Assembly (NCBI RefSeq): GCF_025420585.1
Contig: NZ_JAOEGB010000002.1
Coordinates: forward strand, 1 to 64,000
Source of the DNA: Planotetraspora sp. A-T 1434
GTDB lineage: Bacteria; Actinomycetota; Actinomycetes; Streptosporangiales; Streptosporangiaceae
Direction of reading: 5' to 3'
Length of the DNA stretch: 64,000 nucleotides
In this document: positions 1-64,000 of the stretch, one piece after another
Numbering within the stretch: position 1 is the stretch's first letter
Layout of the letters: each line of letters begins with the position of its first letter
The notes under the pieces: model-generated
The model's database searches: none
Told to the model about the DNA's origin: nothing
Seen by the model: the letters and a program-made list of their open reading frames with translations, nothing else
Translations under genes and position numbers: made by a program

Positions 1-47
1 CAGCCTGTGTAACACGACGAGCCCTTCAGAGCACGGAAGACCCCGGC

Positions 48-79
48 GAGGCGCATCCGCGAAGTGGATGCGCCTCTTT
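48..79 (+). terminator. Rho-independent-like terminator
   Basis: An 11-bp perfect inverted repeat (GAGGCGCATCC at 48-58 with GGATGCGCCTC at 66-76) encloses a 7-nt loop and is followed by TTT. This is the form of an intrinsic terminator for a plus-strand gene that ends left of the window. Positions 80-202 show no gene or other clear signal. Confidence 0.7.
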
Positions 80-202
80 CCGAAGCCGACCTGGCCCAAG
101 CCGCTCCGGCCCGACTCGGCCTGTCGTTGCCCGAGAAGAGGAGCACTGCGGCGCCCGGAGCCCAAAACAACGAATAGCTTGCCCTGATCTACCCGAGTTG
201 AG

Positions 203-1375
203 TCAGCTGGACGGTAGCGAGGTGGCCCGGCGGCTGAGGTTCGTGCCGACCTGAGTGCGGCCGGGCGTGGACGGTGACTCCTCGATCCGCGTCTCCTCCA
301 CGCGGAGCCGGGGGATGGTCTCCGGGTACTTCTCGCGGATGAACGTGACGAGGTGCTCGCGGATGTCGCACCGCAGGTCCCAGGCGCTCGGCGAGTCGGC
401 GGCGCTCATCAGCGCGCGCAGCTCGACGAGCCCGGCCGGTGTGATGTCGGTGACCTGGAGGGTCCAATCCTTCTGGTCCCAGAGCGGGTTGGCCCGCAGA
501 GCGTGGTAGAGCTCCGTGCGGAGCTCCTCGACCGGGACGGACCAGTCCACGCGGAGGTAGACGCTGCCGAGGATCCGGCTCTCGTGCCGCGTCCAGTTCT
601 CGAACGGGTTGGTGGTGAAGTAGGACACCGGGAGGATGAGCCGCCGCTCGTCCCACAGCCGGAGGGCCACGTAGGTGAGGGTCAGTTCCTCGATGCGGCC
701 CCATTCGTCCTCGACGACGACCACGTCGTCGAGGCGGATCGCGTCGCTGAAGGCGAGCTGCAGCCCGGCCAGCATGTTGCCCAGCGTGGACTGGGCCGCG
801 ACACCGGCCACCACTCCGGCGATCCCGGCGGACGCCAGGAGCCCCGCCCCGAGGGCCCGCACCTGGGGGAAGGTGAACAGCATGGCGCCCAGGGCGACGA
901 TCACCACCACGGCCGCCGAGATCCGGCGGACCAAGGTGATCTGGGTGCGGATCCGGCGGGCCCGGCGGTTGCGCTCGCCCTGGACGTGCAGCAGGCGGTC
1001 CAGGACGACGTCGGTGACGGCGTAGGCCGCCTGGATGACGAGCCACGTCACGCAGGTGATCAGCAGCAGCGTGAACAGGTGCTGGAGAAGGCCGTGGGCC
1101 GCGGGCAGGGACATGTCCGGCGTGTAGACGGCGTTGGCGGTCACCAGCACGGCCGTGGCGAACCCCGGCCAGGTGCACCGGCGCACGACCGGGCCGGCGA
1201 GCGCCCATCGCTCCCCGATGAGTCGCGATTTCAGCACTCGCCTGATGAGCTCCACCGCGATGATCGCGGCGACGACGGCGATCGCCATGACTCCCCAATC
1301 CCACAGGGTGCCCCAATCCCACAGGGCTTCGGAATTCCACGCGGCCGACAGGACGGCGCCCCCCTTCGTCGTCAT
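203..1375 (-). CDS. MscS-family small-conductance mechanosensitive channel
   Basis: 390-residue integral membrane protein of the MscS family, expected to open under membrane tension and release solutes during hypo-osmotic shock. Hydrophobic helices lie near residues 27-47, 70-125 and 150-200. The pore-lining helix and beta domain are seen in the stretch running from 'AGVVAGVAAQSTLGNMLAGLQ' into 'AIRLDDVVVVEDEWGRIEEL', which is diagnostic. The C-terminal tail is short and hydrophilic. ATG start at 1375. It lies 28 bp downstream of nrdB on the same strand, so it may be read from the nrd operon. Near the N-terminus six codons (LWDWGT/LWDWGV) are duplicated in tandem; the DNA repeat is CCCCAATCCCACAGGG at 1293-1308 and 1311-1326. 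Confidence 0.88.
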   Translation of the reverse strand: MTTKGGAVLSAAWNSEALWDWGTLWDWGVMAIAVVAAIIAVELIRRVLKSRLIGERWALAGPVVRRCTWPGFATAVLVTANAVYTPDMSLPAAHGLLQHLFTLLLITCVTWLVIQAAYAVTDVVLDRLLHVQGERNRRARRIRTQITLVRRISAAVVVIVALGAMLFTFPQVRALGAGLLASAGIAGVVAGVAAQSTLGNMLAGLQLAFSDAIRLDDVVVVEDEWGRIEELTLTYVALRLWDERRLILPVSYFTTNPFENWTRHESRILGSVYLRVDWSVPVEELRTELYHALRANPLWDQKDWTLQVTDITPAGLVELRALMSAADSPSAWDLRCDIREHLVTFIREKYPETIPRLRVEETRIEESPSTPGRTQVGTNLSRRATSLPSS

Positions 1376-1403
1376 GGTGGTCCCTTTGCCCTCTTATGCG
1401 CCT

Positions 1404-2402
1404 TTAGAACGACTCGTCGAAGCTGACGTCCCCCTCGACGGCGACCTGATAGGCGGAGACCCTGCGCTCGAAGAAGTTCGCCAGCTCCTGGACGTCCTGG
1501 AGCTCCATGAAGGCGAACGGGTTGGCCGTGCCGTACCGGATGGGCAGGCCGAGCCGGGCGAGCCGCTGGTCGGCGACGTATTCGAGGTACTGCCGCATCT
1601 GCTCCGCGCTCATGCCGTGCAGCCCGTCGCCGCAGAGATCGCGGGCGAAGGCCAGCTCGGCGGCGACCGCCTCCTCGATCATCAGGGTGACCTGCTCGCC
1701 GAGGTCGTCGTCGAAGAGGCCGGGCTCCTCGCGCCGCACGGTGTCCACGACGTCGAAGGCGAACTCCATGTGCATGGACTCGTCGCGGAACACCCAGTTG
1801 GTCCCCGTGGCCAGGCCCCCGAGGAGGCCGCGGGAGCGGAGCCAGTAGACGTAGGCGAAGGCGCCGTAGAAGAACAGGCCCTCGATGCAGGCCGCGAAGC
1901 AGATCAGGTTGAGCAGGAACCGCCGCCGGTCGTCTCTCGTCAGGAGGCGGTCGAGCCCGTTGATCGAGTCGATCCACCGGAAGCAGAACTCGGCCTTGTC
2001 CCGGATCGAGGGGATGTGCTCCACGGCGGCGAACGCCTTGGCCCGCTCGTCGTGGTCGGGCAGGTAGGTGTCGAGGAGGGTCAGGTAGAACTGGACGTGC
2101 ACCGCCTCCTCGAACAGCTGCCTGCTGAGATATAGCCGCGCCTCGGGGGCGTTGACGTGCTGGTAGAGGTTGAGCACGAGGTTGTTGGCCACGATCGAGT
2201 CACCGGTGGCGAAGAACGCCACGAGCCGGTTGATCAGATGCCGTTCGCCGTCGTTGAGCCTCGCCAGATCGGCCAGGTCGGAGTGGAGGTCCACCTCCTC
2301 CACGGTCCACGTGTTCCTGATCGCCGCGCGGAACCGCTCGTAGAACTCCGGATACCGCATGGGCCGCAAGGTCAGGTCCATTCCCGGATCGAGCAACATC
2401 AT
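1404..2402 (-). CDS. nrdB: Class Ia ribonucleotide reductase, beta (radical) subunit
   Basis: 332-residue R2 protein that carries the diiron-tyrosyl radical needed by NrdA to make deoxyribonucleotides. Visible ligands are D68 (TGDSI), E99 and H102 of the E-x2-H-x3-Y motif with the radical tyrosine Y106, E in CIEGLFF, and E and H of the later FRDESMHMEF motif. The presence of Y106 argues for class Ia rather than the tyrosine-less Ic type. I place the start at the ATG at 2402, which follows a good ribosome site (GGGAG, 5 nt spacing). A longer reading to 2474 would translate the intergenic repeat and is unlikely. It lies downstream of nrdA in the same direction, separated by 273 bp of repeats. 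Confidence 0.93.
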   Translation of the reverse strand: MMLLDPGMDLTLRPMRYPEFYERFRAAIRNTWTVEEVDLHSDLADLARLNDGERHLINRLVAFFATGDSIVANNLVLNLYQHVNAPEARLYLSRQLFEEAVHVQFYLTLLDTYLPDHDERAKAFAAVEHIPSIRDKAEFCFRWIDSINGLDRLLTRDDRRRFLLNLICFAACIEGLFFYGAFAYVYWLRSRGLLGGLATGTNWVFRDESMHMEFAFDVVDTVRREEPGLFDDDLGEQVTLMIEEAVAAELAFARDLCGDGLHGMSAEQMRQYLEYVADQRLARLGLPIRYGTANPFAFMELQDVQELANFFERRVSAYQVAVEGDVSFDESF

Positions 2403-2423
2403 CTTTTCTCCCTTCCTCTGGAG

Positions 2424-2669
2424 GTGATCATGCACAGGTTCCCGCGCATCCGGCATGACCTGCGCCGACCCCAATCGTGATCATGCAGAGAGTCCCGACC
2501 ATGCAGGTCTACCGGCGCACATGCCGTACGCGATCATGCACTGCCGGGGAGCTGCATGATCACGAATGGGGCAACCCCAGCGCACCCGGCGTTCGCGGGA
2601 AGGCGCGCATGATCACGCGCATGGTTGGCGCAGGTCAGCCGACCTTCGCGGGAATGTCTGCATGATCAC
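2424..2669. repeat. 53-bp phased repeat array A, mirror-symmetric (3 + 3 copies)
   Basis: Six copies of the 12-bp motif GTGATCATGCAC occur in the nrdA-nrdB gap. Three point rightwards (2424-2435, 2477-2488, 2530-2541) and three are reverse complements (2552-2563, 2605-2616, 2658-2669). Within each arm the step is exactly 53 bp. The two innermost copies face each other across 10 bp and can form a hairpin. Between motifs the 41-bp stretches are diverged but related: TTCCCGCG (unit offset 16-23) and TGACCTGCG (offset 33-41) recur. The outermost right copy ends 6 bp from the nrdA stop codon. No gene is visible here. See also 24883-24947 and 29755-29901. Confidence 0.92.
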
Positions 2670-2675
2670 GCGGAG

Positions 2676-4859
2676 TTATTGGCACGCTTCGCAGGTCTCG
2701 GGGTTTTCGAGGGAACAGGCGATCGCCTCGGCCTCGACGGCCGGCACGGACACCGTCGTCTGGGCGATCCGCGTCGCGGGGCGCGAACGGAGGTAATAGG
2801 TCGTCTTCAGGCCCGACCGCCACGCGTAGGCGTACATCGACGAGAGCTTGCCGATCGTCGGGGTGGCCATGAAGAGGTTCAGCGACTGCGCCTGGTCGAT
2901 GTACGGCTGCCGCGCCGCGGCCAGGTCGATGAGCGCCTTCTGCGGCAGCTCCCAGGCGGTCCGGTAGAGCGCCCGCAGCTCCTCCGGGATGCCGGGGATG
3001 TCCCGCACGGAGCCGTCCGCCCGCTTGATGGCGTCGCGCATGGCCTGGGTCCACAGCCCCCGGGCCTGGAGGTCACGGACGAGATAGCGGTTGACCTGGA
3101 GGAACTCTCCGGACAGGGTCTCCCGCTTGAAGACGTTCGACACCTGCGGCTCGATGCACTCGTAGCAGCCGGCGATGGACGCGATCGTGGCCGTCGGCGC
3201 GATGGCGATCATGAGCGAGTTCCGCAGGCCGGTCTCGGCGATCCTGGCCCGCAGCGCGGCCCACTCGCCGGGATGCCGCGGCGCGCAGGGGTAGTGGTCC
3301 AGGTGGAGCACGCCGTCCGAGGCCCGGGTCTCCTCGTAGGACGGATGGCGCCCCCGCTCCGCCGCCAGATCGGCCGACGTGCCGTACGCCGCGAGCGCGA
3401 TCTCCTCGGCGATCCTCGTCGACAGCGCCAGCGCCTCCGGCGAGTCGAACGGCAGGCGCAGCGCGAAGAACACGTCCGCCAGGCCCATCACGCCGAGACC
3501 GATGGGGCGCCACCTCCGGTTGGCGTCCTCGGCCTGCGGCGTGGGATAGAAGCCCAGGTCGATCGTCCGGTCAAGGAACCGTACGGCGGTGCGCACTGTG
3601 GCGCGGAGCCGCGCCCAGTCGAGATCCCCCGCGGTGAGGTGCGCGGCGAGGTTGACCGAGCCGAGGTTGCACACGGCCGTCTCGGCGTCGCTCGTCACCT
3701 CGAGGATCTCGGTGCAGAGGTTGGACAGGTGGATGACGTTGCGCGGCAGCGCGGTCTGGTTCGAGGTGCGGTTGGCGGCGTCCTTGAAGGTCATCCAGCC
3801 ATTGCCGGTCTGGGCGAGCGTCCGCATCATCCGGGCGTACAGCGCCCGCGCGGAGACCTGCCGGACGAACCGCCCGGAGTCCTCCAGCTCGCGATATTTC
3901 CGGTCGAAGTCGGCGCCCCACAGGTCGGTCAGCTCGGGCGCCTCCTTGGGGTCGAACAGCGACCACACCCCGTCGGCCTCGACCCGGCGCATGAACTCGT
4001 CCGGCACCCAGTTGGCCAGGTTGAGGTTGTGCGTGCGCCGGGCGTCCTCGCCCGTGTTGTCCCGCAGTTCCAGGAACTCCTCGATGTCCGCGTGCCAGGT
4101 CTCCAGGTAGACGCAGGCCGCGCCCTTGCGACGGCCGCCCTGGTTCACCGCCGCGACCGAGGCGTCCAGGGTCCGCAGCCAGGGCACGATGCCGTTGGAG
4201 AGCCCGTTCGTGCCCCGGATGAGGGAGCCCCGCGACCGGACCCGGGTCCACGAGACGCCGATCCCGCCCGCGTACTTCGACAGCCGCGCCACCTGGGCGT
4301 ACCTCTCGTAGATGCCCTCCAGCTCGTCGCGCGGCGAGTCGAGCAGGAAGCACGACGAGAGCTGCTGCCTGCGCGCGCCCGAGTTGAACAGCGTGGGCGA
4401 GCTGGGGAGATACGCCAGCGTCGACATCAGGCGGTAGAGCTCCGCCGCCTCGCCCACCGAGGACGACAGCCCGCAGGCCACTCGCAGGAGGAAGTGCTGG
4501 GGCCGCTCCAGCACGCCACGCGTGACCGGGTGCCGCAGCAGGTAGCGGTCGTAGACCGTCCGCAGGCCGAAGTACTCGAACCGGCCGTCCGCCTCCGGGT
4601 CGATCAGCGCGTCGAGCTCCGCCGCGTTGGCCGCCACGAATCCGGCGATCCCGTCGTGCAGGAGTCCCGCCTCGTGCGTCGCGGCGACCGACTCCGAGAA
4701 GCTCCGCACCCCGTGCGCGGCCACCTCGTCCGCGATCAGGCTGCCCAGCAGCCGAGCCGCGACCTTGGAGTTCTCCGGGTCGGTGACGACGCCGGCCGCC
4801 GCCTCCTCGATCGCCAGCCACCGGCTCTGCCGCGGATCCGCGATCGTCGTCTGTGTCAC
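2676..4859 (-). CDS. nrdA: Class Ia ribonucleotide reductase, alpha (catalytic) subunit
   Basis: 727-residue R1 protein that reduces ribonucleoside diphosphates together with NrdB. It shows the family core: the NLCTEI active-site cysteine region, 'NQGGRRKGAACVYLETWH', 'ATIASIAGCYECIEP' and the C-terminal CEAC redox pair that passes electrons from thioredoxin. The N-terminus runs from MTQTTIADPRQSRW into the R1 fold without the VxKRDG signature of an ATP cone, so canonical dATP feedback inhibition may be missing (inference). ATG start at 4859. The gene lies below a cobalamin riboswitch and two NrdR-like boxes. The stop codon (TAA, 2678-2676) is followed 6 bp later by the repeat array. Confidence 0.95.
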   Translation of the reverse strand: MTQTTIADPRQSRWLAIEEAAAGVVTDPENSKVAARLLGSLIADEVAAHGVRSFSESVAATHEAGLLHDGIAGFVAANAAELDALIDPEADGRFEYFGLRTVYDRYLLRHPVTRGVLERPQHFLLRVACGLSSSVGEAAELYRLMSTLAYLPSSPTLFNSGARRQQLSSCFLLDSPRDELEGIYERYAQVARLSKYAGGIGVSWTRVRSRGSLIRGTNGLSNGIVPWLRTLDASVAAVNQGGRRKGAACVYLETWHADIEEFLELRDNTGEDARRTHNLNLANWVPDEFMRRVEADGVWSLFDPKEAPELTDLWGADFDRKYRELEDSGRFVRQVSARALYARMMRTLAQTGNGWMTFKDAANRTSNQTALPRNVIHLSNLCTEILEVTSDAETAVCNLGSVNLAAHLTAGDLDWARLRATVRTAVRFLDRTIDLGFYPTPQAEDANRRWRPIGLGVMGLADVFFALRLPFDSPEALALSTRIAEEIALAAYGTSADLAAERGRHPSYEETRASDGVLHLDHYPCAPRHPGEWAALRARIAETGLRNSLMIAIAPTATIASIAGCYECIEPQVSNVFKRETLSGEFLQVNRYLVRDLQARGLWTQAMRDAIKRADGSVRDIPGIPEELRALYRTAWELPQKALIDLAAARQPYIDQAQSLNLFMATPTIGKLSSMYAYAWRSGLKTTYYLRSRPATRIAQTTVSVPAVEAEAIACSLENPETCEACQ

Positions 4860-4989
4860 GTGCTCTCCCTCGCGAACTCAAGGGCATCGTGAGACGGGCA
4901 CACCTCGGCACGAGCACGGCGGCGCCGTGCCGTACCGCGGCGGACCCTCCCGCGAGGCCCGGCGGAGTGCGCGCGAGCTCCGCGCGCAC

Positions 4990-5182
4990 GTCGCCGGCAG
5001 GTCTTCGGACTCGCGGGCATCCGGTACGGCTCTCGCCTTCCGGTCCTACTGGCCGTCGCTTCCCAGGCGCGTCTCATCGCGCCCAGTGCTCGGTTGACGG
5101 CGGTCGTTCCCGCTCACCGCTGCGGGGCAGTCCCGGACTCGCACCGGGTTCCCTCTTGCCTCACCCTGAGGTGAACCAGCAA
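4990..5182 (-). promoter_or_regulatory. Cobalamin (B12) riboswitch upstream of nrdAB
   Basis: Read on the minus strand, the leader has the conserved cobalamin-aptamer core: a GGTTCACCTC start, GGGAACCCGGTGCGAGTCC, GGGACTGCCCCGCAGCGGTG, and the terminal B12 box with GAAGACCTGCC (plus-strand 4996-5012). It lies about 130 bp before the nrdA start codon. In streptomycetes such elements repress the B12-independent class Ia reductase when cobalamin is available for the class II enzyme NrdJ; the same logic is inferred here. The 5' boundary is approximate. Confidence 0.93.
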
Positions 5183-5189
5183 CGTGTGG

Positions 5190-5236
5190 ATCCTACATCT
5201 AGTGCCATGCGACGCAACAACCCCTACAGGTTGTGT
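5190..5236 (-). promoter_or_regulatory. Tandem NrdR-like boxes in the nrdAB promoter
   Basis: Two 16-bp sites (5190-5205 and 5221-5236) resemble the NrdR consensus acaCwAtATaTwGtgt when read on the minus strand; their cores are CACTAGATGTAG and ACACAACCTGTAG. They are 15 bp apart, so centres are 31 bp apart, which is the usual spacing for cooperative NrdR binding. They lie just upstream of the riboswitch, where the nrdAB promoter must be. NrdR represses nrd genes when dATP is high. The individual sites are degenerate; the spacing is the stronger evidence. Confidence 0.65.
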
Positions 5237-5239
5237 CCG

Positions 5240-6205
5240 TCACATCAGCCCCAGGTCGCCGAGAACCTGCTTGGTACGGCCGGCCTCGTTGGTGAGCCAC
5301 TGCCGGAAGTCGTCCCCGGCGAGGCACATCGGCGTCCAGCCGTTACGGGCGCACGCCCGCCGCCAGGAGGGCGAGCCGTCCACGGCCCGGCAGAGATCGA
5401 GCAGCGCGTCGCGCTCCCGGTCTCGCAGCGTGCCGGGGCCGAGCAGGCCGAACCAGTTGGCGTAGACGAGGCGCACCCCGGATTCGACCAGGGTCGGCGC
5501 GTCCACCCCGGCCAGGCGCTCCGGCGACGAGACGGCCAGCGGCCGGAGCCGCCCGGCCCGGATGTGCCGGGCGACCTCCCCGTGGCCGCCGAACCCGATC
5601 GACGCCCGGCCGTCCAGCATCGCGGCGACCGCCTGAGGGCAGTCTCCGAAGGAGGTGTAGTGAAGCAGCCGCAGGTCCACGCCGAGCCCCTGGGCGGTCA
5701 GTCCGTAGAGCAGGTGGTCGGCCCCGCCCGGGGCCCCGCCCGCGACCTTGGGCCCGGACGGGTCGCGGAGCAGCGCGGCGGCGAAGTCGTCGAACGTCCG
5801 GAACCGGGAGTCCGGCGAGGTGACGAGCACCTCCCACTGGCCGGCCAGCCGGGCGAGGGGCGACGCGCCGACGGCGAAGGGCCGGGCTCGGTCCATCGCC
5901 GCGACGGCGATGAGGGCGGGATCCGCGACCATCAGGTCGCCCCGGCGCCCCGCCGCGACGAACCGCGCGACGGACGGCGTCCCGCTCCCGCCGTCGCTCT
6001 GCCGGCTCCTGATGTCCACCCTGCGCGCCCACTTGCGGCCCTCTATGAACGCCTTCAGCTCGCGGGCGAAGCCGTCGCACAGGTTGCCGGCGGACCCCGG
6101 GACGACGAGGGAGATGTCACCCTGCAAGGGCGGGCCGTCCGTCCCGCACCCGGCCGCGAGGGCCGCCACGCCCGCCCCCAGCACGAGAACCGCACGGCGT
6201 CGCAC
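5240..6205 (-). CDS. Bug/TctC-family solute-binding lipoprotein
   Basis: 321 residues with an N-terminal signal peptide ending in a lipobox (LAAGC, cysteine about residue 20), then a TctC/Bug fold: 'DISLVVPGSAGN', 'VAGGAPGGADHLLYG', 'SIGFGGHGEVARHIRAGRLRPLAV' and 'VDAPTLVESGVRLVYANWFGLLGP'. These proteins bind small carboxylates or amides outside the membrane and normally feed a TctAB permease, but no TctA or TctB gene is nearby, so this is an orphan receptor. GTG start at 6205. The stop codon lies next to the outer NrdR-like box of nrdAB. Confidence 0.85.
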   Translation of the reverse strand: MRRRAVLVLGAGVAALAAGCGTDGPPLQGDISLVVPGSAGNLCDGFARELKAFIEGRKWARRVDIRSRQSDGGSGTPSVARFVAAGRRGDLMVADPALIAVAAMDRARPFAVGASPLARLAGQWEVLVTSPDSRFRTFDDFAAALLRDPSGPKVAGGAPGGADHLLYGLTAQGLGVDLRLLHYTSFGDCPQAVAAMLDGRASIGFGGHGEVARHIRAGRLRPLAVSSPERLAGVDAPTLVESGVRLVYANWFGLLGPGTLRDRERDALLDLCRAVDGSPSWRRACARNGWTPMCLAGDDFRQWLTNEAGRTKQVLGDLGLM

Positions 6206-6305
6206 GTCGGCACCCTCCCCCAGAAGCCCCCGATACGGACAGAGTACGACTAATTACGCCATGTGACCATATTTCCGGCTTTTGGGATCTTTCAGGACCT
6301 AGGGC

Positions 6306-8123
6306 TCACTCCACGGTGACGCTCTTGGCCAGGTTGCGGGGCCGGTCGACGTCGCGGCCGAGGGCCACGGCGGCGTGGTAGGCGAAGAGCTGCAGCGGGA
6401 TCGTGAGCAGGATCGGGTCGAGCTCGTTCTCGTTCTTCGGGACCACGACGCAGTCGTCCGCCGCGTCGGCGGTCCGGTGACCGACCATCAGGATGCGCCC
6501 GTGCCGGGCCCGGATCTCCCCGAGCGTGGTCAGGTTCTTGTCGAGCAGCTCGTCGTCCGGGACGATCGCGACCGTCGGAAGCTCGGGACTGATGAGCGCG
6601 AGCGGGCCGTGCTTGAGCTCGCTCGCCGGATACGCCTCCGCGTGGACGTACGAGATCTCCTTGAGCTTCTGGGCGCCCTCGCGTGCCACCGGGTAGCCCC
6701 TGACCCGGCCGACGAACATCATGCCGGGCGCGTCGGCGTACTTCATCGCGAGCGCCCTGATCTGCTCCTCCTGGGTGAGGATCTCCTTGATCTGCTCGGG
6801 CAGCTTCCTGAGCCCCTCGCAGATCCGCCTGCCGTCGGCCGGGGACAGGTCCCTGACACGGCCCAGGTGGAGCGCGAGCAGCGCGAACGCGACCGTGGTC
6901 GAGGTGAACGCCTTGGTCGAGGCGACCGAGACCTCGGGGCCCGCGTGGAGGTAGACGCCGCCGTCGCACTCGCGGGCGATCGCGCTGCCGACCGTGTTGA
7001 CGATGCCGAGCACCCGGCCGCCCTTGCGCTTGAGCTCCTGGACGGCCGCGAGCGTGTCGTAGGTCTCCCCCGACTGGCTGATCGCGACATACAGCGTGTC
7101 GGGCTCGACCACCGGGCTGCGGTAGCGGAACTCCGACGCCGGCTCCGCGTCGGCGGGGATGCGGGCCAGCTCCTCGATGAGCTGGGCGCCGATCTGGCCC
7201 GAGTAGTAGGCCGAGCCGCAGCCGATGATCTTCACGCGGCGGAACGAGCGGGACTCGCGCGGGTCCATGTTGAGCCCGCCGAGGTGGGCGATGTGGAACC
7301 GGTCGTCGACGCGGCCGCGCAGCGTGCGGGCGACCGTGTCGGGCTGCTCGGAGATCTCCTTGAGGAGATAGTGCTCGTAGCCGCCGTTGTCGTAGTGGCC
7401 GGCGTCCCAGTCGACGGTGAACGGCTCCTTCGCGGTCTCCCGCGCGTCGCTCGTGAACGTGTGGAAGCCGTCCGCCTTGAGGACCGCGAGCTCGCCGTCC
7501 TCCAGGTGGACGACCTGCCGGGTGTAGCGGATCAGCGCGGCGACGTCGGACGCCGCGAACATCTCCTTCTCGCCGATGCCGAGGACGATCGGGCTGCCGT
7601 TGCGGGCGACCACAATCTCGCCGGGGCGCTGCGCGTCCACGACCGCGATGCCGTACGTGCCGACGACGCTCTTCAGCGCCCTGCGGACCGCCTCCTCCAG
7701 CGACTCGGTCTCCCTGACGGTGCGCCCGATCAGGTGGGAGAGGACCTCGGTGTCGGTCTCGCTGTCGAAGACGACCCCGTCGGCCTCCAGGCGGCGGCGC
7801 AGCTCGTCGGCGTTCTCGATGATGCCGTTGTGGACGACCGCGATGCGCTGCTCGTGGTCGAGGTGGGGGTGTGCGTTGACGTCGCTCGGGGCCCCGTGCG
7901 TGGCCCAGCGGGTGTGCCCAATGCCGAGCGTGCCCTTGAACCGGGACGGTACGGCTGCCGCCAGGTCGGCCACCCGGCCCTTGACCTTGCGCGTCCTCAG
8001 GCTCTTGGAGTTGACGACGGCGAGGCCCGCCGAGTCGTAGCCGCGGTACTCAAGGCGCTGGAGGCCTTCGAGCAGGATGGGCGCCGCGTCCTGTGGCCCG
8101 ACGTAAGCGACGATTCCGCACAT
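6306..8123 (-). CDS. glmS: Glutamine-fructose-6-phosphate aminotransferase (isomerizing)
   Basis: 605-residue GlmS, which makes glucosamine-6-phosphate from fructose-6-phosphate and glutamine, the first step of UDP-GlcNAc and cell-wall synthesis. The N-terminal class II glutaminase begins MCGIVAYVG, with Cys2 as the nucleophile, and has 'LEYRGYDSAGLAV' and 'GHTRWATHGAPSDVNAHPH'. Two SIS sugar-isomerase domains follow ('GCGSAYYSGQIGAQLIEELARI' and 'FVGRVRGYPVAREGAQKLKEISY'). The protein ends AKSVTVE as in the family. Full length, ATG start at 8123. A small gene lies immediately upstream (8 bp), probably in the same operon. Confidence 0.97.
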   Translation of the reverse strand: MCGIVAYVGPQDAAPILLEGLQRLEYRGYDSAGLAVVNSKSLRTRKVKGRVADLAAAVPSRFKGTLGIGHTRWATHGAPSDVNAHPHLDHEQRIAVVHNGIIENADELRRRLEADGVVFDSETDTEVLSHLIGRTVRETESLEEAVRRALKSVVGTYGIAVVDAQRPGEIVVARNGSPIVLGIGEKEMFAASDVAALIRYTRQVVHLEDGELAVLKADGFHTFTSDARETAKEPFTVDWDAGHYDNGGYEHYLLKEISEQPDTVARTLRGRVDDRFHIAHLGGLNMDPRESRSFRRVKIIGCGSAYYSGQIGAQLIEELARIPADAEPASEFRYRSPVVEPDTLYVAISQSGETYDTLAAVQELKRKGGRVLGIVNTVGSAIARECDGGVYLHAGPEVSVASTKAFTSTTVAFALLALHLGRVRDLSPADGRRICEGLRKLPEQIKEILTQEEQIRALAMKYADAPGMMFVGRVRGYPVAREGAQKLKEISYVHAEAYPASELKHGPLALISPELPTVAIVPDDELLDKNLTTLGEIRARHGRILMVGHRTADAADDCVVVPKNENELDPILLTIPLQLFAYHAAVALGRDVDRPRNLAKSVTVE

Positions 8124-8131
8124 ATCCGCTC

Positions 8132-8407
8132 CTATCCGTAAACGATCCGGCGGAGCTGGCGCAGGGACAGCTCCGGTGCCGCGACACGCCTTCCCGAAAG
8201 CTCGGCGGAGATCCTTGGAAAGATCTCGTCGTTGGTGAACCCCCTCAACTTGAGCTCGCCATGGCGCCGCCGCACGTACTCGTCGACGGGCTCGGCGAAG
8301 TACGCCAGAACGTCGGCGACCACACGTGCCGCCTCACCGGGGCCGAGCATGGTGGTCCTGGTGAGATGACCGATCAGATCTTCAAAGGGATGCCGTGCCG
8401 TGGACAC
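8132..8407 (-). CDS. Small conserved protein upstream of glmS, function unknown
   Basis: 91 residues from the GTG at 8407 (VSTARHPFEDLIGHLTRTT). The alpha-helical protein has a charged middle ('AEPVDEYVRRRHGELKLRGFTNDEIFPRI') and a C-terminal 'ELSLRQLRRIVYG'. I do not recognise a characterised domain. The 8-bp gap to glmS suggests co-transcription. An in-frame extension to 8584 exists but gives an atypical N-terminus, so the shorter form is preferred. Function unknown. Confidence 0.6.
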   Translation of the reverse strand: MSTARHPFEDLIGHLTRTTMLGPGEAARVVADVLAYFAEPVDEYVRRRHGELKLRGFTNDEIFPRISAELSGRRVAAPELSLRQLRRIVYG

Positions 8408-8586
8408 AGACCAGGACCCTAACGCAGCGTGGACGCCGATTATCAAGTTTCTTGCCCGTATTCGGGCAGGAACAGACGCGAAGTGATGCCACCCCCCGGT
8501 ATGGAAGCACGCGTTCTTCCGGAGCGGATCTTGGTCTGCTCGTTGCCGGGAGCGGACCGCACGGGCGTTAGAGTGGTCGAGCACCT

Positions 8587-8657
8587 GGTGGAGTGGCCGA
8601 GAGGCGAGGCAGCGGCCTGCAAAGCCGCGTACACGGGTTCAAATCCCGTCTCCACCT
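8587..8657 (+). tRNA. tRNA-Cys (GCA)
   Basis: 71-nt cloverleaf. The acceptor stem GGTGGAG pairs with CTCCACC and is followed by discriminator T. The anticodon loop is CTGCAAA with anticodon GCA; the T arm contains GGTTCAAATCC. No CCA is encoded. First gene of a three-tRNA cluster. Confidence 0.95.
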
Positions 8658-8735
8658 CTGACGGACCGGCGCGGGCACACTGCCGGATCCGCTAAAGTAA
8701 GTCATGCGTCGCCGGGGATTCACCCGGACGACAAC

Positions 8736-8807
8736 GCGGAAGTGGCTCAGTGGTAGAGCATCACCTTGCCAAGGTGAGGGTCGCGGGTTCGAATCCCGTC
8801 TTCCGCT
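8736..8807 (+). tRNA. tRNA-Gly (GCC)
   Basis: 72-nt cloverleaf with acceptor stem GCGGAAG/CTTCCGC and discriminator T at 8807. The anticodon loop TTGCCAA gives anticodon GCC; the T arm is GGTTCGAATCC. The 78-bp gap after tRNA-Cys may hold its own promoter. Confidence 0.95.
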
Positions 8808-8829
8808 CGCAGTACGAGCACGACCGCAC

Positions 8830-8901
8830 GGACGATTAGCTCAGCGGGAGAGCGCTTCCCTGACACGGAAGAGGTCACTGGTTCAATCCCAGTATCGTCC
8901 A
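8830..8901 (+). tRNA. tRNA-Val (GAC)
   Basis: 72-nt cloverleaf with acceptor stem GGACGAT/ATCGTCC and discriminator A at 8901. The anticodon loop CTGACAC gives anticodon GAC; the T arm is GGTTCAATCCC. Only 22 bp after tRNA-Gly, so both probably come from one precursor. Cys/Gly/Val clusters of this kind are common in actinobacteria. Confidence 0.95.
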
Positions 8902-8906
8902 CTCAA

Positions 8907-8936
8907 GAAGTCCCAGGTCAACGGCCTGGGACTTTC
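8907..8936 (+). terminator. Terminator of the tRNA cluster
   Basis: AGTCCCAGG (8909-8917) pairs with CCTGGGACT (8925-8933) across a 7-nt loop, followed by TT. It lies 6 bp after tRNA-Val and fits an intrinsic terminator for the tRNA transcript. Confidence 0.75.
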
Positions 8937-8959
8937 TGCTTTCCAGGTCGTCGACCAAG

Positions 8960-8984
8960 GACGTCCTAGGCAAGACGTCCTAGG
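8960..8984. repeat. 14-bp tandem duplication downstream of tRNA-Val
   Basis: GACGTCCTAGG occurs at 8960-8970 and again at 8974-8984, a period of 14 bp; each copy contains the palindromes GACGTC and CCTAGG. A further hairpin (GCCGGGC 9048-9054 with GCCCGGC 9059-9065) follows. The stretch lies between the tRNA cluster and a decayed gene. No complete integrase or attachment-site duplication is visible. Confidence 0.5.
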
Positions 8985-9111
8985 GAAACGGTCAGACCGG
9001 CTTGTCCCGCTCGATCAGATTCCGTAAGGCGCGGCCGAGTCTCGCCTGCCGGGCCTCCGCCCGGCGCTTATTCGATTGATCTCCTTATGCGCATCTGCCC
9101 AGAATGCCGAC

Positions 9112-9843
9112 CATGACGTCGATGCCATCCAACGGATTCGCGCCGGAGATCCTCGACTACTACCTTCAGGGCCGCGAGGACGGCCGCCTCCGGAGCGGCA
9201 GGAACAGGCTGGAGTTCTGGCGCACCCAGGACGTACTGCGCCGCCTCCTGCCGCCGGCCATCAGGTCGAGCTGATCGATCCGGTTCCGCTCCACGTCCAG
9301 CAGGCTTCCCGGCTGCCCGGCGTCACGGCCCGGCTCGGTGACGCCCGGCGCCTCGACGTCCCGGACTCCTCAGTCGACGTCGTCCTGCTGCTCGGCCCGC
9401 TCTACCACCTGATCGACCGTACCGACCGGATCACCGCGCTGACCGAGGCCCGGCGGGCGGTACGTCCGGACGGTCTCGTCGTCACCGCCACCATCGCCCG
9501 CTGGGCCGCCGTCCACGACATGATCCGTCTGGGCCGCTACCAGGATGAGCAGGTGCGGCAGGCGGCCGACCAGTCGGCCCACACCGGCGTCCTGCCTGGC
9601 AACGGCGACGTCGGGTTCACCACCGCCTACTTCCACGACCCCCAGGAAGTCCTCGGCGAGTTCGCCGAGGCCGGACTGCCCGGCGCCACGCAATACGCCC
9701 TCGAAGGAGTCTTCGCCCTGTACGCCGAGGACTGGCTCGACGACCCCGCACGACGCACCCTGCTGCTCGACGTGGCCCGCCGTACCGAGAACGACCCCGC
9801 TCAACTCGGCTTCGGCCATGTGCTGACCACGGCGCGTACGTGA
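9112..9843 (+). pseudogene. Class I SAM methyltransferase, internal deletion removes motif I
   Basis: The gene is split over two reading frames. From the ATG at 9112 one frame reads MTSMPSNGFAPEILDYYLQG through LEFWRTQDVLRRLLPPA and then hits TGA near 9274. The next frame picks up at about 9258 with AAGHQVELIDPVPLHVQQA and continues to the end through 'DVPDSSVDVVLLLGPLYHLIDRTDR' and 'EARRAVRPDGLVVTATIARWA'. The usual connecting segment, the glycine-rich SAM-binding loop (VLDVGGGPG type), is missing, so an internal deletion with a frameshift is the best explanation. The remaining C-terminal part resembles methyltransferases from actinobacteria. Non-functional as a SAM enzyme unless sequencing is wrong. 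Confidence 0.8.
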
Positions 9844-9939
9844 AGAGCAAGTGCCATAACAACCGTCGGTCGCTCATACGGTCATTTGAGCAATCAGCGG
9901 CGGCGGAAAACAGATATGCCGTTCCTATCTACGCCAACT

Positions 9940-11244
9940 TCAGGCGGGGTCGGGGAGTTCGGGGCGGGGGCGGCGGATGGGGGTCGCCGTGGCGGACAGG
10001 GCGATGGCCAGGCAGCCGATCCCGGCCGCCAGGCACACGGCCGCCACGCTGTAACGGCCGGCCGCCCAGGTGAGCAGGGCCGCGCCGAGCGGCCCCAGGG
10101 CCGAGTGAACGGTCCAGAACGCCGACGTGACCCGTCCCAGCAGGTGGTCGGGGGTGACCTCCTGCCGTAAGGACATGGAGGCGATCCCGGCCGCGCCCGT
10201 GGAGAAGAGATAGGCCGTCGCCAGCACCGCGACCATGGGGACGTTCGCGGCGAGCCCGAGGAAGGAGAGGGCGAGCCCGCACAGCGCGTAGGACCCGATC
10301 CAGGCCACGCCGAACCCGAGCGTCCTGCGGACCGGCGATATGAGGAGAGCGGCCGCGACGGTCCCGGTCGTCGCCACCGCCAGCACATACCCGGCGACGT
10401 TGTCGGGCTGCCCGAGGTCGTGCTTGAGGTGGTAGATCAGCACGTCCGGCAGGCCGTAGGTGACGAAGGTGAGGAACGACAGCAGCACGGTCAGGGCCCG
10501 CAGGACCGGATGCCGCCACAGGAACCGCGCACCCACCAGGAAGTCCCGCCACACCGTCGCGGGCGCGGCCGGCGTGACCCTCACGCGCGGGCGGACGAAG
10601 CAGAGGCCGACGGCCGAGACGGCGAAACTTCCCGCGTCTATCGCGATCGCGGCGGCGGGGCCGAACGCCGCCGAGACCAGCCCGCCGAGCGCGGGCCCCG
10701 CGACGCTCGCCACTGCGTAGGACCCGTAGAGACGGCTGTTGGCCGCCATGATCTGGCCTTCGTCGACGAGCGCGGGCACCACGGCTACGTACGTGACCTG
10801 GAAGACCATGCCGATGGCGGCGCCGAGCGGCACGACGACATAGATCAGCCACACCTGCGGGGCGAACACCCACGCGAGCGGTATGAGCGCGTACAGCAGC
10901 GCCCGGCCGGCGTCGCAGACGATCAGGAGACGCCGCCGGTTCACCCGGTCGGCCAGCACCCCGGCGAAGATCCCCGCGACGATCGCCGCCGCGCCTGCGA
11001 GACCCGTCACGAGGCCCATCTGCACGACGGAGCCCGTCGCGTGGAAGACGAGCAGCGGCAGCGCCACCGCCGAGAAGGAGTCGCCCACGACCGAGAGGGT
11101 CTGCGCGCCCAGGAACACGGTGAAGCCGCGGTTCCCCCACAAGGAGCGGGAGGACGCCCTCGCGGTCGGCCCTGAGGTGTCCCCCGAGGTGTTCTCCGCC
11201 AACGGCCCCCGTCCCCGTCCCCATGGAGAGATCTTCCCGGCCAC
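9940..11244 (-). CDS. MFS transporter (drug/metabolite exporter type)
   Basis: About 434 residues with 11-12 predicted membrane helices, typical of MFS proteins with 'VFLGAQTLSVVGDSFSAVALPLLVF', 'GLAGAAAIVAGIFAGVLADRVNRRRLLIVCD' (motif A, GxLaDRxxRR) and a second-half 'GLPDVLIYHLKHDLGQ'. Probably a proton-coupled exporter; substrate unknown. The start is uncertain: the GTG at 11244 gives a modest soluble N-terminus, and a TTG at 11274 is also in frame. No regulator or enzyme partner lies directly beside it. Confidence 0.82.
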   Translation of the reverse strand: MAGKISPWGRGRGPLAENTSGDTSGPTARASSRSLWGNRGFTVFLGAQTLSVVGDSFSAVALPLLVFHATGSVVQMGLVTGLAGAAAIVAGIFAGVLADRVNRRRLLIVCDAGRALLYALIPLAWVFAPQVWLIYVVVPLGAAIGMVFQVTYVAVVPALVDEGQIMAANSRLYGSYAVASVAGPALGGLVSAAFGPAAAIAIDAGSFAVSAVGLCFVRPRVRVTPAAPATVWRDFLVGARFLWRHPVLRALTVLLSFLTFVTYGLPDVLIYHLKHDLGQPDNVAGYVLAVATTGTVAAALLISPVRRTLGFGVAWIGSYALCGLALSFLGLAANVPMVAVLATAYLFSTGAAGIASMSLRQEVTPDHLLGRVTSAFWTVHSALGPLGAALLTWAAGRYSVAAVCLAAGIGCLAIALSATATPIRRPRPELPDPA

Positions 11245-11322
11245 ACCGTAGGCGCGCCTCGCCGGGCGGCACAACGGCTGTTCGCTACCAGGTGACGCCC
11301 TGACTGAAGGCCAGGCGCCATA

Positions 11323-11781
11323 TCAGGATGCGACGACGAGGGCCTGCGGGGCGACGTGTCTCATTCTGGTGCGAAGCCACAGCAACTGAACGGCGGTGTC
11401 TCCCCCGCAGTGGCGCACGACCTCCAGCAGTTCCTCGTCCCGGGCGCCCTGGGCCCCCTGCGCGACGATCGACCAGGCGATCTCGCATTCGGTCGCCAGG
11501 AGGTAGAGGTCGTGCAGGTCGCGCAGCAGCCCGAGACCGCCGGGCCGCGTGCCCGAGAAGAGCGCGGAGTGCAGCCGCTCGGGCTCCTCGCAGGCCCCGG
11601 CCGAGTAACGCCGGACGAACGGCTCCAGCCGCCTCGCCTGCTCCCCGCACTGTACGGCCAGGCACTCGCAGACGCCGTACATGTCGGGCTCGTGCGGGTG
11701 GCCGCGCCTGATCTCGCGGAACGCCTCGGCCAGCGCGTTCTGGGAACGGTGGAGCAGCCGCAGGTAGTGGGCGAGGTGCAT
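11323..11781 (-). CDS. Small helical partner of the molybdopterin oxidoreductase, unknown
   Basis: 152 residues, almost entirely alpha-helical ('MHLAHYLRLLHRSQNALAEAFREI', 'EQARRLEPFVRRYS', 'LLRDLHDLYLLATECEIAWSIVAQGAQGARD'). The repeated His, Glu and Asp residues along amphipathic helices suggest a four-helix bundle. No CxxC or recognised metal motif is complete. It starts 3 bp after the stop codon of the molybdopterin oxidoreductase, so the two are almost certainly co-transcribed and probably work together. Function otherwise unknown. Confidence 0.65.
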   Translation of the reverse strand: MHLAHYLRLLHRSQNALAEAFREIRRGHPHEPDMYGVCECLAVQCGEQARRLEPFVRRYSAGACEEPERLHSALFSGTRPGGLGLLRDLHDLYLLATECEIAWSIVAQGAQGARDEELLEVVRHCGGDTAVQLLWLRTRMRHVAPQALVVAS

Positions 11782-11784
11782 CGG

Positions 11785-14214
11785 TCACACCTCCTCTAGG
11801 CGTTCGGAACCCTCAAGGGACCCGAGGTCCTCCGCCATGCCTCCTGCCCCGGCGTTCACGCCGGACACCTTCGTGACCCGGACGGCGGCGACGTTGAAGA
11901 TCGGCTGTTTGGACACCGGGTCCCAGCCCGTGACCGTCAACTCGTCCGCTGCCCGCGCCATGCCGGGGTCGAACGGCATGAAGACGACGCCGGGCCGTGT
12001 TCCGCGCACACGGGCGGGCGCCTCCAGGGCCGAGTGCCGCGACTCCACCCGCACGAGGTCGCCGTCGCCGATACCCAGCGCGGCGGCGTCTTGGGAGTTC
12101 ACCTCCACCCAGGGCTCCCGGGCCGCGTCGCCGGGCTCGGGCGCCGGGGCCGGAGCCGGGAACAGGCAGACGGCCCGGCCGGTGACGAACAGCAGCGGAT
12201 AGCCCTCCCCCGTCACCTCGGCGGAGGGCCGGTAGTCGGCCGCGTGGAGGAAGGCGCGGCCGCGCGGGTCCTTCGCGCGGTAGCGTTCCGTGCCCCACTC
12301 GGCGCCCGTTGCCAGGTCGTACCCGTACGTCTGGCACTCGGACGGGTCGGTGGCGAACAGCCCCCCGGCGTACAGGCGCTCGGTGCCGTGCGGCGTCGAC
12401 GGCGTGCAGGGCCACTGGATGCCGCTGCCGCCGCGCAGCCGGTCGTAGGTGATGCCGGTGTAGTCGCACGGGCGGCCCTTCGAGCAGGCCTTCCACGCCT
12501 CGAACGCCGACTCGGGGTCGTGCCATCGGATCAGCGGCGCGCCGTCCCTGTCGCAGAAGTCCATCCGGTGGGCGTAGTCGAGGAAGATGTCGAGGTCGGG
12601 GCGGGCGTCGCCGGGCGGCTCCACGGCTTTCTCGCAGATGTGCACCGTGCGGTCGGCGCTGGTGAGGGTGCCGAGCTTCTCCCCCCACGTCGCGGCCGGG
12701 AGCACCACGTCGGCGAGCCGCGCGGTCTCGGTCAGGAACAGGTCCTGGACGACGACGAACAGGTCCTCCCCGGCGAGGGTCCGGCGGACCCTGTCGAGGT
12801 GCGGGAGCGAGGCCGCCGGGTCGGCCGCCGCGATCCACAGCAGGTTGATGGAGCCCTGCTCGGCGTACCGGAAGATCTGCAGGGCGTGGGTCGGCGGCCC
12901 CCAGACGGGGTCGACGTTCCAGAGCGCCCCGAGGTCGCGCACGTGCTCGGGGTTCTCCCAGTTGCGCATTCCGGGGAGGTCGCCCCCCGTGCCGGTCTCC
13001 CGCGCGTTGTGCGCGGACGGCTGCCCCGCCATCTGGAAGACGCCGGCCCCCGGCCGGCCGAGCATGCCGCGCAGCAGGTGGAGGTTGTTCACCTGGCACG
13101 CGGCGGCGGTCCCCTGGTTGGATTGGTAGAAGCCGCGCAGCACGCTCGACACCAGCCGCTCGCACGAGCCGAGGATCTCGGCGGCCTGCTCGATCAGCCC
13201 CGCGGGGACGGCGCAGATGTCGGCGGCCCGCTTGGCGGGATAGGCCTCCACGACCCGGCACAGCTCCGCGAAGCCGAGGGTGTGGTTCCCGACGTAGGCG
13301 GCGTCGTACCGGTTGTTCGCGATCAGCTCGTGGAGGAGGGCGTTCATCAGCGCCACGTTCGTGCCGGGACGGACGGCCAGGTGCACGTCGGCCTCCCGCG
13401 CCGGCGGCGTGTCGTCCGGATCGACGGCGATCATCACGGGCGGCCGTGGCCCGTGGCGGCGGTCGAGCATCCGCTCCCACAGCACCGTGTGGGTGCCGGC
13501 CACGTTGTGGCCCCACAGCGCGATCGTGTCGCAGTGGTCGATGTCCGTGAAGGAGCCGGGCTGCCCGTCGGCCCCGAAGCTGGCCTTCAGCGCGGCGGCC
13601 GCGGTCGCCGCGCAGACGCGGGTGTTGCCGTCCAGGTGCGGCGTGCCGATCCCGGCCCTGGCCAGGACGGCGAGGGTGTAGTGCTCCTCGAGGAACAGCC
13701 GCCCGCTGGTGTAGAAGCCGAACCGGCCCCAGCCTCCGGGCGCGTCGAGCAACTCCTTCGAGCGGGCGACGACCCGCCCCATGGCGGTGTCCCAGTCGGT
13801 CTCCACCAGCTCGCCGCCCTCCCTGACCAGCGGGCGGGTCAGCCGGGCCCGTTCCCCCCGGCCGGCTCCCGGGGGCCGGCCGTACGTCTCCCTCGGGTCG
13901 AGCCGGCCGTGGTTGATCCGGTCGGCGGCCCTGCCGCGCAGCCCCACGAGACGGCCGTCCCTGACCGCGAAGTCGAGCGCGTCGCCTCCGGAGTGCAGGA
14001 AGGAGACGCCCTGCACCCACCCGTCGGCGTCGGCCTCGGTGAGGCCGTCGTCGAGTAACGTGTCCACTCTCACGGGCCAGGGACTGCCGAGGCCCAGCTC
14101 GGCGGGCAGCGCGTCCCGGAGGCGTCCCGGCAAGGCCGCGGCCAGCCGTTCCACCCCGCCGGGAGGTCCGTACGGCGTACGCCGCCCCCAGGGGTCGGCG
14201 ATCGGGTCCGGCAC
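11785..14214 (-). CDS. Molybdopterin oxidoreductase lacking the N-terminal Fe-S cysteines
   Basis: 809-residue member of the Mo/W-bisMGD oxidoreductase (nitrate reductase/formate dehydrogenase) superfamily: 'DGRLVGLRGRAADRINHGRL', 'RLTRPLVREGGELVETDWDTAMGRV', 'GDLPGMRNWENPEHVRDL', 'VVLPAATWGEKLGTLTSADRTVH', and a C-terminal MGD-binding domain 'PWVEVNSQDAAALGIGDGDLVRVESR'. The [4Fe-4S] motif expected near residues 66-80 reads WVQGVSFLHSGGDAL with no cysteine, so it probably has no proximal Fe-S cluster. Cys201 (NTRVC) is positioned as a possible Mo ligand. No twin-arginine signal is seen, so it acts in the cytoplasm. The physiological substrate is unknown. Confidence 0.87.
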   Translation of the reverse strand: MPDPIADPWGRRTPYGPPGGVERLAAALPGRLRDALPAELGLGSPWPVRVDTLLDDGLTEADADGWVQGVSFLHSGGDALDFAVRDGRLVGLRGRAADRINHGRLDPRETYGRPPGAGRGERARLTRPLVREGGELVETDWDTAMGRVVARSKELLDAPGGWGRFGFYTSGRLFLEEHYTLAVLARAGIGTPHLDGNTRVCAATAAAALKASFGADGQPGSFTDIDHCDTIALWGHNVAGTHTVLWERMLDRRHGPRPPVMIAVDPDDTPPAREADVHLAVRPGTNVALMNALLHELIANNRYDAAYVGNHTLGFAELCRVVEAYPAKRAADICAVPAGLIEQAAEILGSCERLVSSVLRGFYQSNQGTAAACQVNNLHLLRGMLGRPGAGVFQMAGQPSAHNARETGTGGDLPGMRNWENPEHVRDLGALWNVDPVWGPPTHALQIFRYAEQGSINLLWIAAADPAASLPHLDRVRRTLAGEDLFVVVQDLFLTETARLADVVLPAATWGEKLGTLTSADRTVHICEKAVEPPGDARPDLDIFLDYAHRMDFCDRDGAPLIRWHDPESAFEAWKACSKGRPCDYTGITYDRLRGGSGIQWPCTPSTPHGTERLYAGGLFATDPSECQTYGYDLATGAEWGTERYRAKDPRGRAFLHAADYRPSAEVTGEGYPLLFVTGRAVCLFPAPAPAPEPGDAAREPWVEVNSQDAAALGIGDGDLVRVESRHSALEAPARVRGTRPGVVFMPFDPGMARAADELTVTGWDPVSKQPIFNVAAVRVTKVSGVNAGAGGMAEDLGSLEGSERLEEV

Positions 14215-14368
14215 CTGGCACCTCCCCGGTCACATGGTGTGAACGACGCTCCCCGTACCCCGCGGCGCACCCCTGGGCACGGAAGCCGACCGAACTGACG
14301 GGTTTCTTTTCGGATACTTTCCATGGCGAGTTAATGCCTTTGTACGCATCATGTACGGCGCTTGATCT

Positions 14369-14383
14369 GTAAAGTACGTTTAC
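14369..14383. promoter_or_regulatory. Palindrome in the divergent promoter region
   Basis: GTAAAGTACGTTTAC at 14369-14383 is an inverted repeat (GTAAA/TTTAC about a GTACG centre). It lies 37 bp before the LAL gene and about 155 bp before the divergent molybdopterin oxidoreductase, a plausible operator position for either. No cognate regulator can be named. Confidence 0.4.
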
Positions 14384-14419
14384 TGATGGATGTAGGCGCG
14401 GCTGAGTGAGGGCGTCAGT

Positions 14420-17245
14420 GTGGGTCCCACGCCTCTCGTAGGACGGCAGAACGCGCTGTCCGCGCTGGGGAGCGTCCTGGCCGCGAGCCTCCGAGACGGC
14501 TTCCAGTTCGTCACCCTGGTCGGCGACCCGGGAGCCGGCAAGACCCGGCTCCTCGGCGAGCTGGTGACGATGGCCGGCGAGCGGGGCTTCACCACGCTGT
14601 GGGGCCGCGCCGCCGAGTTCGAGCAGGTCATGCCGTTCAGCGCGCTGGTCGACGCACTCGACGACCACCTCGACGCGCGGCGTCAGGACATCGTCGACTC
14701 GGTCGGGGCCGCCCAGGCGGGCCTGCTGGCCGGTGTCTTCCCCGCGCTGGCGACCGGGGAGGAGCGTCCGGTGGCCGACCGCAGCGGCCTGGTCCGCTAC
14801 CGGCTCTACCGCGCGCTGCGGCAGATGGTGGACCTGCTGGCCGGGCCGTCGGGGCTCGTGCTGATCCTTGACGACGTCCACTGGGCCGACGACAGCTCGA
14901 TGGAGTTCCTCGACCACATCATCCGGCACCCGCCGGCGAGGCCGGTGCTCGTGGCGGCCGCCTACCGCCCGGCCCAGGCCCCGCCGCGCCTGGCCACCCT
15001 CGCCACGACGGCCGCCTCGCGCGGCCACGAGGTCGTCGTCGGACCGCTGGGCCCGGCCGAGGTCGAGGAGTTCCTCGGGCCGGCCGTGAGCCGCCCCCGG
15101 AGCCGAGCGCTCTACGAGGCGAGCGCGGGAAACCCGTTCTACCTTGAGGCCCTGGCGCGGATGGGCGACACCGACGTGGCCGCGCTGCCGCCCACGGTGC
15201 TGGCCGCGCTCCAGGTCGAGCTGGGCGACCTCTCCCCCGACGCTCTGCTGGTCGCGCAGGCCGCGGCGGTGGCGGCCGACGAGTTCGAGCCCTCCATGGC
15301 CGCCGTCGCCGCCGAGGTGCCCGCCCCGACCGCGCTGGCGGCGCTCGACGAGCTGGTGGAGCGCGACATCGTCCGGGCGAGCGGGGGCCGGTTCCGGTTC
15401 CGCCACCCGCTCGTACGGCGGGCCGCCTACGAGTCGGCGGCCGCGGGCTGGCGGCTGGCGGCCCACGCGCGGATCGCGGCCCACCTGGCGCGGCTCGGCG
15501 CCCCGGCCACCGTGCGGGCGCACCACGTGGAGCACTCCGGGTCCTTCGGCGACCTGGAGGCCGTCGGCGTGCTGGTCACGGCCGCCCGCGCGGTCACTAC
15601 GCACGCGCCCGCGACCTCGGCCCACTGGCTGCAGGCGGCGCTGCGCCTGATGCCGGGCGACGCCGCGACGCGGGAGGAGCGCCTGGCGCTTCTCATGGAG
15701 CTGAGCTGGGCGCAGGGCGTCAGCGGCAGGCTGGCGGACGGGCGCGACACCGCCCGGGAGCTGCTGCGGCTGCTGCCGGAGGACGACTACCCCCGCCGGG
15801 CACGGGCGGCGCGGCTGTGCGCGCTGATGGAGCGGCAGCTCGACCGTCCGCACGAGGCCCGCGCGCTCCTGCTGGACGAGCTGAGCCGCATGCCGAACCC
15901 CCGGGCCGCGGCCGCGGTGCCGCTGCGGATGCGGCTGGTCGCCGAGAGCATGATGCGGGTCGACTTCCGGGCGGCCCAGGCGGTGCTCGACCTGATGCCG
16001 GACACGGCCGAGGACTGGGAGCCCGGCCTCGAGGTGGCGGTGGCCGCACTGCGGCCCATGCCGGCCTTCGCCGCCGGGCGGACGACCGAGGCGCTCGGCT
16101 ACGCCGAGAGGGCCGACCGGCTGATCAACACTGCGCCCGACGACCATCTCTCCGAGTGGCTCGACGCCATCGCGTGGCTGTGCTGGGCGGAGACCAGCCT
16201 CGGCCGGTACGGCGACGCCCTCCGGCACTTCGACCGGGCGGCGGCCGTTGCCCGGTCGACCGGCCAGAGCTACATCCTGACCAACCTCCTCGCGGGCCGG
16301 GCCAGGACGCTGGTGACGATGGGACGGCTGGACGCGGCGATGGTCGCCGCGGAGGAGTCCGTCGAGGGCGCGCGGCTGCTCGACTCCGGCCAGCAGCTCG
16401 TCTTCGCGCTCACCCAGGTCTGCCTCGCCGCGTCATGGGCGGGCGACGACGACACGGCGATCGGCGCGGGGAACGAGGCGGTCCAGCGTGGAGTCGGCGG
16501 GGGCGAGGTCTGGGAGGCCACCGCCCGCTACGCCAGGGGCCAGGCGCTGATCAACGCCGGGCGGCTGGAGGAGGGCGCGGACGCCGTGCTCGACGCATGT
16601 AACGGGTTCGACTCGCCGCGGCTGGACCGGGCGACGCTCCTGCTGTCGTGTGAAACGCTGGCGCAGGTCGCGGCGGCGCGTGGCCATACGGTCGAGTCGA
16701 TGGCGTGGGCGGCGCGGGCGGCCCAGCTCGACGACCCGGCGCTGCCCGCCTTCTCCGGGCTCGTGCCGCTCGCCCGGGCGCACGCGCTGCGCGCCAAGGA
16801 GCCCGCGTCCGCGGCGGCGGCCGCCGCCGAGGCGGCGGAACTGCTGGCCGCCGCCGATCGGCGGCTCGACGCGGGCCGGGCGCTGCTCGTCGCCGGGCTG
16901 GCCCATCAGGAGGCGGCCGACAAGACGCGGGCCAGGGAGCGGCTCAAGGCCGCCGCCGATGTCTTCGGCACCTGCGGGGCGGGCAACCTCAAGACGCAGG
17001 CCGAGCGCGCGCTTCGCCGCCTCGGCGTCCGCGTGACCGCCGGCGGGGACGCCTCGCGGCTCGGGCTGTCGCCCCGCGAGATGGAGGTGGCCCAGCTCGT
17101 CGCGGACGGCCTGACGAACCAGCAGGTCGCGCAGCGGCTGTTCCTCAGCGTGCGGACGGTCGAGACGCATCTGTCCCGCATCTTCGCCAAGCTCGAGGTG
17201 TCCTCCCGGGTGGGCGTGGCCACCGCGCTCAGCCGCCGTGACTGA
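14420..17245 (+). CDS. LAL-type LuxR transcriptional regulator (AAA ATPase + HTH)
   Basis: 941-residue large ATP-binding regulator of the LuxR family. The N-terminal AAA module has Walker A GDPGAGKT at residues 35-42 and Walker B 'LVLILDDVHWADDSS' near residue 150. A long helical TPR-like middle follows. The C-terminal LuxR HTH is 'LSPREMEVAQLVADGLTNQQVAQ' and 'LFLSVRTVETHLSRIF', about residues 880-935. Such proteins activate nearby operons. GTG start at 14420. The hydrolase and GMC genes follow on the same strand (94 bp and 14 bp gaps) and are likely targets or operon partners (inference). Confidence 0.93.
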   Translation: MGPTPLVGRQNALSALGSVLAASLRDGFQFVTLVGDPGAGKTRLLGELVTMAGERGFTTLWGRAAEFEQVMPFSALVDALDDHLDARRQDIVDSVGAAQAGLLAGVFPALATGEERPVADRSGLVRYRLYRALRQMVDLLAGPSGLVLILDDVHWADDSSMEFLDHIIRHPPARPVLVAAAYRPAQAPPRLATLATTAASRGHEVVVGPLGPAEVEEFLGPAVSRPRSRALYEASAGNPFYLEALARMGDTDVAALPPTVLAALQVELGDLSPDALLVAQAAAVAADEFEPSMAAVAAEVPAPTALAALDELVERDIVRASGGRFRFRHPLVRRAAYESAAAGWRLAAHARIAAHLARLGAPATVRAHHVEHSGSFGDLEAVGVLVTAARAVTTHAPATSAHWLQAALRLMPGDAATREERLALLMELSWAQGVSGRLADGRDTARELLRLLPEDDYPRRARAARLCALMERQLDRPHEARALLLDELSRMPNPRAAAAVPLRMRLVAESMMRVDFRAAQAVLDLMPDTAEDWEPGLEVAVAALRPMPAFAAGRTTEALGYAERADRLINTAPDDHLSEWLDAIAWLCWAETSLGRYGDALRHFDRAAAVARSTGQSYILTNLLAGRARTLVTMGRLDAAMVAAEESVEGARLLDSGQQLVFALTQVCLAASWAGDDDTAIGAGNEAVQRGVGGGEVWEATARYARGQALINAGRLEEGADAVLDACNGFDSPRLDRATLLLSCETLAQVAAARGHTVESMAWAARAAQLDDPALPAFSGLVPLARAHALRAKEPASAAAAAAEAAELLAAADRRLDAGRALLVAGLAHQEAADKTRARERLKAAADVFGTCGAGNLKTQAERALRRLGVRVTAGGDASRLGLSPREMEVAQLVADGLTNQQVAQRLFLSVRTVETHLSRIFAKLEVSSRVGVATALSRRD

Positions 17246-17338
17246 AGAGGCGGCAGGACACAGCGGGACATGTACGGGTTTTCCACGATGGTGCCGCCGC
17301 TGCAGGGATTGAGATCGTTGCCCCGGGAGGGCGAACAG

Positions 17339-18451
17339 ATGGAACACCGAATACCCCGGTTCACGCTCGACGGCGTGCGGGACGCCGAGGTGTCGGTCCA
17401 TCCGTTCGCCACCGAGGACGGGCTCGGACTCACGCTGACCCGGTTCCGCCGGGCCGGCTTTCCGGCGGTGGGGTCGCCGGACGACGTCGTGCTGCTCGTC
17501 CACGGCCTGACCTCGTCGAGCGACATGTTCATCATGCCGGAGCACCTCAACCTGGTCAGGTTCCTGCACGACAGCGGGTTCGGCGACGTGTGGGCGCTCG
17601 ATTTCCGGATGAGCAACCGGTTCCCGTACAACGTCGAGACGCGCAGGCACACGCTGGACGACATCGCCCAGTACGACCACCCGGCAGCACTGCGTGAACT
17701 CCGCCGCCACGTGGGGGCGCGGCGGATTCACGTGGTGGCCCACTGCCTCGGGTCGGTGTCGTTCCACATGAGCCTGTTCTCCGGCGCGGTCGACGGGATC
17801 GCGAGCCTGGTCGCCAACAGCGTGGGGCTGACGCCCCGGGTGCACCGCTGGGCCAGGCTCAAGCTCGCCGCCGGGCCCGTGCTGCTCGAGTACGGCACGG
17901 GCCTGCCGTACCTGGACCCGCGGTTCAGGGACGCGCCGCCGTTCACCCGGCGGTGGCTGCTGGCGCGGGCCGTCTCGCTGTTCCACCCGGAGTGCGGCGA
18001 GGCGGCCTGCCACATGCAGAGCTTCATGTGGGGCAGCGGCAGGCCCGCGATGTACCGGCACGGCAACCTGCGGCCGGAGACCCATGTCCATGAGAGGCTG
18101 GCCGACCTGAACGGCGCCTGCGACGTGAACTACTACCGGCACGTCCGCAAGATGGTGGCGGCTGGGCGCGTGGTGAAGTTCGACCCGGCCGAGCCGCGGC
18201 ACGCCGCCCTGCCGGACGACTACCTGGTGAACGCCGCCGACGTCGACACGCCGATCCTCTACCTGACCGGCGACCACAACGACGTCTTCACCGACTCCAA
18301 TATCGTCTGCCACGAGGTCATGTCGAAGGCCGCGCCGGGGCGGCACGAGCTGCGGGTCCTTCCCGGTTACGGGCACATCGACCCGCTGATCGGCAAGGAC
18401 GCCCACATGGACGTGTTCCCACACATCCTCGACTTCCTCAAGCGGCACTGA
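17339..18451 (+). CDS. Alpha/beta hydrolase with cysteine at the nucleophile elbow
   Basis: 370 residues from the ATG at 17339, which has a GGGAGG ribosome site; an upstream in-frame ATG at 17270 is less likely. Alpha/beta-hydrolase landmarks are the oxyanion HGLTSSSDMF (residues 55-64), the elbow AHCLGS (134-139) where the usual serine is Cys136, an acid in GDHNDVFTDSN, and the histidine GYGHIDPLIG. A cysteine nucleophile is also found in PHA synthases, so acyl transfer is possible; hydrolysis of a lipid ester is the alternative. Related domains occur beside or fused to cholesterol-oxidase-like proteins, and a GMC oxidoreductase begins 14 bp downstream. Confidence 0.85.
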   Translation: MEHRIPRFTLDGVRDAEVSVHPFATEDGLGLTLTRFRRAGFPAVGSPDDVVLLVHGLTSSSDMFIMPEHLNLVRFLHDSGFGDVWALDFRMSNRFPYNVETRRHTLDDIAQYDHPAALRELRRHVGARRIHVVAHCLGSVSFHMSLFSGAVDGIASLVANSVGLTPRVHRWARLKLAAGPVLLEYGTGLPYLDPRFRDAPPFTRRWLLARAVSLFHPECGEAACHMQSFMWGSGRPAMYRHGNLRPETHVHERLADLNGACDVNYYRHVRKMVAAGRVVKFDPAEPRHAALPDDYLVNAADVDTPILYLTGDHNDVFTDSNIVCHEVMSKAAPGRHELRVLPGYGHIDPLIGKDAHMDVFPHILDFLKRH

Positions 18452-18464
18452 GAACGGCGGGGGC

Positions 18465-20771
18465 ATGGAACACGTCGACGTGGTCGTGGTCGGCTCGGGG
18501 TTCGGCGGCGCGGTGACGGCCTACCGGCTCGCCGAGGCCGGGCTGTCCGTGGTGGTGCTGGAGCGGGGCAGGCCGTACGCGCCGGGCTCGTTCCCGCGCG
18601 GCCCCGCCCAGCTCGGCCAGGCCTTCTGGGACCCGGACGAGGGCCTGTACGGCATGTTCGACGTCTGGAGCTTCCGCGACTGCGACTCCGTGGTGTCGAG
18701 CGGCCTCGGCGGGGGCTCGCTCATCTACGCGAACGTGCTGCTCCGCAAGGACGAGGAATGGTTCGTCCACGAGGAGGCCATGCCGGGCGGCGGCTACGAG
18801 TCGTGGCCGGTCGGGCGGGCCGACCTCGATCCGCACTACGACGCGGTCGAGCGCATGATCGGCGTCTCGCCGTACCCGCTGGACCGGCCGGCCTACGGCG
18901 ACACCCTCAAGACCCTCGCCATGCGGGACGCGGCCGCCGAGCTGGGGCTGGACTGGCGGCTGCCGCCGCTGGCGATCAGCTTCGCGCCGTCCCCCGGAGC
19001 GGAGCCGGGTCCGGGCCTGCCGATCGCCGATCCCGAGTACGGCAGCGCGCACGGCGTGCCCCGCCGTACGTGCCGGTTGTGCGGGGAGTGCGACATCGGC
19101 TGCAACGACGGCGCGAAGAACAGCCTGGACCACACCTACCTGGCGGCGGCCCGGCGCGGCGGCGCGGACCTGCGCACGCTGCACGAGGTGCGGGCCATCC
19201 GGCCGAGCGTGGGCGGGGGCTACGACGTCGACTACGTCGAGCACATGCCCCCCGGGCCGAGGCGGACGGGCCCGCACACGATCAGCTGCGACCGCCTCGT
19301 CCTCGCGGCCGGCACGTACGGAACGTCGCACCTGCTGCTGCGCGACCGGGAGGCGTTCCCCGGCCTGAGCGGGACGCTGGGGACGCGGTTCTCCGGGAAC
19401 GGCGACCTGCTCGCGTTCCTGCTCAGGGCGAGGGACCGCACCCGGACGCGGCCCATCAACGCCAGCCGGGGGCCGGTCATCACGAGCGCCATCCGGCTGC
19501 CGGACGGCGCCGACGGCCGGGGGGCCTACATCGAGGAGGGCGGCTACCCCGCGTTCGTCGACTACCTGGTCGAGGGCGCCGACCTGGGGAGCGAGCTCGG
19601 CCGGGCGGCGAGGTTCGTGCTCGAACGGCTGCGCGGCCTGCTGACGCACGACACCAACCTGTCGGCGGAGATGGCCGGGCTGATGGGCAGGGGCGAGCTG
19701 TCGGGCAGCTCGCTGCCGCTGCTCGGCATGGGCAGGGACGTTCCGGACGGGGAGTTGCGGCTGCGCGACGGGCGCCTCGACGTGGTGTGGAACGCCGGGA
19801 CGAGCGAGGAGTACTTCGACCGGCTGCGCGCCACCATGCGGCGGATCAGCCACGTGCTCGGGGCGGACTACGCCGACAGCCCGTCGTGGCGGCGCAAGAG
19901 GGTCATGACCGTGCATCCGCTGGGCGGGGCGCCGATGGGCCGCCACTCCGGTGAGGGCGTGTGCGACGCCTACGGCGAGGTCTTCGGCTTCCCCGGCCTC
20001 TACATCGCCGACGGCGCGGCCCTGCCCGGCCCGGTGGGCGCCAATCCGGCGCTCACGATCGCCGCGCTGGCCGACCGCATGTGCACCCGCATGCTGGAGA
20101 GCCGGGAATCCGCCGCCCCGTCCGCCCCGATGTCCGTTGCGGTCTCCTCCCCCGTGTCCTCCCCCGTGCCCTCCCCCGTGTCCGCCGTCGCCTCGGCGTT
20201 CGTTTCAGGGGAACGCACGTCCCTGTGGTTCGCCGAGGAGATGCGGGGCTCGCTCGGCGGCGACTTCGCGTTCCGGCTCACCATCACGGCCGACGACGTC
20301 CACCGTTTCCTCTCCGAGCCCGAGCACCAGGCCCGGGCCGAGGGATGGATAGACGCCGCGATCTGCGGGGGCCGGCGTCCGGTCGCGCGGGGCTGGTTCA
20401 ACCTCTTCGTGCCGGGCGGGGCGCCCGGCCGCAGGGAGATGCGCTACCGGCTGCATTTCTGGGACGGGGACGACCGGCCGCTCACCCTCGCGGGGTGGAA
20501 GGACGTCCACCACGGGCCCCCGACGCGGCTGTGGCTGGACACCTCCACGCTGCACGCCCGGCTGCTGGAGGGGCACGTCGAGGAGGGCACGGAGGAGGCG
20601 GAGGAGAAGGTCATCGCCGAGGGGACGCTGCGCATCCTGCCGTCCGACCTCGTGAAGATGCTGACGACCTTCCGTACGGCCGGCCCGGACGGGGCCGCCG
20701 CGCTCGCCCGGTTCTGCCGGTTCTTCCTCGGCGAGCTGTGGGAGGTCTACCGGCCGCTCCAGGGGTCGTAG
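18465..20771 (+). CDS. GMC oxidoreductase, cholesterol-oxidase-like, with ferredoxin-type Cys motif
   Basis: 768-residue flavoprotein. The N-terminus binds FAD (VVVVGSGFGGAVTAYRLAEAG). 'GLGGGSLIYANVLLR' and the C-terminal 'MTVHPLGGAPMGRH' with 'GLYIADGAALPGPVGANPALTIAALA' are GMC/cholesterol-oxidase signatures. Cysteines 203, 206, 209 and 213 form CxxCxxCxxxC. A Ser/Pro/Val-rich linker (about residues 545-580, from a 12-bp tandem repeat) joins an additional roughly 190-residue C-terminal domain beginning near 'TSLWFAEEMRGSLGGDF'. Likely oxidises a sterol- or lipid-like alcohol. Tightly linked to the upstream hydrolase; overlaps the convergent ligD-like gene by 25 bp. Confidence 0.88.
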   Translation: MEHVDVVVVGSGFGGAVTAYRLAEAGLSVVVLERGRPYAPGSFPRGPAQLGQAFWDPDEGLYGMFDVWSFRDCDSVVSSGLGGGSLIYANVLLRKDEEWFVHEEAMPGGGYESWPVGRADLDPHYDAVERMIGVSPYPLDRPAYGDTLKTLAMRDAAAELGLDWRLPPLAISFAPSPGAEPGPGLPIADPEYGSAHGVPRRTCRLCGECDIGCNDGAKNSLDHTYLAAARRGGADLRTLHEVRAIRPSVGGGYDVDYVEHMPPGPRRTGPHTISCDRLVLAAGTYGTSHLLLRDREAFPGLSGTLGTRFSGNGDLLAFLLRARDRTRTRPINASRGPVITSAIRLPDGADGRGAYIEEGGYPAFVDYLVEGADLGSELGRAARFVLERLRGLLTHDTNLSAEMAGLMGRGELSGSSLPLLGMGRDVPDGELRLRDGRLDVVWNAGTSEEYFDRLRATMRRISHVLGADYADSPSWRRKRVMTVHPLGGAPMGRHSGEGVCDAYGEVFGFPGLYIADGAALPGPVGANPALTIAALADRMCTRMLESRESAAPSAPMSVAVSSPVSSPVPSPVSAVASAFVSGERTSLWFAEEMRGSLGGDFAFRLTITADDVHRFLSEPEHQARAEGWIDAAICGGRRPVARGWFNLFVPGGAPGRREMRYRLHFWDGDDRPLTLAGWKDVHHGPPTRLWLDTSTLHARLLEGHVEEGTEEAEEKVIAEGTLRILPSDLVKMLTTFRTAGPDGAAALARFCRFFLGELWEVYRPLQGS
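20145..20180 (+). repeat. 12-bp tandem repeat coding the interdomain linker
   Basis: Three 12-bp units (TCCTCCCCCGTG twice at 20145-20168, then CCCTCCCCCGTG at 20169-20180) encode SSPV/SSPV/PSPV in the linker of the GMC protein. Length variation between strains would change only linker length, since 12 is a multiple of three. Confidence 0.85.
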
Positions 20772-21925
20772 TCGACTTCGAGGGGCTCCTGGGCCGGGCG
20801 TTCGGCCTCGGGGACGTGCTGGAGGTTCACCCGGATCCGTGTCCACGCGGAGCTGCGGCCGCGCATGGAGTCGACCAGGACGTCGGCCGGTTCCAGCCGC
20901 CCGGCCACCTCGGGATGCCGGGCCTTCCACCGCTCGAACCCCGCCATGGCCTCGTCCCGTGTCTCGGCGCGGGCGATCTCGATCAGCGGCATGACGGGCT
21001 TGCGCCGTCCCTCGCCCTTGGGCGCCTGAGGACGCGGCTCCTGCGAATCGGCCAGCTCCAGCAGGGCCTCCAGCGAGCCCGCCTCGTCCTCCATGGCCGC
21101 CCAGGGGTCCCCGATCTCGGCGTACCGCTCCGGCACGCTGTCCATCGTGAACTCACTGGGCCGGCGGCGCTCCACCTCGTCCCACGTGAGCGGGGTGGAG
21201 ACCAGGCCGGTGGGCCGTACGGAGTAGGCCGAGGCGACCGTGCGGTCCCGGGCGTTCTGGTTGTAGTCCACGAAGACGCCCTGGCGCTCCTCCTTCCACC
21301 ACCGGCTGGTGGCGATCCCGGGCGCCCGGCGCTCGACCTCGCGGGCCACGGCCTCGGCGGCCCGCCGTACGTCGCGGAACGCCCAGCGCGCCTCGATCCG
21401 GGCGTAGACGTGGAAGCCGCGAGAGCCGGACGTCTTGGGCCAGGCGGTCAGCCCGTGCCGCTCCAGCACCTCCCTGGCCACGAACGCGACGCCGACGATC
21501 TGGTCCCACCCGACGCCGGGCACCGGGTCGAGGTCGATCCGGAGCTCGTCGGGGTGGTCGAGGTCCCCGGCGCGGACGGGATGCGGGTTCAGGTCCACGC
21601 AGCCGAGGTTCACCGTCCAGAGGAGGGCGGCGACATCGCGGATCACCACCTCGTCGGCCGTGCGGCCGGAGGGGTAGCTCAGCTCGGCGACCTCGATCCA
21701 GGCGGGCCGCTTCGACGGGGCCCGCTTCTGGAAGAACGCCTCCTGGTCCACCCCGTGGACGAAGCGCTTGAGGATGACCGGCCGGCCGTCCACTCCGCGC
21801 AGCGCCCCCTCGGCGACGGCCCGGTAGTAGGCGACGAGATCGCCCTTGGTGTGCCCGGTGCGCGGGAAGACCACCCTGTCAGGGTTGGTGATCCGCACTT
21901 CCCTGCCGTCGGCCTCCAGCGTCAT
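20747..21925 (-). CDS. LigD-type primase-polymerase domain protein
   Basis: 392 residues matching the polymerase module of LigD, used in bacterial non-homologous end joining to fill or extend ends, often with ribonucleotides. Motifs: 'ITNPDRVVFPRTGHTKGDLVAYY', 'DLDPVPG' (catalytic aspartates), 'SGSRGFHVYARI', 'RVFVDYNQNARDRT'-like sequence (here GVFVDYNQNARDRT) and 'AYSVRPTGLVSTPLTWDEV'. The ligase and nuclease modules are absent, and no ku gene is in the window. A short C-terminal extension of about 90 residues is not assigned. ATG start at 21925. Converges on and overlaps the GMC gene by 25 bp. Confidence 0.9.
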   Translation of the reverse strand: MTLEADGREVRITNPDRVVFPRTGHTKGDLVAYYRAVAEGALRGVDGRPVILKRFVHGVDQEAFFQKRAPSKRPAWIEVAELSYPSGRTADEVVIRDVAALLWTVNLGCVDLNPHPVRAGDLDHPDELRIDLDPVPGVGWDQIVGVAFVAREVLERHGLTAWPKTSGSRGFHVYARIEARWAFRDVRRAAEAVAREVERRAPGIATSRWWKEERQGVFVDYNQNARDRTVASAYSVRPTGLVSTPLTWDEVERRRPSEFTMDSVPERYAEIGDPWAAMEDEAGSLEALLELADSQEPRPQAPKGEGRRKPVMPLIEIARAETRDEAMAGFERWKARHPEVAGRLEPADVLVDSMRGRSSAWTRIRVNLQHVPEAERPAQEPLEVDYDPWSGR

Positions 21926-21953
21926 GCCGCCACGATACGCCTGGACGTAAATA

Positions 21954-21976
21954 GGTCGGAGGTATTACGTCCGACC
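21954..21976. promoter_or_regulatory. Inverted repeat in the promoter region of the ligD-like gene
   Basis: GGTCGGA (21954-21960) and TCCGACC (21970-21976) are perfect inverted repeats separated by 9 bp, flanked on both sides by CGTAAAT. The site begins 28 bp upstream of the ligD-like start codon, so it could be an operator or a leader hairpin. Confidence 0.4.
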
Positions 21977-22011
21977 GTAAATCCGTAGCGTATTCCCGCC
22001 ACTTGACTGGG

Positions 22012-22041
22012 TTGACTCATCGGATCTATCGAGCCTAATCT
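22012..22041 (+). promoter_or_regulatory. Sigma70-like promoter for the GH28 gene
   Basis: TTGACT (22012-22017) and TAATCT (22036-22041) are separated by 18 bp, a good housekeeping-type promoter about 110 bp upstream of the GH28 start codon. The -35 box is itself repeated as TTGACTGGGTTGACT. Confidence 0.5.
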
Positions 22042-22151
22042 GAGCGAGCCGCGCAGGTCGCGGTGATGCGCGCGTGGACGCATGGCAGTTCTCACAGCAC
22101 CTGGCAAGGCCGGTGATGGCGACAACCGGCCGCTCGGAACGGAGACTTCCT

Positions 22152-24803
22152 GTGTTACGACGCGCTTTAAAGGGCTGGGCGTGGCTGGCCGCGCTCATCG
22201 TCCTCGCCGCCACGGCGCTGGTGGTCAGCCCGGCCTCGGCCGCGGCCACCTTCAACGTCCGTGACTACGGCGCGGCGGGCAACGGCTCGACCAACGACAC
22301 CGCCGCCATCAACAAGGCGATCACCGCGGCCAACAGCGCGGGCGGCGGCATCGTGCAGTTCCCGTCGGGGACCTACAAGTCCAGCAACACGATCCACCTG
22401 AAGAGCAACGTCACGATCCAGCTCGACTCGGGCTCCACGATCATGGGATCGAGCGCGGACACCTACGACGCGCCGGAGTCCAACCCGTACGACGCCTACC
22501 AGGACTACGGGCACAGCCACTTCCACAACGCGATGATCTACGGGGACCGTCTCACGAACATCGGGTTCACCGGATCGGGCACGATCGACGGCGGCGGCAA
22601 CCTCATCACGGGCAACCCCAACTCCGGCGAGGCAGACAAGATCCTCTCGCTGACCAGGTGCGACGGCCTCACCCTGAACGGGGTCAAGTTCCGGCGCGGC
22701 GGCCACTTCGCGATCCTCACCAACAACTGCAACAACATCACGTCCGACCACCTGCGGATAGACACCGCCAGCGACCGCGACGGCTGGAACGTCATCAGCG
22801 CGCAGAACGTCACCGTCACCAACGCCGACATCGCGGCCAACGACGACGCCCTCGTGTTCAAGAGCGACTACGCGCTCGGGGCCAAGCTGCCGAACGGGCA
22901 CGTGACGGTCACCGACTCGCACCTGTCGGCGCAGTGCTGCAACGCGCTGATGTTCGGCTCGGAGACCTGTGGCGACTTCACCGACTACCAGTTCTCCCGG
23001 ATCAACATCACCGGCGCGCAGAAGTCGGGCCTCGGCCTGGTGTCCATGGACGGCGCGGTCATCACCGACGTCCACTACCACGACATCACCATGACCGGGG
23101 TCAGGTCGCCGATCATGCAGAAGGTCGGCACACGGAAACGATGCGGGAACAGTCCGGGAGTGGGCCGCATCAGCAACATCACCTACGAGAACGTGACCGG
23201 TACCGGCGCCAGCCCGTCGTTCAGCCCGACGCTGTGGGGCGAGTCGGGGTCCAACCGGATCAGCGACGTCACCTTCACGAACGTCCACCTGACCGTGCCC
23301 GGCGGCAACGGCACGATGTCGACCGGCGTGCCGTCCAACGACCCGAACAACTACAACCCGAACAGCATCGGCACCCGGCCGGCCTACGGGTGGTACATCC
23401 ACAACGCCAACAACATCACCTTCAATGACAGCTCGGTGGAGTTCGCGTCGAACGACGGCCGCCCGGCCGTGCTCGCCAACGCCGGCAGCTCGATCAGGTT
23501 CAACCACTTCACGGCCGAGCGGGGCACCAGCAGCCCGCACGACGTGGGCTTCCAATCCGTAACCGGCTACTGCGTGGCCGACAGCGCCAACACCACCGGC
23601 GGCGCGCTGCGGATCAGCAACACCAGCTCCACGGAGAACTGCCCGGCCACGGACGACTTCTCGCTGGGGGTCACCCCGTCGAGCCGTACGGTGACCGCGG
23701 GGTCGAGCACCACCTACACCGTCAACACGTCCGTGGTGTCCGGCTCCCCCGGGCCGGTCACGCTGAGCGCGAGCGGCCTCCCGGCCGGCGCCACCGCGAC
23801 CTTCAGCCCCAACCCGGTCACTCCGGGGAGCAGCTCGACGCTGACGGTCGACACGACGGCGTCCACACCGGACGGCACGTCCACCCTGACCGTGACCGGC
23901 ACCGGCTCGTCCGGCACACGCACCGCGACCGCCGGGCTCACCGTCGGCACCTCCGGCGGCGGCGGAACCACCGTCACGGCCGAGGCGGAGAGCGGCACGG
24001 TAACCGCGCCCATGCAGGTGGCGAGCGACGCGGCCGCGTGGGGCGGCCAGTACGTGACGGTCGCGTCGGGGAACAACAGCACCGGCTCCGCGCCGTCGAA
24101 CGGCTCGACGGTGATCCCGTTCACCGTCTCGGCCGCCGGGACCTACCGGTTCTGGGGCCGGGTCATCGCGCCCGCCAACACCGATGACTCCTTCTGGGTC
24201 AAGGTCGACGGCGGATCGTGGGTCAACTGGAACGACATCACCCCGGGCGCGGCGTGGCACTGGGCGCAGGTCACCAACGACGCGGCCTCGGACGCGCCGA
24301 TAACGGCCAGCCTCTCGGCGGGCTCCCACACGCTGACCGTCGCCTACCGCGAGGACGGCGCCAAGCTGGACCGCGTCCTGATCACCGATGACGCCAGCCT
24401 GGTTCCGGCCAACGACCCGCCGCCGGCGGGCACCCGCTACGAGGCGGAGAACGCGACGATCTCGCAGGGCGTCGTGGAATCCAACTGGGCGGGCTTCAGC
24501 GGCACCGGCTTCGTCAACCTGGACAACGTCGCGGGCAGCTACGTCGAGTGGACCGCCAACGCCGAAGCGGCGGGCACGGCGACGCTGAAGTTCCGCTTCG
24601 CCAACGGCACCACCGCCGACCGGCCGATGACCATCACGGTCAACGGCACCACGGCGGGCACCCTGACCTTCTCGCCCACCGGCGCGTGGACGACCTGGCA
24701 GACCGCGACCCTCACGGTCCCGCTGAACGCGGGCGCCAACGTCATCCGGGCCACCGGCAGCACGGCCACCAGCGGCCCCAACCTGGATTACCTGGAGATC
24801 TAA
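22152..24803 (+). CDS. Secreted GH28-type polysaccharide hydrolase with Ig-like and two carbohydrate-binding domains
   Basis: 883 residues from the GTG at 22152, which has a GGAGA ribosome site 6 bp upstream. An N-terminal signal peptide ends near SPASAAA. The mature protein begins 'TFNVRDYGAAGNGSTNDTAAINKAI', the entry to a right-handed beta-helix. GH28-like catalytic segments are 'DRDGWNVISAQNVTVTNADIAANDDALVFKSD' split over the parallel coils and 'LMFGSETCG'. About residue 500 a small Ser/Thr-rich Ig-like domain ('DFSLGVTPSSRTVTAGSSTTY') follows, then two CBM6/35-like modules ('VTAEAESGTVTAPMQVASDAAA' and 'TRYEAENATISQGVVESNWAG'). Probably degrades pectin- or rhamnogalacturonan-like polymers outside the cell. 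Confidence 0.87.
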   Translation: MLRRALKGWAWLAALIVLAATALVVSPASAAATFNVRDYGAAGNGSTNDTAAINKAITAANSAGGGIVQFPSGTYKSSNTIHLKSNVTIQLDSGSTIMGSSADTYDAPESNPYDAYQDYGHSHFHNAMIYGDRLTNIGFTGSGTIDGGGNLITGNPNSGEADKILSLTRCDGLTLNGVKFRRGGHFAILTNNCNNITSDHLRIDTASDRDGWNVISAQNVTVTNADIAANDDALVFKSDYALGAKLPNGHVTVTDSHLSAQCCNALMFGSETCGDFTDYQFSRINITGAQKSGLGLVSMDGAVITDVHYHDITMTGVRSPIMQKVGTRKRCGNSPGVGRISNITYENVTGTGASPSFSPTLWGESGSNRISDVTFTNVHLTVPGGNGTMSTGVPSNDPNNYNPNSIGTRPAYGWYIHNANNITFNDSSVEFASNDGRPAVLANAGSSIRFNHFTAERGTSSPHDVGFQSVTGYCVADSANTTGGALRISNTSSTENCPATDDFSLGVTPSSRTVTAGSSTTYTVNTSVVSGSPGPVTLSASGLPAGATATFSPNPVTPGSSSTLTVDTTASTPDGTSTLTVTGTGSSGTRTATAGLTVGTSGGGGTTVTAEAESGTVTAPMQVASDAAAWGGQYVTVASGNNSTGSAPSNGSTVIPFTVSAAGTYRFWGRVIAPANTDDSFWVKVDGGSWVNWNDITPGAAWHWAQVTNDAASDAPITASLSAGSHTLTVAYREDGAKLDRVLITDDASLVPANDPPPAGTRYEAENATISQGVVESNWAGFSGTGFVNLDNVAGSYVEWTANAEAAGTATLKFRFANGTTADRPMTITVNGTTAGTLTFSPTGAWTTWQTATLTVPLNAGANVIRATGSTATSGPNLDYLEI

Positions 24804-24882
24804 CCCAGTCACCACCCCCGGCCCGGGCGGAATCCCCCTTCCCCGTCCGCAAGCCCCCGGGCCGGGGCCTCCCGCCTCCGGC

Positions 24883-24947
24883 GTGATCATGCACGGATTC
24901 CCGGATACAGGCAATGACCTGCGAAACCACCAGTCGTGATCATGCAC
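24883..24947. repeat. 53-bp phased repeat array B (two direct copies)
   Basis: GTGATCATGCAC is found at 24883-24894 and 24936-24947, exactly 53 bp apart, in the gap between the convergent GH28 and phosphotransferase genes. The 41 bp between them keep TTCCC at unit offset 16-20 and TGACCTGCG at offset 33-41, and end in TC, as in the first unit of array A. The second copy ends 9 bp from the phosphotransferase stop codon. No opposite-orientation arm is present here. Confidence 0.9.
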
Positions 24948-24956
24948 AGCGAACCG

Positions 24957-25958
24957 TCAGAGTGATCCACTGAGATAGCGCTCGGCCAGCTCGCAGGCGC
25001 CCCGGGTGTATCCGGCGCCGAGCCCGCGGGCGAACTCCACCCCCGTATGGGAGCCGATCCAGGCGACCAGCAGGAGGCGGCGGAACATGACGAAGGTCCA
25101 GATCTCGTCCTCGTCGTCCTTCGGTAGATCCAGGACGGTCCGGTAGCCGCGGAGCCAGGAGTCGATCATCTGGGGCACCTGGGGATGATGTTCGATGAAG
25201 CTGACGGCCGCGCCGAAATCGTAGAGGTACCACCCCAGGCCGCAGTCGTCGAAGTCGATGACGCTCGTGCCGGCCTGGCCGTCCACGAGCAGGTTGGCCA
25301 GGCGCAGGTCGGCGTGGATCAGGCCGTAGCGCTCCCGCCCCTTGCCGAACCGCCCCAGCCGGTCGCGCAACGTCGCCTCCAGCCGGGTCAGTACGGCATG
25401 GGCCTCCTTGTCGACACCGGCCCCATCCTGCCACCTCCCCCACCGGGCGATCGGGCCAAAGGCGGCGTCGCAGTCCCAGTGGAACCGGGTGAACGCGGAC
25501 GGGCGGGCCCATTCGCGGGCGTGCCGGTGCATGCGCGCGGTGAGCGCGCCGAGCGGCTCGAAGTGCTCGGCGAGCCGTTCCTCGGCGGGCTCGCCGCCGG
25601 GGAGGAACTCGAACATCACGCAGGCGCGCGGCTCGGCCCCCGGATCCTCCACAGCGACCACCCTCGACCCGTCGCGGGCGGGAATAACGGCGGGGGTCCT
25701 GATCCCCGCCTCCGCGCGCAGCGCCTCCAGCCAGTCGAGTTCGGAGACGATGGCGTCGAGTGTGTGGTAGCCGAGGCGGTGGACCCGCAGGATCGTGCGG
25801 GAGCCGGAGTCCTCGACCGCGAAGGTGGCGTTCTCCGACACGCTGATCAGCGTCACGGCGGCATGCGGCGAGAGGTCGTACCGCCGCAGGGCGCGGCGGG
25901 CGGCTTCCTCCACCCGGGCGAGCACGCCGGGTCCCCCGGACAGGTCGTGGACCTCCAT
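24957..25958 (-). CDS. APH/choline-kinase-fold phosphotransferase
   Basis: 333 residues from the ATG at 25958, which has a GGAGG ribosome site. Kinase-like landmarks are 'FAVEDSGSRTILRVHR' (nucleotide lysine/arginine region), the Brenner-type catalytic loop 'GLIHADLRLANLLV' and the metal-binding 'VIDFDDCGLGWYLYDFGAAVSF'. This resembles the RdoA/SrkA and homoserine-kinase-like branch of aminoglycoside phosphotransferase folds, so the substrate may be a small metabolite, a protein or an antibiotic. No neighbour clearly indicates which. Convergent with the GH28 gene. Confidence 0.82.
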   Translation of the reverse strand: MEVHDLSGGPGVLARVEEAARRALRRYDLSPHAAVTLISVSENATFAVEDSGSRTILRVHRLGYHTLDAIVSELDWLEALRAEAGIRTPAVIPARDGSRVVAVEDPGAEPRACVMFEFLPGGEPAEERLAEHFEPLGALTARMHRHAREWARPSAFTRFHWDCDAAFGPIARWGRWQDGAGVDKEAHAVLTRLEATLRDRLGRFGKGRERYGLIHADLRLANLLVDGQAGTSVIDFDDCGLGWYLYDFGAAVSFIEHHPQVPQMIDSWLRGYRTVLDLPKDDEDEIWTFVMFRRLLLVAWIGSHTGVEFARGLGAGYTRGACELAERYLSGSL

Positions 25959-26291
25959 GCGTCCTCCTTCAGTGGGGCGCGAGGCCGTCCAAGACCAGGG
26001 GGAAGAGGTGCTCATGCCGGGCGAGCACTGCTCCGCGTGTTCGGATCACCGCCCCGGACTTTACCGAAGGAGCGGCGACGCCGGAAGCGACGATCGCGCG
26101 GCGCACGCGTCCGGCGGCACACCAAGCGAGCTCGTCCTCAGTGACTGAGATCCGAGCGGACCGCGCGGTTCGCGTGGTGAAGATTACGAAACACCACGGG
26201 TCTTGCCCGGACAAACCGGTAAATGGCACCATTTCCGCACCTCAAGGCGAGATATCGCTATATCGACCGGTTTCTCCGTAAGGGATCTTTT
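25959..26291. other. 333-bp gap between divergent genes; promoter-like palindromes only
   Basis: No confident gene. A short minus-strand reading (25969-26232) ends with RHEHLFPLVLDGLAPH, vaguely like the C-terminus of a TetR-type protein, but it has no recognisable N-terminal domain. The right end holds two palindromes, AAATGGCACCATTT (26221-26234) and GATATCGCTATATC (26251-26264), 27-70 bp before the permease start. They are candidates for operators of the permease gene. Confidence 0.45.
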
Positions 26292-27815
26292 TTGAGCACT
26301 TTTGAGCAAGAGGTTGGCGCGCCCGCCGGGACGCCGGGCGTCAGCCGCCTCCGCAAGGACGCCGTCGGCCTCGTCGGCGTGATCTTCATGGCGGTCGCCA
26401 CCGCCGCCCCAATCACCGCCATGACCGGCAACGTCCCCATCGCCGTCGGCTTCGGCAACGGACTGGGTGCCCCGGCGGGCTACCTCTTCGCGACCATCGT
26501 TTTGACCATCTTCTCGGTGGGCTACGTCGCGATGGCCAAGCACATCACCTCGGCCGGGGCGTTCTACGGCTACATCTCGCACGGCCTCGGCCAGGTCGTC
26601 GGCATGGTGGCGGGCCTGCTCGCCACCATGGCGTACGTCGTGTTCGAAGCGTCCATCATCGGGTTCTTCGCCTACTCGGCCAACGACACGTTCAAGACCC
26701 TCGCGCACGTGGACATCCACTGGCTGTGGTTCGCGCTACTCGGCCTCGCGCTCAACGCCGTGCTGACCTACTTCGACATCAACCTGACCGCCAAGGTGCT
26801 CGGCGTCTTCCTCGTCACCGAAATCCTCATGCTCGGCCTCACGGCCACCGTGACGCTGTTCCACGGAGGCGGCCCGGACGGGCTGATGGTCTCGTCCATC
26901 AACCCGGTGAACGCCTTCACGACGAACGGCCTCGCGGCGGGCGCGGTCGGGCTCGGGCTGTTCATGTGCTTCTGGTCGTGGGTCGGCTTCGAGTCCACCG
27001 CGATGTACGGCGAGGAGTCACGCGACCCCAAGCGGATCGTTCCCAGGGCGACGCTGGTCTCCGTGGTGGGCATCGGCCTGTTCTACACCTTCGTCTCCTG
27101 GATGGTCGTCGCGGCCAACGGCGTGAAGGCGCCGGAGATCGCCGCCAAGGAGTTCGCCGGGATCTTCTTCAACCCGACCGGGGAACTCGTCGGCGTGTGG
27201 GCCGTGGACCTCTTCAAAGTGCTGATCCTGACCGGGTCGTTCGCCTGCTCGATGGCGTTCCACAACTGCGCCTCGCGCTACCTGTACGCGCTGGGCCGGG
27301 AGGACCTGATCCCCGGCACCGGCCGCACGCTCGGGGCCACGCACCCCAGGCACGGCTCCCCGCACATCGCCGGGTTCGCGCAGACGGCGATCTCCGTCGT
27401 CATCGTCCTGGCGTTCTTCTTCGCCGGCATGGACCCGTACATCCACATCTACACGCTGCTCGCGGTGCTCGGCACGCTGGCCATCCTCATTGTGCAGTCG
27501 CTGTGCTCGTTCGCCGTGATCGGCTACTTCCACGTCAAGAAGAAGCACCCGGAGACGGCCAACATCTGGCGCACGCTCCTCGCCCCGCTTGGCGGCGGCC
27601 TCGCGATGATCTACGTGGTCCTGCTGCTCTTCCAGAACCAGGAGGCCGCGGCCGGCGACGCCTCCAAGAGCCTGTTTTTCACGCTCATCCCGTGGATCGT
27701 GGTCGGCTTCGCCGCCCTCGGAGCCGGGCTGGCCCTCTACCTGAAGATCAGGAACCCGCTGAAGTTCGACATCATCGGCCGCATCGTCCTCGAGGACACG
27801 GTCGAGCGCGACTAG
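26292..27815 (+). CDS. APC-family amino acid permease
   Basis: 507 residues from a TTG start at 26292 (LSTFEQEVGAPAGTPG), which has an AAGGGAT ribosome site; an in-frame ATG at 26223 would lie in the palindromic promoter region. The APC core is clear: 'LRKDAVGLVGVIFMAVATAAPITAMTGNVP', 'ITSAGAFYGYISHGLGQVVGMVAG', 'MCFWSWVGFESTAMYGEESRDPKRIVPRA' and 'NCASRYLYALGREDLIPG'. About 12 transmembrane helices are expected. It should import an amino acid or amine by proton symport. It converges on rbsK with a 2-bp gap and has no enzyme partner. Confidence 0.9.
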   Translation: MSTFEQEVGAPAGTPGVSRLRKDAVGLVGVIFMAVATAAPITAMTGNVPIAVGFGNGLGAPAGYLFATIVLTIFSVGYVAMAKHITSAGAFYGYISHGLGQVVGMVAGLLATMAYVVFEASIIGFFAYSANDTFKTLAHVDIHWLWFALLGLALNAVLTYFDINLTAKVLGVFLVTEILMLGLTATVTLFHGGGPDGLMVSSINPVNAFTTNGLAAGAVGLGLFMCFWSWVGFESTAMYGEESRDPKRIVPRATLVSVVGIGLFYTFVSWMVVAANGVKAPEIAAKEFAGIFFNPTGELVGVWAVDLFKVLILTGSFACSMAFHNCASRYLYALGREDLIPGTGRTLGATHPRHGSPHIAGFAQTAISVVIVLAFFFAGMDPYIHIYTLLAVLGTLAILIVQSLCSFAVIGYFHVKKKHPETANIWRTLLAPLGGGLAMIYVVLLLFQNQEAAAGDASKSLFFTLIPWIVVGFAALGAGLALYLKIRNPLKFDIIGRIVLEDTVERD

Positions 27816-27817
27816 TT

Positions 27818-28702
27818 TCACGCGAGGGCGGCGTCGATCTCGGGACGGTGGGGCATGGACGTGCTCGCGCCCTCCCGCTGGACCGACAGCGCCGCGGCGG
27901 CGGAGGCGAACCTGAGCGCGTCCTCGGGGCAGAGCCCCTCGGTCCTCGCGACCGCGAGCGCCCCGGCGAACGTGTCCCCCGCCGCCGTGGTGTCCACGGC
28001 CTTCACCGGTACGGCGGGCGCCCAGAGGCGGGTGCCGTCGCGGGAGCCGTACAGCGCGCCCTTGGACCCCAGGGTGATGACGGCCTCCGGGACCCGGTCC
28101 AGGAGGGCCTCCAGGGCCGCGTCAGGGGCCGCCAGACCGGTGATCGCGGCCGCCTCGTGCTCGTTGGGCACGATGAGGCCCACCGCGTCGAGCAGCCCGC
28201 CCGGGAGCGGCACGACGGGCGCCGGGGTGAGGACCACCGGGACCCCGGCCACCGCGGCCACCCGCGCGGCCGCCACGACGGCCTCCATCGGCAGCTCCAG
28301 CTGGAGCAGGAGGGCGCCGGATCGCGCGATCACCTCGGCGTCCTCGGGGGTGGGGCCGGTCACGGCGCCGTTGGCCCCGGGCACAACGATGATCGAGTTG
28401 GCTCCGCTGTCCTGGACGACGATGTGGGCGATTCCCGACGGTCCGGGCGCCACCCGCAGGCGACCGGTGTCCACGCCCGAGCCGGCGAGCGCCGCCCGCA
28501 GGCCGGACCCGAAGGCGTCGTCGCCCACGGCGCCGATGAAGGCGACCTCCGCTCCCGCCCGCGCCGCGGCGATCGCCTGGTTGGCCCCCTTGCCTCCGGG
28601 GATCGTGCGGAAGGCCCGCCCCGTCACGGTCTCCCCAGGCTGGGGAGCCGTCGCGACGTAGGCCACCAGGTCCATGTTGGCGCTGCCGAATACCGAGATC
28701 AC
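27818..28702 (-). CDS. rbsK: Ribokinase (PfkB family)
   Basis: 294 residues. PfkB sugar-kinase motifs: the N-terminal 'VFGSANMDLVAYV' and 'IPGGKGANQAIAAARAGAEVAFIGAVGDDAFG', and the C-terminal 'VDTTAAGDTFAGALAVA' with the catalytic aspartate and anion hole (GAGD type, here AAGD). The length and 'GGKGANQA' box point to ribokinase rather than fructokinase. It phosphorylates ribose to ribose-5-phosphate in the cytoplasm. No ribose transporter is adjacent; the nearest Rbs-type ABC system is 8.5 kb away and appears to belong to another regulon. ATG start at 28702. Confidence 0.88.
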   Translation of the reverse strand: MISVFGSANMDLVAYVATAPQPGETVTGRAFRTIPGGKGANQAIAAARAGAEVAFIGAVGDDAFGSGLRAALAGSGVDTGRLRVAPGPSGIAHIVVQDSGANSIIVVPGANGAVTGPTPEDAEVIARSGALLLQLELPMEAVVAAARVAAVAGVPVVLTPAPVVPLPGGLLDAVGLIVPNEHEAAAITGLAAPDAALEALLDRVPEAVITLGSKGALYGSRDGTRLWAPAVPVKAVDTTAAGDTFAGALAVARTEGLCPEDALRFASAAAALSVQREGASTSMPHRPEIDAALA

Positions 28703-28854
28703 GAGCGTCCTTCCTCGAGCCCAGCCTGGAGCGCCCCGCCGTTCAGGGCCCCGGACACCGATCCTGCCGTGCGGCCCGGCCAGCCCATGTCCCAGCCCCC
28801 GCGTGCGGGCCGTACGGCTCGCTGATCACCCCTCGGCAACAAGCCGCGCGTTGG

Positions 28855-28885
28855 TTCTGCTATTCGAGCAGATTCGCCCTAGAAT
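28855..28885 (+). promoter_or_regulatory. Promoter -10 box with overlapping inverted repeat
   Basis: TAGAAT (28880-28885) is 8 bp before the GTG start of the CbiX-like gene, which fits a leaderless transcript. Just upstream TCTGCT (28855-28860) and AGCAGA (28867-28872) form an inverted repeat that would cover the promoter spacer, a possible operator. A canonical -35 box is not evident. Confidence 0.4.
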
Positions 28886-28893
28886 CCGCCGAT

Positions 28894-29748
28894 GTGAACG
28901 AAGGTCACGAGGAGCCGCCGAAGCTCCCAATCCGGGAGCGATCCTCCCGGCCCGGGACCGGCCGCCACCGACGGCCGCTACCGGCGAACCTGCCGCCGGA
29001 CGCGCCCGCTCTGGTCCTGGCGGTGCCCGGCAAGGCCGAGGAGGTGGCGGCCGAGGTCGCCGCCATCGTACGGCTGGACAACCCCCAGATAGACCTTCGT
29101 CTCGTCTCGCTCGGCGACGGCGGCGCCGACCTGACCCAGGAGTTCACCACCATCGCCGCGGAGCGCCCCTCCGACGGGCCGGCCGCCGTGGTGGTCCCCC
29201 TCGTCACCGGGCCCCACCCGCGGGTCCTGCGGGCCGTACGGGACGCCGTGAGGCAGAGCGAGGCGGCCGTCAAGATCACCGAGCCGCTGGGGCCGCATCC
29301 GCTGCTGGCGGAGGCGCTGCACGTCCGGCTGTCGGAGGCGGGCCTCGCCCGCGCGGACCGCATGCGGCTGTTCAACGTCACGTCGCCGGTCGACGGGATC
29401 ATCGTCGCGACCGCGGGCGGCGACGAAGCCGCGCGTGGGGCCGACGCGACCGCCGTGCTGCTCGCGGCCCGGCTGACGCTTCCGGTCGTCCCGGCGGCGC
29501 TGGACGGCGTGCCGACCGTGCGGGACGCCGCCGAGCGGCTGCGTAAGATCGGCGCCAACCGGCTGGCCATGGTGCCCTACGTCATCGGGCCGGAGACCGA
29601 CCAGGAGCGGATCACGGCCGCGGCCGAGGCCATCGGGGCGGGCTGCGCCGCGGCGCTGGGGGCCCATGAGGCCGTCGCCCGGATGGTGTGCGTGCGCTAC
29701 GGGGCGACGTTCGGAGGGTTCGAGGACTTCGACGACCTGGCGGAGTAG
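28894..29748 (+). CDS. CbiX-like sirohydrochlorin chelatase family protein
   Basis: 284 residues with two chelatase-like halves. The first has 'APALVLAVPGKAEEVAAEVAAIVRLDNPQIDLRLVSL' and 'AAVVVPLVTGPHPRVLRAVRDAV'; the second has 'GIIVATAGGDEAARGADATAVLLAARL' and 'NRLAMVPYVIGPETDQERI'. Single histidines (TGPHP, LGPHP) stand where CbiX/SirB enzymes bind metal, while a second active-site histidine is not obvious, so activity is uncertain. The family inserts Co, Ni or Fe into sirohydrochlorin. The N-terminal 35 residues are basic and disordered. Likely leaderless GTG start. The stop codon is followed 6 bp later by repeat array C. Confidence 0.75.
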   Translation: MNEGHEEPPKLPIRERSSRPGTGRHRRPLPANLPPDAPALVLAVPGKAEEVAAEVAAIVRLDNPQIDLRLVSLGDGGADLTQEFTTIAAERPSDGPAAVVVPLVTGPHPRVLRAVRDAVRQSEAAVKITEPLGPHPLLAEALHVRLSEAGLARADRMRLFNVTSPVDGIIVATAGGDEAARGADATAVLLAARLTLPVVPAALDGVPTVRDAAERLRKIGANRLAMVPYVIGPETDQERITAAAEAIGAGCAAALGAHEAVARMVCVRYGATFGGFEDFDDLAE

Positions 29749-29754
29749 GGCGCG

Positions 29755-29901
29755 GTGCATGATCACCACTGAGGTCGTCGCGGCTCAGCGGGCGTTCATG
29801 GGAAACCGTGCATGATCACGCAGAGGGTGGACGCAGGTAGGGATGGCTCTGCGGGAGCCTGTGCATGATCACGCACGGGGAGGGGGTGCGTGATCATGCA
29901 C
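29755..29901. repeat. 53-bp phased repeat array C with a perfect 16-bp hairpin
   Basis: Three GTGCATGATCAC copies stand at 29755-29766, 29808-29819 and 29861-29872, each exactly 53 bp apart, and one inverted copy lies at 29890-29901. The last two are part of a perfect 16-bp inverted repeat: GTGCATGATCACGCAC (29861-29876) and GTGCGTGATCATGCAC (29886-29901) around a 9-nt G-rich loop. The array begins 6 bp after the stop codon of the CbiX-like gene and lies between convergent genes. TCCC and CTGCG submotifs in the intervening 41 bp match arrays A and B on the opposite strand. Confidence 0.93.
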
Positions 29902-29905
29902 CGGC

Positions 29906-29952
29906 AACTGGGCGACTCGGCAAACTGGGTATCTCAGTAACTGGGCAACTGG
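29906..29952 (+). repeat. Short degenerate AACTGGG repeats
   Basis: AACTGGG occurs at 29906-29912, 29923-29929 and 29939-29945, followed by AACTGG at 29947-29952. The steps are 17, 16 and 8 bp. It directly follows the hairpin of array C and precedes the end of the DUF2203 gene; no function can be assigned. Confidence 0.5.
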
Positions 29953-29968
29953 TATCTGGGTAACGGGG

Positions 29969-30331
29969 TTATGGGAGTGGGCGGCGGGCCGTGAAGCCGA
30001 GCTCGCTGCGGTGGTACCACCCCAGCTCGGTCTCCCCCTCGATCCAGCAGAGCCGGACCGAGACGCCGTCGAGGACGGACGGGAAGTCGATCAGCAAGGG
30101 CGCCGTTCCCTTGATTTCCATGCCTTGTGCGGCGAACCAGCTGAGGAGCTCGTCGATCCGGGCCTCGAGCGCCTTGGACTCGGGGAGCCCGCCGATGGCG
30201 GAGACCCCCGACTGTTTCAGGTCATAGGTGAGCTCGGCCAGGTCGGCCCTGACGGCCACCAGCTCCCGGACGTGTTCGAGCACCGTTGGCATGATTGCCT
30301 TGGCCTCGTCTACGGTGAAGATCCTGTCCAC
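29969..30331 (-). CDS. DUF2203 family protein
   Basis: 120 residues. 'RIFTVDEAKAIMPTVLEHVRELVAVRADL' at the N-terminus, 'LEARIDELLSWFAAQGMEIKG' in the middle and 'GVSVRLCWIEGETELGWYHRSELGFTARRPL' at the end match the DUF2203 pattern (a paired helical region followed by a W-rich beta tail). The family is widespread, has no established function, and is probably cytoplasmic. ATG start at 30331. Convergent with the CbiX-like gene, with array C in the gap. A separate operon from the alcohol dehydrogenase that ends 66 bp upstream. Confidence 0.8.
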   Translation of the reverse strand: MDRIFTVDEAKAIMPTVLEHVRELVAVRADLAELTYDLKQSGVSAIGGLPESKALEARIDELLSWFAAQGMEIKGTAPLLIDFPSVLDGVSVRLCWIEGETELGWYHRSELGFTARRPLP

Positions 30332-30397
30332 CTCCCGGACGCCATCGCGTCGCGACAGTGCGTAGTGTGATTGACGGCTGCCATGATCAACGGACGA

Positions 30398-31408
30398 TCA
30401 GGGGACGAGCACCGCCCTGCCGAGGACGCGCCCCGCGGCCACCTCGTCCAGCGCGTGGGCGACCTCCTCGAGGGGGAACCGGCGGACCTCCAGCCGGATC
30501 CGGTCCCGCGCCGCGAGATTCATCAGCTCGGTCAGCTCGGTGTGGGTGCCGATCTGGTTGCCCAGCACGGTGAGCTCCCGGTTGATCATGTCGAGGAAGT
30601 CGATGTGCGTCCCGCCGCCGTAGCCGACGATGGAGTACACGCCGCCCTTGCGGAGGGCCGCCAGCGCCTCCCGGGGGACGTCGTGCTCTCCCACCAGGTC
30701 GAGCACCGCGTCGACGCCCCCGGTCCGCGCGACCATGTCGGCCACGCTCTCGAAGACCGCGTCGGGGCCGAACGTCTCGGCCCACTTGAGCCGCTCGGCG
30801 CTGTTGTCCACGACGACCACCCGCGCGGTCGTGTAGAGCCGCAGCAACTGGATCGCGAGGTGCCCAAGGCCGCCGAAGCCGATCATGGCGACCGTACTGC
30901 CGGGGCGCAGGTGCGGCGCCAGCCGCTTGACCGCGTGGATCGCGGTCAGCCCGGCGTCCGCGTGTGGGGCCATCGCGGCGGGGTCGGCGCCGGCGGGCAG
31001 CTTCACCAGGGAGCGGGCGCTGGTCAGCATGTACTCGGCGTAGCCGCCGCCCCAGCCGTCCACGCCGGGGAAGCGCCAGGTCGGGCAGTGCATGTCGTCG
31101 CCCGACCGGCATGCCGTACAGAACCCGCAGGTGACGGCGGGATGGACGATCACCGGGTCGCCGGGGGCGAGCCAGCTCACCGCCGACCCGACCTCGGCGA
31201 CGTATCCGGCGTTCTCGTGCCCCAGCGTGTACGGCAGGACCGGATGGAACGCGTCGGCGAGCTGACCTTCCAGGATGTGCAGGTCGGTCCGGCAGATGCC
31301 GGCCCCGGCGATCCGCACCACCACGTCGAGGGGATGGGCGACCACCGGCTCCGGCACCTCGGTCACGTGGACCGGGGTGTGGTACTCGATGACCTGCACG
31401 GCCTTCAC
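30398..31408 (-). CDS. Zinc-dependent alcohol dehydrogenase
   Basis: 336-residue medium-chain dehydrogenase. Catalytic zinc residues are the Cys in GICRTDLH, the GHE histidine ('LGHENAGYVAEVG') and a later Cys/Asp. The structural zinc knot CGFCTACRSGDDMHC is complete. NAD(P) is bound by GFGGLGHLAIQL. It should interconvert an alcohol and aldehyde in the cytoplasm. The GTG start at 31408 overlaps the aldehyde dehydrogenase stop codon by 4 bp, so the two act as an alcohol-to-aldehyde-to-acid pair at the end of the sugar-ABC operon. Sequence features are closest to propanol- or aryl-alcohol-type enzymes; substrate unknown. Confidence 0.92.
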   Translation of the reverse strand: MKAVQVIEYHTPVHVTEVPEPVVAHPLDVVVRIAGAGICRTDLHILEGQLADAFHPVLPYTLGHENAGYVAEVGSAVSWLAPGDPVIVHPAVTCGFCTACRSGDDMHCPTWRFPGVDGWGGGYAEYMLTSARSLVKLPAGADPAAMAPHADAGLTAIHAVKRLAPHLRPGSTVAMIGFGGLGHLAIQLLRLYTTARVVVVDNSAERLKWAETFGPDAVFESVADMVARTGGVDAVLDLVGEHDVPREALAALRKGGVYSIVGYGGGTHIDFLDMINRELTVLGNQIGTHTELTELMNLAARDRIRLEVRRFPLEEVAHALDEVAAGRVLGRAVLVP

Positions 31409-32802
31409 GACGAGACCTCCCAGGTGAGCGGGGCGCGCTGGATGCCGATCCAGCGGCGCTGGGTGAACTCGTCGATGTCCTCCTCGCCCGTGGGACGGCC
31501 CATCGCGTCGTTCACGTGGACCATCCCGGAGCGGACCCGCTCGGCGAAGGCGAGACCGCGCATGAGGTCGCCCGTGTAGACCGAGTTGACCAGGGCGGGG
31601 CACCGGTTGGTCAGCTCCAGGGCCTCCTCTTCGGACGATACGACCGTGATCGCCGCGACCGGCCCGAAGGTCTCCTCGGTGAACAGCGGCATGTCCGGGG
31701 TGACTCCGGTGACCACCGCCGGCCGGTAGAACAGGCCGTCGTGCGTGCCGCCCTCGACCAGCCGCGCGCCCATCTTCACCGACCGGGCCACCAGGTCGTC
31801 GACCCGGTCCCGCTGGCCTTCGCTGATCATGGGGCCGAGCCGCACGCCGGCGTCGAACGGGTCGCCCACGGTCAGCGCGCGGGCCTTGGCCACGAGCGCG
31901 TCCGTGTACGCGTCCGCGACCGACTCGTGGACGATGTGGCGGCCGGCCGTGATGCACGTCTGGCCCTGGAACTCGAACGACGCCCACGCGCCGCAGGAGG
32001 CCGCGGCCTCGACGTCGGCGTCGTCGAGCACGACGAGCGCGTTGTCGCCGCCCAGCTCCAGGCTGGTGCGCTTGAAGTCGCGGGCGGCGATCCGCGCCAT
32101 CAGGCGGCCGATCTCGGTCGAGCCGGTGAAGTGGATCATCGCGACGTCGGGGTGCGCCGCCAGTGGCTCGCCGGCGTCGGGACCGTCGCCGGTCACGAGG
32201 TTGATCACGCCCGGGGGCGCTCCGGCCTCCTCCAGCACCTCCACGAGCAGCTGGCCGCCCGCGATCGGGGTGAGCTCGGCCGGCTTGAGCACGACCGTGT
32301 TGCCGAGCGCCAGCGCGGGGCCCAGGGGGCGGAGCGCGAGGACGATGGGGAAGTTCCACGGGATGATCGCGGCGACGACGCCGAGCGGGACGCGCTGGTT
32401 CAGGATGAGCTTGCCGGGCTTGAACGCCGGGAGCAGGTCGCCGCCGGCGCGCCTGGCCAGCGAGGCCGACTCGAGGAACTTGCCGATCGCGGCGTTGATC
32501 TCGCCCCTGGCCTTGCCGCGGACCCCTCCGGTCTCGCGCATCAGCATCTCTTCGAACTCGTCGGCGCGCCGCTCCAGGATCGCCGCCGCGCGGCGCAGCA
32601 CCGCGGCGCGTTCCTCGCCGAGTAGCGCCGCCCACGCGGGCTGTGCCCGTACGGCGGCCGCCACGGCCCTGTCCACGTCGGCGGCGTCACCCAGGGCGTA
32701 CGTGCCGATCTCGGCGCCAGTGGCCTTCTCGGTCACGGGCGCGGTGGCCGCTCCGGGGACCCAGGAGCCGTCGATGTAGTGCCTGCCGTCGGAGATTCTC
32801 AT
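31405..32802 (-). CDS. NAD(P)-dependent aldehyde dehydrogenase (aryl-aldehyde type)
   Basis: 465 residues. ALDH motifs in order: 'NFPIVLALRPLGPALALGNTVVLKPAELTP', the Rossmann glycine FTGSTEIGR, catalytic Glu in SLELGGDNALVV, catalytic Cys in FQGQTCITAGR, and 'FTEETFGPVAAITVV'. The pattern around the active site resembles benzaldehyde and vanillin dehydrogenases more than succinate-semialdehyde enzymes, but this is only a weak substrate guide. It follows the MalG-like permease by 1 bp and overlaps the alcohol dehydrogenase start by 4 bp, so translation is probably coupled. Confidence 0.92.
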   Translation of the reverse strand: MRISDGRHYIDGSWVPGAATAPVTEKATGAEIGTYALGDAADVDRAVAAAVRAQPAWAALLGEERAAVLRRAAAILERRADEFEEMLMRETGGVRGKARGEINAAIGKFLESASLARRAGGDLLPAFKPGKLILNQRVPLGVVAAIIPWNFPIVLALRPLGPALALGNTVVLKPAELTPIAGGQLLVEVLEEAGAPPGVINLVTGDGPDAGEPLAAHPDVAMIHFTGSTEIGRLMARIAARDFKRTSLELGGDNALVVLDDADVEAAASCGAWASFEFQGQTCITAGRHIVHESVADAYTDALVAKARALTVGDPFDAGVRLGPMISEGQRDRVDDLVARSVKMGARLVEGGTHDGLFYRPAVVTGVTPDMPLFTEETFGPVAAITVVSSEEEALELTNRCPALVNSVYTGDLMRGLAFAERVRSGMVHVNDAMGRPTGEEDIDEFTQRRWIGIQRAPLTWEVSS

Positions 32803-32803
32803 T

Positions 32804-33646
32804 TTATTTGATTCCTCCTGCCGTGACCCCGGCGACCACGAGCCGCTGGGACCACAAGAACACGATCAAAGGAGGCAGCATGGCGAGCGTGGAGAACGCC
32901 ATCGCACCGCCCCAGTCGCTGGTGTTGGCGCCGAAGAAGCCCCACAGGCCCGTGGTCACCGGGCGCATGCTGTCCTCGGTCGCCAGCGTCAGCGCGAATA
33001 CCAGGTCGCCCCATCCCCACAGGAAGGCCAGCACGGCGACCGTCGCCAGCCCCGGCCGGGCGAGCGGCACGATGACCCGCAGGAACGCGCCGAACTCCGA
33101 GCACCCGTCGATGCGGGCCGCCTCCGAGAACTCCTTGGGGATGCGGGCGAAGGTCGGCCGCAGCAGCACGATCGCGTACGGCAACGCGAGCGTGGTGTCC
33201 GCGAGGATCAGCCCGATGTAGCTGTCGGTGAGGCCCAGCCGGCCGAAGATCACGAACAGCGGCGTGGCCAGCATGATGGCCGGGAACATGAGGCTGCTGA
33301 GGCTGAGCGTCATCAGCAGCGACTTGCCGCGCAGCCGGAGCTTCGCCAGCGCGTACGCCGCGGGGGCGGCCAGCGCCAGGGTCAGGAGCATCGTGCCGGT
33401 GGCCACCACGAAGCTGTTGAAGATGTAGCGGAGCACCCGCGGGTCGCCGAACACGCGGTCCACCCACGACGACAGGTCGATGTCGATGGGCACGATCTGC
33501 GGCGGCACCGCCCGGATCGCCGGCTGCGTCTTCACCGACGCGGTGACCATCCAGTAGATCGGGAACAGGTAGACGGCGACGAGGCCGATCCCGACGACGG
33601 TCGACCATCTGGCCGAGCGTCTGACCGTCCGGCTGCTAGGCGGCAT
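32804..33646 (-). CDS. CUT1 sugar ABC transporter permease, MalG-like
   Basis: 280 residues with about six membrane helices. The permease-ATPase coupling loop is 'EFSEAARIDGCSEFGAFLRVIVPLARPGLA' (EAAxxDG-x9-IxLP, about residues 190-215). N-terminal 'VAVYLFPIYWMVTASVKTQPA' and C-terminal 'FLWSQRLVVAGVTAGGIK' are typical of MalG/LacG proteins. It forms the channel with the MalF-like gene, whose end overlaps this start by 11 bp. No ATPase gene lies in this operon; an MsiK-type shared ATPase encoded elsewhere is the usual actinobacterial solution. Confidence 0.93.
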   Translation of the reverse strand: MPPSSRTVRRSARWSTVVGIGLVAVYLFPIYWMVTASVKTQPAIRAVPPQIVPIDIDLSSWVDRVFGDPRVLRYIFNSFVVATGTMLLTLALAAPAAYALAKLRLRGKSLLMTLSLSSLMFPAIMLATPLFVIFGRLGLTDSYIGLILADTTLALPYAIVLLRPTFARIPKEFSEAARIDGCSEFGAFLRVIVPLARPGLATVAVLAFLWGWGDLVFALTLATEDSMRPVTTGLWGFFGANTSDWGGAMAFSTLAMLPPLIVFLWSQRLVVAGVTAGGIK

Positions 33647-34622
33647 GATCCTCCTCCCTGCGAAGGGCGGCCAGGTAGAGCAGTGAGAGCACCAGCAGCA
33701 CCAGGAAGATCACGTTCAGCACGGCCGCGCCCTTGCCGAACAGGAACTGGAGGAACACCAGTTTGTAGGCGAGCGTCGGCAGCACCTCGCTGGCGTTGGC
33801 AGGACCGCCCTGCGTGGCGATCCAGATCAGGTCGAAGTTCTTGAACGTGAAGATCAGGCTGAGGATCGCGGCCGCCAGGAACGTCGGCCGCAGCAGCGGC
33901 ACGGTGATGTGGCGGAACCGCCGCCAGCCGGTCGCGCCGTCGATCTGCGCGGCCTCGTGCAGCGAGTGGGGGATGGCGGTGAGCCCGGCCAGCAGCGTCA
34001 CCATGGCGAACGGGATGCCGAGCCAGACCTGGATCCCGATGATGGCGGGCAGCGCCCACGTCCGGTCGGCCAGCCAGTACACCGGCTCGTGCTGGAGCCC
34101 CAGCAGCGAGAAGACCCAGTTGACGAACCCAGTCCTGCCGTCGAGCAGCCACCGGAACACCTCGGCGGAGACGACGATCGGGATCGCGTAGCCGATGAGG
34201 TAGAGCGAACGGGTCGCCGTCGCGCCCGGGAAGGAGCGGACATAGAACAGGGCGAGCGCCAGGCCGATCAGGAGTTGCAGGGCCACCGCCGCGAGCGCGT
34301 AGACGACCGAGTGGACGGCCGCGTCGACGAACTGGGAGTCGCCGAGCGCCTGCCGGTAGTTCTCCAGCCCGACCCACTGCCCGTCGCCGCTGAGCAGGTT
34401 GACCGCGGTGACGTCCTTGAAGGACGTCAGCACGTTGAGCACCATCGGGTAGGCCAGGAGCCCGGCCATGTACACCAGGGCGGGCAGGACGAACAGGTAC
34501 GGCGTCAGGGCGCGGCGGGCCGCCGCGCCCCTTCTCTTCGGGGAGGGCACGGCCGCCCGGGTGGGGGCCGTGCCCTTCTCGAAGGACGCGTCGTGCTTCA
34601 CGAAGGTCGTTTCCGGCTTCAT
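33636..34622 (-). CDS. CUT1 sugar ABC transporter permease, MalF-like
   Basis: 328 residues, about six membrane helices, with a cytoplasmic basic N-terminus of about 40 residues. The EAA loop is 'LHEAAQIDGATGWRRFRHITVPLLRPTF' near residues 215-243. 'ALTPYLFVLPALVYMAGLLAYPMVLN' and 'TQGGPANASEVLPTLAYKLVF' are standard MalF-type segments. Partner of the MalG-like protein. ATG start at 34622, 30 bp after the binding-protein stop codon. Confidence 0.93.
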   Translation of the reverse strand: MKPETTFVKHDASFEKGTAPTRAAVPSPKRRGAAARRALTPYLFVLPALVYMAGLLAYPMVLNVLTSFKDVTAVNLLSGDGQWVGLENYRQALGDSQFVDAAVHSVVYALAAVALQLLIGLALALFYVRSFPGATATRSLYLIGYAIPIVVSAEVFRWLLDGRTGFVNWVFSLLGLQHEPVYWLADRTWALPAIIGIQVWLGIPFAMVTLLAGLTAIPHSLHEAAQIDGATGWRRFRHITVPLLRPTFLAAAILSLIFTFKNFDLIWIATQGGPANASEVLPTLAYKLVFLQFLFGKGAAVLNVIFLVLLVLSLLYLAALRREEDHAA

Positions 34623-34652
34623 GAATTTCTTCGCATCATGCGTTGTTCCCTA

Positions 34653-35915
34653 TCAGGAGGATCCGAGCAGGGGCTGGATCTTGCCCTTGGCCTCGGCGGC
34701 CGCGTCCTGCGGGCTCTTCGCCCCGGAGAGGACCTGCTGCTCCATGGTCCAGACGACCTCGGAGATCTGGGCGTACTTCGGACCGTAGGCCCCGCGCGGC
34801 CGGGCGGACGGCATCTGCTGGGCGAACGCCTTCACCATCGGGTGCCAGAGCCAGGCCGGGTCGTCGAGGGTGTCCTTGCGGTTCGGGATGCTGCTCAGAC
34901 CCTCGGAGATCTCCGTACGGCTGTTCGCCGGGTCGGCGAGCCAGTCGGTGAGCTTCCAGACGGCGTCGACGTTGGCGTTCTTGCCGACCGCCCACACCTC
35001 GCCGCCCAGCGGGGAGGCGGTGCCGCCCTTACCGGCCGGCCACGGGCTGACGTCCCACTCGAACTTGCCCTTCTCGACCGAGCCGAGCACCCACGGGCCG
35101 TTGAACATCATCGCGCACAGGCCCGAGCCGAACTGGTCGCCCACGTCGGACTGGCCCCACTGCAGGACGGACTTCGGCGCGCTCTTGTCCTTGTTGACCA
35201 GCGCGTCCACGTAGGTGAGCGCGTCGACGCTGGCCTGGTCGCCGAGGGTCGGGACGTCGCCGCCGGCCTGCCAGATCATCGGCAGGAACGTGAACGTGCC
35301 CTCCTCGGTGGGCGCGGCGGAGAAGCAGATGCCGGAGTGCTTGGAATCGGTCAGCTTCTTGGCGTCGGCGCGCAGCTCGTCCCAGTTCTGCGGGGGCGTG
35401 GAGAGCCCGGCCGCCTTGAACAGGTCCTTGTTGTACCAGAGCGCCGTCGTGTTGCTCCGGAACGGGACGCCGTAGAACTTGTTGTCGTACTGCACGCTCT
35501 TGATGACGAAGTCAAGGTACTTGTCCTTGCTCGCCCACGTGGACATCTTGCTCGTCAGGTCCGCCAGCGCGCCCTGCGAGGCGAAGACCGGCACGTCACT
35601 GTTGTCGATCGCGGCGATGTCGGGGAACTTGCCCGTCGCGGCGGCCTGGAGCAACTTGGTGCGGAAGTCGGCGAAACCGATCGCGGTGCGCTGGATGTCC
35701 ACGCCGGGGTGGCTGTCCTCGTACTTCTTGATCAGCGCGTTCACCGCCGCGTCGGACTGCGGCGAGTAGCCGAAGTAGTCCCACCAGGTGATGGTGACCT
35801 TGTCACTGCCCCCCTGGTCCTGCTTTGTCGTGTCACCACCGGATCCGCCGGAGCCACACGCGGTCAGAGCGGATAAAGCGGCGATCGCGGCGACGGCGCG
35901 ACAGGTCCAGTTCAT
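34653..35915 (-). CDS. CUT1 sugar-binding lipoprotein
   Basis: 420 residues. The signal peptide ends in the lipobox LTAC (cysteine about residue 20), followed by a Gly/Ser-rich tether. The cluster-B sugar-binding fold is seen in 'VTITWWDYFGYSPQSDAAVNALIKKYEDSHPGVDIQ', 'RTKLLQAAATGKFPDIAAIDNSDVPVFASQGALADL', 'YGVPFRSNTTALWYNKDLFKAAGL' and 'AMMFNGPWVLGSV'. Anchored outside the membrane, it delivers substrate to the two permeases. The start codon shares one base with the stop of the upstream oxidoreductase gene. Confidence 0.93.
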   Translation of the reverse strand: MNWTCRAVAAIAALSALTACGSGGSGGDTTKQDQGGSDKVTITWWDYFGYSPQSDAAVNALIKKYEDSHPGVDIQRTAIGFADFRTKLLQAAATGKFPDIAAIDNSDVPVFASQGALADLTSKMSTWASKDKYLDFVIKSVQYDNKFYGVPFRSNTTALWYNKDLFKAAGLSTPPQNWDELRADAKKLTDSKHSGICFSAAPTEEGTFTFLPMIWQAGGDVPTLGDQASVDALTYVDALVNKDKSAPKSVLQWGQSDVGDQFGSGLCAMMFNGPWVLGSVEKGKFEWDVSPWPAGKGGTASPLGGEVWAVGKNANVDAVWKLTDWLADPANSRTEISEGLSSIPNRKDTLDDPAWLWHPMVKAFAQQMPSARPRGAYGPKYAQISEVVWTMEQQVLSGAKSPQDAAAEAKGKIQPLLGSS

Positions 35916-36982
35916 TATGAGGTCTCCCTTTCGAGGAAGCGGCGGTATGTATCCCGGTTCACCGGGAGGTCAACTTCTCCGTGCTGGTCCGCGGAGAGCT
36001 GGATGGCGTTGGCGAGTTCCACTGCCGCCAGTGCCGAACGGCCGGCCCCCAGCGGAGGCTCCTCGCCCCGGAGTGCCCGGTCGAGGTTCTCGTAGAGGTC
36101 GGTGTGAGTCCCGCGACGTCCGGTCACGGATTCGAGGCGCTCCTCCGACGGCGCGGCGTAGGGGTCGCCGGGGTCGGCCGCGTAGTCGCGGAAGTCCACA
36201 GCGCTACGCCAGAGGTCGAGTCTGCCGGGGGTGAGCCGCATGCGGCCCGCCGTGCCCGTCAGCTCGATGCGCTGGACCTCGTCGGCCGCCGCCGTGGTCA
36301 CGTGGAGCGTGCCATACGCCCCACCTGCCCACTCGAGCAGCGCGGCCGCCGTGTCCTGGGTCTGGACGGGATGCTGGACGACCCTGGTCCGCGCGGTGAC
36401 GCGGTCCGGAAGGCCGGCGAGCAGGCACAGCAGGTCCAGGTCGTGCTGACCCTGGTTGACCAGCACGCCCCCGCCCTCCCCCGCCCATGTTCCGCGCCAT
36501 GGCGCGGTGCCGAAGTAGGACGACCGGCGGGGCCACGACGACACCAGTTCGACGCGGCGGACCTCCCCGAGGAAACCTTCCGCGATCAGCCGCTGGGCGT
36601 GCCGCACCTCTGGCCGGGCCCGTTGCTGGAGCGCGACGGCCAGCAGGCGGTCCGCCCGCTCGGCCTCCGCGCACATCTGGTCGGCGTCGGCCGCGGTGAC
36701 CGCGATCGGCTTCTCGACCAGGACGTGTAGGCCGGCCCGCAGGCACCGCACCACGAGATCGTGGTGCAGGCGATGCGGCGCCAGCACGACGGCGACGTCG
36801 GCGGGCTGCTCCAGCAGCCCGTCCAAGTCGTCGAAGGCGGAACAGCCCAGATCGGCTGCCGCCCGTTTGGCCTTCTCGGTGTCCACGTCGTGGACGCCCA
36901 CGACGGACCCGCCGATGGCGGCCACACCTGGAAGGTGCATGTGCCAGACGTTGGCACCCACACCGACCGCGACCAGTCGCAT
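35915..36982 (-). CDS. Gfo/Idh/MocA family oxidoreductase (first of the island)
   Basis: 355 residues. An N-terminal NAD(P)-binding Rossmann fold (LVAVGVGANVWHMHLPGVAAI) with the EKPIAV motif contributes the catalytic lysine. The C-terminal domain contains 'GEGGGVLVNQGQHDLDLLCLLAG', typical of the Gfo/Idh/MocA fold; the HDLDL histidine is a catalytic candidate. Such enzymes oxidise a ring or side-chain hydroxyl of sugars, cyclitols or glycosides. As first gene of the minus operon it lies directly behind the LacI-style operator. ATG start at 36982. Confidence 0.9.
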   Translation of the reverse strand: MRLVAVGVGANVWHMHLPGVAAIGGSVVGVHDVDTEKAKRAAADLGCSAFDDLDGLLEQPADVAVVLAPHRLHHDLVVRCLRAGLHVLVEKPIAVTAADADQMCAEAERADRLLAVALQQRARPEVRHAQRLIAEGFLGEVRRVELVSSWPRRSSYFGTAPWRGTWAGEGGGVLVNQGQHDLDLLCLLAGLPDRVTARTRVVQHPVQTQDTAAALLEWAGGAYGTLHVTTAAADEVQRIELTGTAGRMRLTPGRLDLWRSAVDFRDYAADPGDPYAAPSEERLESVTGRRGTHTDLYENLDRALRGEEPPLGAGRSALAAVELANAIQLSADQHGEVDLPVNRDTYRRFLERETS

Positions 36983-37035
36983 GTCGATCTCCTTGGTGAC
37001 GCTTCAGGGAGGGGCGGAAAGCGCCAGACCGCGGA

Positions 37036-37095
37036 GAAAGCGGTTACAAGCGACGCGGTAGAGGGTTTGTACTCCGGACAGAACAAGCATGTCAA
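37036..37095 (-). promoter_or_regulatory. Promoter and LacI-style operator of the minus-strand sugar operon
   Basis: On the minus strand TTGACA (plus 37090-37095) and TACAAA are separated by 18 bp, a good promoter. Downstream of it lies GTAACCGCTTTC (plus 37036-37047, GAAAGCGGTTAC), an imperfect palindrome at roughly +10 to +25, the usual place for repression by a LacI-family protein. The start codon of the first gene follows 50 bp later. Confidence 0.6.
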
Positions 37096-37136
37096 GGAAT
37101 ATCACCATGTGATCAACAATGGTGACCACCTTGACA
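37090..37136. promoter_or_regulatory. Nested inverted repeat between the divergent sugar operons
   Basis: TGTCAAGG (37090-37097) and CCTTGACA (37129-37136) are inverted repeats that also hold the two divergent -35 boxes. Inside them TCACCAT (37102-37108) and ATGGTGA (37119-37125) form a second perfect inverted repeat with a 10-bp centre. The result is a symmetric 47-bp element covering both promoters, a likely binding site for an activator or repressor acting on both operons. Confidence 0.6.
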
Positions 37137-37184
37137 AGTAACCGGTTTCACAGCAAGGTGGCCACTGGGTGGAAAGCGCTTGCC
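37131..37184 (+). promoter_or_regulatory. LacI-style operators in the promoter of the plus-strand sugar operon
   Basis: TTGACA (37131-37136) is a perfect -35 box; a weak -10 (CAAGGT, 37154-37159) lies 17 bp on. Two LacI-like palindromes follow or overlap it: GTAACCGGTTTC (37138-37149) within the spacer and GGAAAGCGCTTGCC (37171-37184) just downstream. The first is the exact reverse complement of the site at 42901-42912. Confidence 0.6.
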
Positions 37185-37220
37185 GACGGAGGCCGATACT
37201 TTCACGCCCGGGAGTCCCGA

Positions 37221-38683
<1,463 letters not shown>

Positions 38684-38687
<4 letters not shown>

Positions 38688-39676
38688 ACGCATCCCCCGC
38701 CGACCTCCCCCTTCCCAGAACCTCCCTCAGACGCCGGGCGGAGGGCACCAGCCTTCCGGTTTGGCTGGTGTTCGCGCTGGTGTTCGTGGTGGCCTGGGTC
38801 GCGGCCGGCACCCGGGGCGGCGACTTCGGCACCGCGGACAACCTGCGCAACATCGCCCTCCGCTCGGTCGCGCTCGGGTTGGTAGCGGTCGGGCAGACCG
38901 TCGTGGTCCTCGCGGGGTCGCTGGACCTCTCGGTGGCCTACGTCGTGAGCCTGTCCGCGGTGGCCTGCTCGGTCGTGATGACCGGCCAGACCGGGCTCAT
39001 CGTGCCGGGGGTGCTCACCGCACTGCTGCTCGGCGTGGCCGTGGGCCTCGCCAACGGGCTGGTGATCACGCGGCTGAAGGTCAACCCCTTCATCGCCACC
39101 CTCGGCGTCTCGCTCGTGCTGCGCGGCCTGCTCAACGCGACGTTCGACAACTTCGCCGGAGCCGTCCCGGAGGAGTTCCAGGCCCTCGGCTACGACCTCG
39201 TGGCCGGGATCCCGGTGTCGGTGGTGATGCTCGTGGCGGTCGTCGCGGTCACGTGGTTCCTCCTGCACAGGACGCCGTTCGGGCACCACCTCTACGCGGT
39301 GGGCGGCGACCCGGAGTCGGCCCGCATGTCGGGCATCCGGTCGGGCCGCGTGCTGGTCTTCGCGCACGTGCTGTGCGCCCTCTGCTCTGCCGCGAGCGGC
39401 GTGTTCCTGGCCAGCCGCCTCGGCGCGGGCGCGCCGTGGGTCGGGCCCGACGGCGGATACGACCTGGAGTCGATCGCGGCCGTGGTGCTCGGCGGCACGG
39501 CGCTCACCGGCGGGCGGGGGCGGCTGCTCGGCACGGTCGCGGCGGTGCTGATCCTCGCGGTCGTCGACTCGGTGTTCAACCAGTTCCAGGCCGATCCGTT
39601 CCTCCGCACCCTCGTCCGCGGCCTGATCATCGTGGGCGCCGTCGCCCTGTACGCCTATCGGGGTGGTCGCCGATGA
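38684..39676 (+). CDS. CUT2 sugar ABC permease, RbsC-like (first)
   Basis: 330 residues with 8-10 hydrophobic helices. RbsC/AraH signatures: 'GQTVVVLAGSLDLSVAYVVSLSAV', 'GLANGLVITRLKVNPFIATLGVSLVLRGL' and 'VGGDPESARMSGI', plus 'AAVVLGGTALTGGRGRLLGTVAAVLIL'. The GTG start overlaps the ATPase stop codon by 4 bp. It probably forms a heterodimeric channel with the next gene, as two different permeases are encoded rather than one. Confidence 0.93.
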
Positions 39677-40608
39677 CAGGAGCACCGATGACGGGAGCGT
39701 TGCGGCGGGTCCCGGCGATCTGGCTGGTGCTGCTCATCGTCACCGCGGTGATCATCTGGCGGAACCCGTCGTTCGCCGAGCCCCTGTCGCTGCTGACGTT
39801 CCTGAAGCGGTCGGCCCCGCTGATCGTCCTGACGGCCGGGCAGCTCTTCGTGATCGTAACGGGCGAGTTCGACCTGTCCGCCGGCGCGCTGATCACCGCC
39901 TGCGTCGTGGTCGCGGCCAAGGTGTCCGCGGGCGACCCCGCCCTCACCTGGCCGGTCATCGGGCTGCTGGCGCTGCTCGGCGCCGGGGTCGGGCTGGTCA
40001 ACGGCCTCGTGACGACCCTCCTGCGGGTGCCGTCGTTCATCACGACGCTGGGCATGATGCTCGTGCTGAACGGCGCGGTGTTCCTGTGGACCGGCGGCTC
40101 CCCGACCGGATCCCTGGCTCCCGAGTTCCGGCAGTACGGCCGCGAGACGGGCTACGCCGTGGCCGTGACGGCCGTGGTCGTCGCCGTCGCGTGGCTGCTG
40201 CTCCACCGGTCGCGGTTCGGGCACCTGGCGCTGGCCACGGGCGGAGGCACCCGGGCCGCCGCTCTGTCCGGCGTCCCCGTGGCGCGGATGCGCATCATCG
40301 CCTTCGTCATCTCCGGGCTCTCGGCCGTCGTCGCGGCGATCCTGCTCGCCGGCTTCGCGGGCCTGTCCAAAGAGGCGGGCGCGGGTTACGAATTCCAGGC
40401 AATCTCCGCGGTCGTCCTCGGTGGCGCCGTGCTCGGCGGCGGGCGTGGGACCGCCGGCGGCGCGGTCGCCGGCGCCCTCACCCTCCAGTGCCTGTTCACT
40501 CTTCTCAATCTTCTGGGCCTGGAGAAGCCCCTTCGGGATACCGTCCAGGGTGTCCTGATCATTCTCGCGGCGGCCTTCGCCGCCTACCGTCTGCGTAAGG
40601 AACAGTGA
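39673..40608 (+). CDS. CUT2 sugar ABC permease, RbsC-like (second)
   Basis: 311 residues from the ATG at 39673, which overlaps the previous stop codon (ATGA); another ATG at 39688 is possible. Motifs parallel the first permease: 'GQLFVIVTGEFDLSAGALITACVVV', 'GLVNGLVTTLLRVPSFITTLGMMLVLNG', 'TGGGTRAAALSGVPV' and 'AISAVVLGGAVLGGGRGTAGGAVAGALTL'. About 8-10 membrane helices. Translationally coupled on both sides. Confidence 0.93.
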   Translation: MTGAPMTGALRRVPAIWLVLLIVTAVIIWRNPSFAEPLSLLTFLKRSAPLIVLTAGQLFVIVTGEFDLSAGALITACVVVAAKVSAGDPALTWPVIGLLALLGAGVGLVNGLVTTLLRVPSFITTLGMMLVLNGAVFLWTGGSPTGSLAPEFRQYGRETGYAVAVTAVVVAVAWLLLHRSRFGHLALATGGGTRAAALSGVPVARMRIIAFVISGLSAVVAAILLAGFAGLSKEAGAGYEFQAISAVVLGGAVLGGGRGTAGGAVAGALTLQCLFTLLNLLGLEKPLRDTVQGVLIILAAAFAAYRLRKEQ

Positions 40609-41795
40609 TGCCGAACAGACTTGCCGCCTCCCTGGCGGTAGCCGTGTTATCGCTCACGGCCTGCAGCTCCACCCGGCCCGCCGGAGGCCCTCCCGCGTCG
40701 AGCGCCGCCGCCATGACGGCGTCGGCCCAGCCGGCCTCCCAGTTCTTCGACCAGGCCGCCTACGACAAGCAGCTCGCGTGGCGGAAGTCCACCCCGACCG
40801 GCGACCCGTCGAAGCCGTGGCTGCAGACCATCGAGCCGCAGATGGCCGACACGGCGAAGTTCAAGAAGCCGGGCCCCTGGCACGTGTGCTTCTCCAACGC
40901 CGGCGTCGGCAACCCCTGGCGGGTAACCGGCCTGACGACGATGAAGGAGGAGGTCAAGCTCCACAAGGAGATCGGGGAGTTCACGGTCGTCGACGCCGAG
41001 GGCAAGGACGACAAGCAGATCTCCGACATCTCCGACCTGCTCGGCAAGAAGTGCGACGCCTTGATCATCTCGCCGAACACGACCGCGGCCCTCACGCCCG
41101 CCGTCGAGAAGGCGTGCCAGAGCGGCGTGCCGGTCGTCGTCTTCGACCGCGGGGTCACCACGGACTGCCCGGTGAGCTTCGTCCACCCCATCGGCGGCTA
41201 CGCTTTCGGCACCGACTCCGCGGAGTTCATCGCGTCCAAGATCCCGAAGGGCGGGAAGGTGCTCGCCCTGCGCATCCTGCCGGGCGTGGACGTGCTGGAG
41301 AACCGCTGGGAGGCGGCCAGGCTGGCCTTCCAGAAGGCCGGGGCGAACGTCGTGGGCGCCGAGTTCACCGACGGCGACCCCGCCAAGGTGAAGACCATCG
41401 TGTCGGACTACCTCCAGCGGTTCGGCGACCTGGACGGCGTCTGGATGGACGCGGGCGCGACCACGGTCGCGGCGATCGAGGCCTTCCAGGACGCCGGCAA
41501 GCCCGTGCCGCCGATCAACGGGGAGGACCAGCAGGACTTCCTCGCGCTGTGGCAGAAGGACAAGCTCACGGCGATGGCCGCGACCTACCCGGTCTACCAG
41601 TGGCGGACCGCCGTCATCGCGGCGACCGACATCCTGTCGGGCCGGCAGGTTCCCAAGGAGTGGGTCCTGCCCGAGCCGGTGATCACCGAGCAGAACCTGG
41701 CACAGTACGTCACACCCAACATGCCCCCGCTCTTCTACCCCACCTGTGGTTGCCAGGACATGCCCGGCTTCCCGCAGACCTGGGGCGGGAAGTAA
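40608..41795 (+). CDS. CUT2 periplasmic-type binding lipoprotein
   Basis: 395 residues; an ATG at 40608 and a GTG at 40605 are adjacent. The signal peptide ends in a lipobox (LTAC). The type I periplasmic-binding fold is visible in 'VCFSNAGVGNPWRVTGLTTMKEEVKLH', 'KQISDISDLLGKKCDALIISPNTTAALTPAVEKACQSGVPVVVFDRGV' and 'DGVWMDAGATTVAAIEAFQDAGKPVPPINGEDQQDFLALW'. Compared with RbsB it has an extra N-terminal segment of about 60 residues and a cysteine-bearing C-terminus (PTCGCQDMPG). It binds the imported substrate, probably a sugar or sugar-like compound. Confidence 0.92.
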   Translation: MPNRLAASLAVAVLSLTACSSTRPAGGPPASSAAAMTASAQPASQFFDQAAYDKQLAWRKSTPTGDPSKPWLQTIEPQMADTAKFKKPGPWHVCFSNAGVGNPWRVTGLTTMKEEVKLHKEIGEFTVVDAEGKDDKQISDISDLLGKKCDALIISPNTTAALTPAVEKACQSGVPVVVFDRGVTTDCPVSFVHPIGGYAFGTDSAEFIASKIPKGGKVLALRILPGVDVLENRWEAARLAFQKAGANVVGAEFTDGDPAKVKTIVSDYLQRFGDLDGVWMDAGATTVAAIEAFQDAGKPVPPINGEDQQDFLALWQKDKLTAMAATYPVYQWRTAVIAATDILSGRQVPKEWVLPEPVITEQNLAQYVTPNMPPLFYPTCGCQDMPGFPQTWGGK

Positions 41796-41814
41796 TCGGA
41801 TCGAGGAGCACGAA

Positions 41815-42804
41815 GTGAGCACCGAGCGGGTCACGATCAGGCACGTCGCGCACAGTGCGGGCGTGTCGGTGGCGACCGTTTCCCGGGTCTTCGCCCAGTC
41901 GAGCTCGGTGTCTGAGGAGTTGACCGCGCGGGTGCTCGACGCCGCCCGCCGCCTGGGCTACACACCGCACGCGGTGGCCCAGAGCCTGGCGAGCGGCCGC
42001 ACCCGCGTGGTGGGCGTCCTGGTTCCGAACCTGGCCAACCCGTACTTCTACGCGCTGATCAAGAACATGCTCCACGAGGCCGACCGGGACGGTTACCGCC
42101 TCATCGTGGCCGACTCCGACGAGAGCCTGGCGGCCGAGCCCGCGCTCGGGATGAGCCTGCTCGGCCGGTCCGACGGCCTCATCATGCTGTCCCCGCGCTG
42201 CGGCTCGGAGGTGCTGAAGGAGCTGGGCGGCCAGGGCAAGCCGATCATGGTGGTGAACCGCCAGATCGACGAGCTGGGCCTGTCCAGCGTCCTGCTGGAC
42301 AACTTCACCCCGATGCGCCAGCTGGCCATGCACACGGTCGAGCTCGGCCACCGCCACCTGGTCTACCTGCAGGGCCCGGTCAGGTCGTGGCAGGAGAAGG
42401 AGCGGTGGCGGGCGATGCGGTCCCTGCGGGTGCCGGGCGTCACCGTGACCCCGATCCGCGCGGGCGGCACCATGGAGAACGGCCGGGACTCGGCGGACCG
42501 GGTGCTGGCCACCGGCTGCACGGCCGTGCTCGCCCACAACGACCTGACCGCGATCGGCCTGATCGCCGGCCTCAACGAGCACGGCGTCTCGGTTCCCGGC
42601 GACATCTCGGTAACCGGCTTCGACGACATCCCCTTCGCCCGGTTCACCTCCCCGGCGCTGACCACCGTCCACAGCCCGCAGGAGGACATCGGCCGCGCGA
42701 CCTGGCGGATGACCGCCGGACTGCTGCACGGCGACCGGCCGGGCGCGCGCACCATGCTCACCACCCAACCGGTGATCCGCGCCTCCACGGCCCCCCCGAA
42801 GTAA
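41815..42804 (+). CDS. LacI-family transcriptional regulator of the catabolic island
   Basis: 329 residues from the GTG at 41815 (GAGGAG ribosome site). The N-terminal LacI helix-turn-helix is 'VTIRHVAHSAGVSVATVSRVFAQ', with hinge helix 'AVAQSLASGRTRVVGVLV'. The effector domain continues with 'NPYFYALIKNMLHEADRDGYRLIVADSDE' and 'PGDISVTGFDDIPFARFTSPALTTVHSP'. It is the last gene of the plus operon (19-bp gap), so it would autoregulate. Its likely targets are the GAAASCGGTTAC sites at 37036-37047, 37138-37149 and 42901-42912. The effector is unknown. Confidence 0.93.
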   Translation: MSTERVTIRHVAHSAGVSVATVSRVFAQSSSVSEELTARVLDAARRLGYTPHAVAQSLASGRTRVVGVLVPNLANPYFYALIKNMLHEADRDGYRLIVADSDESLAAEPALGMSLLGRSDGLIMLSPRCGSEVLKELGGQGKPIMVVNRQIDELGLSSVLLDNFTPMRQLAMHTVELGHRHLVYLQGPVRSWQEKERWRAMRSLRVPGVTVTPIRAGGTMENGRDSADRVLATGCTAVLAHNDLTAIGLIAGLNEHGVSVPGDISVTGFDDIPFARFTSPALTTVHSPQEDIGRATWRMTAGLLHGDRPGARTMLTTQPVIRASTAPPK

Positions 42805-42900
42805 ACCTCCACAGCCCGTCAGAGCAAGCTCCCACGACCCCCGGAGAAGGACGAGTAGCACAGTGCGGCGAGGCCGTACAGAACGAACTCATAACGAGGA

Positions 42901-42912
42901 GAAACCGGTTAC
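42901..42912 (+). promoter_or_regulatory. LacI-style operator overlapping the ribosome site of the CoA-transferase gene
   Basis: GAAACCGGTTAC at 42901-42912 ends directly at the ATG (42913). It is identical, on the other strand, to the operator at 37138-37149. Its overlap with the ribosome-binding region could block translation-initiation access or elongation of the promoter complex. It ties the CoA-transferase unit to the sugar-transport operons. Confidence 0.65.
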
Positions 42913-44364
42913 ATGCCCACCGAGGTGATGACCGCCGCAGAGGCGGTCGCCCGGATCCCGGACGGCGCGACGGTCGCGCTCACCGGCTCCGGCGGCGGTG
43001 TCCTGGAGCCGCACGCCCTGATCGCCGCCGTCGAGGACCGGTTTCTCGGCTCCGGAGGCCCGCGCGGGCTCACCGTCGTGCACGCCTTCGGGCTCGGCGA
43101 TCGCAAGACCCGCGGGCTCAACGCACTCGCCCATGAGGGCTTGGTCAAGCGGGTCGTGGGCGGCCACTGGACCTGGGCGCCGAAGATGATCGAGCTGGCC
43201 GCGGCCGGGCGAATCGAGGCGTACTCCTGGCCCGCCGGGGCCATCAGCCTGCTGATGCGCGAGGTCGGCGCGCGGCGGCCCGGCCTCGTCACGAGGACCG
43301 GGCTGCACACGTTCGCCGACCCGCGCCACGGCGGCGGCCGGTTCAACGCCGCGGCCGAGGAGGAGCTCATCTCGCTGGTGAGGCTCGACGGCGAGGAGTT
43401 CCTGCACTACCGGCCCATGCGGGTCGACGTGGCGCTGATCCGCGGCACAGAGGCCGACCCGCGGGGCAACATCGGCTGCGGCGAGGAGGCCGCGGTGCTC
43501 GACGCGCTCGCGCTCGCCCAGGCGGCCCGGGCGAGTGGCGGCCTCGTCGTCGCCCAGGTCAAGCGCCTGCGGGGCGACCCGCTCGACCCGCGTGACGTGG
43601 TGATCCCGGCCGCCCTGGTCGACGTGGTCGTCGCCGCGCCGGACCAGTGGCAGACCTACGCCTCCGAGTACGACCCGGCGCTGTGCGGGCCGGCCGGCGG
43701 CGAGGTGACGCCCGCCCTGACCGACCCGGTCCGGGCGGCGGTCGCCCGCAGGGCCGCGCTCGAGGTCCCGGACGGCGCCGTGCTGAACGTGGGCTTCGGC
43801 ATGTCCGCGCAGGTCGTCGACGTCCTCGCGGAGCAGGGCAGGCTGCCGGGGGTCACGCTAGCCATCGAGCAGGGCCTGTTCGACGGCGTGCCGGAGACGG
43901 GCGACCTGTTCGGCGTGGCGCGCGGAGCGTCGGCGAGGGTGGCCTCGACCACCCAGTTCGACCTGTTCTCCGGGGGCCTCCTCGACGTGTGCTGCCTCGG
44001 CATGGCCCAGCTCGACGAGACGGGATCGGTCAACGTGAGCCGGTTCGGCTCGCAGATCATCGGTCCCGGCGGGTTCGTCGACATCTCGCAGAACGCCCGC
44101 AAGGCCGTGTTCTGCGGCACGTTCACCGCCAAGAACGGCACCGTGCGCAAGCTCGTCCCGAAGGTGGACGAGGTGACCTACTCCGGCCCCTTCGCGCTCG
44201 CCGAGGGCCGCGAGGCGGTCTACGTCACCGAGCGCGCGGTCTTCCGCCTCACGCCCGAGGGCGTCGAGCTCACCGAGATCGCCGAGGGCCTCACAATCGA
44301 GCGCGACATTCTCCCTTTCATGGGCTTTCGTCCCATCATCCACGACGTACGACCTATGAGGTGA
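42913..44364 (+). CDS. Family I CoA-transferase, fused alpha-beta (YdiF-like)
   Basis: 483 residues with both halves of a 3-oxoacid CoA-transferase in one chain. The N-half carries 'IPDGATVALTGSGGGVLEPHALIAAVE' (CoA-binding glycine loop) and 'NIGCGEEAAVLDALALAQAARASGG'; the C-half has 'VLNVGFGMSAQVVDVL' and the catalytic glutamate in AIEQGLFDG. It moves CoA from a donor such as acetyl- or succinyl-CoA to a carboxylic acid. The acyl-CoA dehydrogenase gene starts 2 bp later, so it should activate the acid that the dehydrogenase then oxidises. Confidence 0.9.
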   Translation: MPTEVMTAAEAVARIPDGATVALTGSGGGVLEPHALIAAVEDRFLGSGGPRGLTVVHAFGLGDRKTRGLNALAHEGLVKRVVGGHWTWAPKMIELAAAGRIEAYSWPAGAISLLMREVGARRPGLVTRTGLHTFADPRHGGGRFNAAAEEELISLVRLDGEEFLHYRPMRVDVALIRGTEADPRGNIGCGEEAAVLDALALAQAARASGGLVVAQVKRLRGDPLDPRDVVIPAALVDVVVAAPDQWQTYASEYDPALCGPAGGEVTPALTDPVRAAVARRAALEVPDGAVLNVGFGMSAQVVDVLAEQGRLPGVTLAIEQGLFDGVPETGDLFGVARGASARVASTTQFDLFSGGLLDVCCLGMAQLDETGSVNVSRFGSQIIGPGGFVDISQNARKAVFCGTFTAKNGTVRKLVPKVDEVTYSGPFALAEGREAVYVTERAVFRLTPEGVELTEIAEGLTIERDILPFMGFRPIIHDVRPMR

Positions 44365-44366
44365 CC

Positions 44367-45530
44367 ATGCCACTTCCTCCTGGGCTCGAGCTGTCGGCCG
44401 CCGGGGACGACAACCGGCCGGTGCGGCAACTGGTTCGCGACTTCACCGCCAAGCACGTGATGCCGGTGGCCGCCGACCTGGACGCGTCGCCGCGGTTCCC
44501 CGCCGAGATCTACCGCGAGATGGCCAAGGCCGGGCTCTTCGGCATCACCGTTCCCGAGGAGCTGGGCGGCGCGGGCGCGCGGGCGCTCGACTACCTGCAC
44601 GTCATGGAGGGGCTCAGCTTCGGCTACGCCTCGGTCGCCGACCAGTGCGGTCTCGTCGAGCTGGTCGGCACGCTGCTCACCAAGCACGGCACCCCCGACC
44701 AGCAGCGCGAGTTCCTGGGGCCCCTGCTGCGCGCCGACCGCTTCTGCGCGTACGCGCTGACCGAGGCGGGTGCGGGCTCCGACCTGCGCGGCGTCTCCAC
44801 CAGGGCCCGGCCCGACGGCGACGGCTGGATCCTCGACGGCGAGAAGGTCTTCATCCACAACGCCCCGGTGGCCGACTTCGCCACGGTCCTCGCCAGGACC
44901 GGCGACTCCTACTCGGTCTTCCTCGTCGATCTCGACGCCAACGGGGTCAGCCGTACGTACCGGGAGCACAAGATGGGCCAGCGGGCCAGCCAGGTGGGCG
45001 GGCTCGCCTTCGAGTCGGTGCGGCTGCCGGCCGGCGCGCTGCTCGGCGGCCTCGGCGAGGGGTTCACACTGATGACCTCGGTGCTCGCGCGGGGACGCCT
45101 GGGCATCTCGGGGCTGTCTCTCGGCATCAGCCGGGCCGCCATCACGGCCGCCACCGAGCAGGCCGAGACGCGCACCGCCTTCGGCCGGCCGATCGGCGCC
45201 AACCAGGGGGTGGCCTTCCCCATCGCCGACGCGGCGGCCGAATACCGCGCCGCCTTCCTGCTCGCCGAGGACGCCGCCCGCCGCCTCGACCAGGGTCAGG
45301 AGGACGCCGCCGCGGCCTGCTCGATGGCCAAGCTGTACGCCTCCGAGGCGTGCGTACGGCATGCCGACATGGCCGTCCAGGTCTTCGGCGGATCAGGTTA
45401 CATTCAGGGCTACTTGCCGGAACGCCTGTACAGGGACGCCCGGATCACCAGAATTTACGAGGGTACGAGCGAGATCCAGCGACTCATCATCAGCCGCTGG
45501 CTCATGGACACTAGAGGAGGCACCCGATGA
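44367..45530 (+). CDS. Acyl-CoA dehydrogenase
   Basis: 387-residue FAD enzyme. Landmarks: 'FGITVPEELGGAGARALDYL', the FAD/substrate loop 'CAYALTEAGAGSDLRGVSTRA', 'MGQRASQVGGLAFESVRLPAGALLGGLGEGF', 'AFGRPIGANQGVAFPIADAAAEYRAA' and the C-terminal 'VFGGSGYIQGYLPERLYRDARITRIYEGTSEIQR', whose YEGTSE glutamate is a candidate catalytic base. It introduces an alpha-beta double bond into an acyl-CoA and passes electrons to ETF. ATG start at 44367; overlaps the next gene by 4 bp. The preferred acyl chain cannot be read from sequence. Confidence 0.93.
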   Translation: MPLPPGLELSAAGDDNRPVRQLVRDFTAKHVMPVAADLDASPRFPAEIYREMAKAGLFGITVPEELGGAGARALDYLHVMEGLSFGYASVADQCGLVELVGTLLTKHGTPDQQREFLGPLLRADRFCAYALTEAGAGSDLRGVSTRARPDGDGWILDGEKVFIHNAPVADFATVLARTGDSYSVFLVDLDANGVSRTYREHKMGQRASQVGGLAFESVRLPAGALLGGLGEGFTLMTSVLARGRLGISGLSLGISRAAITAATEQAETRTAFGRPIGANQGVAFPIADAAAEYRAAFLLAEDAARRLDQGQEDAAAACSMAKLYASEACVRHADMAVQVFGGSGYIQGYLPERLYRDARITRIYEGTSEIQRLIISRWLMDTRGGTR

Positions 45531-46525
45531 GGGTCGCCCTGATCGGCGCCGGGTTCGCCTCCCGGCCCCATGTGCTGGCACTGCACGAGCTGGGCCACGA
45601 GGTGGTCACCGTGGTGACGCGCCGCGAGGACCGGGCCAGGAACGTGCAGTTCGTCTTCCCGAATGCGAAGCGATGCTGGCCCGCGAGCGAGGCGCTCGAC
45701 GCCGGGGTGGACTTCGCCATCGTCGCCTCCCCGACCAACACCCATCTCGAGGTCGTCACCGAGGCCGCCGCCAGGAAGGTGGACCTGCTCTGTGAGAAAC
45801 CTTTAGGCGCCAACAACGACCAGGCGGTCGATCTGGTGCGCATCGCCCGGGAGGCCGGGATCGGGCTGGCCGTCTGCTTCCAGCACCGGGCCAAGCCGGG
45901 CGGCCGGGCCCTGCACGACCTGGTCCGCCAGGGGACGCTCGGCCAGATCACCGGCGGCTTCCTGCACGTTCCTTGGTGGCGCGAGCAGTCCTACTATGAC
46001 GACCCCGGCCGCGGCACGTTCGAGCGCGACGGCGGCGGCGCGCTCATGGTGCAGGGCATCCACTCCCTCGACCTGGTGCTGTGGGTCCTCGGGGTGCCGC
46101 GCCGGGTGGTCGCCAGCGGCAGCCGGAGCCCCGCGCACAAGCTCGAGGCGGAGGACGTGTTCGGGGGCCTCCTCGACTACGGCGACTTCGTGATCACGGT
46201 GCACGCCACCACCGCGGCCTTCCCCGGCAGGGAGGAGGAGCTGTGGCTGACCGGCACCAAGGGCACCGCCGTACAGCATGGCGCGGCTCTCGACCTCTAC
46301 CAGGACATCAGCATGGAGGTCGTCGCCTCGGGGACGAACGCCACCACGGCGACCGACCCGACGGGCATGCCCGTGGAGTGGCACCGGTCGGTCATCAAGG
46401 ACGCCATCGAGAGCTTCGCCGAGGGGCGTGAACCGCTGGCCTCGGGAGAGTCGGCCCTCCTCACGCAGCGCGTGGTCGCCGCTCTCTACCGATCGGTCGT
46501 CTCGAACTCGTGGGAGACGGTCTGA
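45527..46525 (+). CDS. Gfo/Idh/MocA family oxidoreductase (second of the island)
   Basis: 332 residues. The Rossmann start is MRVALIGAGFASRPHVLAL; the catalytic-lysine motif is CEKPLGANN. The C-terminal domain contains 'GTFERDGGGALMVQGIHSLDLVLWVLG', with H in the IHSLD motif as the catalytic candidate. Only distant similarity to the first Gfo/Idh/MocA enzyme of the island, so the two probably act on different positions or intermediates. The ATG overlaps the acyl-CoA dehydrogenase stop codon (ATGA), placing a sugar-type oxidoreductase inside a CoA-dependent unit. Confidence 0.9.
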   Translation: MRVALIGAGFASRPHVLALHELGHEVVTVVTRREDRARNVQFVFPNAKRCWPASEALDAGVDFAIVASPTNTHLEVVTEAAARKVDLLCEKPLGANNDQAVDLVRIAREAGIGLAVCFQHRAKPGGRALHDLVRQGTLGQITGGFLHVPWWREQSYYDDPGRGTFERDGGGALMVQGIHSLDLVLWVLGVPRRVVASGSRSPAHKLEAEDVFGGLLDYGDFVITVHATTAAFPGREEELWLTGTKGTAVQHGAALDLYQDISMEVVASGTNATTATDPTGMPVEWHRSVIKDAIESFAEGREPLASGESALLTQRVVAALYRSVVSNSWETV

Positions 46526-46621
46526 CCTGCGCCGTCGCCGTTCTCCCGCTCGCGGCGGCAGCGCTCACGCGCCGCCGGTGAGCGGGAAGGGCGGCCCCGC
46601 GCACGCCACCCTTGTCCGCAG

Positions 46622-46750
46622 TCATGGGCGGGCTATCCGGCCGAGGCGTACGTGACCTACAGCGCGTTCGACTGGATGACCGCCACCGTAGGCGGCCTGT
46701 GGGACGCGCTGCTGTCGGAGCGCAGGCTGTTCTCCGTCACCCTGGTGTGA
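46622..46750 (+). pseudogene. Relic of a PHP-type metallohydrolase C-terminus (tentative)
   Basis: A 42-codon plus-strand stretch reads SWAGYPAEAYVTYSAFDWM and continues through TATVGGLWDALLSERRLFSV to a TGA at 46748-46750. It has no start codon of its own and no upstream domain. The pattern resembles the segment before the metal-binding SDSH of PHP-type metallohydrolases, but that motif is missing. Probably the remains of a deleted gene. The C-terminal end of the opposite regulator gene reads through this DNA. Weak evidence. Confidence 0.3.
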
Positions 46751-47631
46751 GGGTGGTCCGAGGACGCGCCGGGATGGGCCTTGAGCCACCCGGCGCGCTC
46801 CCGGCTCTCCTCGTCGGCCGGGGTGTAGACGACGACGCGGGTCTCGGAAGGCGTCGGGAGGGCCAGGCTGGTGGAGGCCATCCGGATCAGCCCCACGGCC
46901 GGGTGATTGAAGATCTTCATCCGGCTGCCCGGCCTGGCCACGTCGTGCGTGGCCCACATCCGGGCGAAGTCGGAGCTGGCCGCCGACAACCGGCTGACGA
47001 ACCCGGTCCACGCGGGCTCGCCCACGTGCCTCGCGAAGGCCGCCCGCAGCGTCGCCACCATCTGCGGCAGCTCCTCGTCGCGGTTCACGACCGGGCAGCA
47101 GCACGCCGGCAGCGTGAAGATCCGCCACAGGGCGTTGCGCTCGCACCCGGACCGCCGCACGAAGCTGGAAAAGATCGCGGCGTAGGCGTCGTTCCAGGCC
47201 AGCAGGTCGTAGCGGTTGTTGTAGACGCAGGCGGGGAGCGGGTCCAGCTGGTCGAGGATCGTCTGGACCTCCGGCTCCAGGGCATCCCCTGAGGGGGGCT
47301 GGAGCACCTCGGGCAGGTCGGCCAGCCGGTAGAGGTGCTCCCGCTCCGCCGCGTCGAGTCTCAGCGTGCGGGCGATCGCGTCGAGCACCTGGACCGACGC
47401 GTTGATCGGGCGGCCCTGCTCCAGCCAGGTGTACCAGGTCACCCCCACGCCCGCGAGCTGGGCGACCTCCTCCCGCCGCAGCCCCGGCGTACGGCGGCGC
47501 AGGCCCGGCGGCAGCCCGACGTCCTGAGGCGTGATGCGTTCGCGCCTGCTCCGGAGGAACGCGGCGAGCTGGTCCCGTCTCGTGTGGGTCCGCGTGTGAG
47601 GCTGGATGGTCACTCCATCATGGTGGCCCAT
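46657..47631 (-). CDS. MmyB-like XRE-family transcriptional regulator
   Basis: 324 residues. An N-terminal HTH_3-type domain: 'LRRRTPGLRREEVAQLAGVGVTWYTWLEQGR'. A C-terminal MmyB-like PAS-type ligand domain: 'ACVYNNRYDLLAWNDAYAAIFSSF', 'RNALWRIFTLPACC' and 'FARMWATHDVARPGSRMKIFNHPAVG'. In the family such regulators often sit divergent from a dehydrogenase or exporter and control it; here the divergent gene is a DHA2 exporter. The last ~27 residues (after HPHTRV) look unlike the family and are read from the opposite strand of the PHP-like relic, so the native stop codon was probably lost. Start at 47631, or GTG at 47613. Confidence 0.85.
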   Translation of the reverse strand: MGHHDGVTIQPHTRTHTRRDQLAAFLRSRRERITPQDVGLPPGLRRRTPGLRREEVAQLAGVGVTWYTWLEQGRPINASVQVLDAIARTLRLDAAEREHLYRLADLPEVLQPPSGDALEPEVQTILDQLDPLPACVYNNRYDLLAWNDAYAAIFSSFVRRSGCERNALWRIFTLPACCCPVVNRDEELPQMVATLRAAFARHVGEPAWTGFVSRLSAASSDFARMWATHDVARPGSRMKIFNHPAVGLIRMASTSLALPTPSETRVVVYTPADEESRERAGWLKAHPGASSDHPHTRVTENSLRSDSSASHRPPTVAVIQSNAL

Positions 47632-47710
47632 GGCCCGGGGGTGTTGCCAGGTGGTGTCAGTACCAGTATCAGCAGGCTCTCGTTACGGGTATCGGCGCAG
47701 CCGCATCGTG

Positions 47711-49099
47711 ATGGCCATGACCGCTGTCGCAACTCGCGCGCCCGCCGCGCGCCGCTCGGCGTCGTGGCTGCTCACCGTCATCCTGGCCGGGCAGTTCATG
47801 GCCATTCTGGACGTCTCCATCGTGAACGTCGCCGCGCCCACCATGCGCGCCGACCTCGGGGCGGGTGGCTCCGCCCTGCAACTCGTCATCTCCGGTTACA
47901 CCATCGCGTACGCCATGCTGCTGATCACCGGGGCCCGGCTCGGCGGGCTCCTCGGATATCGGCGGCTGTTCCTGACCGGGCTCGTCGTCTTCACGGCCGC
48001 GTCGCTGCTGTGCGGGCTGGCCCCCTCGACCGGCCCGCTCATCGCCTTCCGGCTGCTTCAGGGCGCGGGGGCCGCCCTGATGGTGCCGCAGGTGCTCAGC
48101 CTGATCCAGCTCTCCTTCGACGGCGCCTCCCGCGCCAGGGCGCTGGGCGTCTACGCCACGGTGATCTCCGTCGGCGCCGTCGTGGGCCAGGTGCTGGGCG
48201 GCCTGCTCGTCACGGCCGACCTGTTCGGTACGGCATGGCGTCCGGTCTTCCTCGTGAACGTGCCCATCGGCCTCGTCCTGCTGGTCGCCGGGGCGCGCCT
48301 GCTGCCGTCCGGCCATGTGCGCCGGGAGCAGGGTCTCGACCTGCCGGGGCTCGTCACGCTCTCGCTCGCGGTGTCCCTGCTCGTGGTGCCGCTGGTGCTG
48401 GGGCACGAGGAGAGCTGGCCGCTGTGGGGCTGGATCTCCATGGGCGGGTCGGTCGCCCTGTTCGGGGCGTTCCTGCTGGTGGAGCGGCGGGCGAGGCACC
48501 CTCTCGTGCCGGGCCACCTGCTGCGCACACCGGGATTGACCGCCGCCGCGGCCGGGATCTTCCTGGTCATGGTGGCCTACGGCGGCTACCTGTTCAGCAT
48601 GGCCCTCCACCTGCAGAGCGGCCTGGGCGACAGCCCGCTGCGCGCCGGGTGCCTGTTCATCCCGGCCGCGGCCGGGTTCGGGCTGACCAGCCTCAACTGG
48701 AAGCGGCTGCCCGCCCGCCTGCACCGCCCGCTGATCGTCACCGCCGCCGTCGTCACCGCGCTGGGCGAGCTCGCCCTCGCGGCGATCCTGGCGAGCGGCG
48801 GCCACGGCGAGCCGCTGCTGGAGATCGCCTTCGCCGTCATCGGGATCGGCATGGCGGGCACCTTCAGCCCGCTCATGGCCGTCGCACTCGCCCAGGTCGC
48901 CCCAGCCGAGGCCCCGGACGCCAGCGGCCTGATGGCGATGATGCTCCAGCTCGGCCAGGTCGTCGGCGTGGCGGCGTTCGGCACGCTGTTCCTCAGCCTC
49001 ACGCCGTCGGCGCACGCCATCACGGTCACCGAGGTGGGGCTCGCCGCCACATCGCTCGTCGCCGGCGTCTGCGCCCTCCCCCTCCTGCGAAGGCGCTAG
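47711..49099 (+). CDS. MFS exporter, DHA2 (14-helix) family
   Basis: 462 residues from the ATG at 47711 (another at 47717). 'SWLLTVILAGQFMAILDVSIVNVAAPTM' contains motif C1-like DVSIVNVALP, diagnostic of DHA2 drug exporters. 'ARLGGLLGYRRLFLTGLVVF' (motif A), 'RLLQGAGAALMVPQVLSLIQ' and 'GVYATVISVGAVVGQVLGGLLV' follow. About 14 membrane helices. Likely exports a small hydrophobic compound by proton antiport. Divergent from the MmyB-like regulator, which is its probable controller. It converges on the GNAT gene with a 3-bp gap. Confidence 0.9.
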   Translation: MAMTAVATRAPAARRSASWLLTVILAGQFMAILDVSIVNVAAPTMRADLGAGGSALQLVISGYTIAYAMLLITGARLGGLLGYRRLFLTGLVVFTAASLLCGLAPSTGPLIAFRLLQGAGAALMVPQVLSLIQLSFDGASRARALGVYATVISVGAVVGQVLGGLLVTADLFGTAWRPVFLVNVPIGLVLLVAGARLLPSGHVRREQGLDLPGLVTLSLAVSLLVVPLVLGHEESWPLWGWISMGGSVALFGAFLLVERRARHPLVPGHLLRTPGLTAAAAGIFLVMVAYGGYLFSMALHLQSGLGDSPLRAGCLFIPAAAGFGLTSLNWKRLPARLHRPLIVTAAVVTALGELALAAILASGGHGEPLLEIAFAVIGIGMAGTFSPLMAVALAQVAPAEAPDASGLMAMMLQLGQVVGVAAFGTLFLSLTPSAHAITVTEVGLAATSLVAGVCALPLLRRR

Positions 49100-49102
49100 G
49101 CG

Positions 49103-50023
49103 CTAGACCAGCCTGCGCCACACGTCGATGGCGAGCACCGGGCGCATGCCGACCGAGAGGTAGAGGTCGAGCGCGGGGGTGGTGTTGTTGGAGTCCACGT
49201 GCAGGATCGTGCCGGCCCGCCCCCGCCTCTCGTCCGCCGCGAAGGCCCGCCTGAGCAGGAACCGGCCGAGGCCCTTCCCCCGGAAGCGCGGCAGCACGGC
49301 CAGCGTGCGGACATAGCCGCAGTTCTCGTCCGGCACGAAGTGGTTGGTCCCGAGCAGCATCGCCGCCGGCTCGCCGTGGACCCGGGCCACCAGCAGCTGA
49401 CCCCAGTCGTTGGCGCTGGAGGCCTCCATCTCGCCGGCCCACTCCTCGTACGTCCTGGCGACGAACCCGAAGTGCTCGGCGAACCCCTCCTGCTGGATCC
49501 GATGGGCCGTACGGAGCAGCTCGCCGTGGTCCGGCGAACCGGTCTCGACCGTCACGCCCGGCAGGAACACCGGCTCGGCCCCCTGGTGGTCGATCCGCAT
49601 GCGGTGGAAGCTCGTGGCCGCGTCGAACCCGCGCGCCTTGGCGGCCGTCCGCATGGCCGTGTCCTCCGCGTAGATGCCGATGTCCAGGCGGACGTGCTCG
49701 TGACCGGCGGCCCGGCCGAGCTCGACCGCCCGCTCGATGACCGTGTCCCAGAGCCGGTCGCCGGCCCGGGCGTCCCTGGCGTGCACGTCGATGTCCACGT
49801 TGTCGCTCGTGCCCTTGCGGCGGGCCCATGCCCACCCGAGCAGCCGGTCGCCGTCGTCGACCAGCCAGCTGTCGTTGGCCAGATCCAGCTCGCCCAGCGT
49901 GTCGGCGATGTCCTCCAGCGTCCAGTCCGGCTTGCCGGTCACCGCGATGTCGTGCTCGGCGACCAGCTCGTGGATCGCCGGGGCGTCAGCCCTCACCGGC
50001 CGTCGGATGTCGAATTCGTTCAC
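49103..50023 (-). CDS. Double-domain GNAT acetyltransferase
   Basis: 306 residues from the GTG at 50023 (VNEFDIRRPVRADAPAIHEL); the in-frame extension to 50095 is not family-like. Two GNAT halves: the N-half with 'DDGDRLLGWAWARRKGTSDNVDIDVHARDARAGDRLWDTVI' lacks the acetyl-CoA loop, while the C-half has 'VRTLAVLPRFRGKGLGRFLLRRAFAADERRG', the Q/RxxGxG/A acetyl-CoA site. The layout is shared with mycothiol synthase, but residues specific to MshD are not evident, so the substrate is unknown. Confidence 0.85.
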   Translation of the reverse strand: MNEFDIRRPVRADAPAIHELVAEHDIAVTGKPDWTLEDIADTLGELDLANDSWLVDDGDRLLGWAWARRKGTSDNVDIDVHARDARAGDRLWDTVIERAVELGRAAGHEHVRLDIGIYAEDTAMRTAAKARGFDAATSFHRMRIDHQGAEPVFLPGVTVETGSPDHGELLRTAHRIQQEGFAEHFGFVARTYEEWAGEMEASSANDWGQLLVARVHGEPAAMLLGTNHFVPDENCGYVRTLAVLPRFRGKGLGRFLLRRAFAADERRGRAGTILHVDSNNTTPALDLYLSVGMRPVLAIDVWRRLV

Positions 50024-50356
50024 GATCCGTTTGTACGGCGCCCTACTTGGCGGCGACTTGACGACCGATTGGGAGCAGTGGGGTTCCGCGCTCACTTACC
50101 TGGTGGACGCCACATGGCAGGCGGTCGCAGGCCAAGCTCCGGACGGCCTCGCTTCCCGCCGGGAGCGCGGCCGTCACCCGGCCGAAACATGGGTATTGCT
50201 TAGGAAAGTTTCCTATTGAATACTGTCGATCATTCGCCTCAACCTCACATCACTCGCCCCCTGCGTACGGTGACGCGCTGTCGCCTGTCGGACAGTCGTG
50301 CGGGGGAACCTCCCGTCACCACGTCGTCGCCCCTCCCCACCCCCCTGGAGGCATCC
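50024..50356. other. 333-bp gap between divergent genes, with one strong palindrome
   Basis: No confident gene. The only sharp signal is the TAGGAAA/TTTCCTA palindrome at 50201-50215, treated separately. The rest is ordinary high-GC sequence; plus-strand readings in it lack ribosome sites and known domains. Confidence 0.5.
50201..50215. promoter_or_regulatory. 15-bp perfect palindrome upstream of the secreted-protein gene
   Basis: TAGGAAAGTTTCCTA is perfectly symmetric about its central G. It lies 142 bp before the secreted-protein start codon and 177 bp before the divergent GNAT start. Its AT content is far above the surrounding DNA. A partial relative (TTTCCTAGTAGG) occurs at 56494-56505 upstream of the sulfite-oxidase-like gene. 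Likely an operator; regulator unknown. Confidence 0.55.
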
Positions 50357-50671
50357 ATGCTCCGACGCGTCCTCGCGCTCACCGGCGGCGCGGTCCTGGC
50401 CTGCGCTGCGGCACTCGCCAGCACTTCCCCCGCGCAGGCCTCGACCAACGTCACCTTCGGCCCCACGTCCATCGGCGAATACTGCCACGCCCAGGTCAGC
50501 TCCTTCGCGTGGATCGGCTTCGATCGGGGCTCGATCCAGTGCTACGGAGGCAACGGCAACCAGTACGCCGGATCGGGCAGCCCTTACGCGGCCTGCGACT
50601 ACCTCACGACAGGCGTCGTTCTCAGCGCCTCCCGCGGCGCCTCCGACTCGCTGGTCTGCGAGATTCAGTAG
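50357..50671 (+). CDS. Small secreted protein, function unknown
   Basis: 104 residues from the ATG at 50357 (GGAG ribosome site). The signal peptide MLRRVLALTGGAVLACAAAL is followed by a cleavage site near AQA-S (about residue 30). The mature part is 74 residues with four cysteines (EYCHAQ, IQCYGG, AACDYL, LVCEIQ), suggesting two disulfides, and is rich in Gly, Ser and Tyr. No known domain is recognised. Related small secreted proteins are common in actinomycetes. A terminator-like hairpin follows. Confidence 0.75.
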   Translation: MLRRVLALTGGAVLACAAALASTSPAQASTNVTFGPTSIGEYCHAQVSSFAWIGFDRGSIQCYGGNGNQYAGSGSPYAACDYLTTGVVLSASRGASDSLVCEIQ

Positions 50672-50679
50672 AAGCCAAC

Positions 50680-50705
50680 CGGGCTCCCGGAACCCCGGGA
50701 GCCCG
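50680..50705 (+). terminator. Strong hairpin after the secreted-protein gene
   Basis: CGGGCTCCCGG (50680-50690) and CCGGGAGCCCG (50695-50705) form an 11-bp perfect stem with a 4-nt loop, 8 bp after the stop codon. There is no T run, as is common in high-GC actinobacterial terminators. Confidence 0.65.
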
Positions 50706-50889
50706 AGTTCCGCCGTCCGGGAGCGCCGATCTTTCTCGGCCGCCGCCCCCCAGGACCAGACCCAAGACGCTGATGACCAGGCCGACGACCCAATCGAGCC
50801 TCCGTACGTTCGGTGAAGCCGGTCCGAACGGCTCCCGGAAGTGCGGGGAGCACACACCTCCAGTCGCCATCCGAAATAGAGTGATCCAT

Positions 50890-51864
50890 ATGGAATACGG
50901 ACGGCTTGGCACTACCGGTTTGAAGGTCAGCAGGATCTGCCTGGGCATGATGAGCTACGGCGAGCCCGACAAGTGGGGCGGCTGGGTGCTCGCCGAGGAC
51001 CAGGCGGAGCCCATCGTGCGCAAGGCGGCCGACGGCGGCGTGACGTTCTTCGACACCGCCGACGTGTACTCGGCCGGCGTCAGCGAGGAGATCACCGGCA
51101 ACCTGCTGCGCAAGATCTTCCCCCGGCGCGACGACTACGTGCTGGCCACGAAGGTCTACTTCCCGATGGGCGGCGGCAAGAACGACTACGGCCTGTCCCG
51201 CAAGCACATCCTCTCGGCGATCGACGCCTCTCTCACCCGGCTCGGCACCGACTACGTGGACCTCTACCAGATCCACCGCTGGGACGGCGAGACGCCGATC
51301 GAGGAGACGATGGAGGCGCTGCACGACGTGGTCCGCGCCGGGAAGGCCCGCTACATCGGCGCCTCGAGCATGTGGGCCTGGCAGTTCGCCAAGGCTCAGC
51401 ACGTCGCCGACCTGAACCACTGGACGCGCTTCGTCTCGATGCAGAACCATTACAACCTCCTCCACCGGGAGGAGGAGCGGGAGATGGTCCCGCTCTGCGT
51501 GGACCAGGGCGTCGGCCTCATCCCGTGGAGCCCGCTCGCTCGCGGACTCCTCGCCCGCGCCGGAGCGCCCGCCGACACCACCCGCCAGACCGGCGACGGC
51601 GCGCGGCAGCAGCAGCTCTACAGCGGCCCCGCCGACGCGGCGATCCTCGATCGGGTCGCGCAGACCGCCGCCGAGCGGGGGACGAAGCCCGCGACGGTGG
51701 CCCTCGCCTGGCTGCTGAGCCGCCCCGGCGTCGTCGCCCCGATCATCGGCGCCACCAGGGACCACCACGTGGACGACGCCCTCGCCGCGGTCGACCTGAC
51801 GCTGACGGAGAAGGAGATCGCTTTCATCGAGGAGCCCTACCAGACGCGGCCGCAGCAGTTCTAA
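50890..51864 (+). CDS. Aldo/keto reductase
   Basis: 324 residues. AKR signatures: 'MEYGRLGTTGLKVSRICLGMMSYGEP', 'VTFFDTADVYSAGVSEEITGNLL' (catalytic Asp and Tyr), 'YVLATKVYF' (catalytic Lys), 'DYVDLYQIHRWD' (His) and 'GVGLIPWSPLARGLL', 'RPGVVAPIIGATRDHHVDDAL' for NADPH binding. Full tetrad DYKH present. It reduces carbonyl compounds; the physiological substrate is unknown. A TAGAGT -10 box (50877-50882) stands 7 bp before the ATG, so the transcript may be leaderless. Confidence 0.93.
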   Translation: MEYGRLGTTGLKVSRICLGMMSYGEPDKWGGWVLAEDQAEPIVRKAADGGVTFFDTADVYSAGVSEEITGNLLRKIFPRRDDYVLATKVYFPMGGGKNDYGLSRKHILSAIDASLTRLGTDYVDLYQIHRWDGETPIEETMEALHDVVRAGKARYIGASSMWAWQFAKAQHVADLNHWTRFVSMQNHYNLLHREEEREMVPLCVDQGVGLIPWSPLARGLLARAGAPADTTRQTGDGARQQQLYSGPADAAILDRVAQTAAERGTKPATVALAWLLSRPGVVAPIIGATRDHHVDDALAAVDLTLTEKEIAFIEEPYQTRPQQF

Positions 51865-52011
51865 ACGGTTTGCGGGGGCGCGCCGGCGGGCGGCACGCTG
51901 AGCGGATGCTGATGCGCCGGGAGACGCCCGGCTCCCCGTGGCCTGTTCGCCTACGCCGAGCCGTTCTCCAGGGTGTGAGGCGGCCTCCCGCACTTGCGTT
52001 AGGGTCGGCGC

Positions 52012-53385
52012 GTGGATCCACGTGACGAGGTCGTCGGGCTGTTCCAGCGGGTGGCGCGGACCGTGCCGGCGTATGCCGAGTTCCTCAGGGCGCACGACGT
52101 CGATCCGGGCACGATCCGGAGTTTTGACGATTTCACCGGCCTGCCGCTGACCACCAAGGACACCTACACCCGCCGGTACGCGCTGCCCGACCTGTGCCGC
52201 GACGGGAAGATCGGCGACATGATCGCCGTCTCGTCCGGGTCCACCGGGGAGCCGTCGTTCTGGCCCCGCTCGGCCGCCGACGAGAAAGTCATCGCCGAGC
52301 GGTTCGCGCAGGTCTTCGACGCCTTCGGCGCACGCGAGCGCCGGACCCTGGCCGTGGTGTGCTTCGCCCTCGGCACCTGGGTGGGCGGGCTGTTCAGCCT
52401 GGCCTGCTGCCGCCACCTCGCCGCCCGTGGATACCCCGTCACCGCCGTGGCGCCCGGCAACAACCCGGCCGAGATCCAGCGGGTCGTCCCCCAGCTCGCG
52501 CCGCATTTCGACCAGGTGGTCCTGCTCGGCTACCCGCCGTTCCTCAAGGACGTCGTCGACGCGGGCGGCGTCCCCTGGGCGTCCTACGACGTCAAGCTCG
52601 TCATGGCCGGAGAGGTCTTCAGCGAGGAGTGGCGCGGCCTGATGGCGCGGCGCACCGGGATGACCGACCCCCGCTTCGCCACGGCCTCGCTGTACGGCAC
52701 GGCCGACGCGGGTGTCCTCGGAAACGAGACCCCGCTGTCCATCGACATCCGCCGATTCCTGGCCGGCCGTCCGGACGTCGCGAGGGAGCTGTTCGGCGAC
52801 CCCCGCCTGCCCACCCTGGTGCAGTACGACCCGGGGGTCCGCTTCTTCGAGGAACTCGACGGCACGCTGCTGTTCACCGGGGACAACGGCGTGCCGCTCA
52901 TCCGCTACCACATCGCCGACGAGGGCGGCGTGACCAAGCACGCTGACATGCTGGGCTTCCTCGCCGGCCACGGCTTCCGGCCGTCGGTGGAGGGGCCGGA
53001 CCTGCCGTTCGTCCACGTCTTCGGCCGCAGCCACTTCACCGTGTCCTACTACGGCGCCAACGTCTACCCGGAGAACGTCTCGGTCGGGCTGGAGCAGCCG
53101 TCGGTGAGCGAGTCGGTGACCGGCAAGTTCGTCCTGGAGGTGACCGAGGACGCCGACCGCGACCGCCGTCTCCAGATCACTGTGGAAGTGGCCCCGGGGG
53201 CAACCCCCTCACCCGAGCTGGCGGAGCGGATCGGCGAGTCCGTCCTCACCCACCTGCTCCGGCTGAACAGCGAGTTCGCCAACTACGTCCCGCCGGCCAA
53301 GCGGCGGCCCGTCGTGCGGCTCAGGGACACCGGAGACCCCGAGCACTTCCCACCCGGCGTCAAACACCGCTACACCCGGCCCTGA
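52012..53385 (+). CDS. Phenylacetate-CoA ligase (PaaK)-like adenylating enzyme
   Basis: 457 residues from a GTG at 52012; a TAGGGT -10-like box 7 bp upstream suggests a leaderless message. PaaK-family signs: 'FDDFTGLPLTTKDTYTRRYALPDL', the AMP-binding P-loop 'AVSSGSTGEPSFWPRS', 'LVMAGEVFSEEWRGLM', 'ATASLYGTADAGVLGNE' and the C-terminal 'VKHRYTRP'-like tail with lysine near the end. These enzymes adenylate an aromatic or other carboxylic acid and transfer it to CoA or another acceptor. The usual 430-residue length fits. No phenylacetate-oxygenase genes are near, so the substrate is open. Confidence 0.85.
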   Translation: MDPRDEVVGLFQRVARTVPAYAEFLRAHDVDPGTIRSFDDFTGLPLTTKDTYTRRYALPDLCRDGKIGDMIAVSSGSTGEPSFWPRSAADEKVIAERFAQVFDAFGARERRTLAVVCFALGTWVGGLFSLACCRHLAARGYPVTAVAPGNNPAEIQRVVPQLAPHFDQVVLLGYPPFLKDVVDAGGVPWASYDVKLVMAGEVFSEEWRGLMARRTGMTDPRFATASLYGTADAGVLGNETPLSIDIRRFLAGRPDVARELFGDPRLPTLVQYDPGVRFFEELDGTLLFTGDNGVPLIRYHIADEGGVTKHADMLGFLAGHGFRPSVEGPDLPFVHVFGRSHFTVSYYGANVYPENVSVGLEQPSVSESVTGKFVLEVTEDADRDRRLQITVEVAPGATPSPELAERIGESVLTHLLRLNSEFANYVPPAKRRPVVRLRDTGDPEHFPPGVKHRYTRP

Positions 53386-53402
53386 CCGTCAGCCGATCGG
53401 CG

Positions 53403-53824
53403 TCAATGGATCGGTTCGAAGGGATTCACCACAGAGACCCCTGTGCCGGCGAAGTCCTTGAGGTTCCGGCTGACCAGCGTCCAGCCGTTCACTCTGGCCG
53501 TCGCGGCGAGGAGACCGTCCACCGTCGGCAGCGTGCGTATCGTGTTCAGCCGCCCCATTCCTCAGCCACCTCGGAGGTGACGGGGGCGATCCGATCACGA
53601 AACTGCCGATGAAGGCCATGGAGCCAGCGTTCCAGTGCCGCCGCTTGCGCGGGATCACTGCGCCTGCGAAGTTCTACTCCGCAGCGGATCTCGCCGACGG
53701 TGAGGCTGCTGAGATAGAGCGTGGGCCCGTGAGCCGCGCCGATCCAGTCCTTGACCTGCGCGCTCCCGTTTCGCTTTCGCGCTTCGGAAACCACGTTCGT
53801 GTCAAGCAGGTAACCGACGCCCAT
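53403..53824 (-). pseudogene. vapC: VapC-type PIN-domain toxin, single-base frameshift
   Basis: The minus-strand frame from the ATG at 53824 reads MGVGYLLDTNVVSEARKRNG through VGEIRCGVEL (PIN acidic residues D8 and E45) and stops early after EVAEEWGG near 53546. In the neighbouring frame the missing end is present: 'WGRLNTIRTLPTVDGLLAATA' then 'VNGWTLVSRNLKDFAGTGV', ending NPFEPIH before a TGA at 53405-53403. One missing base in TGGGGCGGC explains the break. If real, the toxin lacks its last acidic cluster (DGLLAATA) and is inactive; a sequencing error is the alternative. Confidence 0.85.
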
Positions 53825-53970
53825 CAGTCGAAGTCAACCTCTCGAGGCAGGTCCCGATTCCGGGGAATCTCCACGTCGTCGTCCCAGTCGGGATCCGAGA
53901 GAAGGAACTCCCGAAAGTCGGGAGCGTCGCCCCTGAGACGGCGGTACGACGGGCGTATTGTCAGTGGCAG
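53824..53970 (-). CDS. Probable cognate antitoxin of the VapC-like toxin
   Basis: A minus-strand reading of about 48 codons ends at the TGA 53826-53824, which shares one base with the toxin start (TGATG). The product contains 'TIRPSYRRLRGDAPDFREF', 'LLSDPDWDDDVEIPRNRDL' and 'PREVDFD', the acidic tail usual in small antitoxins that wrap round PIN toxins. No ATG is present; a CTG at 53970 is a possible start and the true start may lie further upstream, overlapping polX. It is encoded upstream of the toxin, as expected. Confidence 0.5.
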   Translation of the reverse strand: MPLTIRPSYRRLRGDAPDFREFLLSDPDWDDDVEIPRNRDLPREVDFD

Positions 53971-53987
53971 GCCGTACGCTGATTCGC

Positions 53988-55676
53988 ATGGGACGGGCGA
54001 ATGATGAGGCCGCGGCGGCGCTGGAGGAGTACGCGGACCTGTTCGCGCTGACGGGCGGCGACGCGTTCCGCGTGCGGAGCTACCAGAAGGCGGCCAAGTC
54101 GATCGCGGGGTTCCCCGACGACCTACGGCAGGCCGACGTCCGGAAGATCCCCGGCGTGGGCGAGGCGATCGCCAAGAAGGTGGAGGAGTTCCTGTCCAGA
54201 GGGAGCTTCCGCCAGCTCGACGACCTGCGCGGCCGGGTGCCCGAAGGCGTCCGCAGGCTGACCAGGATCCCCTCGCTCGGCCCCAAGAAGGCGCTGTTCC
54301 TGTTCCAGGAGCTCGGCATCGACTCGCCCGTGGCCCTCGCCGAGGCGATCCGGGCCGGACGGCTGTCGGGCCTCAAGGGGTTCGGAGCGAGGACCGAGGA
54401 GAACCTGCTCAAGGGCATCGAGCAGATGGAGCAGTCGGGGCGGCGCGTGCACCTCGGCGTGGCGATGGACCTCGCCGAGCGCGTCATCGCCTCGCTGCCC
54501 GCCGACAAGATCGCCTACGCCGGGTCGCTACGCAGGATGCGCGAGACCATCGGCGACATCGACATCCTCGCCGTCGGCCCGGTCAAGCTGATGGAGCTCT
54601 TCGTCGGCCAGCCGTACGTCGCGGAGGTCATCGCGCGGGGCGAGCGGAAGACGTCGGTGCGGACGGACCGAGGGATCCAGGTCGACCTGCGGGTGGTCCC
54701 CGCGGACTCGTGGGGCGCGGCGCTCGTCTACTTCACCGGCAGCAAGGAGCACAACGTCCATATCAGGGAGATGGCGGTCAAGAAGGGCTGGAAGCTGTCG
54801 GAGTACGGCCTGTTCGACAGCGAGGACCGGATCATCGCCTCCCAGAGCGAAGAGGACATCTACCACGCGCTGGGCATGGCGTGGGTGCCGCCGGCGCTCC
54901 GGGAGGACGGCGGCGAGGTCCAGGCCGCCCTGCGCGACGAGCTGCCCCGCCTGGTCGAGCTCGGCGACATCAAGGGCGACCTGCACACGCACACCGACCT
55001 GACCGACGGGATCGCGTCGCTGGAGGACATGGTCGCCGCCGCCGCGCGGCGCGGCTACTCCTACTACGCGGTCACGGACCACGCGCCCGACCTGGCCATG
55101 CAGCGGATGACGCTGGAGAAGGCCCTGGAGCAGCGCGGACAGCTCGCCGAACTTCAGTCGAAATATCCGGACATGCGGTTGCTGCACGGCACCGAGCTGA
55201 ACATCGCCCCCGACGGCGCCGTGGACTGGCCCGGGGAGGTGCTGCAAGGCTTCGACGTCTGCGTCGCCTCGGTCCACTCGCACTTCACGCAGTCGCGCCA
55301 CGAGATGACCCGGCGCTTCATCGCGGCCTGCGAGAACCCGAACGTCCACATCATCGGCCATCCGACCACCCGCAAGATCGGCAAGCGGCCGCCCGTCGAC
55401 GCCGACTGGGACGCGGTCTTCCAGGCGGCCGGCCGCACCGGCACCATCATGGAGATCGACTCCTATCCCGACCGCGCCGACCTGCCGTCCGATCTCGTAC
55501 GGCTCGCGCGGCACCACGGCGTGAAGTTCTCGATCGACAGCGACTCCCATGCCATCCCGCACCTGGCCCACCAGAGGTTCGGCGTCGGCATCGCGCAGCG
55601 GGCGTGGCTCACGACCGACGACGTCGTCAACACCTGGCCCCTCGACCGCCTCCTCACCTTCCTCCGCAGGTCATAA
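53988..55676 (+). CDS. polX: PolX-family DNA polymerase with PHP exonuclease domain
   Basis: 562 residues from the ATG at 53988. Order: N-terminal helix-hairpin-helix ('IPGVGEAIAKKVEEFL', 'IPSLGPKKALFLFQELG'), the polymerase palm 'YAGSLRRMRETIGDIDILAVG' with the GS...DID metal motif and a third Asp in 'IQVDLRVV', then the C-terminal PHP domain: 'GDLHTHTDLTDGI', 'YAVTDHAPD', 'LHGTELNI', 'VHSHFTQ', 'IIGHPTTRKIGKRPP' and 'SIDSDSHAI'. All usual PHP metal ligands appear present. It acts in base-excision repair and gap filling. A likely leaderless or short-leader start next to the toxin-antitoxin remnant. Confidence 0.95.
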   Translation: MGRANDEAAAALEEYADLFALTGGDAFRVRSYQKAAKSIAGFPDDLRQADVRKIPGVGEAIAKKVEEFLSRGSFRQLDDLRGRVPEGVRRLTRIPSLGPKKALFLFQELGIDSPVALAEAIRAGRLSGLKGFGARTEENLLKGIEQMEQSGRRVHLGVAMDLAERVIASLPADKIAYAGSLRRMRETIGDIDILAVGPVKLMELFVGQPYVAEVIARGERKTSVRTDRGIQVDLRVVPADSWGAALVYFTGSKEHNVHIREMAVKKGWKLSEYGLFDSEDRIIASQSEEDIYHALGMAWVPPALREDGGEVQAALRDELPRLVELGDIKGDLHTHTDLTDGIASLEDMVAAAARRGYSYYAVTDHAPDLAMQRMTLEKALEQRGQLAELQSKYPDMRLLHGTELNIAPDGAVDWPGEVLQGFDVCVASVHSHFTQSRHEMTRRFIAACENPNVHIIGHPTTRKIGKRPPVDADWDAVFQAAGRTGTIMEIDSYPDRADLPSDLVRLARHHGVKFSIDSDSHAIPHLAHQRFGVGIAQRAWLTTDDVVNTWPLDRLLTFLRRS

Positions 55677-55753
55677 CCGAGCCTCTCAGCGGGTCACCAC
55701 CAAACCGGCCCTGCGGGCCCGCCGAAACCCACCGGCCTACCGCGCCGTCGATC

Positions 55754-56464
55754 TTGCAGTTCAGATCCTTCGATCTCGCCGTTTTGGCGCTGTCCATCGC
55801 CCCCACCGTCGTCACGACAGTGCTGCTCCAGTTCAGGCGTACAGCCACAGCGGGTACGGGCCTCTTCGTCGGCCTATACGCCGTCGGCTTCTTCGTGAAC
55901 ACCGTGGACCACGCCGTGCACCACCTCAGGCCGCCTTCTCTCGTGGCAGTGGACGAGCTCACTCCCTTTCAGCTGGCCGGGGCGATCGCGCGTGTGATGC
56001 TCGTCCTCGGGGTCGTCGCGTGGCATCGGCAAGGGCGCTTCGCTCAGGTGAAGGGCCGTCACCGCACGATCGCCGCCGGTGCGCTGCCGCTGGTCTACCT
56101 CGCCGCCGACTGGCTTCCGTGGGTCCGCATCCCGGTTACAGGGCTGGGCGGGCCCGGATACCTGGACTGCTGTGTGATGTTCCGTTACGAGCAGGATCTG
56201 TACTCGGACCTCGTAGGTTTCGCCATTGCCGTCGGGGCCGTGGTGGTGCTCGCGCTCGCGGGGGGATTCGCTTCTCGGGGGGTCGCCGGCGGAATGGCGA
56301 TGGGGACGGCGGTGGTATTCCTCCCGACGCTCCTCATCTCCCTCAGCGGCGGGCCGATCCTGCTGCCCGGTTACTGGCTCGCCGTGGGTGCTGTGGCGGC
56401 GATGTTCGTGTATGGATTCCTCCTGTTCACCCAGGGGCGGCCACTCAGTGAGGCCCCGTCGTAG
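55754..56464 (+). CDS. Integral membrane protein, function unknown
   Basis: About 236 residues; a TTG at 55754 (LQFRSFDLAVLALS) is the best start, though no strong ribosome site is seen. Six or so hydrophobic helices ('VVTTVLLQFRR', 'GLFVGLYAVGFFVNTVDHAVHHL', 'AIARVMLVLGVVAWH', 'ALPLVYLAADWLPWV', 'FAIAVGAVVVLALAGGF', 'LAVGAVAAMFVYGFLLF'). The loop 'GPGYLDCCVMFRYEQDLYSD' carries two adjacent cysteines. No known family recognised. It runs in the same direction as polX, 77 bp later. Confidence 0.6.
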   Translation: MQFRSFDLAVLALSIAPTVVTTVLLQFRRTATAGTGLFVGLYAVGFFVNTVDHAVHHLRPPSLVAVDELTPFQLAGAIARVMLVLGVVAWHRQGRFAQVKGRHRTIAAGALPLVYLAADWLPWVRIPVTGLGGPGYLDCCVMFRYEQDLYSDLVGFAIAVGAVVVLALAGGFASRGVAGGMAMGTAVVFLPTLLISLSGGPILLPGYWLAVGAVAAMFVYGFLLFTQGRPLSEAPS

Positions 56465-56526
56465 CGCTGTGCACCTCACCGGTTATTAAATGGTTTCCTA
56501 GTAGGTAATACCGGGAGGTGGTCCGC

Positions 56527-57645
56527 ATGGACACGAGCAGGCAGGCTCTCTGTACCTTGGGGGACATCACCCCTCTCGCCGGGGGCGGGATGTCCCCCAT
56601 AGTCAAACCCCTACCCCCGGAACTGTTCGTCGTGCACGGGTCCTGCGCCGAGACCCGCTGGGAGGCCATGCGCGGCCTGGGCTACCACGTCCCCAACGAC
56701 CGGTTCTTCGTCCGCAACCACACCTGCACACCCCTCATCGACGCCTCGACGTGGCGGCTGCGCCTGCACGGCTCGGGCCTGCGCGCTCCACGCTCCTTCA
56801 CCTACGAGGACCTGCTCGCCCTCCCCTCGACGACTGTCGACTGCGCGATCGAGTGCGCGGGCAACGGGCGGTCGTTCTTCGCGTCCCAGCAGGGGCGCCG
56901 CGCGTCCGGCACGCCCTGGCGGCTCGGCGGCATCGGCGTCGCCCGCTGGCGCGGCGTGCCGCTGTCCACCCTCCTGGACCTCGCCGGGATCTCCGGCGAC
57001 GCCGTGGACGTGCTCCCCACCGGCCTCGACCCCGAATACGTCGACAACGGCGTGAACCTCGGCCACGTCCGCCGCCCGATCCCCGTCGCGAAGGCCCTCG
57101 ACGACGTGCTGGTCGCCTACGAGATGAACGGCGAGCCGCTGCCGCCCGACCACGGCTTCCCCGCCCGCCTCGTCGTACCCGGCTGGATCGGGATCGCGTC
57201 CATCAAGTGGCTGGGCGACATCGAGGTCTCCACGGCGCCGCTGCCCTCCCCCTGGAGCACGGAGACTTACCGTCTGGGCAGCGAACCGCTCACGACTCAG
57301 GTGGTCAAGAGCGCCTTCGAGCTCCCCTGGAACGCGACATTCCAGTCGGGCCGGGCGCACGTCCTGTACGGCAGGTCCTGGTCGGGCACCGGGCGGATCG
57401 TCCGGGTGGAGGTCAGCGCCGACCACGGCAGGTCGTGGCGGCCCGCCCGCATCCGGCAGGACGGCCCCGCCGGCGGCTGGACGCTCTGGGACGTCGAGTG
57501 GTCGCCTCCCGAGGCCGGGACGTACGCGCTGAACGCCAGGGCCGTCGACGACACCGGCGCCGGTCAGCCTTTGCGCACGCCGTACAACACCATGGGTTAT
57601 CTCTTCGGCGGGATCGTCGATCACCCCGTTACCGTCGTGCCCTGA
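56527..57645 (+). CDS. Sulfite-oxidase-like molybdopterin enzyme
   Basis: 372 residues from the ATG at 56527 (GGGAGG ribosome site 8 bp upstream). The Mo domain shows 'YEDLLALPSTTVDCAIECAGNGRSFF', in which Cys110 is the expected molybdenum ligand, 'LGGIGVARWRGVPLSTLLDLAGI', 'LAYEMNGEPLPPDHGFPARLVVPG' and 'GIASIKWLGDIEV'. The C-terminal Mo-co dimerisation domain follows: 'VRVEVSADHGRSWRPARI' and 'GTYALNARAVDDTG'. There is no signal peptide or heme domain, so it is probably a soluble cytoplasmic oxidoreductase; substrate unknown. Confidence 0.9.
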   Translation: MDTSRQALCTLGDITPLAGGGMSPIVKPLPPELFVVHGSCAETRWEAMRGLGYHVPNDRFFVRNHTCTPLIDASTWRLRLHGSGLRAPRSFTYEDLLALPSTTVDCAIECAGNGRSFFASQQGRRASGTPWRLGGIGVARWRGVPLSTLLDLAGISGDAVDVLPTGLDPEYVDNGVNLGHVRRPIPVAKALDDVLVAYEMNGEPLPPDHGFPARLVVPGWIGIASIKWLGDIEVSTAPLPSPWSTETYRLGSEPLTTQVVKSAFELPWNATFQSGRAHVLYGRSWSGTGRIVRVEVSADHGRSWRPARIRQDGPAGGWTLWDVEWSPPEAGTYALNARAVDDTGAGQPLRTPYNTMGYLFGGIVDHPVTVVP

Positions 57646-57808
57646 GCGGGAATGTCCTCCGGCAGTCAGCTGGGCGGGCGTTTCGCGGACAGGTGTGAGC
57701 GGGGCCGTGTCGTGCTGAAGGAACCTTCCGGAGATTCCCGCGAAACGTCCCGGCAACTCTGTGCCGTGATGATGGTTACCCTCCGGAGCGATTAGGGGGA
57801 GGACGGCC

Positions 57809-59293
57809 ATGCGCCAGCTGACGGCACTCGACGCGCAATTCCTCGGTGTCGAGTCGGCCACGACGGCGGCCCACGTCGCCGGGGTGGCGATCCTCGACCC
57901 GGCTTCGGCCCCCTCCGGCACGGTGACCCGCCAGTGCCTGATCAATCTGCTGCGCGAGCGCATCCACCTGGCCCCTCCCCTGCGGATGCGCCTCGCGGGC
58001 CTGCCGTTCGGCCTCGACCGGCCCTACTGGGTGGACGACCCCGATATCGACCTCGACCATCACGTGCGCGAGGCGACCCTTCCGGCTCCCGGCGACGAGC
58101 GGCAGCTCGCCGCGCACGTGGCGCGGATCCACGCGCGGCGGCTCGACCGGACTCGTCCACTCTGGGAGATGCACCTGATCCACGGCCTCGCGGACGGCCG
58201 GGTCGCCCTCTACGCCAAGGTCCACCACTGCGCCATCGACGGCGTGTCCGGATCGGAGATCCTCACCTCGCTCTTCGACCCCTCCCCCGAGCCGCGCTTG
58301 GTGGAGGCCACGCCCGAGATCGCGCCCGAGCGTGGGCCGGGCCTGCTGCCGATGCTGGCGGGAGCGGTCACCCGGTCGGTCGCCCAGCCCGTCCAGACGC
58401 TGCGCTCGATGGCCCGCGCCGCCGTCGACCTGGACGCGATCCCGGTCGTTTCGGCCCTGCCCGGCGCCCGTCTCGTGGCCGGGCTGACGCGCCGGATGGG
58501 CGGCGACTCCCGGCCGCTGCCCGCGCTGCCGTCGATCACCGCGCCGCGGACACCGTTCAACGGGCCCGTCTCGGGCGAGCGGGTCTTCTCCTTCGGATCC
58601 ATCCCGATGAGCGAGGTCAAAAGCGTCGCCCGCGCATTCGGGATGAGCCGCAACGACGTCGTCATGACCCTGTGCTCGTCGGCGCTACGTCGCTGGCTGA
58701 CCGACCATGACGCGCTGCCCGGCCGGCCCCTCGTCGCGGCGGTCCCCGTCGCGGTCCGTACGGCGGGCGGGGGCGGCGGGATCGGCAACCAGATATCGGC
58801 CATGATCACTCCGATGGCGACCGACGTGGTCTGCCCGAGGGAGCGGCTGACGGTCGTCCGCTCGACCATGGCGGCCGCCAAGCGGCGCTTCGCTGTGTCC
58901 CGCAGGACCTGGATGAGCGACGTGTGCGCGATGTTCCCCTCGGCCTTCTCCGCGCTGGCGACGCCGGCGCTGTTCCGCCTGGCGGGCCTGGCCGGGGCGG
59001 GGGTCAACCTGATCGTCTCGAACGTGCCCGGCCCGCCCGTCCCGCTGTACATGTGCGGCGCGCGGATGCTGTCCTACCACCCGATGTCGGTCGTGACCGA
59101 CCTGACGGGCGGCATCAGCATCACGTGCGTGTCCTACGACGGGCGGCTCGACTTCGGCATCGTCGCCTGCCCCTCACGGGTGCCTGACGTGTGGAGCGTC
59201 ATCGGCCACCTCCATGAGTCGATGGAGGAGCTGACCGCGCTCGTCGAGGACGAGGAGGAGAGCGCCGACGCTCCCGTTAAGGTTCCCGCCTAA
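57809..59293 (+). CDS. Wax ester synthase/diacylglycerol acyltransferase (WS/DGAT)
   Basis: 494 residues. The N-terminal 'LTALDAQFLGVESATTAAHVAGVAIL' and the catalytic HHxxxDG motif (VHHCAIDG, residues 138-145) are diagnostic. The C-terminal part carries 'PVAVRTAGGGGGIGNQISAMITPM' and 'GVNLIVSNVPGPPVPLYMCGARML', the PLW-like and NVP motifs. It transfers acyl groups from acyl-CoA to alcohols or diacylglycerol to make storage wax esters or triacylglycerol. ATG start at 57809. It overlaps the convergent TetR gene by 4 bp; the overlap does not show that TetR controls it. Confidence 0.93.
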   Translation: MRQLTALDAQFLGVESATTAAHVAGVAILDPASAPSGTVTRQCLINLLRERIHLAPPLRMRLAGLPFGLDRPYWVDDPDIDLDHHVREATLPAPGDERQLAAHVARIHARRLDRTRPLWEMHLIHGLADGRVALYAKVHHCAIDGVSGSEILTSLFDPSPEPRLVEATPEIAPERGPGLLPMLAGAVTRSVAQPVQTLRSMARAAVDLDAIPVVSALPGARLVAGLTRRMGGDSRPLPALPSITAPRTPFNGPVSGERVFSFGSIPMSEVKSVARAFGMSRNDVVMTLCSSALRRWLTDHDALPGRPLVAAVPVAVRTAGGGGGIGNQISAMITPMATDVVCPRERLTVVRSTMAAAKRRFAVSRRTWMSDVCAMFPSAFSALATPALFRLAGLAGAGVNLIVSNVPGPPVPLYMCGARMLSYHPMSVVTDLTGGISITCVSYDGRLDFGIVACPSRVPDVWSVIGHLHESMEELTALVEDEEESADAPVKVPA

Positions 59294-59862
59294 CCGAGCG
59301 CGTGGGCGATCAGCTCGGCGACCGCGTCGGGGTCGATGTGGTGGCCGGTGAGCAGGCAGAGGCTCTCCTGGTAGAGGAGAACGGCGGCGAACGTGGCGGC
59401 CGCGGCCTCCAGCCGCGCCGCGTCGCCGCGGCTGCCCGGCAGGGCCAGTTCCAGAGCGAACCTGGCCCGCCGGATGATCTCGGTATTGAGGCGGCCCAGC
59501 CGCTCCCGGACCGAGCGGTGGGTGTCGGCCTCCCGGAACAGGATGCGCCGCATCGCCGGGGAGGCCCGGAGCGGGAGCATCTGCGCCAGTTTGGACAGCG
59601 TGCCCGCGGCGTCGCCCGGCACGGCCTCGACGTCCTCCTCGGTCACGACCGTCCGCTCGTCGACCAGGGAGATCAGCACGTCGATCTTGCGGGGGAAGTA
59701 GTGGAAGACCAGGCCCTTCGGCACGCCGGCCAGCTCGGCGATCCTCGCGGTCGGCGTCGCGTCGTACCCGCCGCCCGCGAACAGCTCCTCGGCCGCGTCG
59801 AGGATCCGGGTCCGCGCGTCGCCGTCCGGCAACCTCCTGTTCACGGGGACGACGATAGCCAT
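59290..59862 (-). CDS. TetR-family transcriptional regulator
   Basis: 190 residues from the ATG at 59862 (MAIVVPVNRRLPDGDARTRI). The N-terminal HTH is 'ILDAAEELFAGGGYDATPTARIAELAGVPKGLVFHYFPRKIDVL'. The C-terminal domain is helical ('LPLRASPAMRRILFREADTHRSVRERLGRLN'), with 'FAAVLLYQESLCLLTGHHIDPDAVAEL', a hydrophobic ligand pocket. Convergent with the WS/DGAT gene; upstream lies the ActP gene end. Its targets are not identifiable from the neighbourhood. Confidence 0.9.
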   Translation of the reverse strand: MAIVVPVNRRLPDGDARTRILDAAEELFAGGGYDATPTARIAELAGVPKGLVFHYFPRKIDVLISLVDERTVVTEEDVEAVPGDAAGTLSKLAQMLPLRASPAMRRILFREADTHRSVRERLGRLNTEIIRRARFALELALPGSRGDAARLEAAAATFAAVLLYQESLCLLTGHHIDPDAVAELIAHALG

Positions 59863-59920
59863 ACCTGGCACCCCCACGCCATGACGCCACGGACAGGCCA
59901 GCGTGGGGGTGCCGGGTGGG

Positions 59921-61531
59921 TCAGTGCTGGACAGCCTTCTCCGCCCCGACGCCGGTTAGCGAGCGGACCTCGATCTCGGCGTACTTCTCCGCGTTGTACT
60001 CCTTGCTGAGGACCGTGCCGAGGTAACCGAACAGGAAGCCGAGCGGGATCGACACGATGCCGGGGTTCGACAGCGGGAACCAGTGGAAGTCCACGTCGGG
60101 GAACATGGCCGTCTTCGAGCCGGAGACGACCGGCGAGAAGATGACCAGGACGACGGCGGAGATCAGGCCACCGTAGATCGCCGACACCGCGCCGGCCGTG
60201 TTGAACCGCTTCCAGAACAGGCTGTAGAGGATCGCCGGGAGGTTGCCCGACGCGGCGACCGCGAACGCGAGCGCCACGAGGAAGGCCACGTTGAGCGACT
60301 GGGCGAGGATGCCGAGGACGATCGCGACCGCGCCGATGACGAACGCGGACAGGCGGGCGACCAGCACCTCCTCCTTGTCGGTGACGTTCCCCCGCTTGAA
60401 CACGTGGGCGTACAGGTCGTGCGCGAAGCTCGACGAGGAGGCGAGCGTCAGGCCGGCGACCACGGCGAGGATCGTGGCGAACGCGACCGCGGCGATGACC
60501 GCGAGCAGGATCGTGCCGCCGACGTCGCCGAAGATCTGCCTCCCGATCTCCTCCGCGAGCTGCGGCGCGGCGGTGTTGCCCGCCGCGTTGGCCGTGGAGA
60601 TCTTCTTGGACCCGACGATGGCCGCCGCGCCGAAGCCCAGGACCAGGGTCAGCAGGTAGAAGACGCCGATGATGCCGATGCCCCACATGACCGACTTGCG
60701 GGCGTCCTTCGCGGTGGGCACGGTGTAGAAGCGGATCAGGATGTGCGGCAGGCCCGCCGTGCCGAGCACGAGGGCGAGCCCCAGGCTGATCAGGTCGATC
60801 TTCCCGGCGATTCCCTGCGCCTCCGTGCCGTACTTGAGCCCGGAGTTGAGGAACGCGTCGCCCTTGCCGCTCTGCGCCGCCGCGTCGCCGAGGAGTTTCG
60901 ACACGTTGAAGCCGAACTTGCCGAGGACGAGCAGCGTCACCAGGGCGGCGCCGGTCATCAGCATGACGGCCTTGACGATCTGCACCCAGGTGGTGCCCTT
61001 CATGCCGCCGATCACGACGTAGATCACCATGAGCAGGCCGACGGCGATGATCGTCCACATCTTGCCGGAGTCCGACTTGATGCCGAGCAGCAGTCCGACC
61101 AGGGCGCCCGCGCCGACCATCTGCGCGAGCAGGTAGAAGATGCTCACCGTGATCGTGGAGACCCCGGCGGCCGTGCGGACCGGGCGGGGGCTCATCCGGA
61201 AGGCGAGCACGTCGGCCATCGTGTACTTGCCGGAGTTCCGCATCAGCTCCGCGACCAGCAGCAGCGCCACCAGCCACGCGACGAGGAAGCCGATCGAGTA
61301 GAGGAACCCGTCGTAGCCCGACAGCGCGATGATGCCCGCGATGCCGAGGAACGACGCCGCCGACATGTAGTCGCCGCCGATCGCCAGGCCGTTCTGCACG
61401 CCGCTGAACGAGCGGCCGCCGGCGTAGAAGTCGGTCGCGTCCTTCGTGTGGCGGCTCGCCCAGAAGGTGATCCCCAGCGTGCCCGCGACGAAGACCAGGA
61501 ACAGGATGGTGGACAGGGTCTCGTGCTTCAC
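59921..61531 (-). CDS. actP: Cation/acetate symporter
   Basis: 536 residues, SSS family with 13-14 helices. 'ATDFYAGGRSFSGVQNGLAIGGDYMSAASFLGIAGIIALSGYDGFLYSIGFLVAWLVALLLVAELMRNSGKYTMADVLAFR' is split here only by description; the GGDYMSAASFLG and 'LMVIYVVIGGMKGTTWVQIVKA' segments are typical of ActP. 'ILIRFYTVPTAKDARKSV' and 'AFAVAASGNLPAILYSLFWKRFN' follow. It takes up acetate and related short acids with sodium. The ATG overlaps the DUF485 stop codon by 4 bp, the usual yjcH-actP arrangement. Confidence 0.93.
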   Translation of the reverse strand: MKHETLSTILFLVFVAGTLGITFWASRHTKDATDFYAGGRSFSGVQNGLAIGGDYMSAASFLGIAGIIALSGYDGFLYSIGFLVAWLVALLLVAELMRNSGKYTMADVLAFRMSPRPVRTAAGVSTITVSIFYLLAQMVGAGALVGLLLGIKSDSGKMWTIIAVGLLMVIYVVIGGMKGTTWVQIVKAVMLMTGAALVTLLVLGKFGFNVSKLLGDAAAQSGKGDAFLNSGLKYGTEAQGIAGKIDLISLGLALVLGTAGLPHILIRFYTVPTAKDARKSVMWGIGIIGVFYLLTLVLGFGAAAIVGSKKISTANAAGNTAAPQLAEEIGRQIFGDVGGTILLAVIAAVAFATILAVVAGLTLASSSSFAHDLYAHVFKRGNVTDKEEVLVARLSAFVIGAVAIVLGILAQSLNVAFLVALAFAVAASGNLPAILYSLFWKRFNTAGAVSAIYGGLISAVVLVIFSPVVSGSKTAMFPDVDFHWFPLSNPGIVSIPLGFLFGYLGTVLSKEYNAEKYAEIEVRSLTGVGAEKAVQH

Positions 61532-61854
61532 TTGGCCTTCTCCTCGACCTTGTCGCGGAGCTCGTCGGCGAGCGGGTCGAGCTTGCTAGCGGCGTGCCGG
61601 GAGTACGCCCAGGCGATCAGGAACGTGGACACGAACTGCAGGAGGCCGAAGACCAGGGCGACGTTGATGTTGCCGAAGAGCTTGGTGCCCATGAAGCCGC
61701 GGGCAAAGCCGGACAGCACCACATAAAGCAGGTACCAGGCGAGGAACGCGACGGTCATCGGGAAGGCCCAGGAACGGTACCGGCGGCGCAGTTCCTGGAA
61801 CTGGTCGCTGGCCTGTATCTCCTCATAGACCGATGAGTCGTGCTGAACGGTCAC
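61528..61854 (-). CDS. DUF485 membrane protein, partner of ActP
   Basis: 108 residues from the GTG at 61854 (VTVQHDSSVYEEIQAS), GGAGGG ribosome site 3 bp upstream. Two membrane helices: 'FPMTVAFLAWYLLYVVLSGFARGF' and 'VALVFGLLQFVSTFLIAWAYSRHAA', preceded by 'FQELRRRYRSW', the DUF485 pattern (YjcH). Co-occurs with ActP in many bacteria and is thought to assist it. The longer reading to 61977 runs through the Crp-like site and is unlikely. Confidence 0.88.
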   Translation of the reverse strand: MTVQHDSSVYEEIQASDQFQELRRRYRSWAFPMTVAFLAWYLLYVVLSGFARGFMGTKLFGNINVALVFGLLQFVSTFLIAWAYSRHAASKLDPLADELRDKVEEKAK

Positions 61855-61870
61855 ATGCCCTCCTTCGACA

Positions 61871-61884
61871 GTGATCTGGATCAC
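61871..61884. promoter_or_regulatory. Crp/GlxR-type site upstream of the DUF485-actP pair
   Basis: GTGATCTGGATCAC at 61871-61884 matches the GTGA-N6-TCAC core of Crp/GlxR-family sites perfectly and is itself a palindrome. It lies 17 bp upstream of the DUF485 start codon. Crp/GlxR-type control of acetate uptake is known in corynebacteria; a site this close to the start codon would more likely repress or bind a downstream-of-promoter location. The gap 61855-62023 contains no gene. Confidence 0.65.
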
Positions 61885-62023
61885 CTCAACGTAGGAGCGC
61901 GGACCCTTCCCTTTCGAGACCCGGACGCCGCCGCGTCGCCCAGCCGTACCGGTCGCTCGGTCACCTGGGCGGGGCATGCGGCGAAAGGTCGGTTGCGCGC
62001 GCCGAACGGTCCCGCGCCGCGGT

Positions 62024-63499
62024 TCAGATCGAGCGGGGATGCCAGTCGCCGCGGTCGACGTTCAGCGTCTCGGGGGTGTGCAGGCGCACCATCGTCCGGG
62101 CGACACCGCGCGGCACCCGCGACGGCGTGAGCAGCGAGACCACCACCATGACGGTGAACGACACCGGCACCGTCCAGGCCGCCGGCTGCGCCAGCAGCGC
62201 CTCGGTCCAGCCCGTGTACGGCCCGCCGACTATGGTCGCCAGGACCGCCGCACAGGCCAGCCCACCCCCGATGAGCAGCCCCGCCAGGGCCCCGGCCGTG
62301 GTCAGCCTGCGCCACCAGATGCCCAGCACGAGCAGCGGGCAGAACGACGACGCGGCCACCGCGAACGCCAGCCCCACCACGTTGGCGACCGGCAGCGAAC
62401 GCGCCATCCCCGCCAGCGCGAACGGCACGACCACCGCGACCGCCGTGGCGACCCGGAACGAGCGCACCCCGCCGTGGAGAATGTCCTGGGCGATCACCCC
62501 GGCGACCGAGACCGTCAGCCCCGACGACGTGGACAGGAACGCCGCGAACGCCCCGGCCGTCACGAGTGCGGTCAGCAACTCCCCGGCGATACCGCCCACC
62601 AGCCGCCCGGGCAGCGTCAGCACCACCGTGTCGGTGGCCGGCAGGCCGTACACCCGCCCGAGGAAGCCGTAGATCGCCGGCATCAGGTAGAACGCGCCCA
62701 GCAGGGTCAGGACCACCAGGGTCGTACGGCGGGCCGCCCGGCCGTCCGGGTTCGTGTAGAAGCGGACCAGCACGTGCGGCAGGCCCATCGTGCCGAGGAA
62801 AGTGGCCAGGATGAGCGAGTACGTCTCGTAGAGCGGGTGCTCCCGGCCGTGCAGCGGCAGCGCCCACGGATCGCCGGTCCGGAGCCCCGGAGACCCGCCC
62901 GAGCGCCACGCGGCCAGCATGAACACCAGCGGCACGGCGAGCGCGGTGAGCTTCAGCCAGTACTGGAACGCCTGGACGAACGTGATCGACCGCATCCCGC
63001 CCGACAGCACGTTGACCGCGACCACCCCCGCGACCAGCAGCCCCCCGGCCCAGGTCGGCGCGCCCGTGATCGTACGGAACACCAGCCCGGCGCTCTGGAA
63101 CTGCGGCATCAGGTACAGCCAGCCGATCAGCAGGACCAGCACGCTCGACATCCGGCGCACGGCCATCGACTCCAGCCGGGCCTCCGCGAAGTCGGGCAGC
63201 GTGTAGGCCCCCGAACGCCGCAGCGGCGCGGACACCAGCACGAGCAGCACGAGATAGCCGCCCGTCCAGCCGACCGGGAGCCACAGCATGTCCGCGCCGT
63301 AGGTCAGGATGAGCCCGGCGATGCCGAGGAACGACGCCGCCGAGAGATACTCCCCGCCGATCGCCGAGGCGTTCCACAGGGGCGACACCGTCCGGGACGC
63401 GACGTAGAAGTCCGACGTCGTGCGGGACATCCTGATGCCGAACGCCCCGATCAGAAGAGCAGCCAGCATCACCAGGACGACGGCGACGATCCCGCTCAC
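62024..63499 (-). CDS. Sodium:solute symporter (SSS family), second copy
   Basis: 491 residues from the GTG at 63499, overlapping the previous stop codon by 4 bp. About 13 helices. Family motifs: 'TTSDFYVASRTVSPLWNASAIGGEYLSAASFLGIAGLIL', in which SDFYVASR and GGEYLSAASFLG match ActP-like symporters; 'LPHVLVRFYTNPDGRAARRTTLVVL' and 'LAFAVAASSFCPLLVLGIWW'. The C-terminus carries a soluble tail 'RTMVRLHTPETLNVDRGDWHPRSI'. Closely related to ActP but clearly different, so it probably carries another short carboxylate such as pyruvate or lactate. Part of the minus-strand operon with the small membrane gene and LytTR regulator. Confidence 0.9.
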   Translation of the reverse strand: MSGIVAVVLVMLAALLIGAFGIRMSRTTSDFYVASRTVSPLWNASAIGGEYLSAASFLGIAGLILTYGADMLWLPVGWTGGYLVLLVLVSAPLRRSGAYTLPDFAEARLESMAVRRMSSVLVLLIGWLYLMPQFQSAGLVFRTITGAPTWAGGLLVAGVVAVNVLSGGMRSITFVQAFQYWLKLTALAVPLVFMLAAWRSGGSPGLRTGDPWALPLHGREHPLYETYSLILATFLGTMGLPHVLVRFYTNPDGRAARRTTLVVLTLLGAFYLMPAIYGFLGRVYGLPATDTVVLTLPGRLVGGIAGELLTALVTAGAFAAFLSTSSGLTVSVAGVIAQDILHGGVRSFRVATAVAVVVPFALAGMARSLPVANVVGLAFAVAASSFCPLLVLGIWWRRLTTAGALAGLLIGGGLACAAVLATIVGGPYTGWTEALLAQPAAWTVPVSFTVMVVVSLLTPSRVPRGVARTMVRLHTPETLNVDRGDWHPRSI

Positions 63500-63867
63500 C
63501 GGCGTTCTACGAGGTCGGCGAAGTCGCGCTCGTTCCGCTCGGCCTGCCGTACGTAGAGCCAGGCGCCCACGACGAAGGCGGGATAGATCAGACCGGCGAG
63601 CACCACCCACGGCAACGGCACGCCGAGCAGCAGCATCCCGCGCAATTCGGGGACCAGCAGGAACAGCAGCGGCAGCCCGCCGACGACGCACGCCAGCACA
63701 GTGCAGACGAACAGGCCGAGGCGGAACTGCGTCCTCACCAGAGACCGCATGTAGACCTCGCCGAGCCGCGTCTGCTCGTCTATTTCGCGCGTAAGGGGAT
63801 GGCGCGGCCTGCGGGCGGCGGCCGTGCGGGGGCTTGTCACGACGACCCTGCGTGGCTTGCCCGTCAT
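63496..63867 (-). CDS. Small DUF485-like membrane partner of the second symporter
   Basis: 123 residues, ATG at 63867. A basic N-terminus of about 45 residues (RRPRHPLTREIDEQTRLGEVYMRSLVRTQFRLG) precedes two membrane helices: 'LFVCTVLACVVGGLPLLFLLVP' and 'VPLPWVVLAGLIYPAFVVGAWLYVRQAERNERDF'. The layout mirrors the DUF485 partner of ActP. It starts 3 bp after the LytTR-type gene and overlaps the symporter start by 4 bp, so the three form one unit. Confidence 0.8.
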   Translation of the reverse strand: MTGKPRRVVVTSPRTAAARRPRHPLTREIDEQTRLGEVYMRSLVRTQFRLGLFVCTVLACVVGGLPLLFLLVPELRGMLLLGVPLPWVVLAGLIYPAFVVGAWLYVRQAERNERDFADLVERR

Positions 63868-63870
63868 GAC

Positions 63871-64000
63871 CTACGCCTCCCGCTTCGCTTTGCGGGCCCG
63901 GCGGACCAGGAGGTCACGCAGCTCGCGGGTGTGGCGGCGGCTGACCGGGATCTCGGTCTCCCCGACGCGGACGACGCATCTGCCGGAGTCGATGTGCAAC
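63871..64000 (-). CDS. LytTR-type response regulator, C-terminal end (partial)
   Basis: The gene runs off the right edge. The last 42 residues are visible on the minus strand (LHIDSGRCVVRVGETEIPV then SRRHTRELRDLLVRRARKAK), ending EA before a TAG at 63873-63871. The pattern 'VRVGETEIPVSRRHTRELRDLL' is typical of the LytTR DNA-binding domain. In actinobacteria such a regulator often precedes an SSS symporter and controls it together with a histidine kinase that would lie to the right. It stops 3 bp before the small membrane gene. Confidence 0.75.
   Translation of the reverse strand, partial: LHIDSGRCVVRVGETEIPVSRRHTRELRDLLVRRARKAKREA

Follow-up and report, generated by a model that had tools for sequence, protein, structure and literature searches.

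Does the mirrored repeat array that separates nrdA from nrdB in Planotetraspora sp. A-T 1434 set the ratio of the two ribonucleotide reductase subunits, or is it DNA of a wider kind that has come to lie within this operon? A sequence-only reading of the window, the 64,000-nucleotide stretch analysed here (positions 1 to 64,000 of contig NZ_JAOEGB010000002.1), had proposed an element for transcript processing, attenuation or mRNA stability and, as the alternative, a tolerated insertion. From the comparisons described below, we consider it reasonably probable that the array is one copy of a non-coding, interspersed element family whose phased cores bind a putative protein. The array is probably a landing pad for such a DNA-binding protein and not a switch for nrdA and nrdB.

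Anatomy of the array and its family

Between the stop of nrdA (2676) and the start of nrdB (2402), two minus-strand genes, lies a gap of 273 bp that the array wholly occupies. The array is composed of six 12-bp cores, each within one mismatch of TGCATGATCACG, and the starts of successive cores are separated by 53, 53, 24, 53 and 53 bp. The mirrored 3+3 arrangement recognized earlier is borne out by these sites, three of which lie in each orientation, and so is the phasing of the arms, as all four within-arm intervals are exactly 53 bp. The central pair, previously placed 10 bp apart at 2530-2541 and 2552-2563, is actually separated by 12 bp, the earlier coordinates being off by one base. The features of the locus, together with two further arrays in the window, are as follows.

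1404..2402, minus strand: nrdB, class Ia ribonucleotide reductase small subunit, the downstream gene (relatives compared)
2423..2434, minus strand: left arm, outer core TGCATGATCACC (motif matches; position score 32.5)
2456..2464, minus strand: left arm, conserved mid-spacer block B CGCAGGTCA (sequence and unit consensus)
2476..2487, minus strand: left arm, middle core, exact TGCATGATCACG (motif matches)
2509..2517, minus strand: left arm, degenerate block B CGCCGGTAG (sequence and unit consensus)
2529..2540, minus strand: left arm, inner core TGCATGATCGCG (motif matches)
2541..2552, no strand: symmetry centre, 12 bp; the start-to-start distance of 24 falls in one of the classes that recur (14, 24-25, 31, 41-42 and 50)
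2553..2564, plus strand: right arm, inner core, exact TGCATGATCACG (motif matches)
2576..2584, plus strand: right arm, degenerate block B CCCAGCGCA (sequence and unit consensus)
2606..2617, plus strand: right arm, middle core CGCATGATCACG (motif matches)
2629..2637, plus strand: right arm, block B CGCAGGTCA (sequence and unit consensus)
2659..2670, plus strand: right arm, outer core, exact TGCATGATCACG, with the nrdA stop codon 5 bp away
2676..4859, minus strand: nrdA, ribonucleotide reductase large subunit, the upstream gene (sequence, and position before nrdB)
24882..24946, minus strand: second array, two minus-strand cores 53 bp apart, with convergent genes on either side
29756..29900, plus strand: third array, three plus-strand cores at 53 bp plus one minus-strand core, with convergent genes on either side

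Sites within two mismatches of the TGCATGATCACG motif number 19 in the window against 3.8 +/- 1.8 in shuffled sequence, a count that none of 100 shuffles reached. The enrichment extends across the 7.78-Mb host genome (70% G+C), which holds 1,120 cores with at most one mismatch (560+560 on the two strands) against 4 (1+3) for a reversed control, and 694 exact cores against none in the control. In the 717 kb of the genome that were read directly, 46 arrays of at least two cores were found; scaled by core counts, the whole genome would carry about 270. The arrays are unevenly spread: the first 400 kb of contig C1 hold about 0.33 cores per kb, the genome as a whole 0.14.

The most frequent layout among these arrays is three minus-strand followed by three plus-strand cores ('- - - + + +'), and many single-arm arrays are also present. 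Arms usually consist of three or four 12-bp cores, and the elements, which are non-coding, span about 220-450 bp. Among same-strand intervals of at most 80 bp, 93 of 101 in this genome measure 52-54 bp, and in a related genus labelled g23 the short intervals are exactly 53 bp in 100 of 111 cases. Five turns of B-DNA correspond to about 52.5 bp; a phasing of 53 bp thus approximates five helical turns and places the cores on one face of the DNA. The 53-bp unit contains three conserved blocks, namely GGGAA, the 12-bp core and, midway between cores, CGCAGGTCA (block B), which seems to resemble a shortened core. In the unit consensus, core positions are 84-100% conserved, while many spacer positions are degenerate and near background.

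The distance between the two innermost cores falls into discrete classes of 14-15, 24-26, 31, 41-42 and 47-50 in the host genome and in genera g23 and g57. Some of these classes differ by one helical turn, for which either descent or geometry could account. In the same three groups, the outward strand beyond the outer core is G-rich (e.g. GGGGTGGGG) as far as the neighbouring stop codon, and transcripts entering an array are therefore C-rich, a property that recalls Rho loading sites.

Distribution among relatives and placement beside genes

A search for paired cores, with A or T allowed at the variable core base, covered 347 genomes from 70 genera assigned to the Streptosporangiaceae by record titles. 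High counts were found in the Planotetraspora genome, in all five g23 species, in four g57 species and in two species of a genus labelled g68, whereas paired cores are scarce in another g57 species, G105. The distribution is thus patchy, with about four genera of soil bacteria as carriers among the 70 in the family. All other genomes with matches hold one or two paired cores each, which may be chance matches or relics, and in a further genus the paired-core matches at two sites of one genome (G114, C50:18816 and C73:175049) resemble relics of the family. We infer that g57 is Microbispora, because a locus of Microbispora sp. H11081 carries the same array variant. The core and its 5' tag read GGGAAnCTG-TGCATGATCACG in the Planotetraspora genome and CGAAnCTG-TGCATGATCACG in g23; the outer-end sequence in g57 is GCGACAAACTACAAGATCACG and the core in g68 is GCGAGTTTCTGCAAGATCACG. 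The genera thus differ in core sequence yet keep the 53-bp phasing, and this genus-specific drift would fit co-evolution with a putative trans-acting protein. No similar DNA was found in phages or plasmids, and an origin from either was discarded, the eight matches on viral contigs being chance pairs. No description of this repeat was found among the open-access papers that were searched.

The nrdA-nrdB gap itself measures between -4 and 87 bp in 66 of the 67 relatives measured, and the sole longer gap (223 bp, in Bailinhaonella) is without cores. The five g23 species and three g57 carriers likewise lack an array at this position, so that the comparison proposed in the sequence-only reading yields no tested relative with an array at this site. 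Because relatives, other carriers included, have an array-free gap, the nrdA-nrdB array appears to be a lineage-private insertion at the 3' end of nrdA. The proposal of an element specific to the nrd operon that sets the nrdA:nrdB ratio was abandoned on two counts, the roughly 270 arrays genome-wide, which adjoin unrelated genes, and the empty gaps of the relatives. The tolerated-insertion reading fits the data, although what was inserted is a member of a conserved family of elements. The array may still act locally on nrdB mRNA.

The placement of 67 arrays was assessed against genes called by a codon-usage script: 24 arrays occupy convergent and 39 co-directional gaps, 1 occupies a divergent gap, and 3 lie within a called gene. 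Divergent gaps are avoided, with 1 array although they make up 25.5% of the gaps that measure 60 bp or more (p=3e-7), and convergent gaps are enriched (37.5% against 17.8%, p=2e-4). The median distance of an array in a co-directional gap is 15 nt to the preceding stop and 75 nt to the following start. Single arms have no clear preference for one orientation with respect to the neighbouring gene (a tally of about 7 against 9).

RNA folding and selection on the cores

One role considered for the array is that of an nrd-specific RNA element, which would set the NrdA:NrdB ratio by attenuation, by processing or through a stabilizing hairpin. Its position between the two genes speaks for such a role, as does the folding energy of the gap RNA (-160.7 kcal/mol against -115.9 in shuffled sequences, z = -8.5). 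A strong fold is expected in any such array, since facing inverted cores of one motif must pair, and the question is rather whether the pairing of the two arms has been selected. At variable positions, two arms that face each other in an array resemble one another no more than arms taken from different arrays (0.347 for the same array against 0.365 for different arrays in the inner part, and 0.401 against 0.352 in the outer part), with a slight same-array excess beside the centre in the Microbispora variant (0.46 against 0.39). When right arms were swapped among 18 arrays, own-arm folding equalled swapped-arm folding (mean z 0.09), and neither test gave any sign of compensatory change maintaining arm-arm pairing. 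These results argue against an RNA-hairpin function, which was set aside. Positions 2300-2800 contain no intrinsic terminator (a G+C-rich hairpin followed by a T run), and the sequence matches no Rfam family at the gathering threshold, the match to MIR9666 being dismissed as far under threshold (24.7 against 88 bits). Given also the array-free gap of every relative examined and the similar arrays beside unrelated genes, an nrd-specific RNA element is very improbable.

What has been conserved in the arrays is instead their cores. In orthologous arrays of two g23 species, G226 and G228, the cores differ at 4.2% of bases against 19% for the next nine bases (p=7e-5), third codon positions differing at 10.6% between the same genomes; in the pair G022 and G227 the corresponding figures are 3.3% and 20.7% (p=1.4e-6). 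The rate of change in core bases is thus 4-6 times lower than in the bases beside them. Orthologous sites were picked by core similarity in at least one genome, which lowers the core figure somewhat, but this bias alone is unlikely to produce a 4-6-fold contrast. Dead copies decaying neutrally would accumulate changes in cores and spacers at equal rates, and the comparison of orthologous sequences thus shows cores kept by purifying selection and spacers drifting.

Spread, loss and likeness to known elements

Arrays at unlinked loci of the Planotetraspora genome, aligned in the same or in opposite orientation, match for up to 300 bp at 74-88% identity, and at nearly all ends the similarity stops 0-15 nt from the outermost core. 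Since whole arrays recur in this way with similarity ending at the outer cores, the array disperses as a unit. Sequence is shared by arrays of equal central-gap class (41-42, or 24-25), and in g23 the array at C1:98646 of G227 recurs at 86% identity on a second contig, where its flanks are unrelated. Within an arm, adjacent units are more alike than chance (0.49 against 0.35) and orthologous arrays differ by whole 53-bp units, from which it follows that arms lengthen through tandem duplication of units and shorten through their deletion. Orthologous arrays also persist between species of one genus (G022, G226 and G227), and transposition must therefore now be rare.

Loss is most evident in G228, in which 147 paired cores were counted; each of the remaining four g23 species has 571-719. 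Of 13 arrays in 400 kb of G226, G228 keeps 8, mostly shortened; one array, present between the same genes in G022 and G227, is cleanly missing in G228, where about 20 bp are left between two stop codons. These losses imply that arrays are dispensable one by one. At C1:28554 of G226, a pyridoxamine-oxidase-like gene is apparently inverted in G228 and flanked by single leftover cores, an arrangement that suggests that recombination between arrays may flip genes.

Transposase domains were searched for in 12 carriers and in a further 14 genomes from the family. In their habit the arrays come closest to the REP/BIME elements of gamma-proteobacteria (REP, BIME-1 and BIME-2), which are likewise found downstream of genes and in convergent gaps and to which gyrase, IHF and Pol I bind (PMC2817692, PMC3733652). 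Both occur as hundreds of extragenic copies in inverted arrangement, are biased to 3' ends and convergent gaps and have spread as mobile DNA, and the protein binding ascribed to REP/BIME has a putative counterpart in the arrays. The units differ, with 53 bp and a 12-bp core in the arrays against a palindromic hairpin of 20-40 bp tagged GTAG/CGTC in REP/BIME, and the unit consensus of the arrays contains no hairpin with either tag. Within an array arm all repeats run in one direction, away from the centre, whereas REP/BIME units alternate. REP/BIME are further accompanied by a RAYT (Y1/HUH) transposase, whose domain (Y1_Tnp, PF01797) was undetected in 7 of the 12 carriers, among them the Planotetraspora genome and the heavy carriers G022, G226 and G227; mobilization by RAYT was rejected, the domain having no association with the arrays. 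It is thus extremely improbable that the arrays are REP/BIME elements moved by a RAYT enzyme, and they are best regarded as BIME-like in habit yet not members of that group.

Miniature inverted-repeat transposable elements (MITEs) offer a second comparison, as they too are short and non-coding, with mirrored ends, many dispersed copies and empty sites in relatives. The arrays are discrete dispersed units, empty sites were seen in relatives, and the outer cores are inverted except in single-arm arrays. That the arrays are purely selfish MITEs of an undetected transposase, with the cores as its binding sites and no host role, is an explanation favoured by these discrete ends and empty sites, by the copies at unlinked loci and by the mirrored terminal sequences GCGACAAACTACAAGATCACGG of the Microbispora variant. 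Against it stands the slow change of the cores, which is unlike neutral decay after insertion, and in contrast to MITEs the arrays have phased internal repeats that are more conserved than their spacers, and commonly occur in single-arm form. No target-site duplication was demonstrated, the available empty sites in relatives being too diverged or else deletions, and no parent transposon was found in the 717 kb of the Planotetraspora genome that were read directly. No transposase gene was seen between facing arms. Those of two Microbispora-like species, G095 and G101 (loci L181, 3059-5849, and L182, 2877-5667), have the look of a composite element but were discounted as an autonomous parent, their single arms, 2,761 bp apart, enclosing the same two host metabolic genes, as were the facing arms around fdhD in the Planotetraspora genome, which also enclose host genes. 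A purely selfish element is, on balance, rather doubtful.

The ends of Tn7 and phage Mu carry about three protein-binding sites each, in mirrored arrangement. The arrays differ from these in their regular 53-bp spacing and in having no internal transposase. The Mu-type transposase C domain (PF09299) was undetected in 9 of the 12 carriers and was found in the other 3 and in a non-carrier; as it does not track the arrays, transposases of the Mu/Tn7 type were eliminated as their movers. The mycobacterial MIRUs are intergenic tandem repeats of similar unit length that also lie at gene junctions inside operons (senX3-regX3). Compared by description alone, the arrays have two opposed arms, far more loci, and a 12-bp core with degenerate spacers in the pattern of a DNA site.

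The explanation that we prefer, a non-autonomous interspersed family of phased protein-binding sites, can be put as a mechanism. A sequence-specific protein would lie cooperatively along one face of each arm and would pair the two mirrored arms into a nucleoprotein complex. This complex may have helped the element to spread, like the ends of a transposon with transposase bound to them, and/or the host may employ it at the 3' ends of genes, as with REP/BIME elements to which gyrase or IHF is bound. Several points count against this explanation: many arrays have a single arm, so paired arms are not always needed; the two candidate mobilizer families, Y1/RAYT and Mu/Tn7-type, both failed among the 12 carriers; no target-site duplication was demonstrated; and the persistence of orthologous arrays between species leaves transposition rare at present. 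A further alternative would leave mobility in the past and view the array as a bidirectional 3'-end element kept by the host, which when bound blocks or terminates transcription or absorbs supercoils between adjoining genes. Purifying selection on the cores, the strict 3'-end placement with near absence from divergent gaps, the suitability of mirror symmetry for convergent genes and the arrays kept at orthologous loci in G022, G226 and G227 are consistent with this alternative; the patchy distribution, the losses and shortening in G228, once cleanly between two stop codons, and the lack of a clear orientation bias among single arms weigh against it, and we regard it as a possibility of a minor order.

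Few interspersed families are known to combine such regular arms, measurable selection on their sites and strict placement at gene ends. An array beside nrdB should not be read as operon-specific control. With carriers and non-carriers in one genus and the losses in G228, gene content should lead to the putative binding protein, and an effect of the arrays on 3' ends should be testable by RNA-seq. It is tempting to speculate, though only tentatively, that the arrays constitute a lineage-restricted punctuation of gene 3' ends, in which a putative dedicated protein, co-evolving with the genus-specific cores, would form phased complexes at hundreds of gene ends and, by pairing arms, would insulate transcription units or organize the chromosome; the elements would then be mobile DNA that has been domesticated and whose sites selection now maintains.
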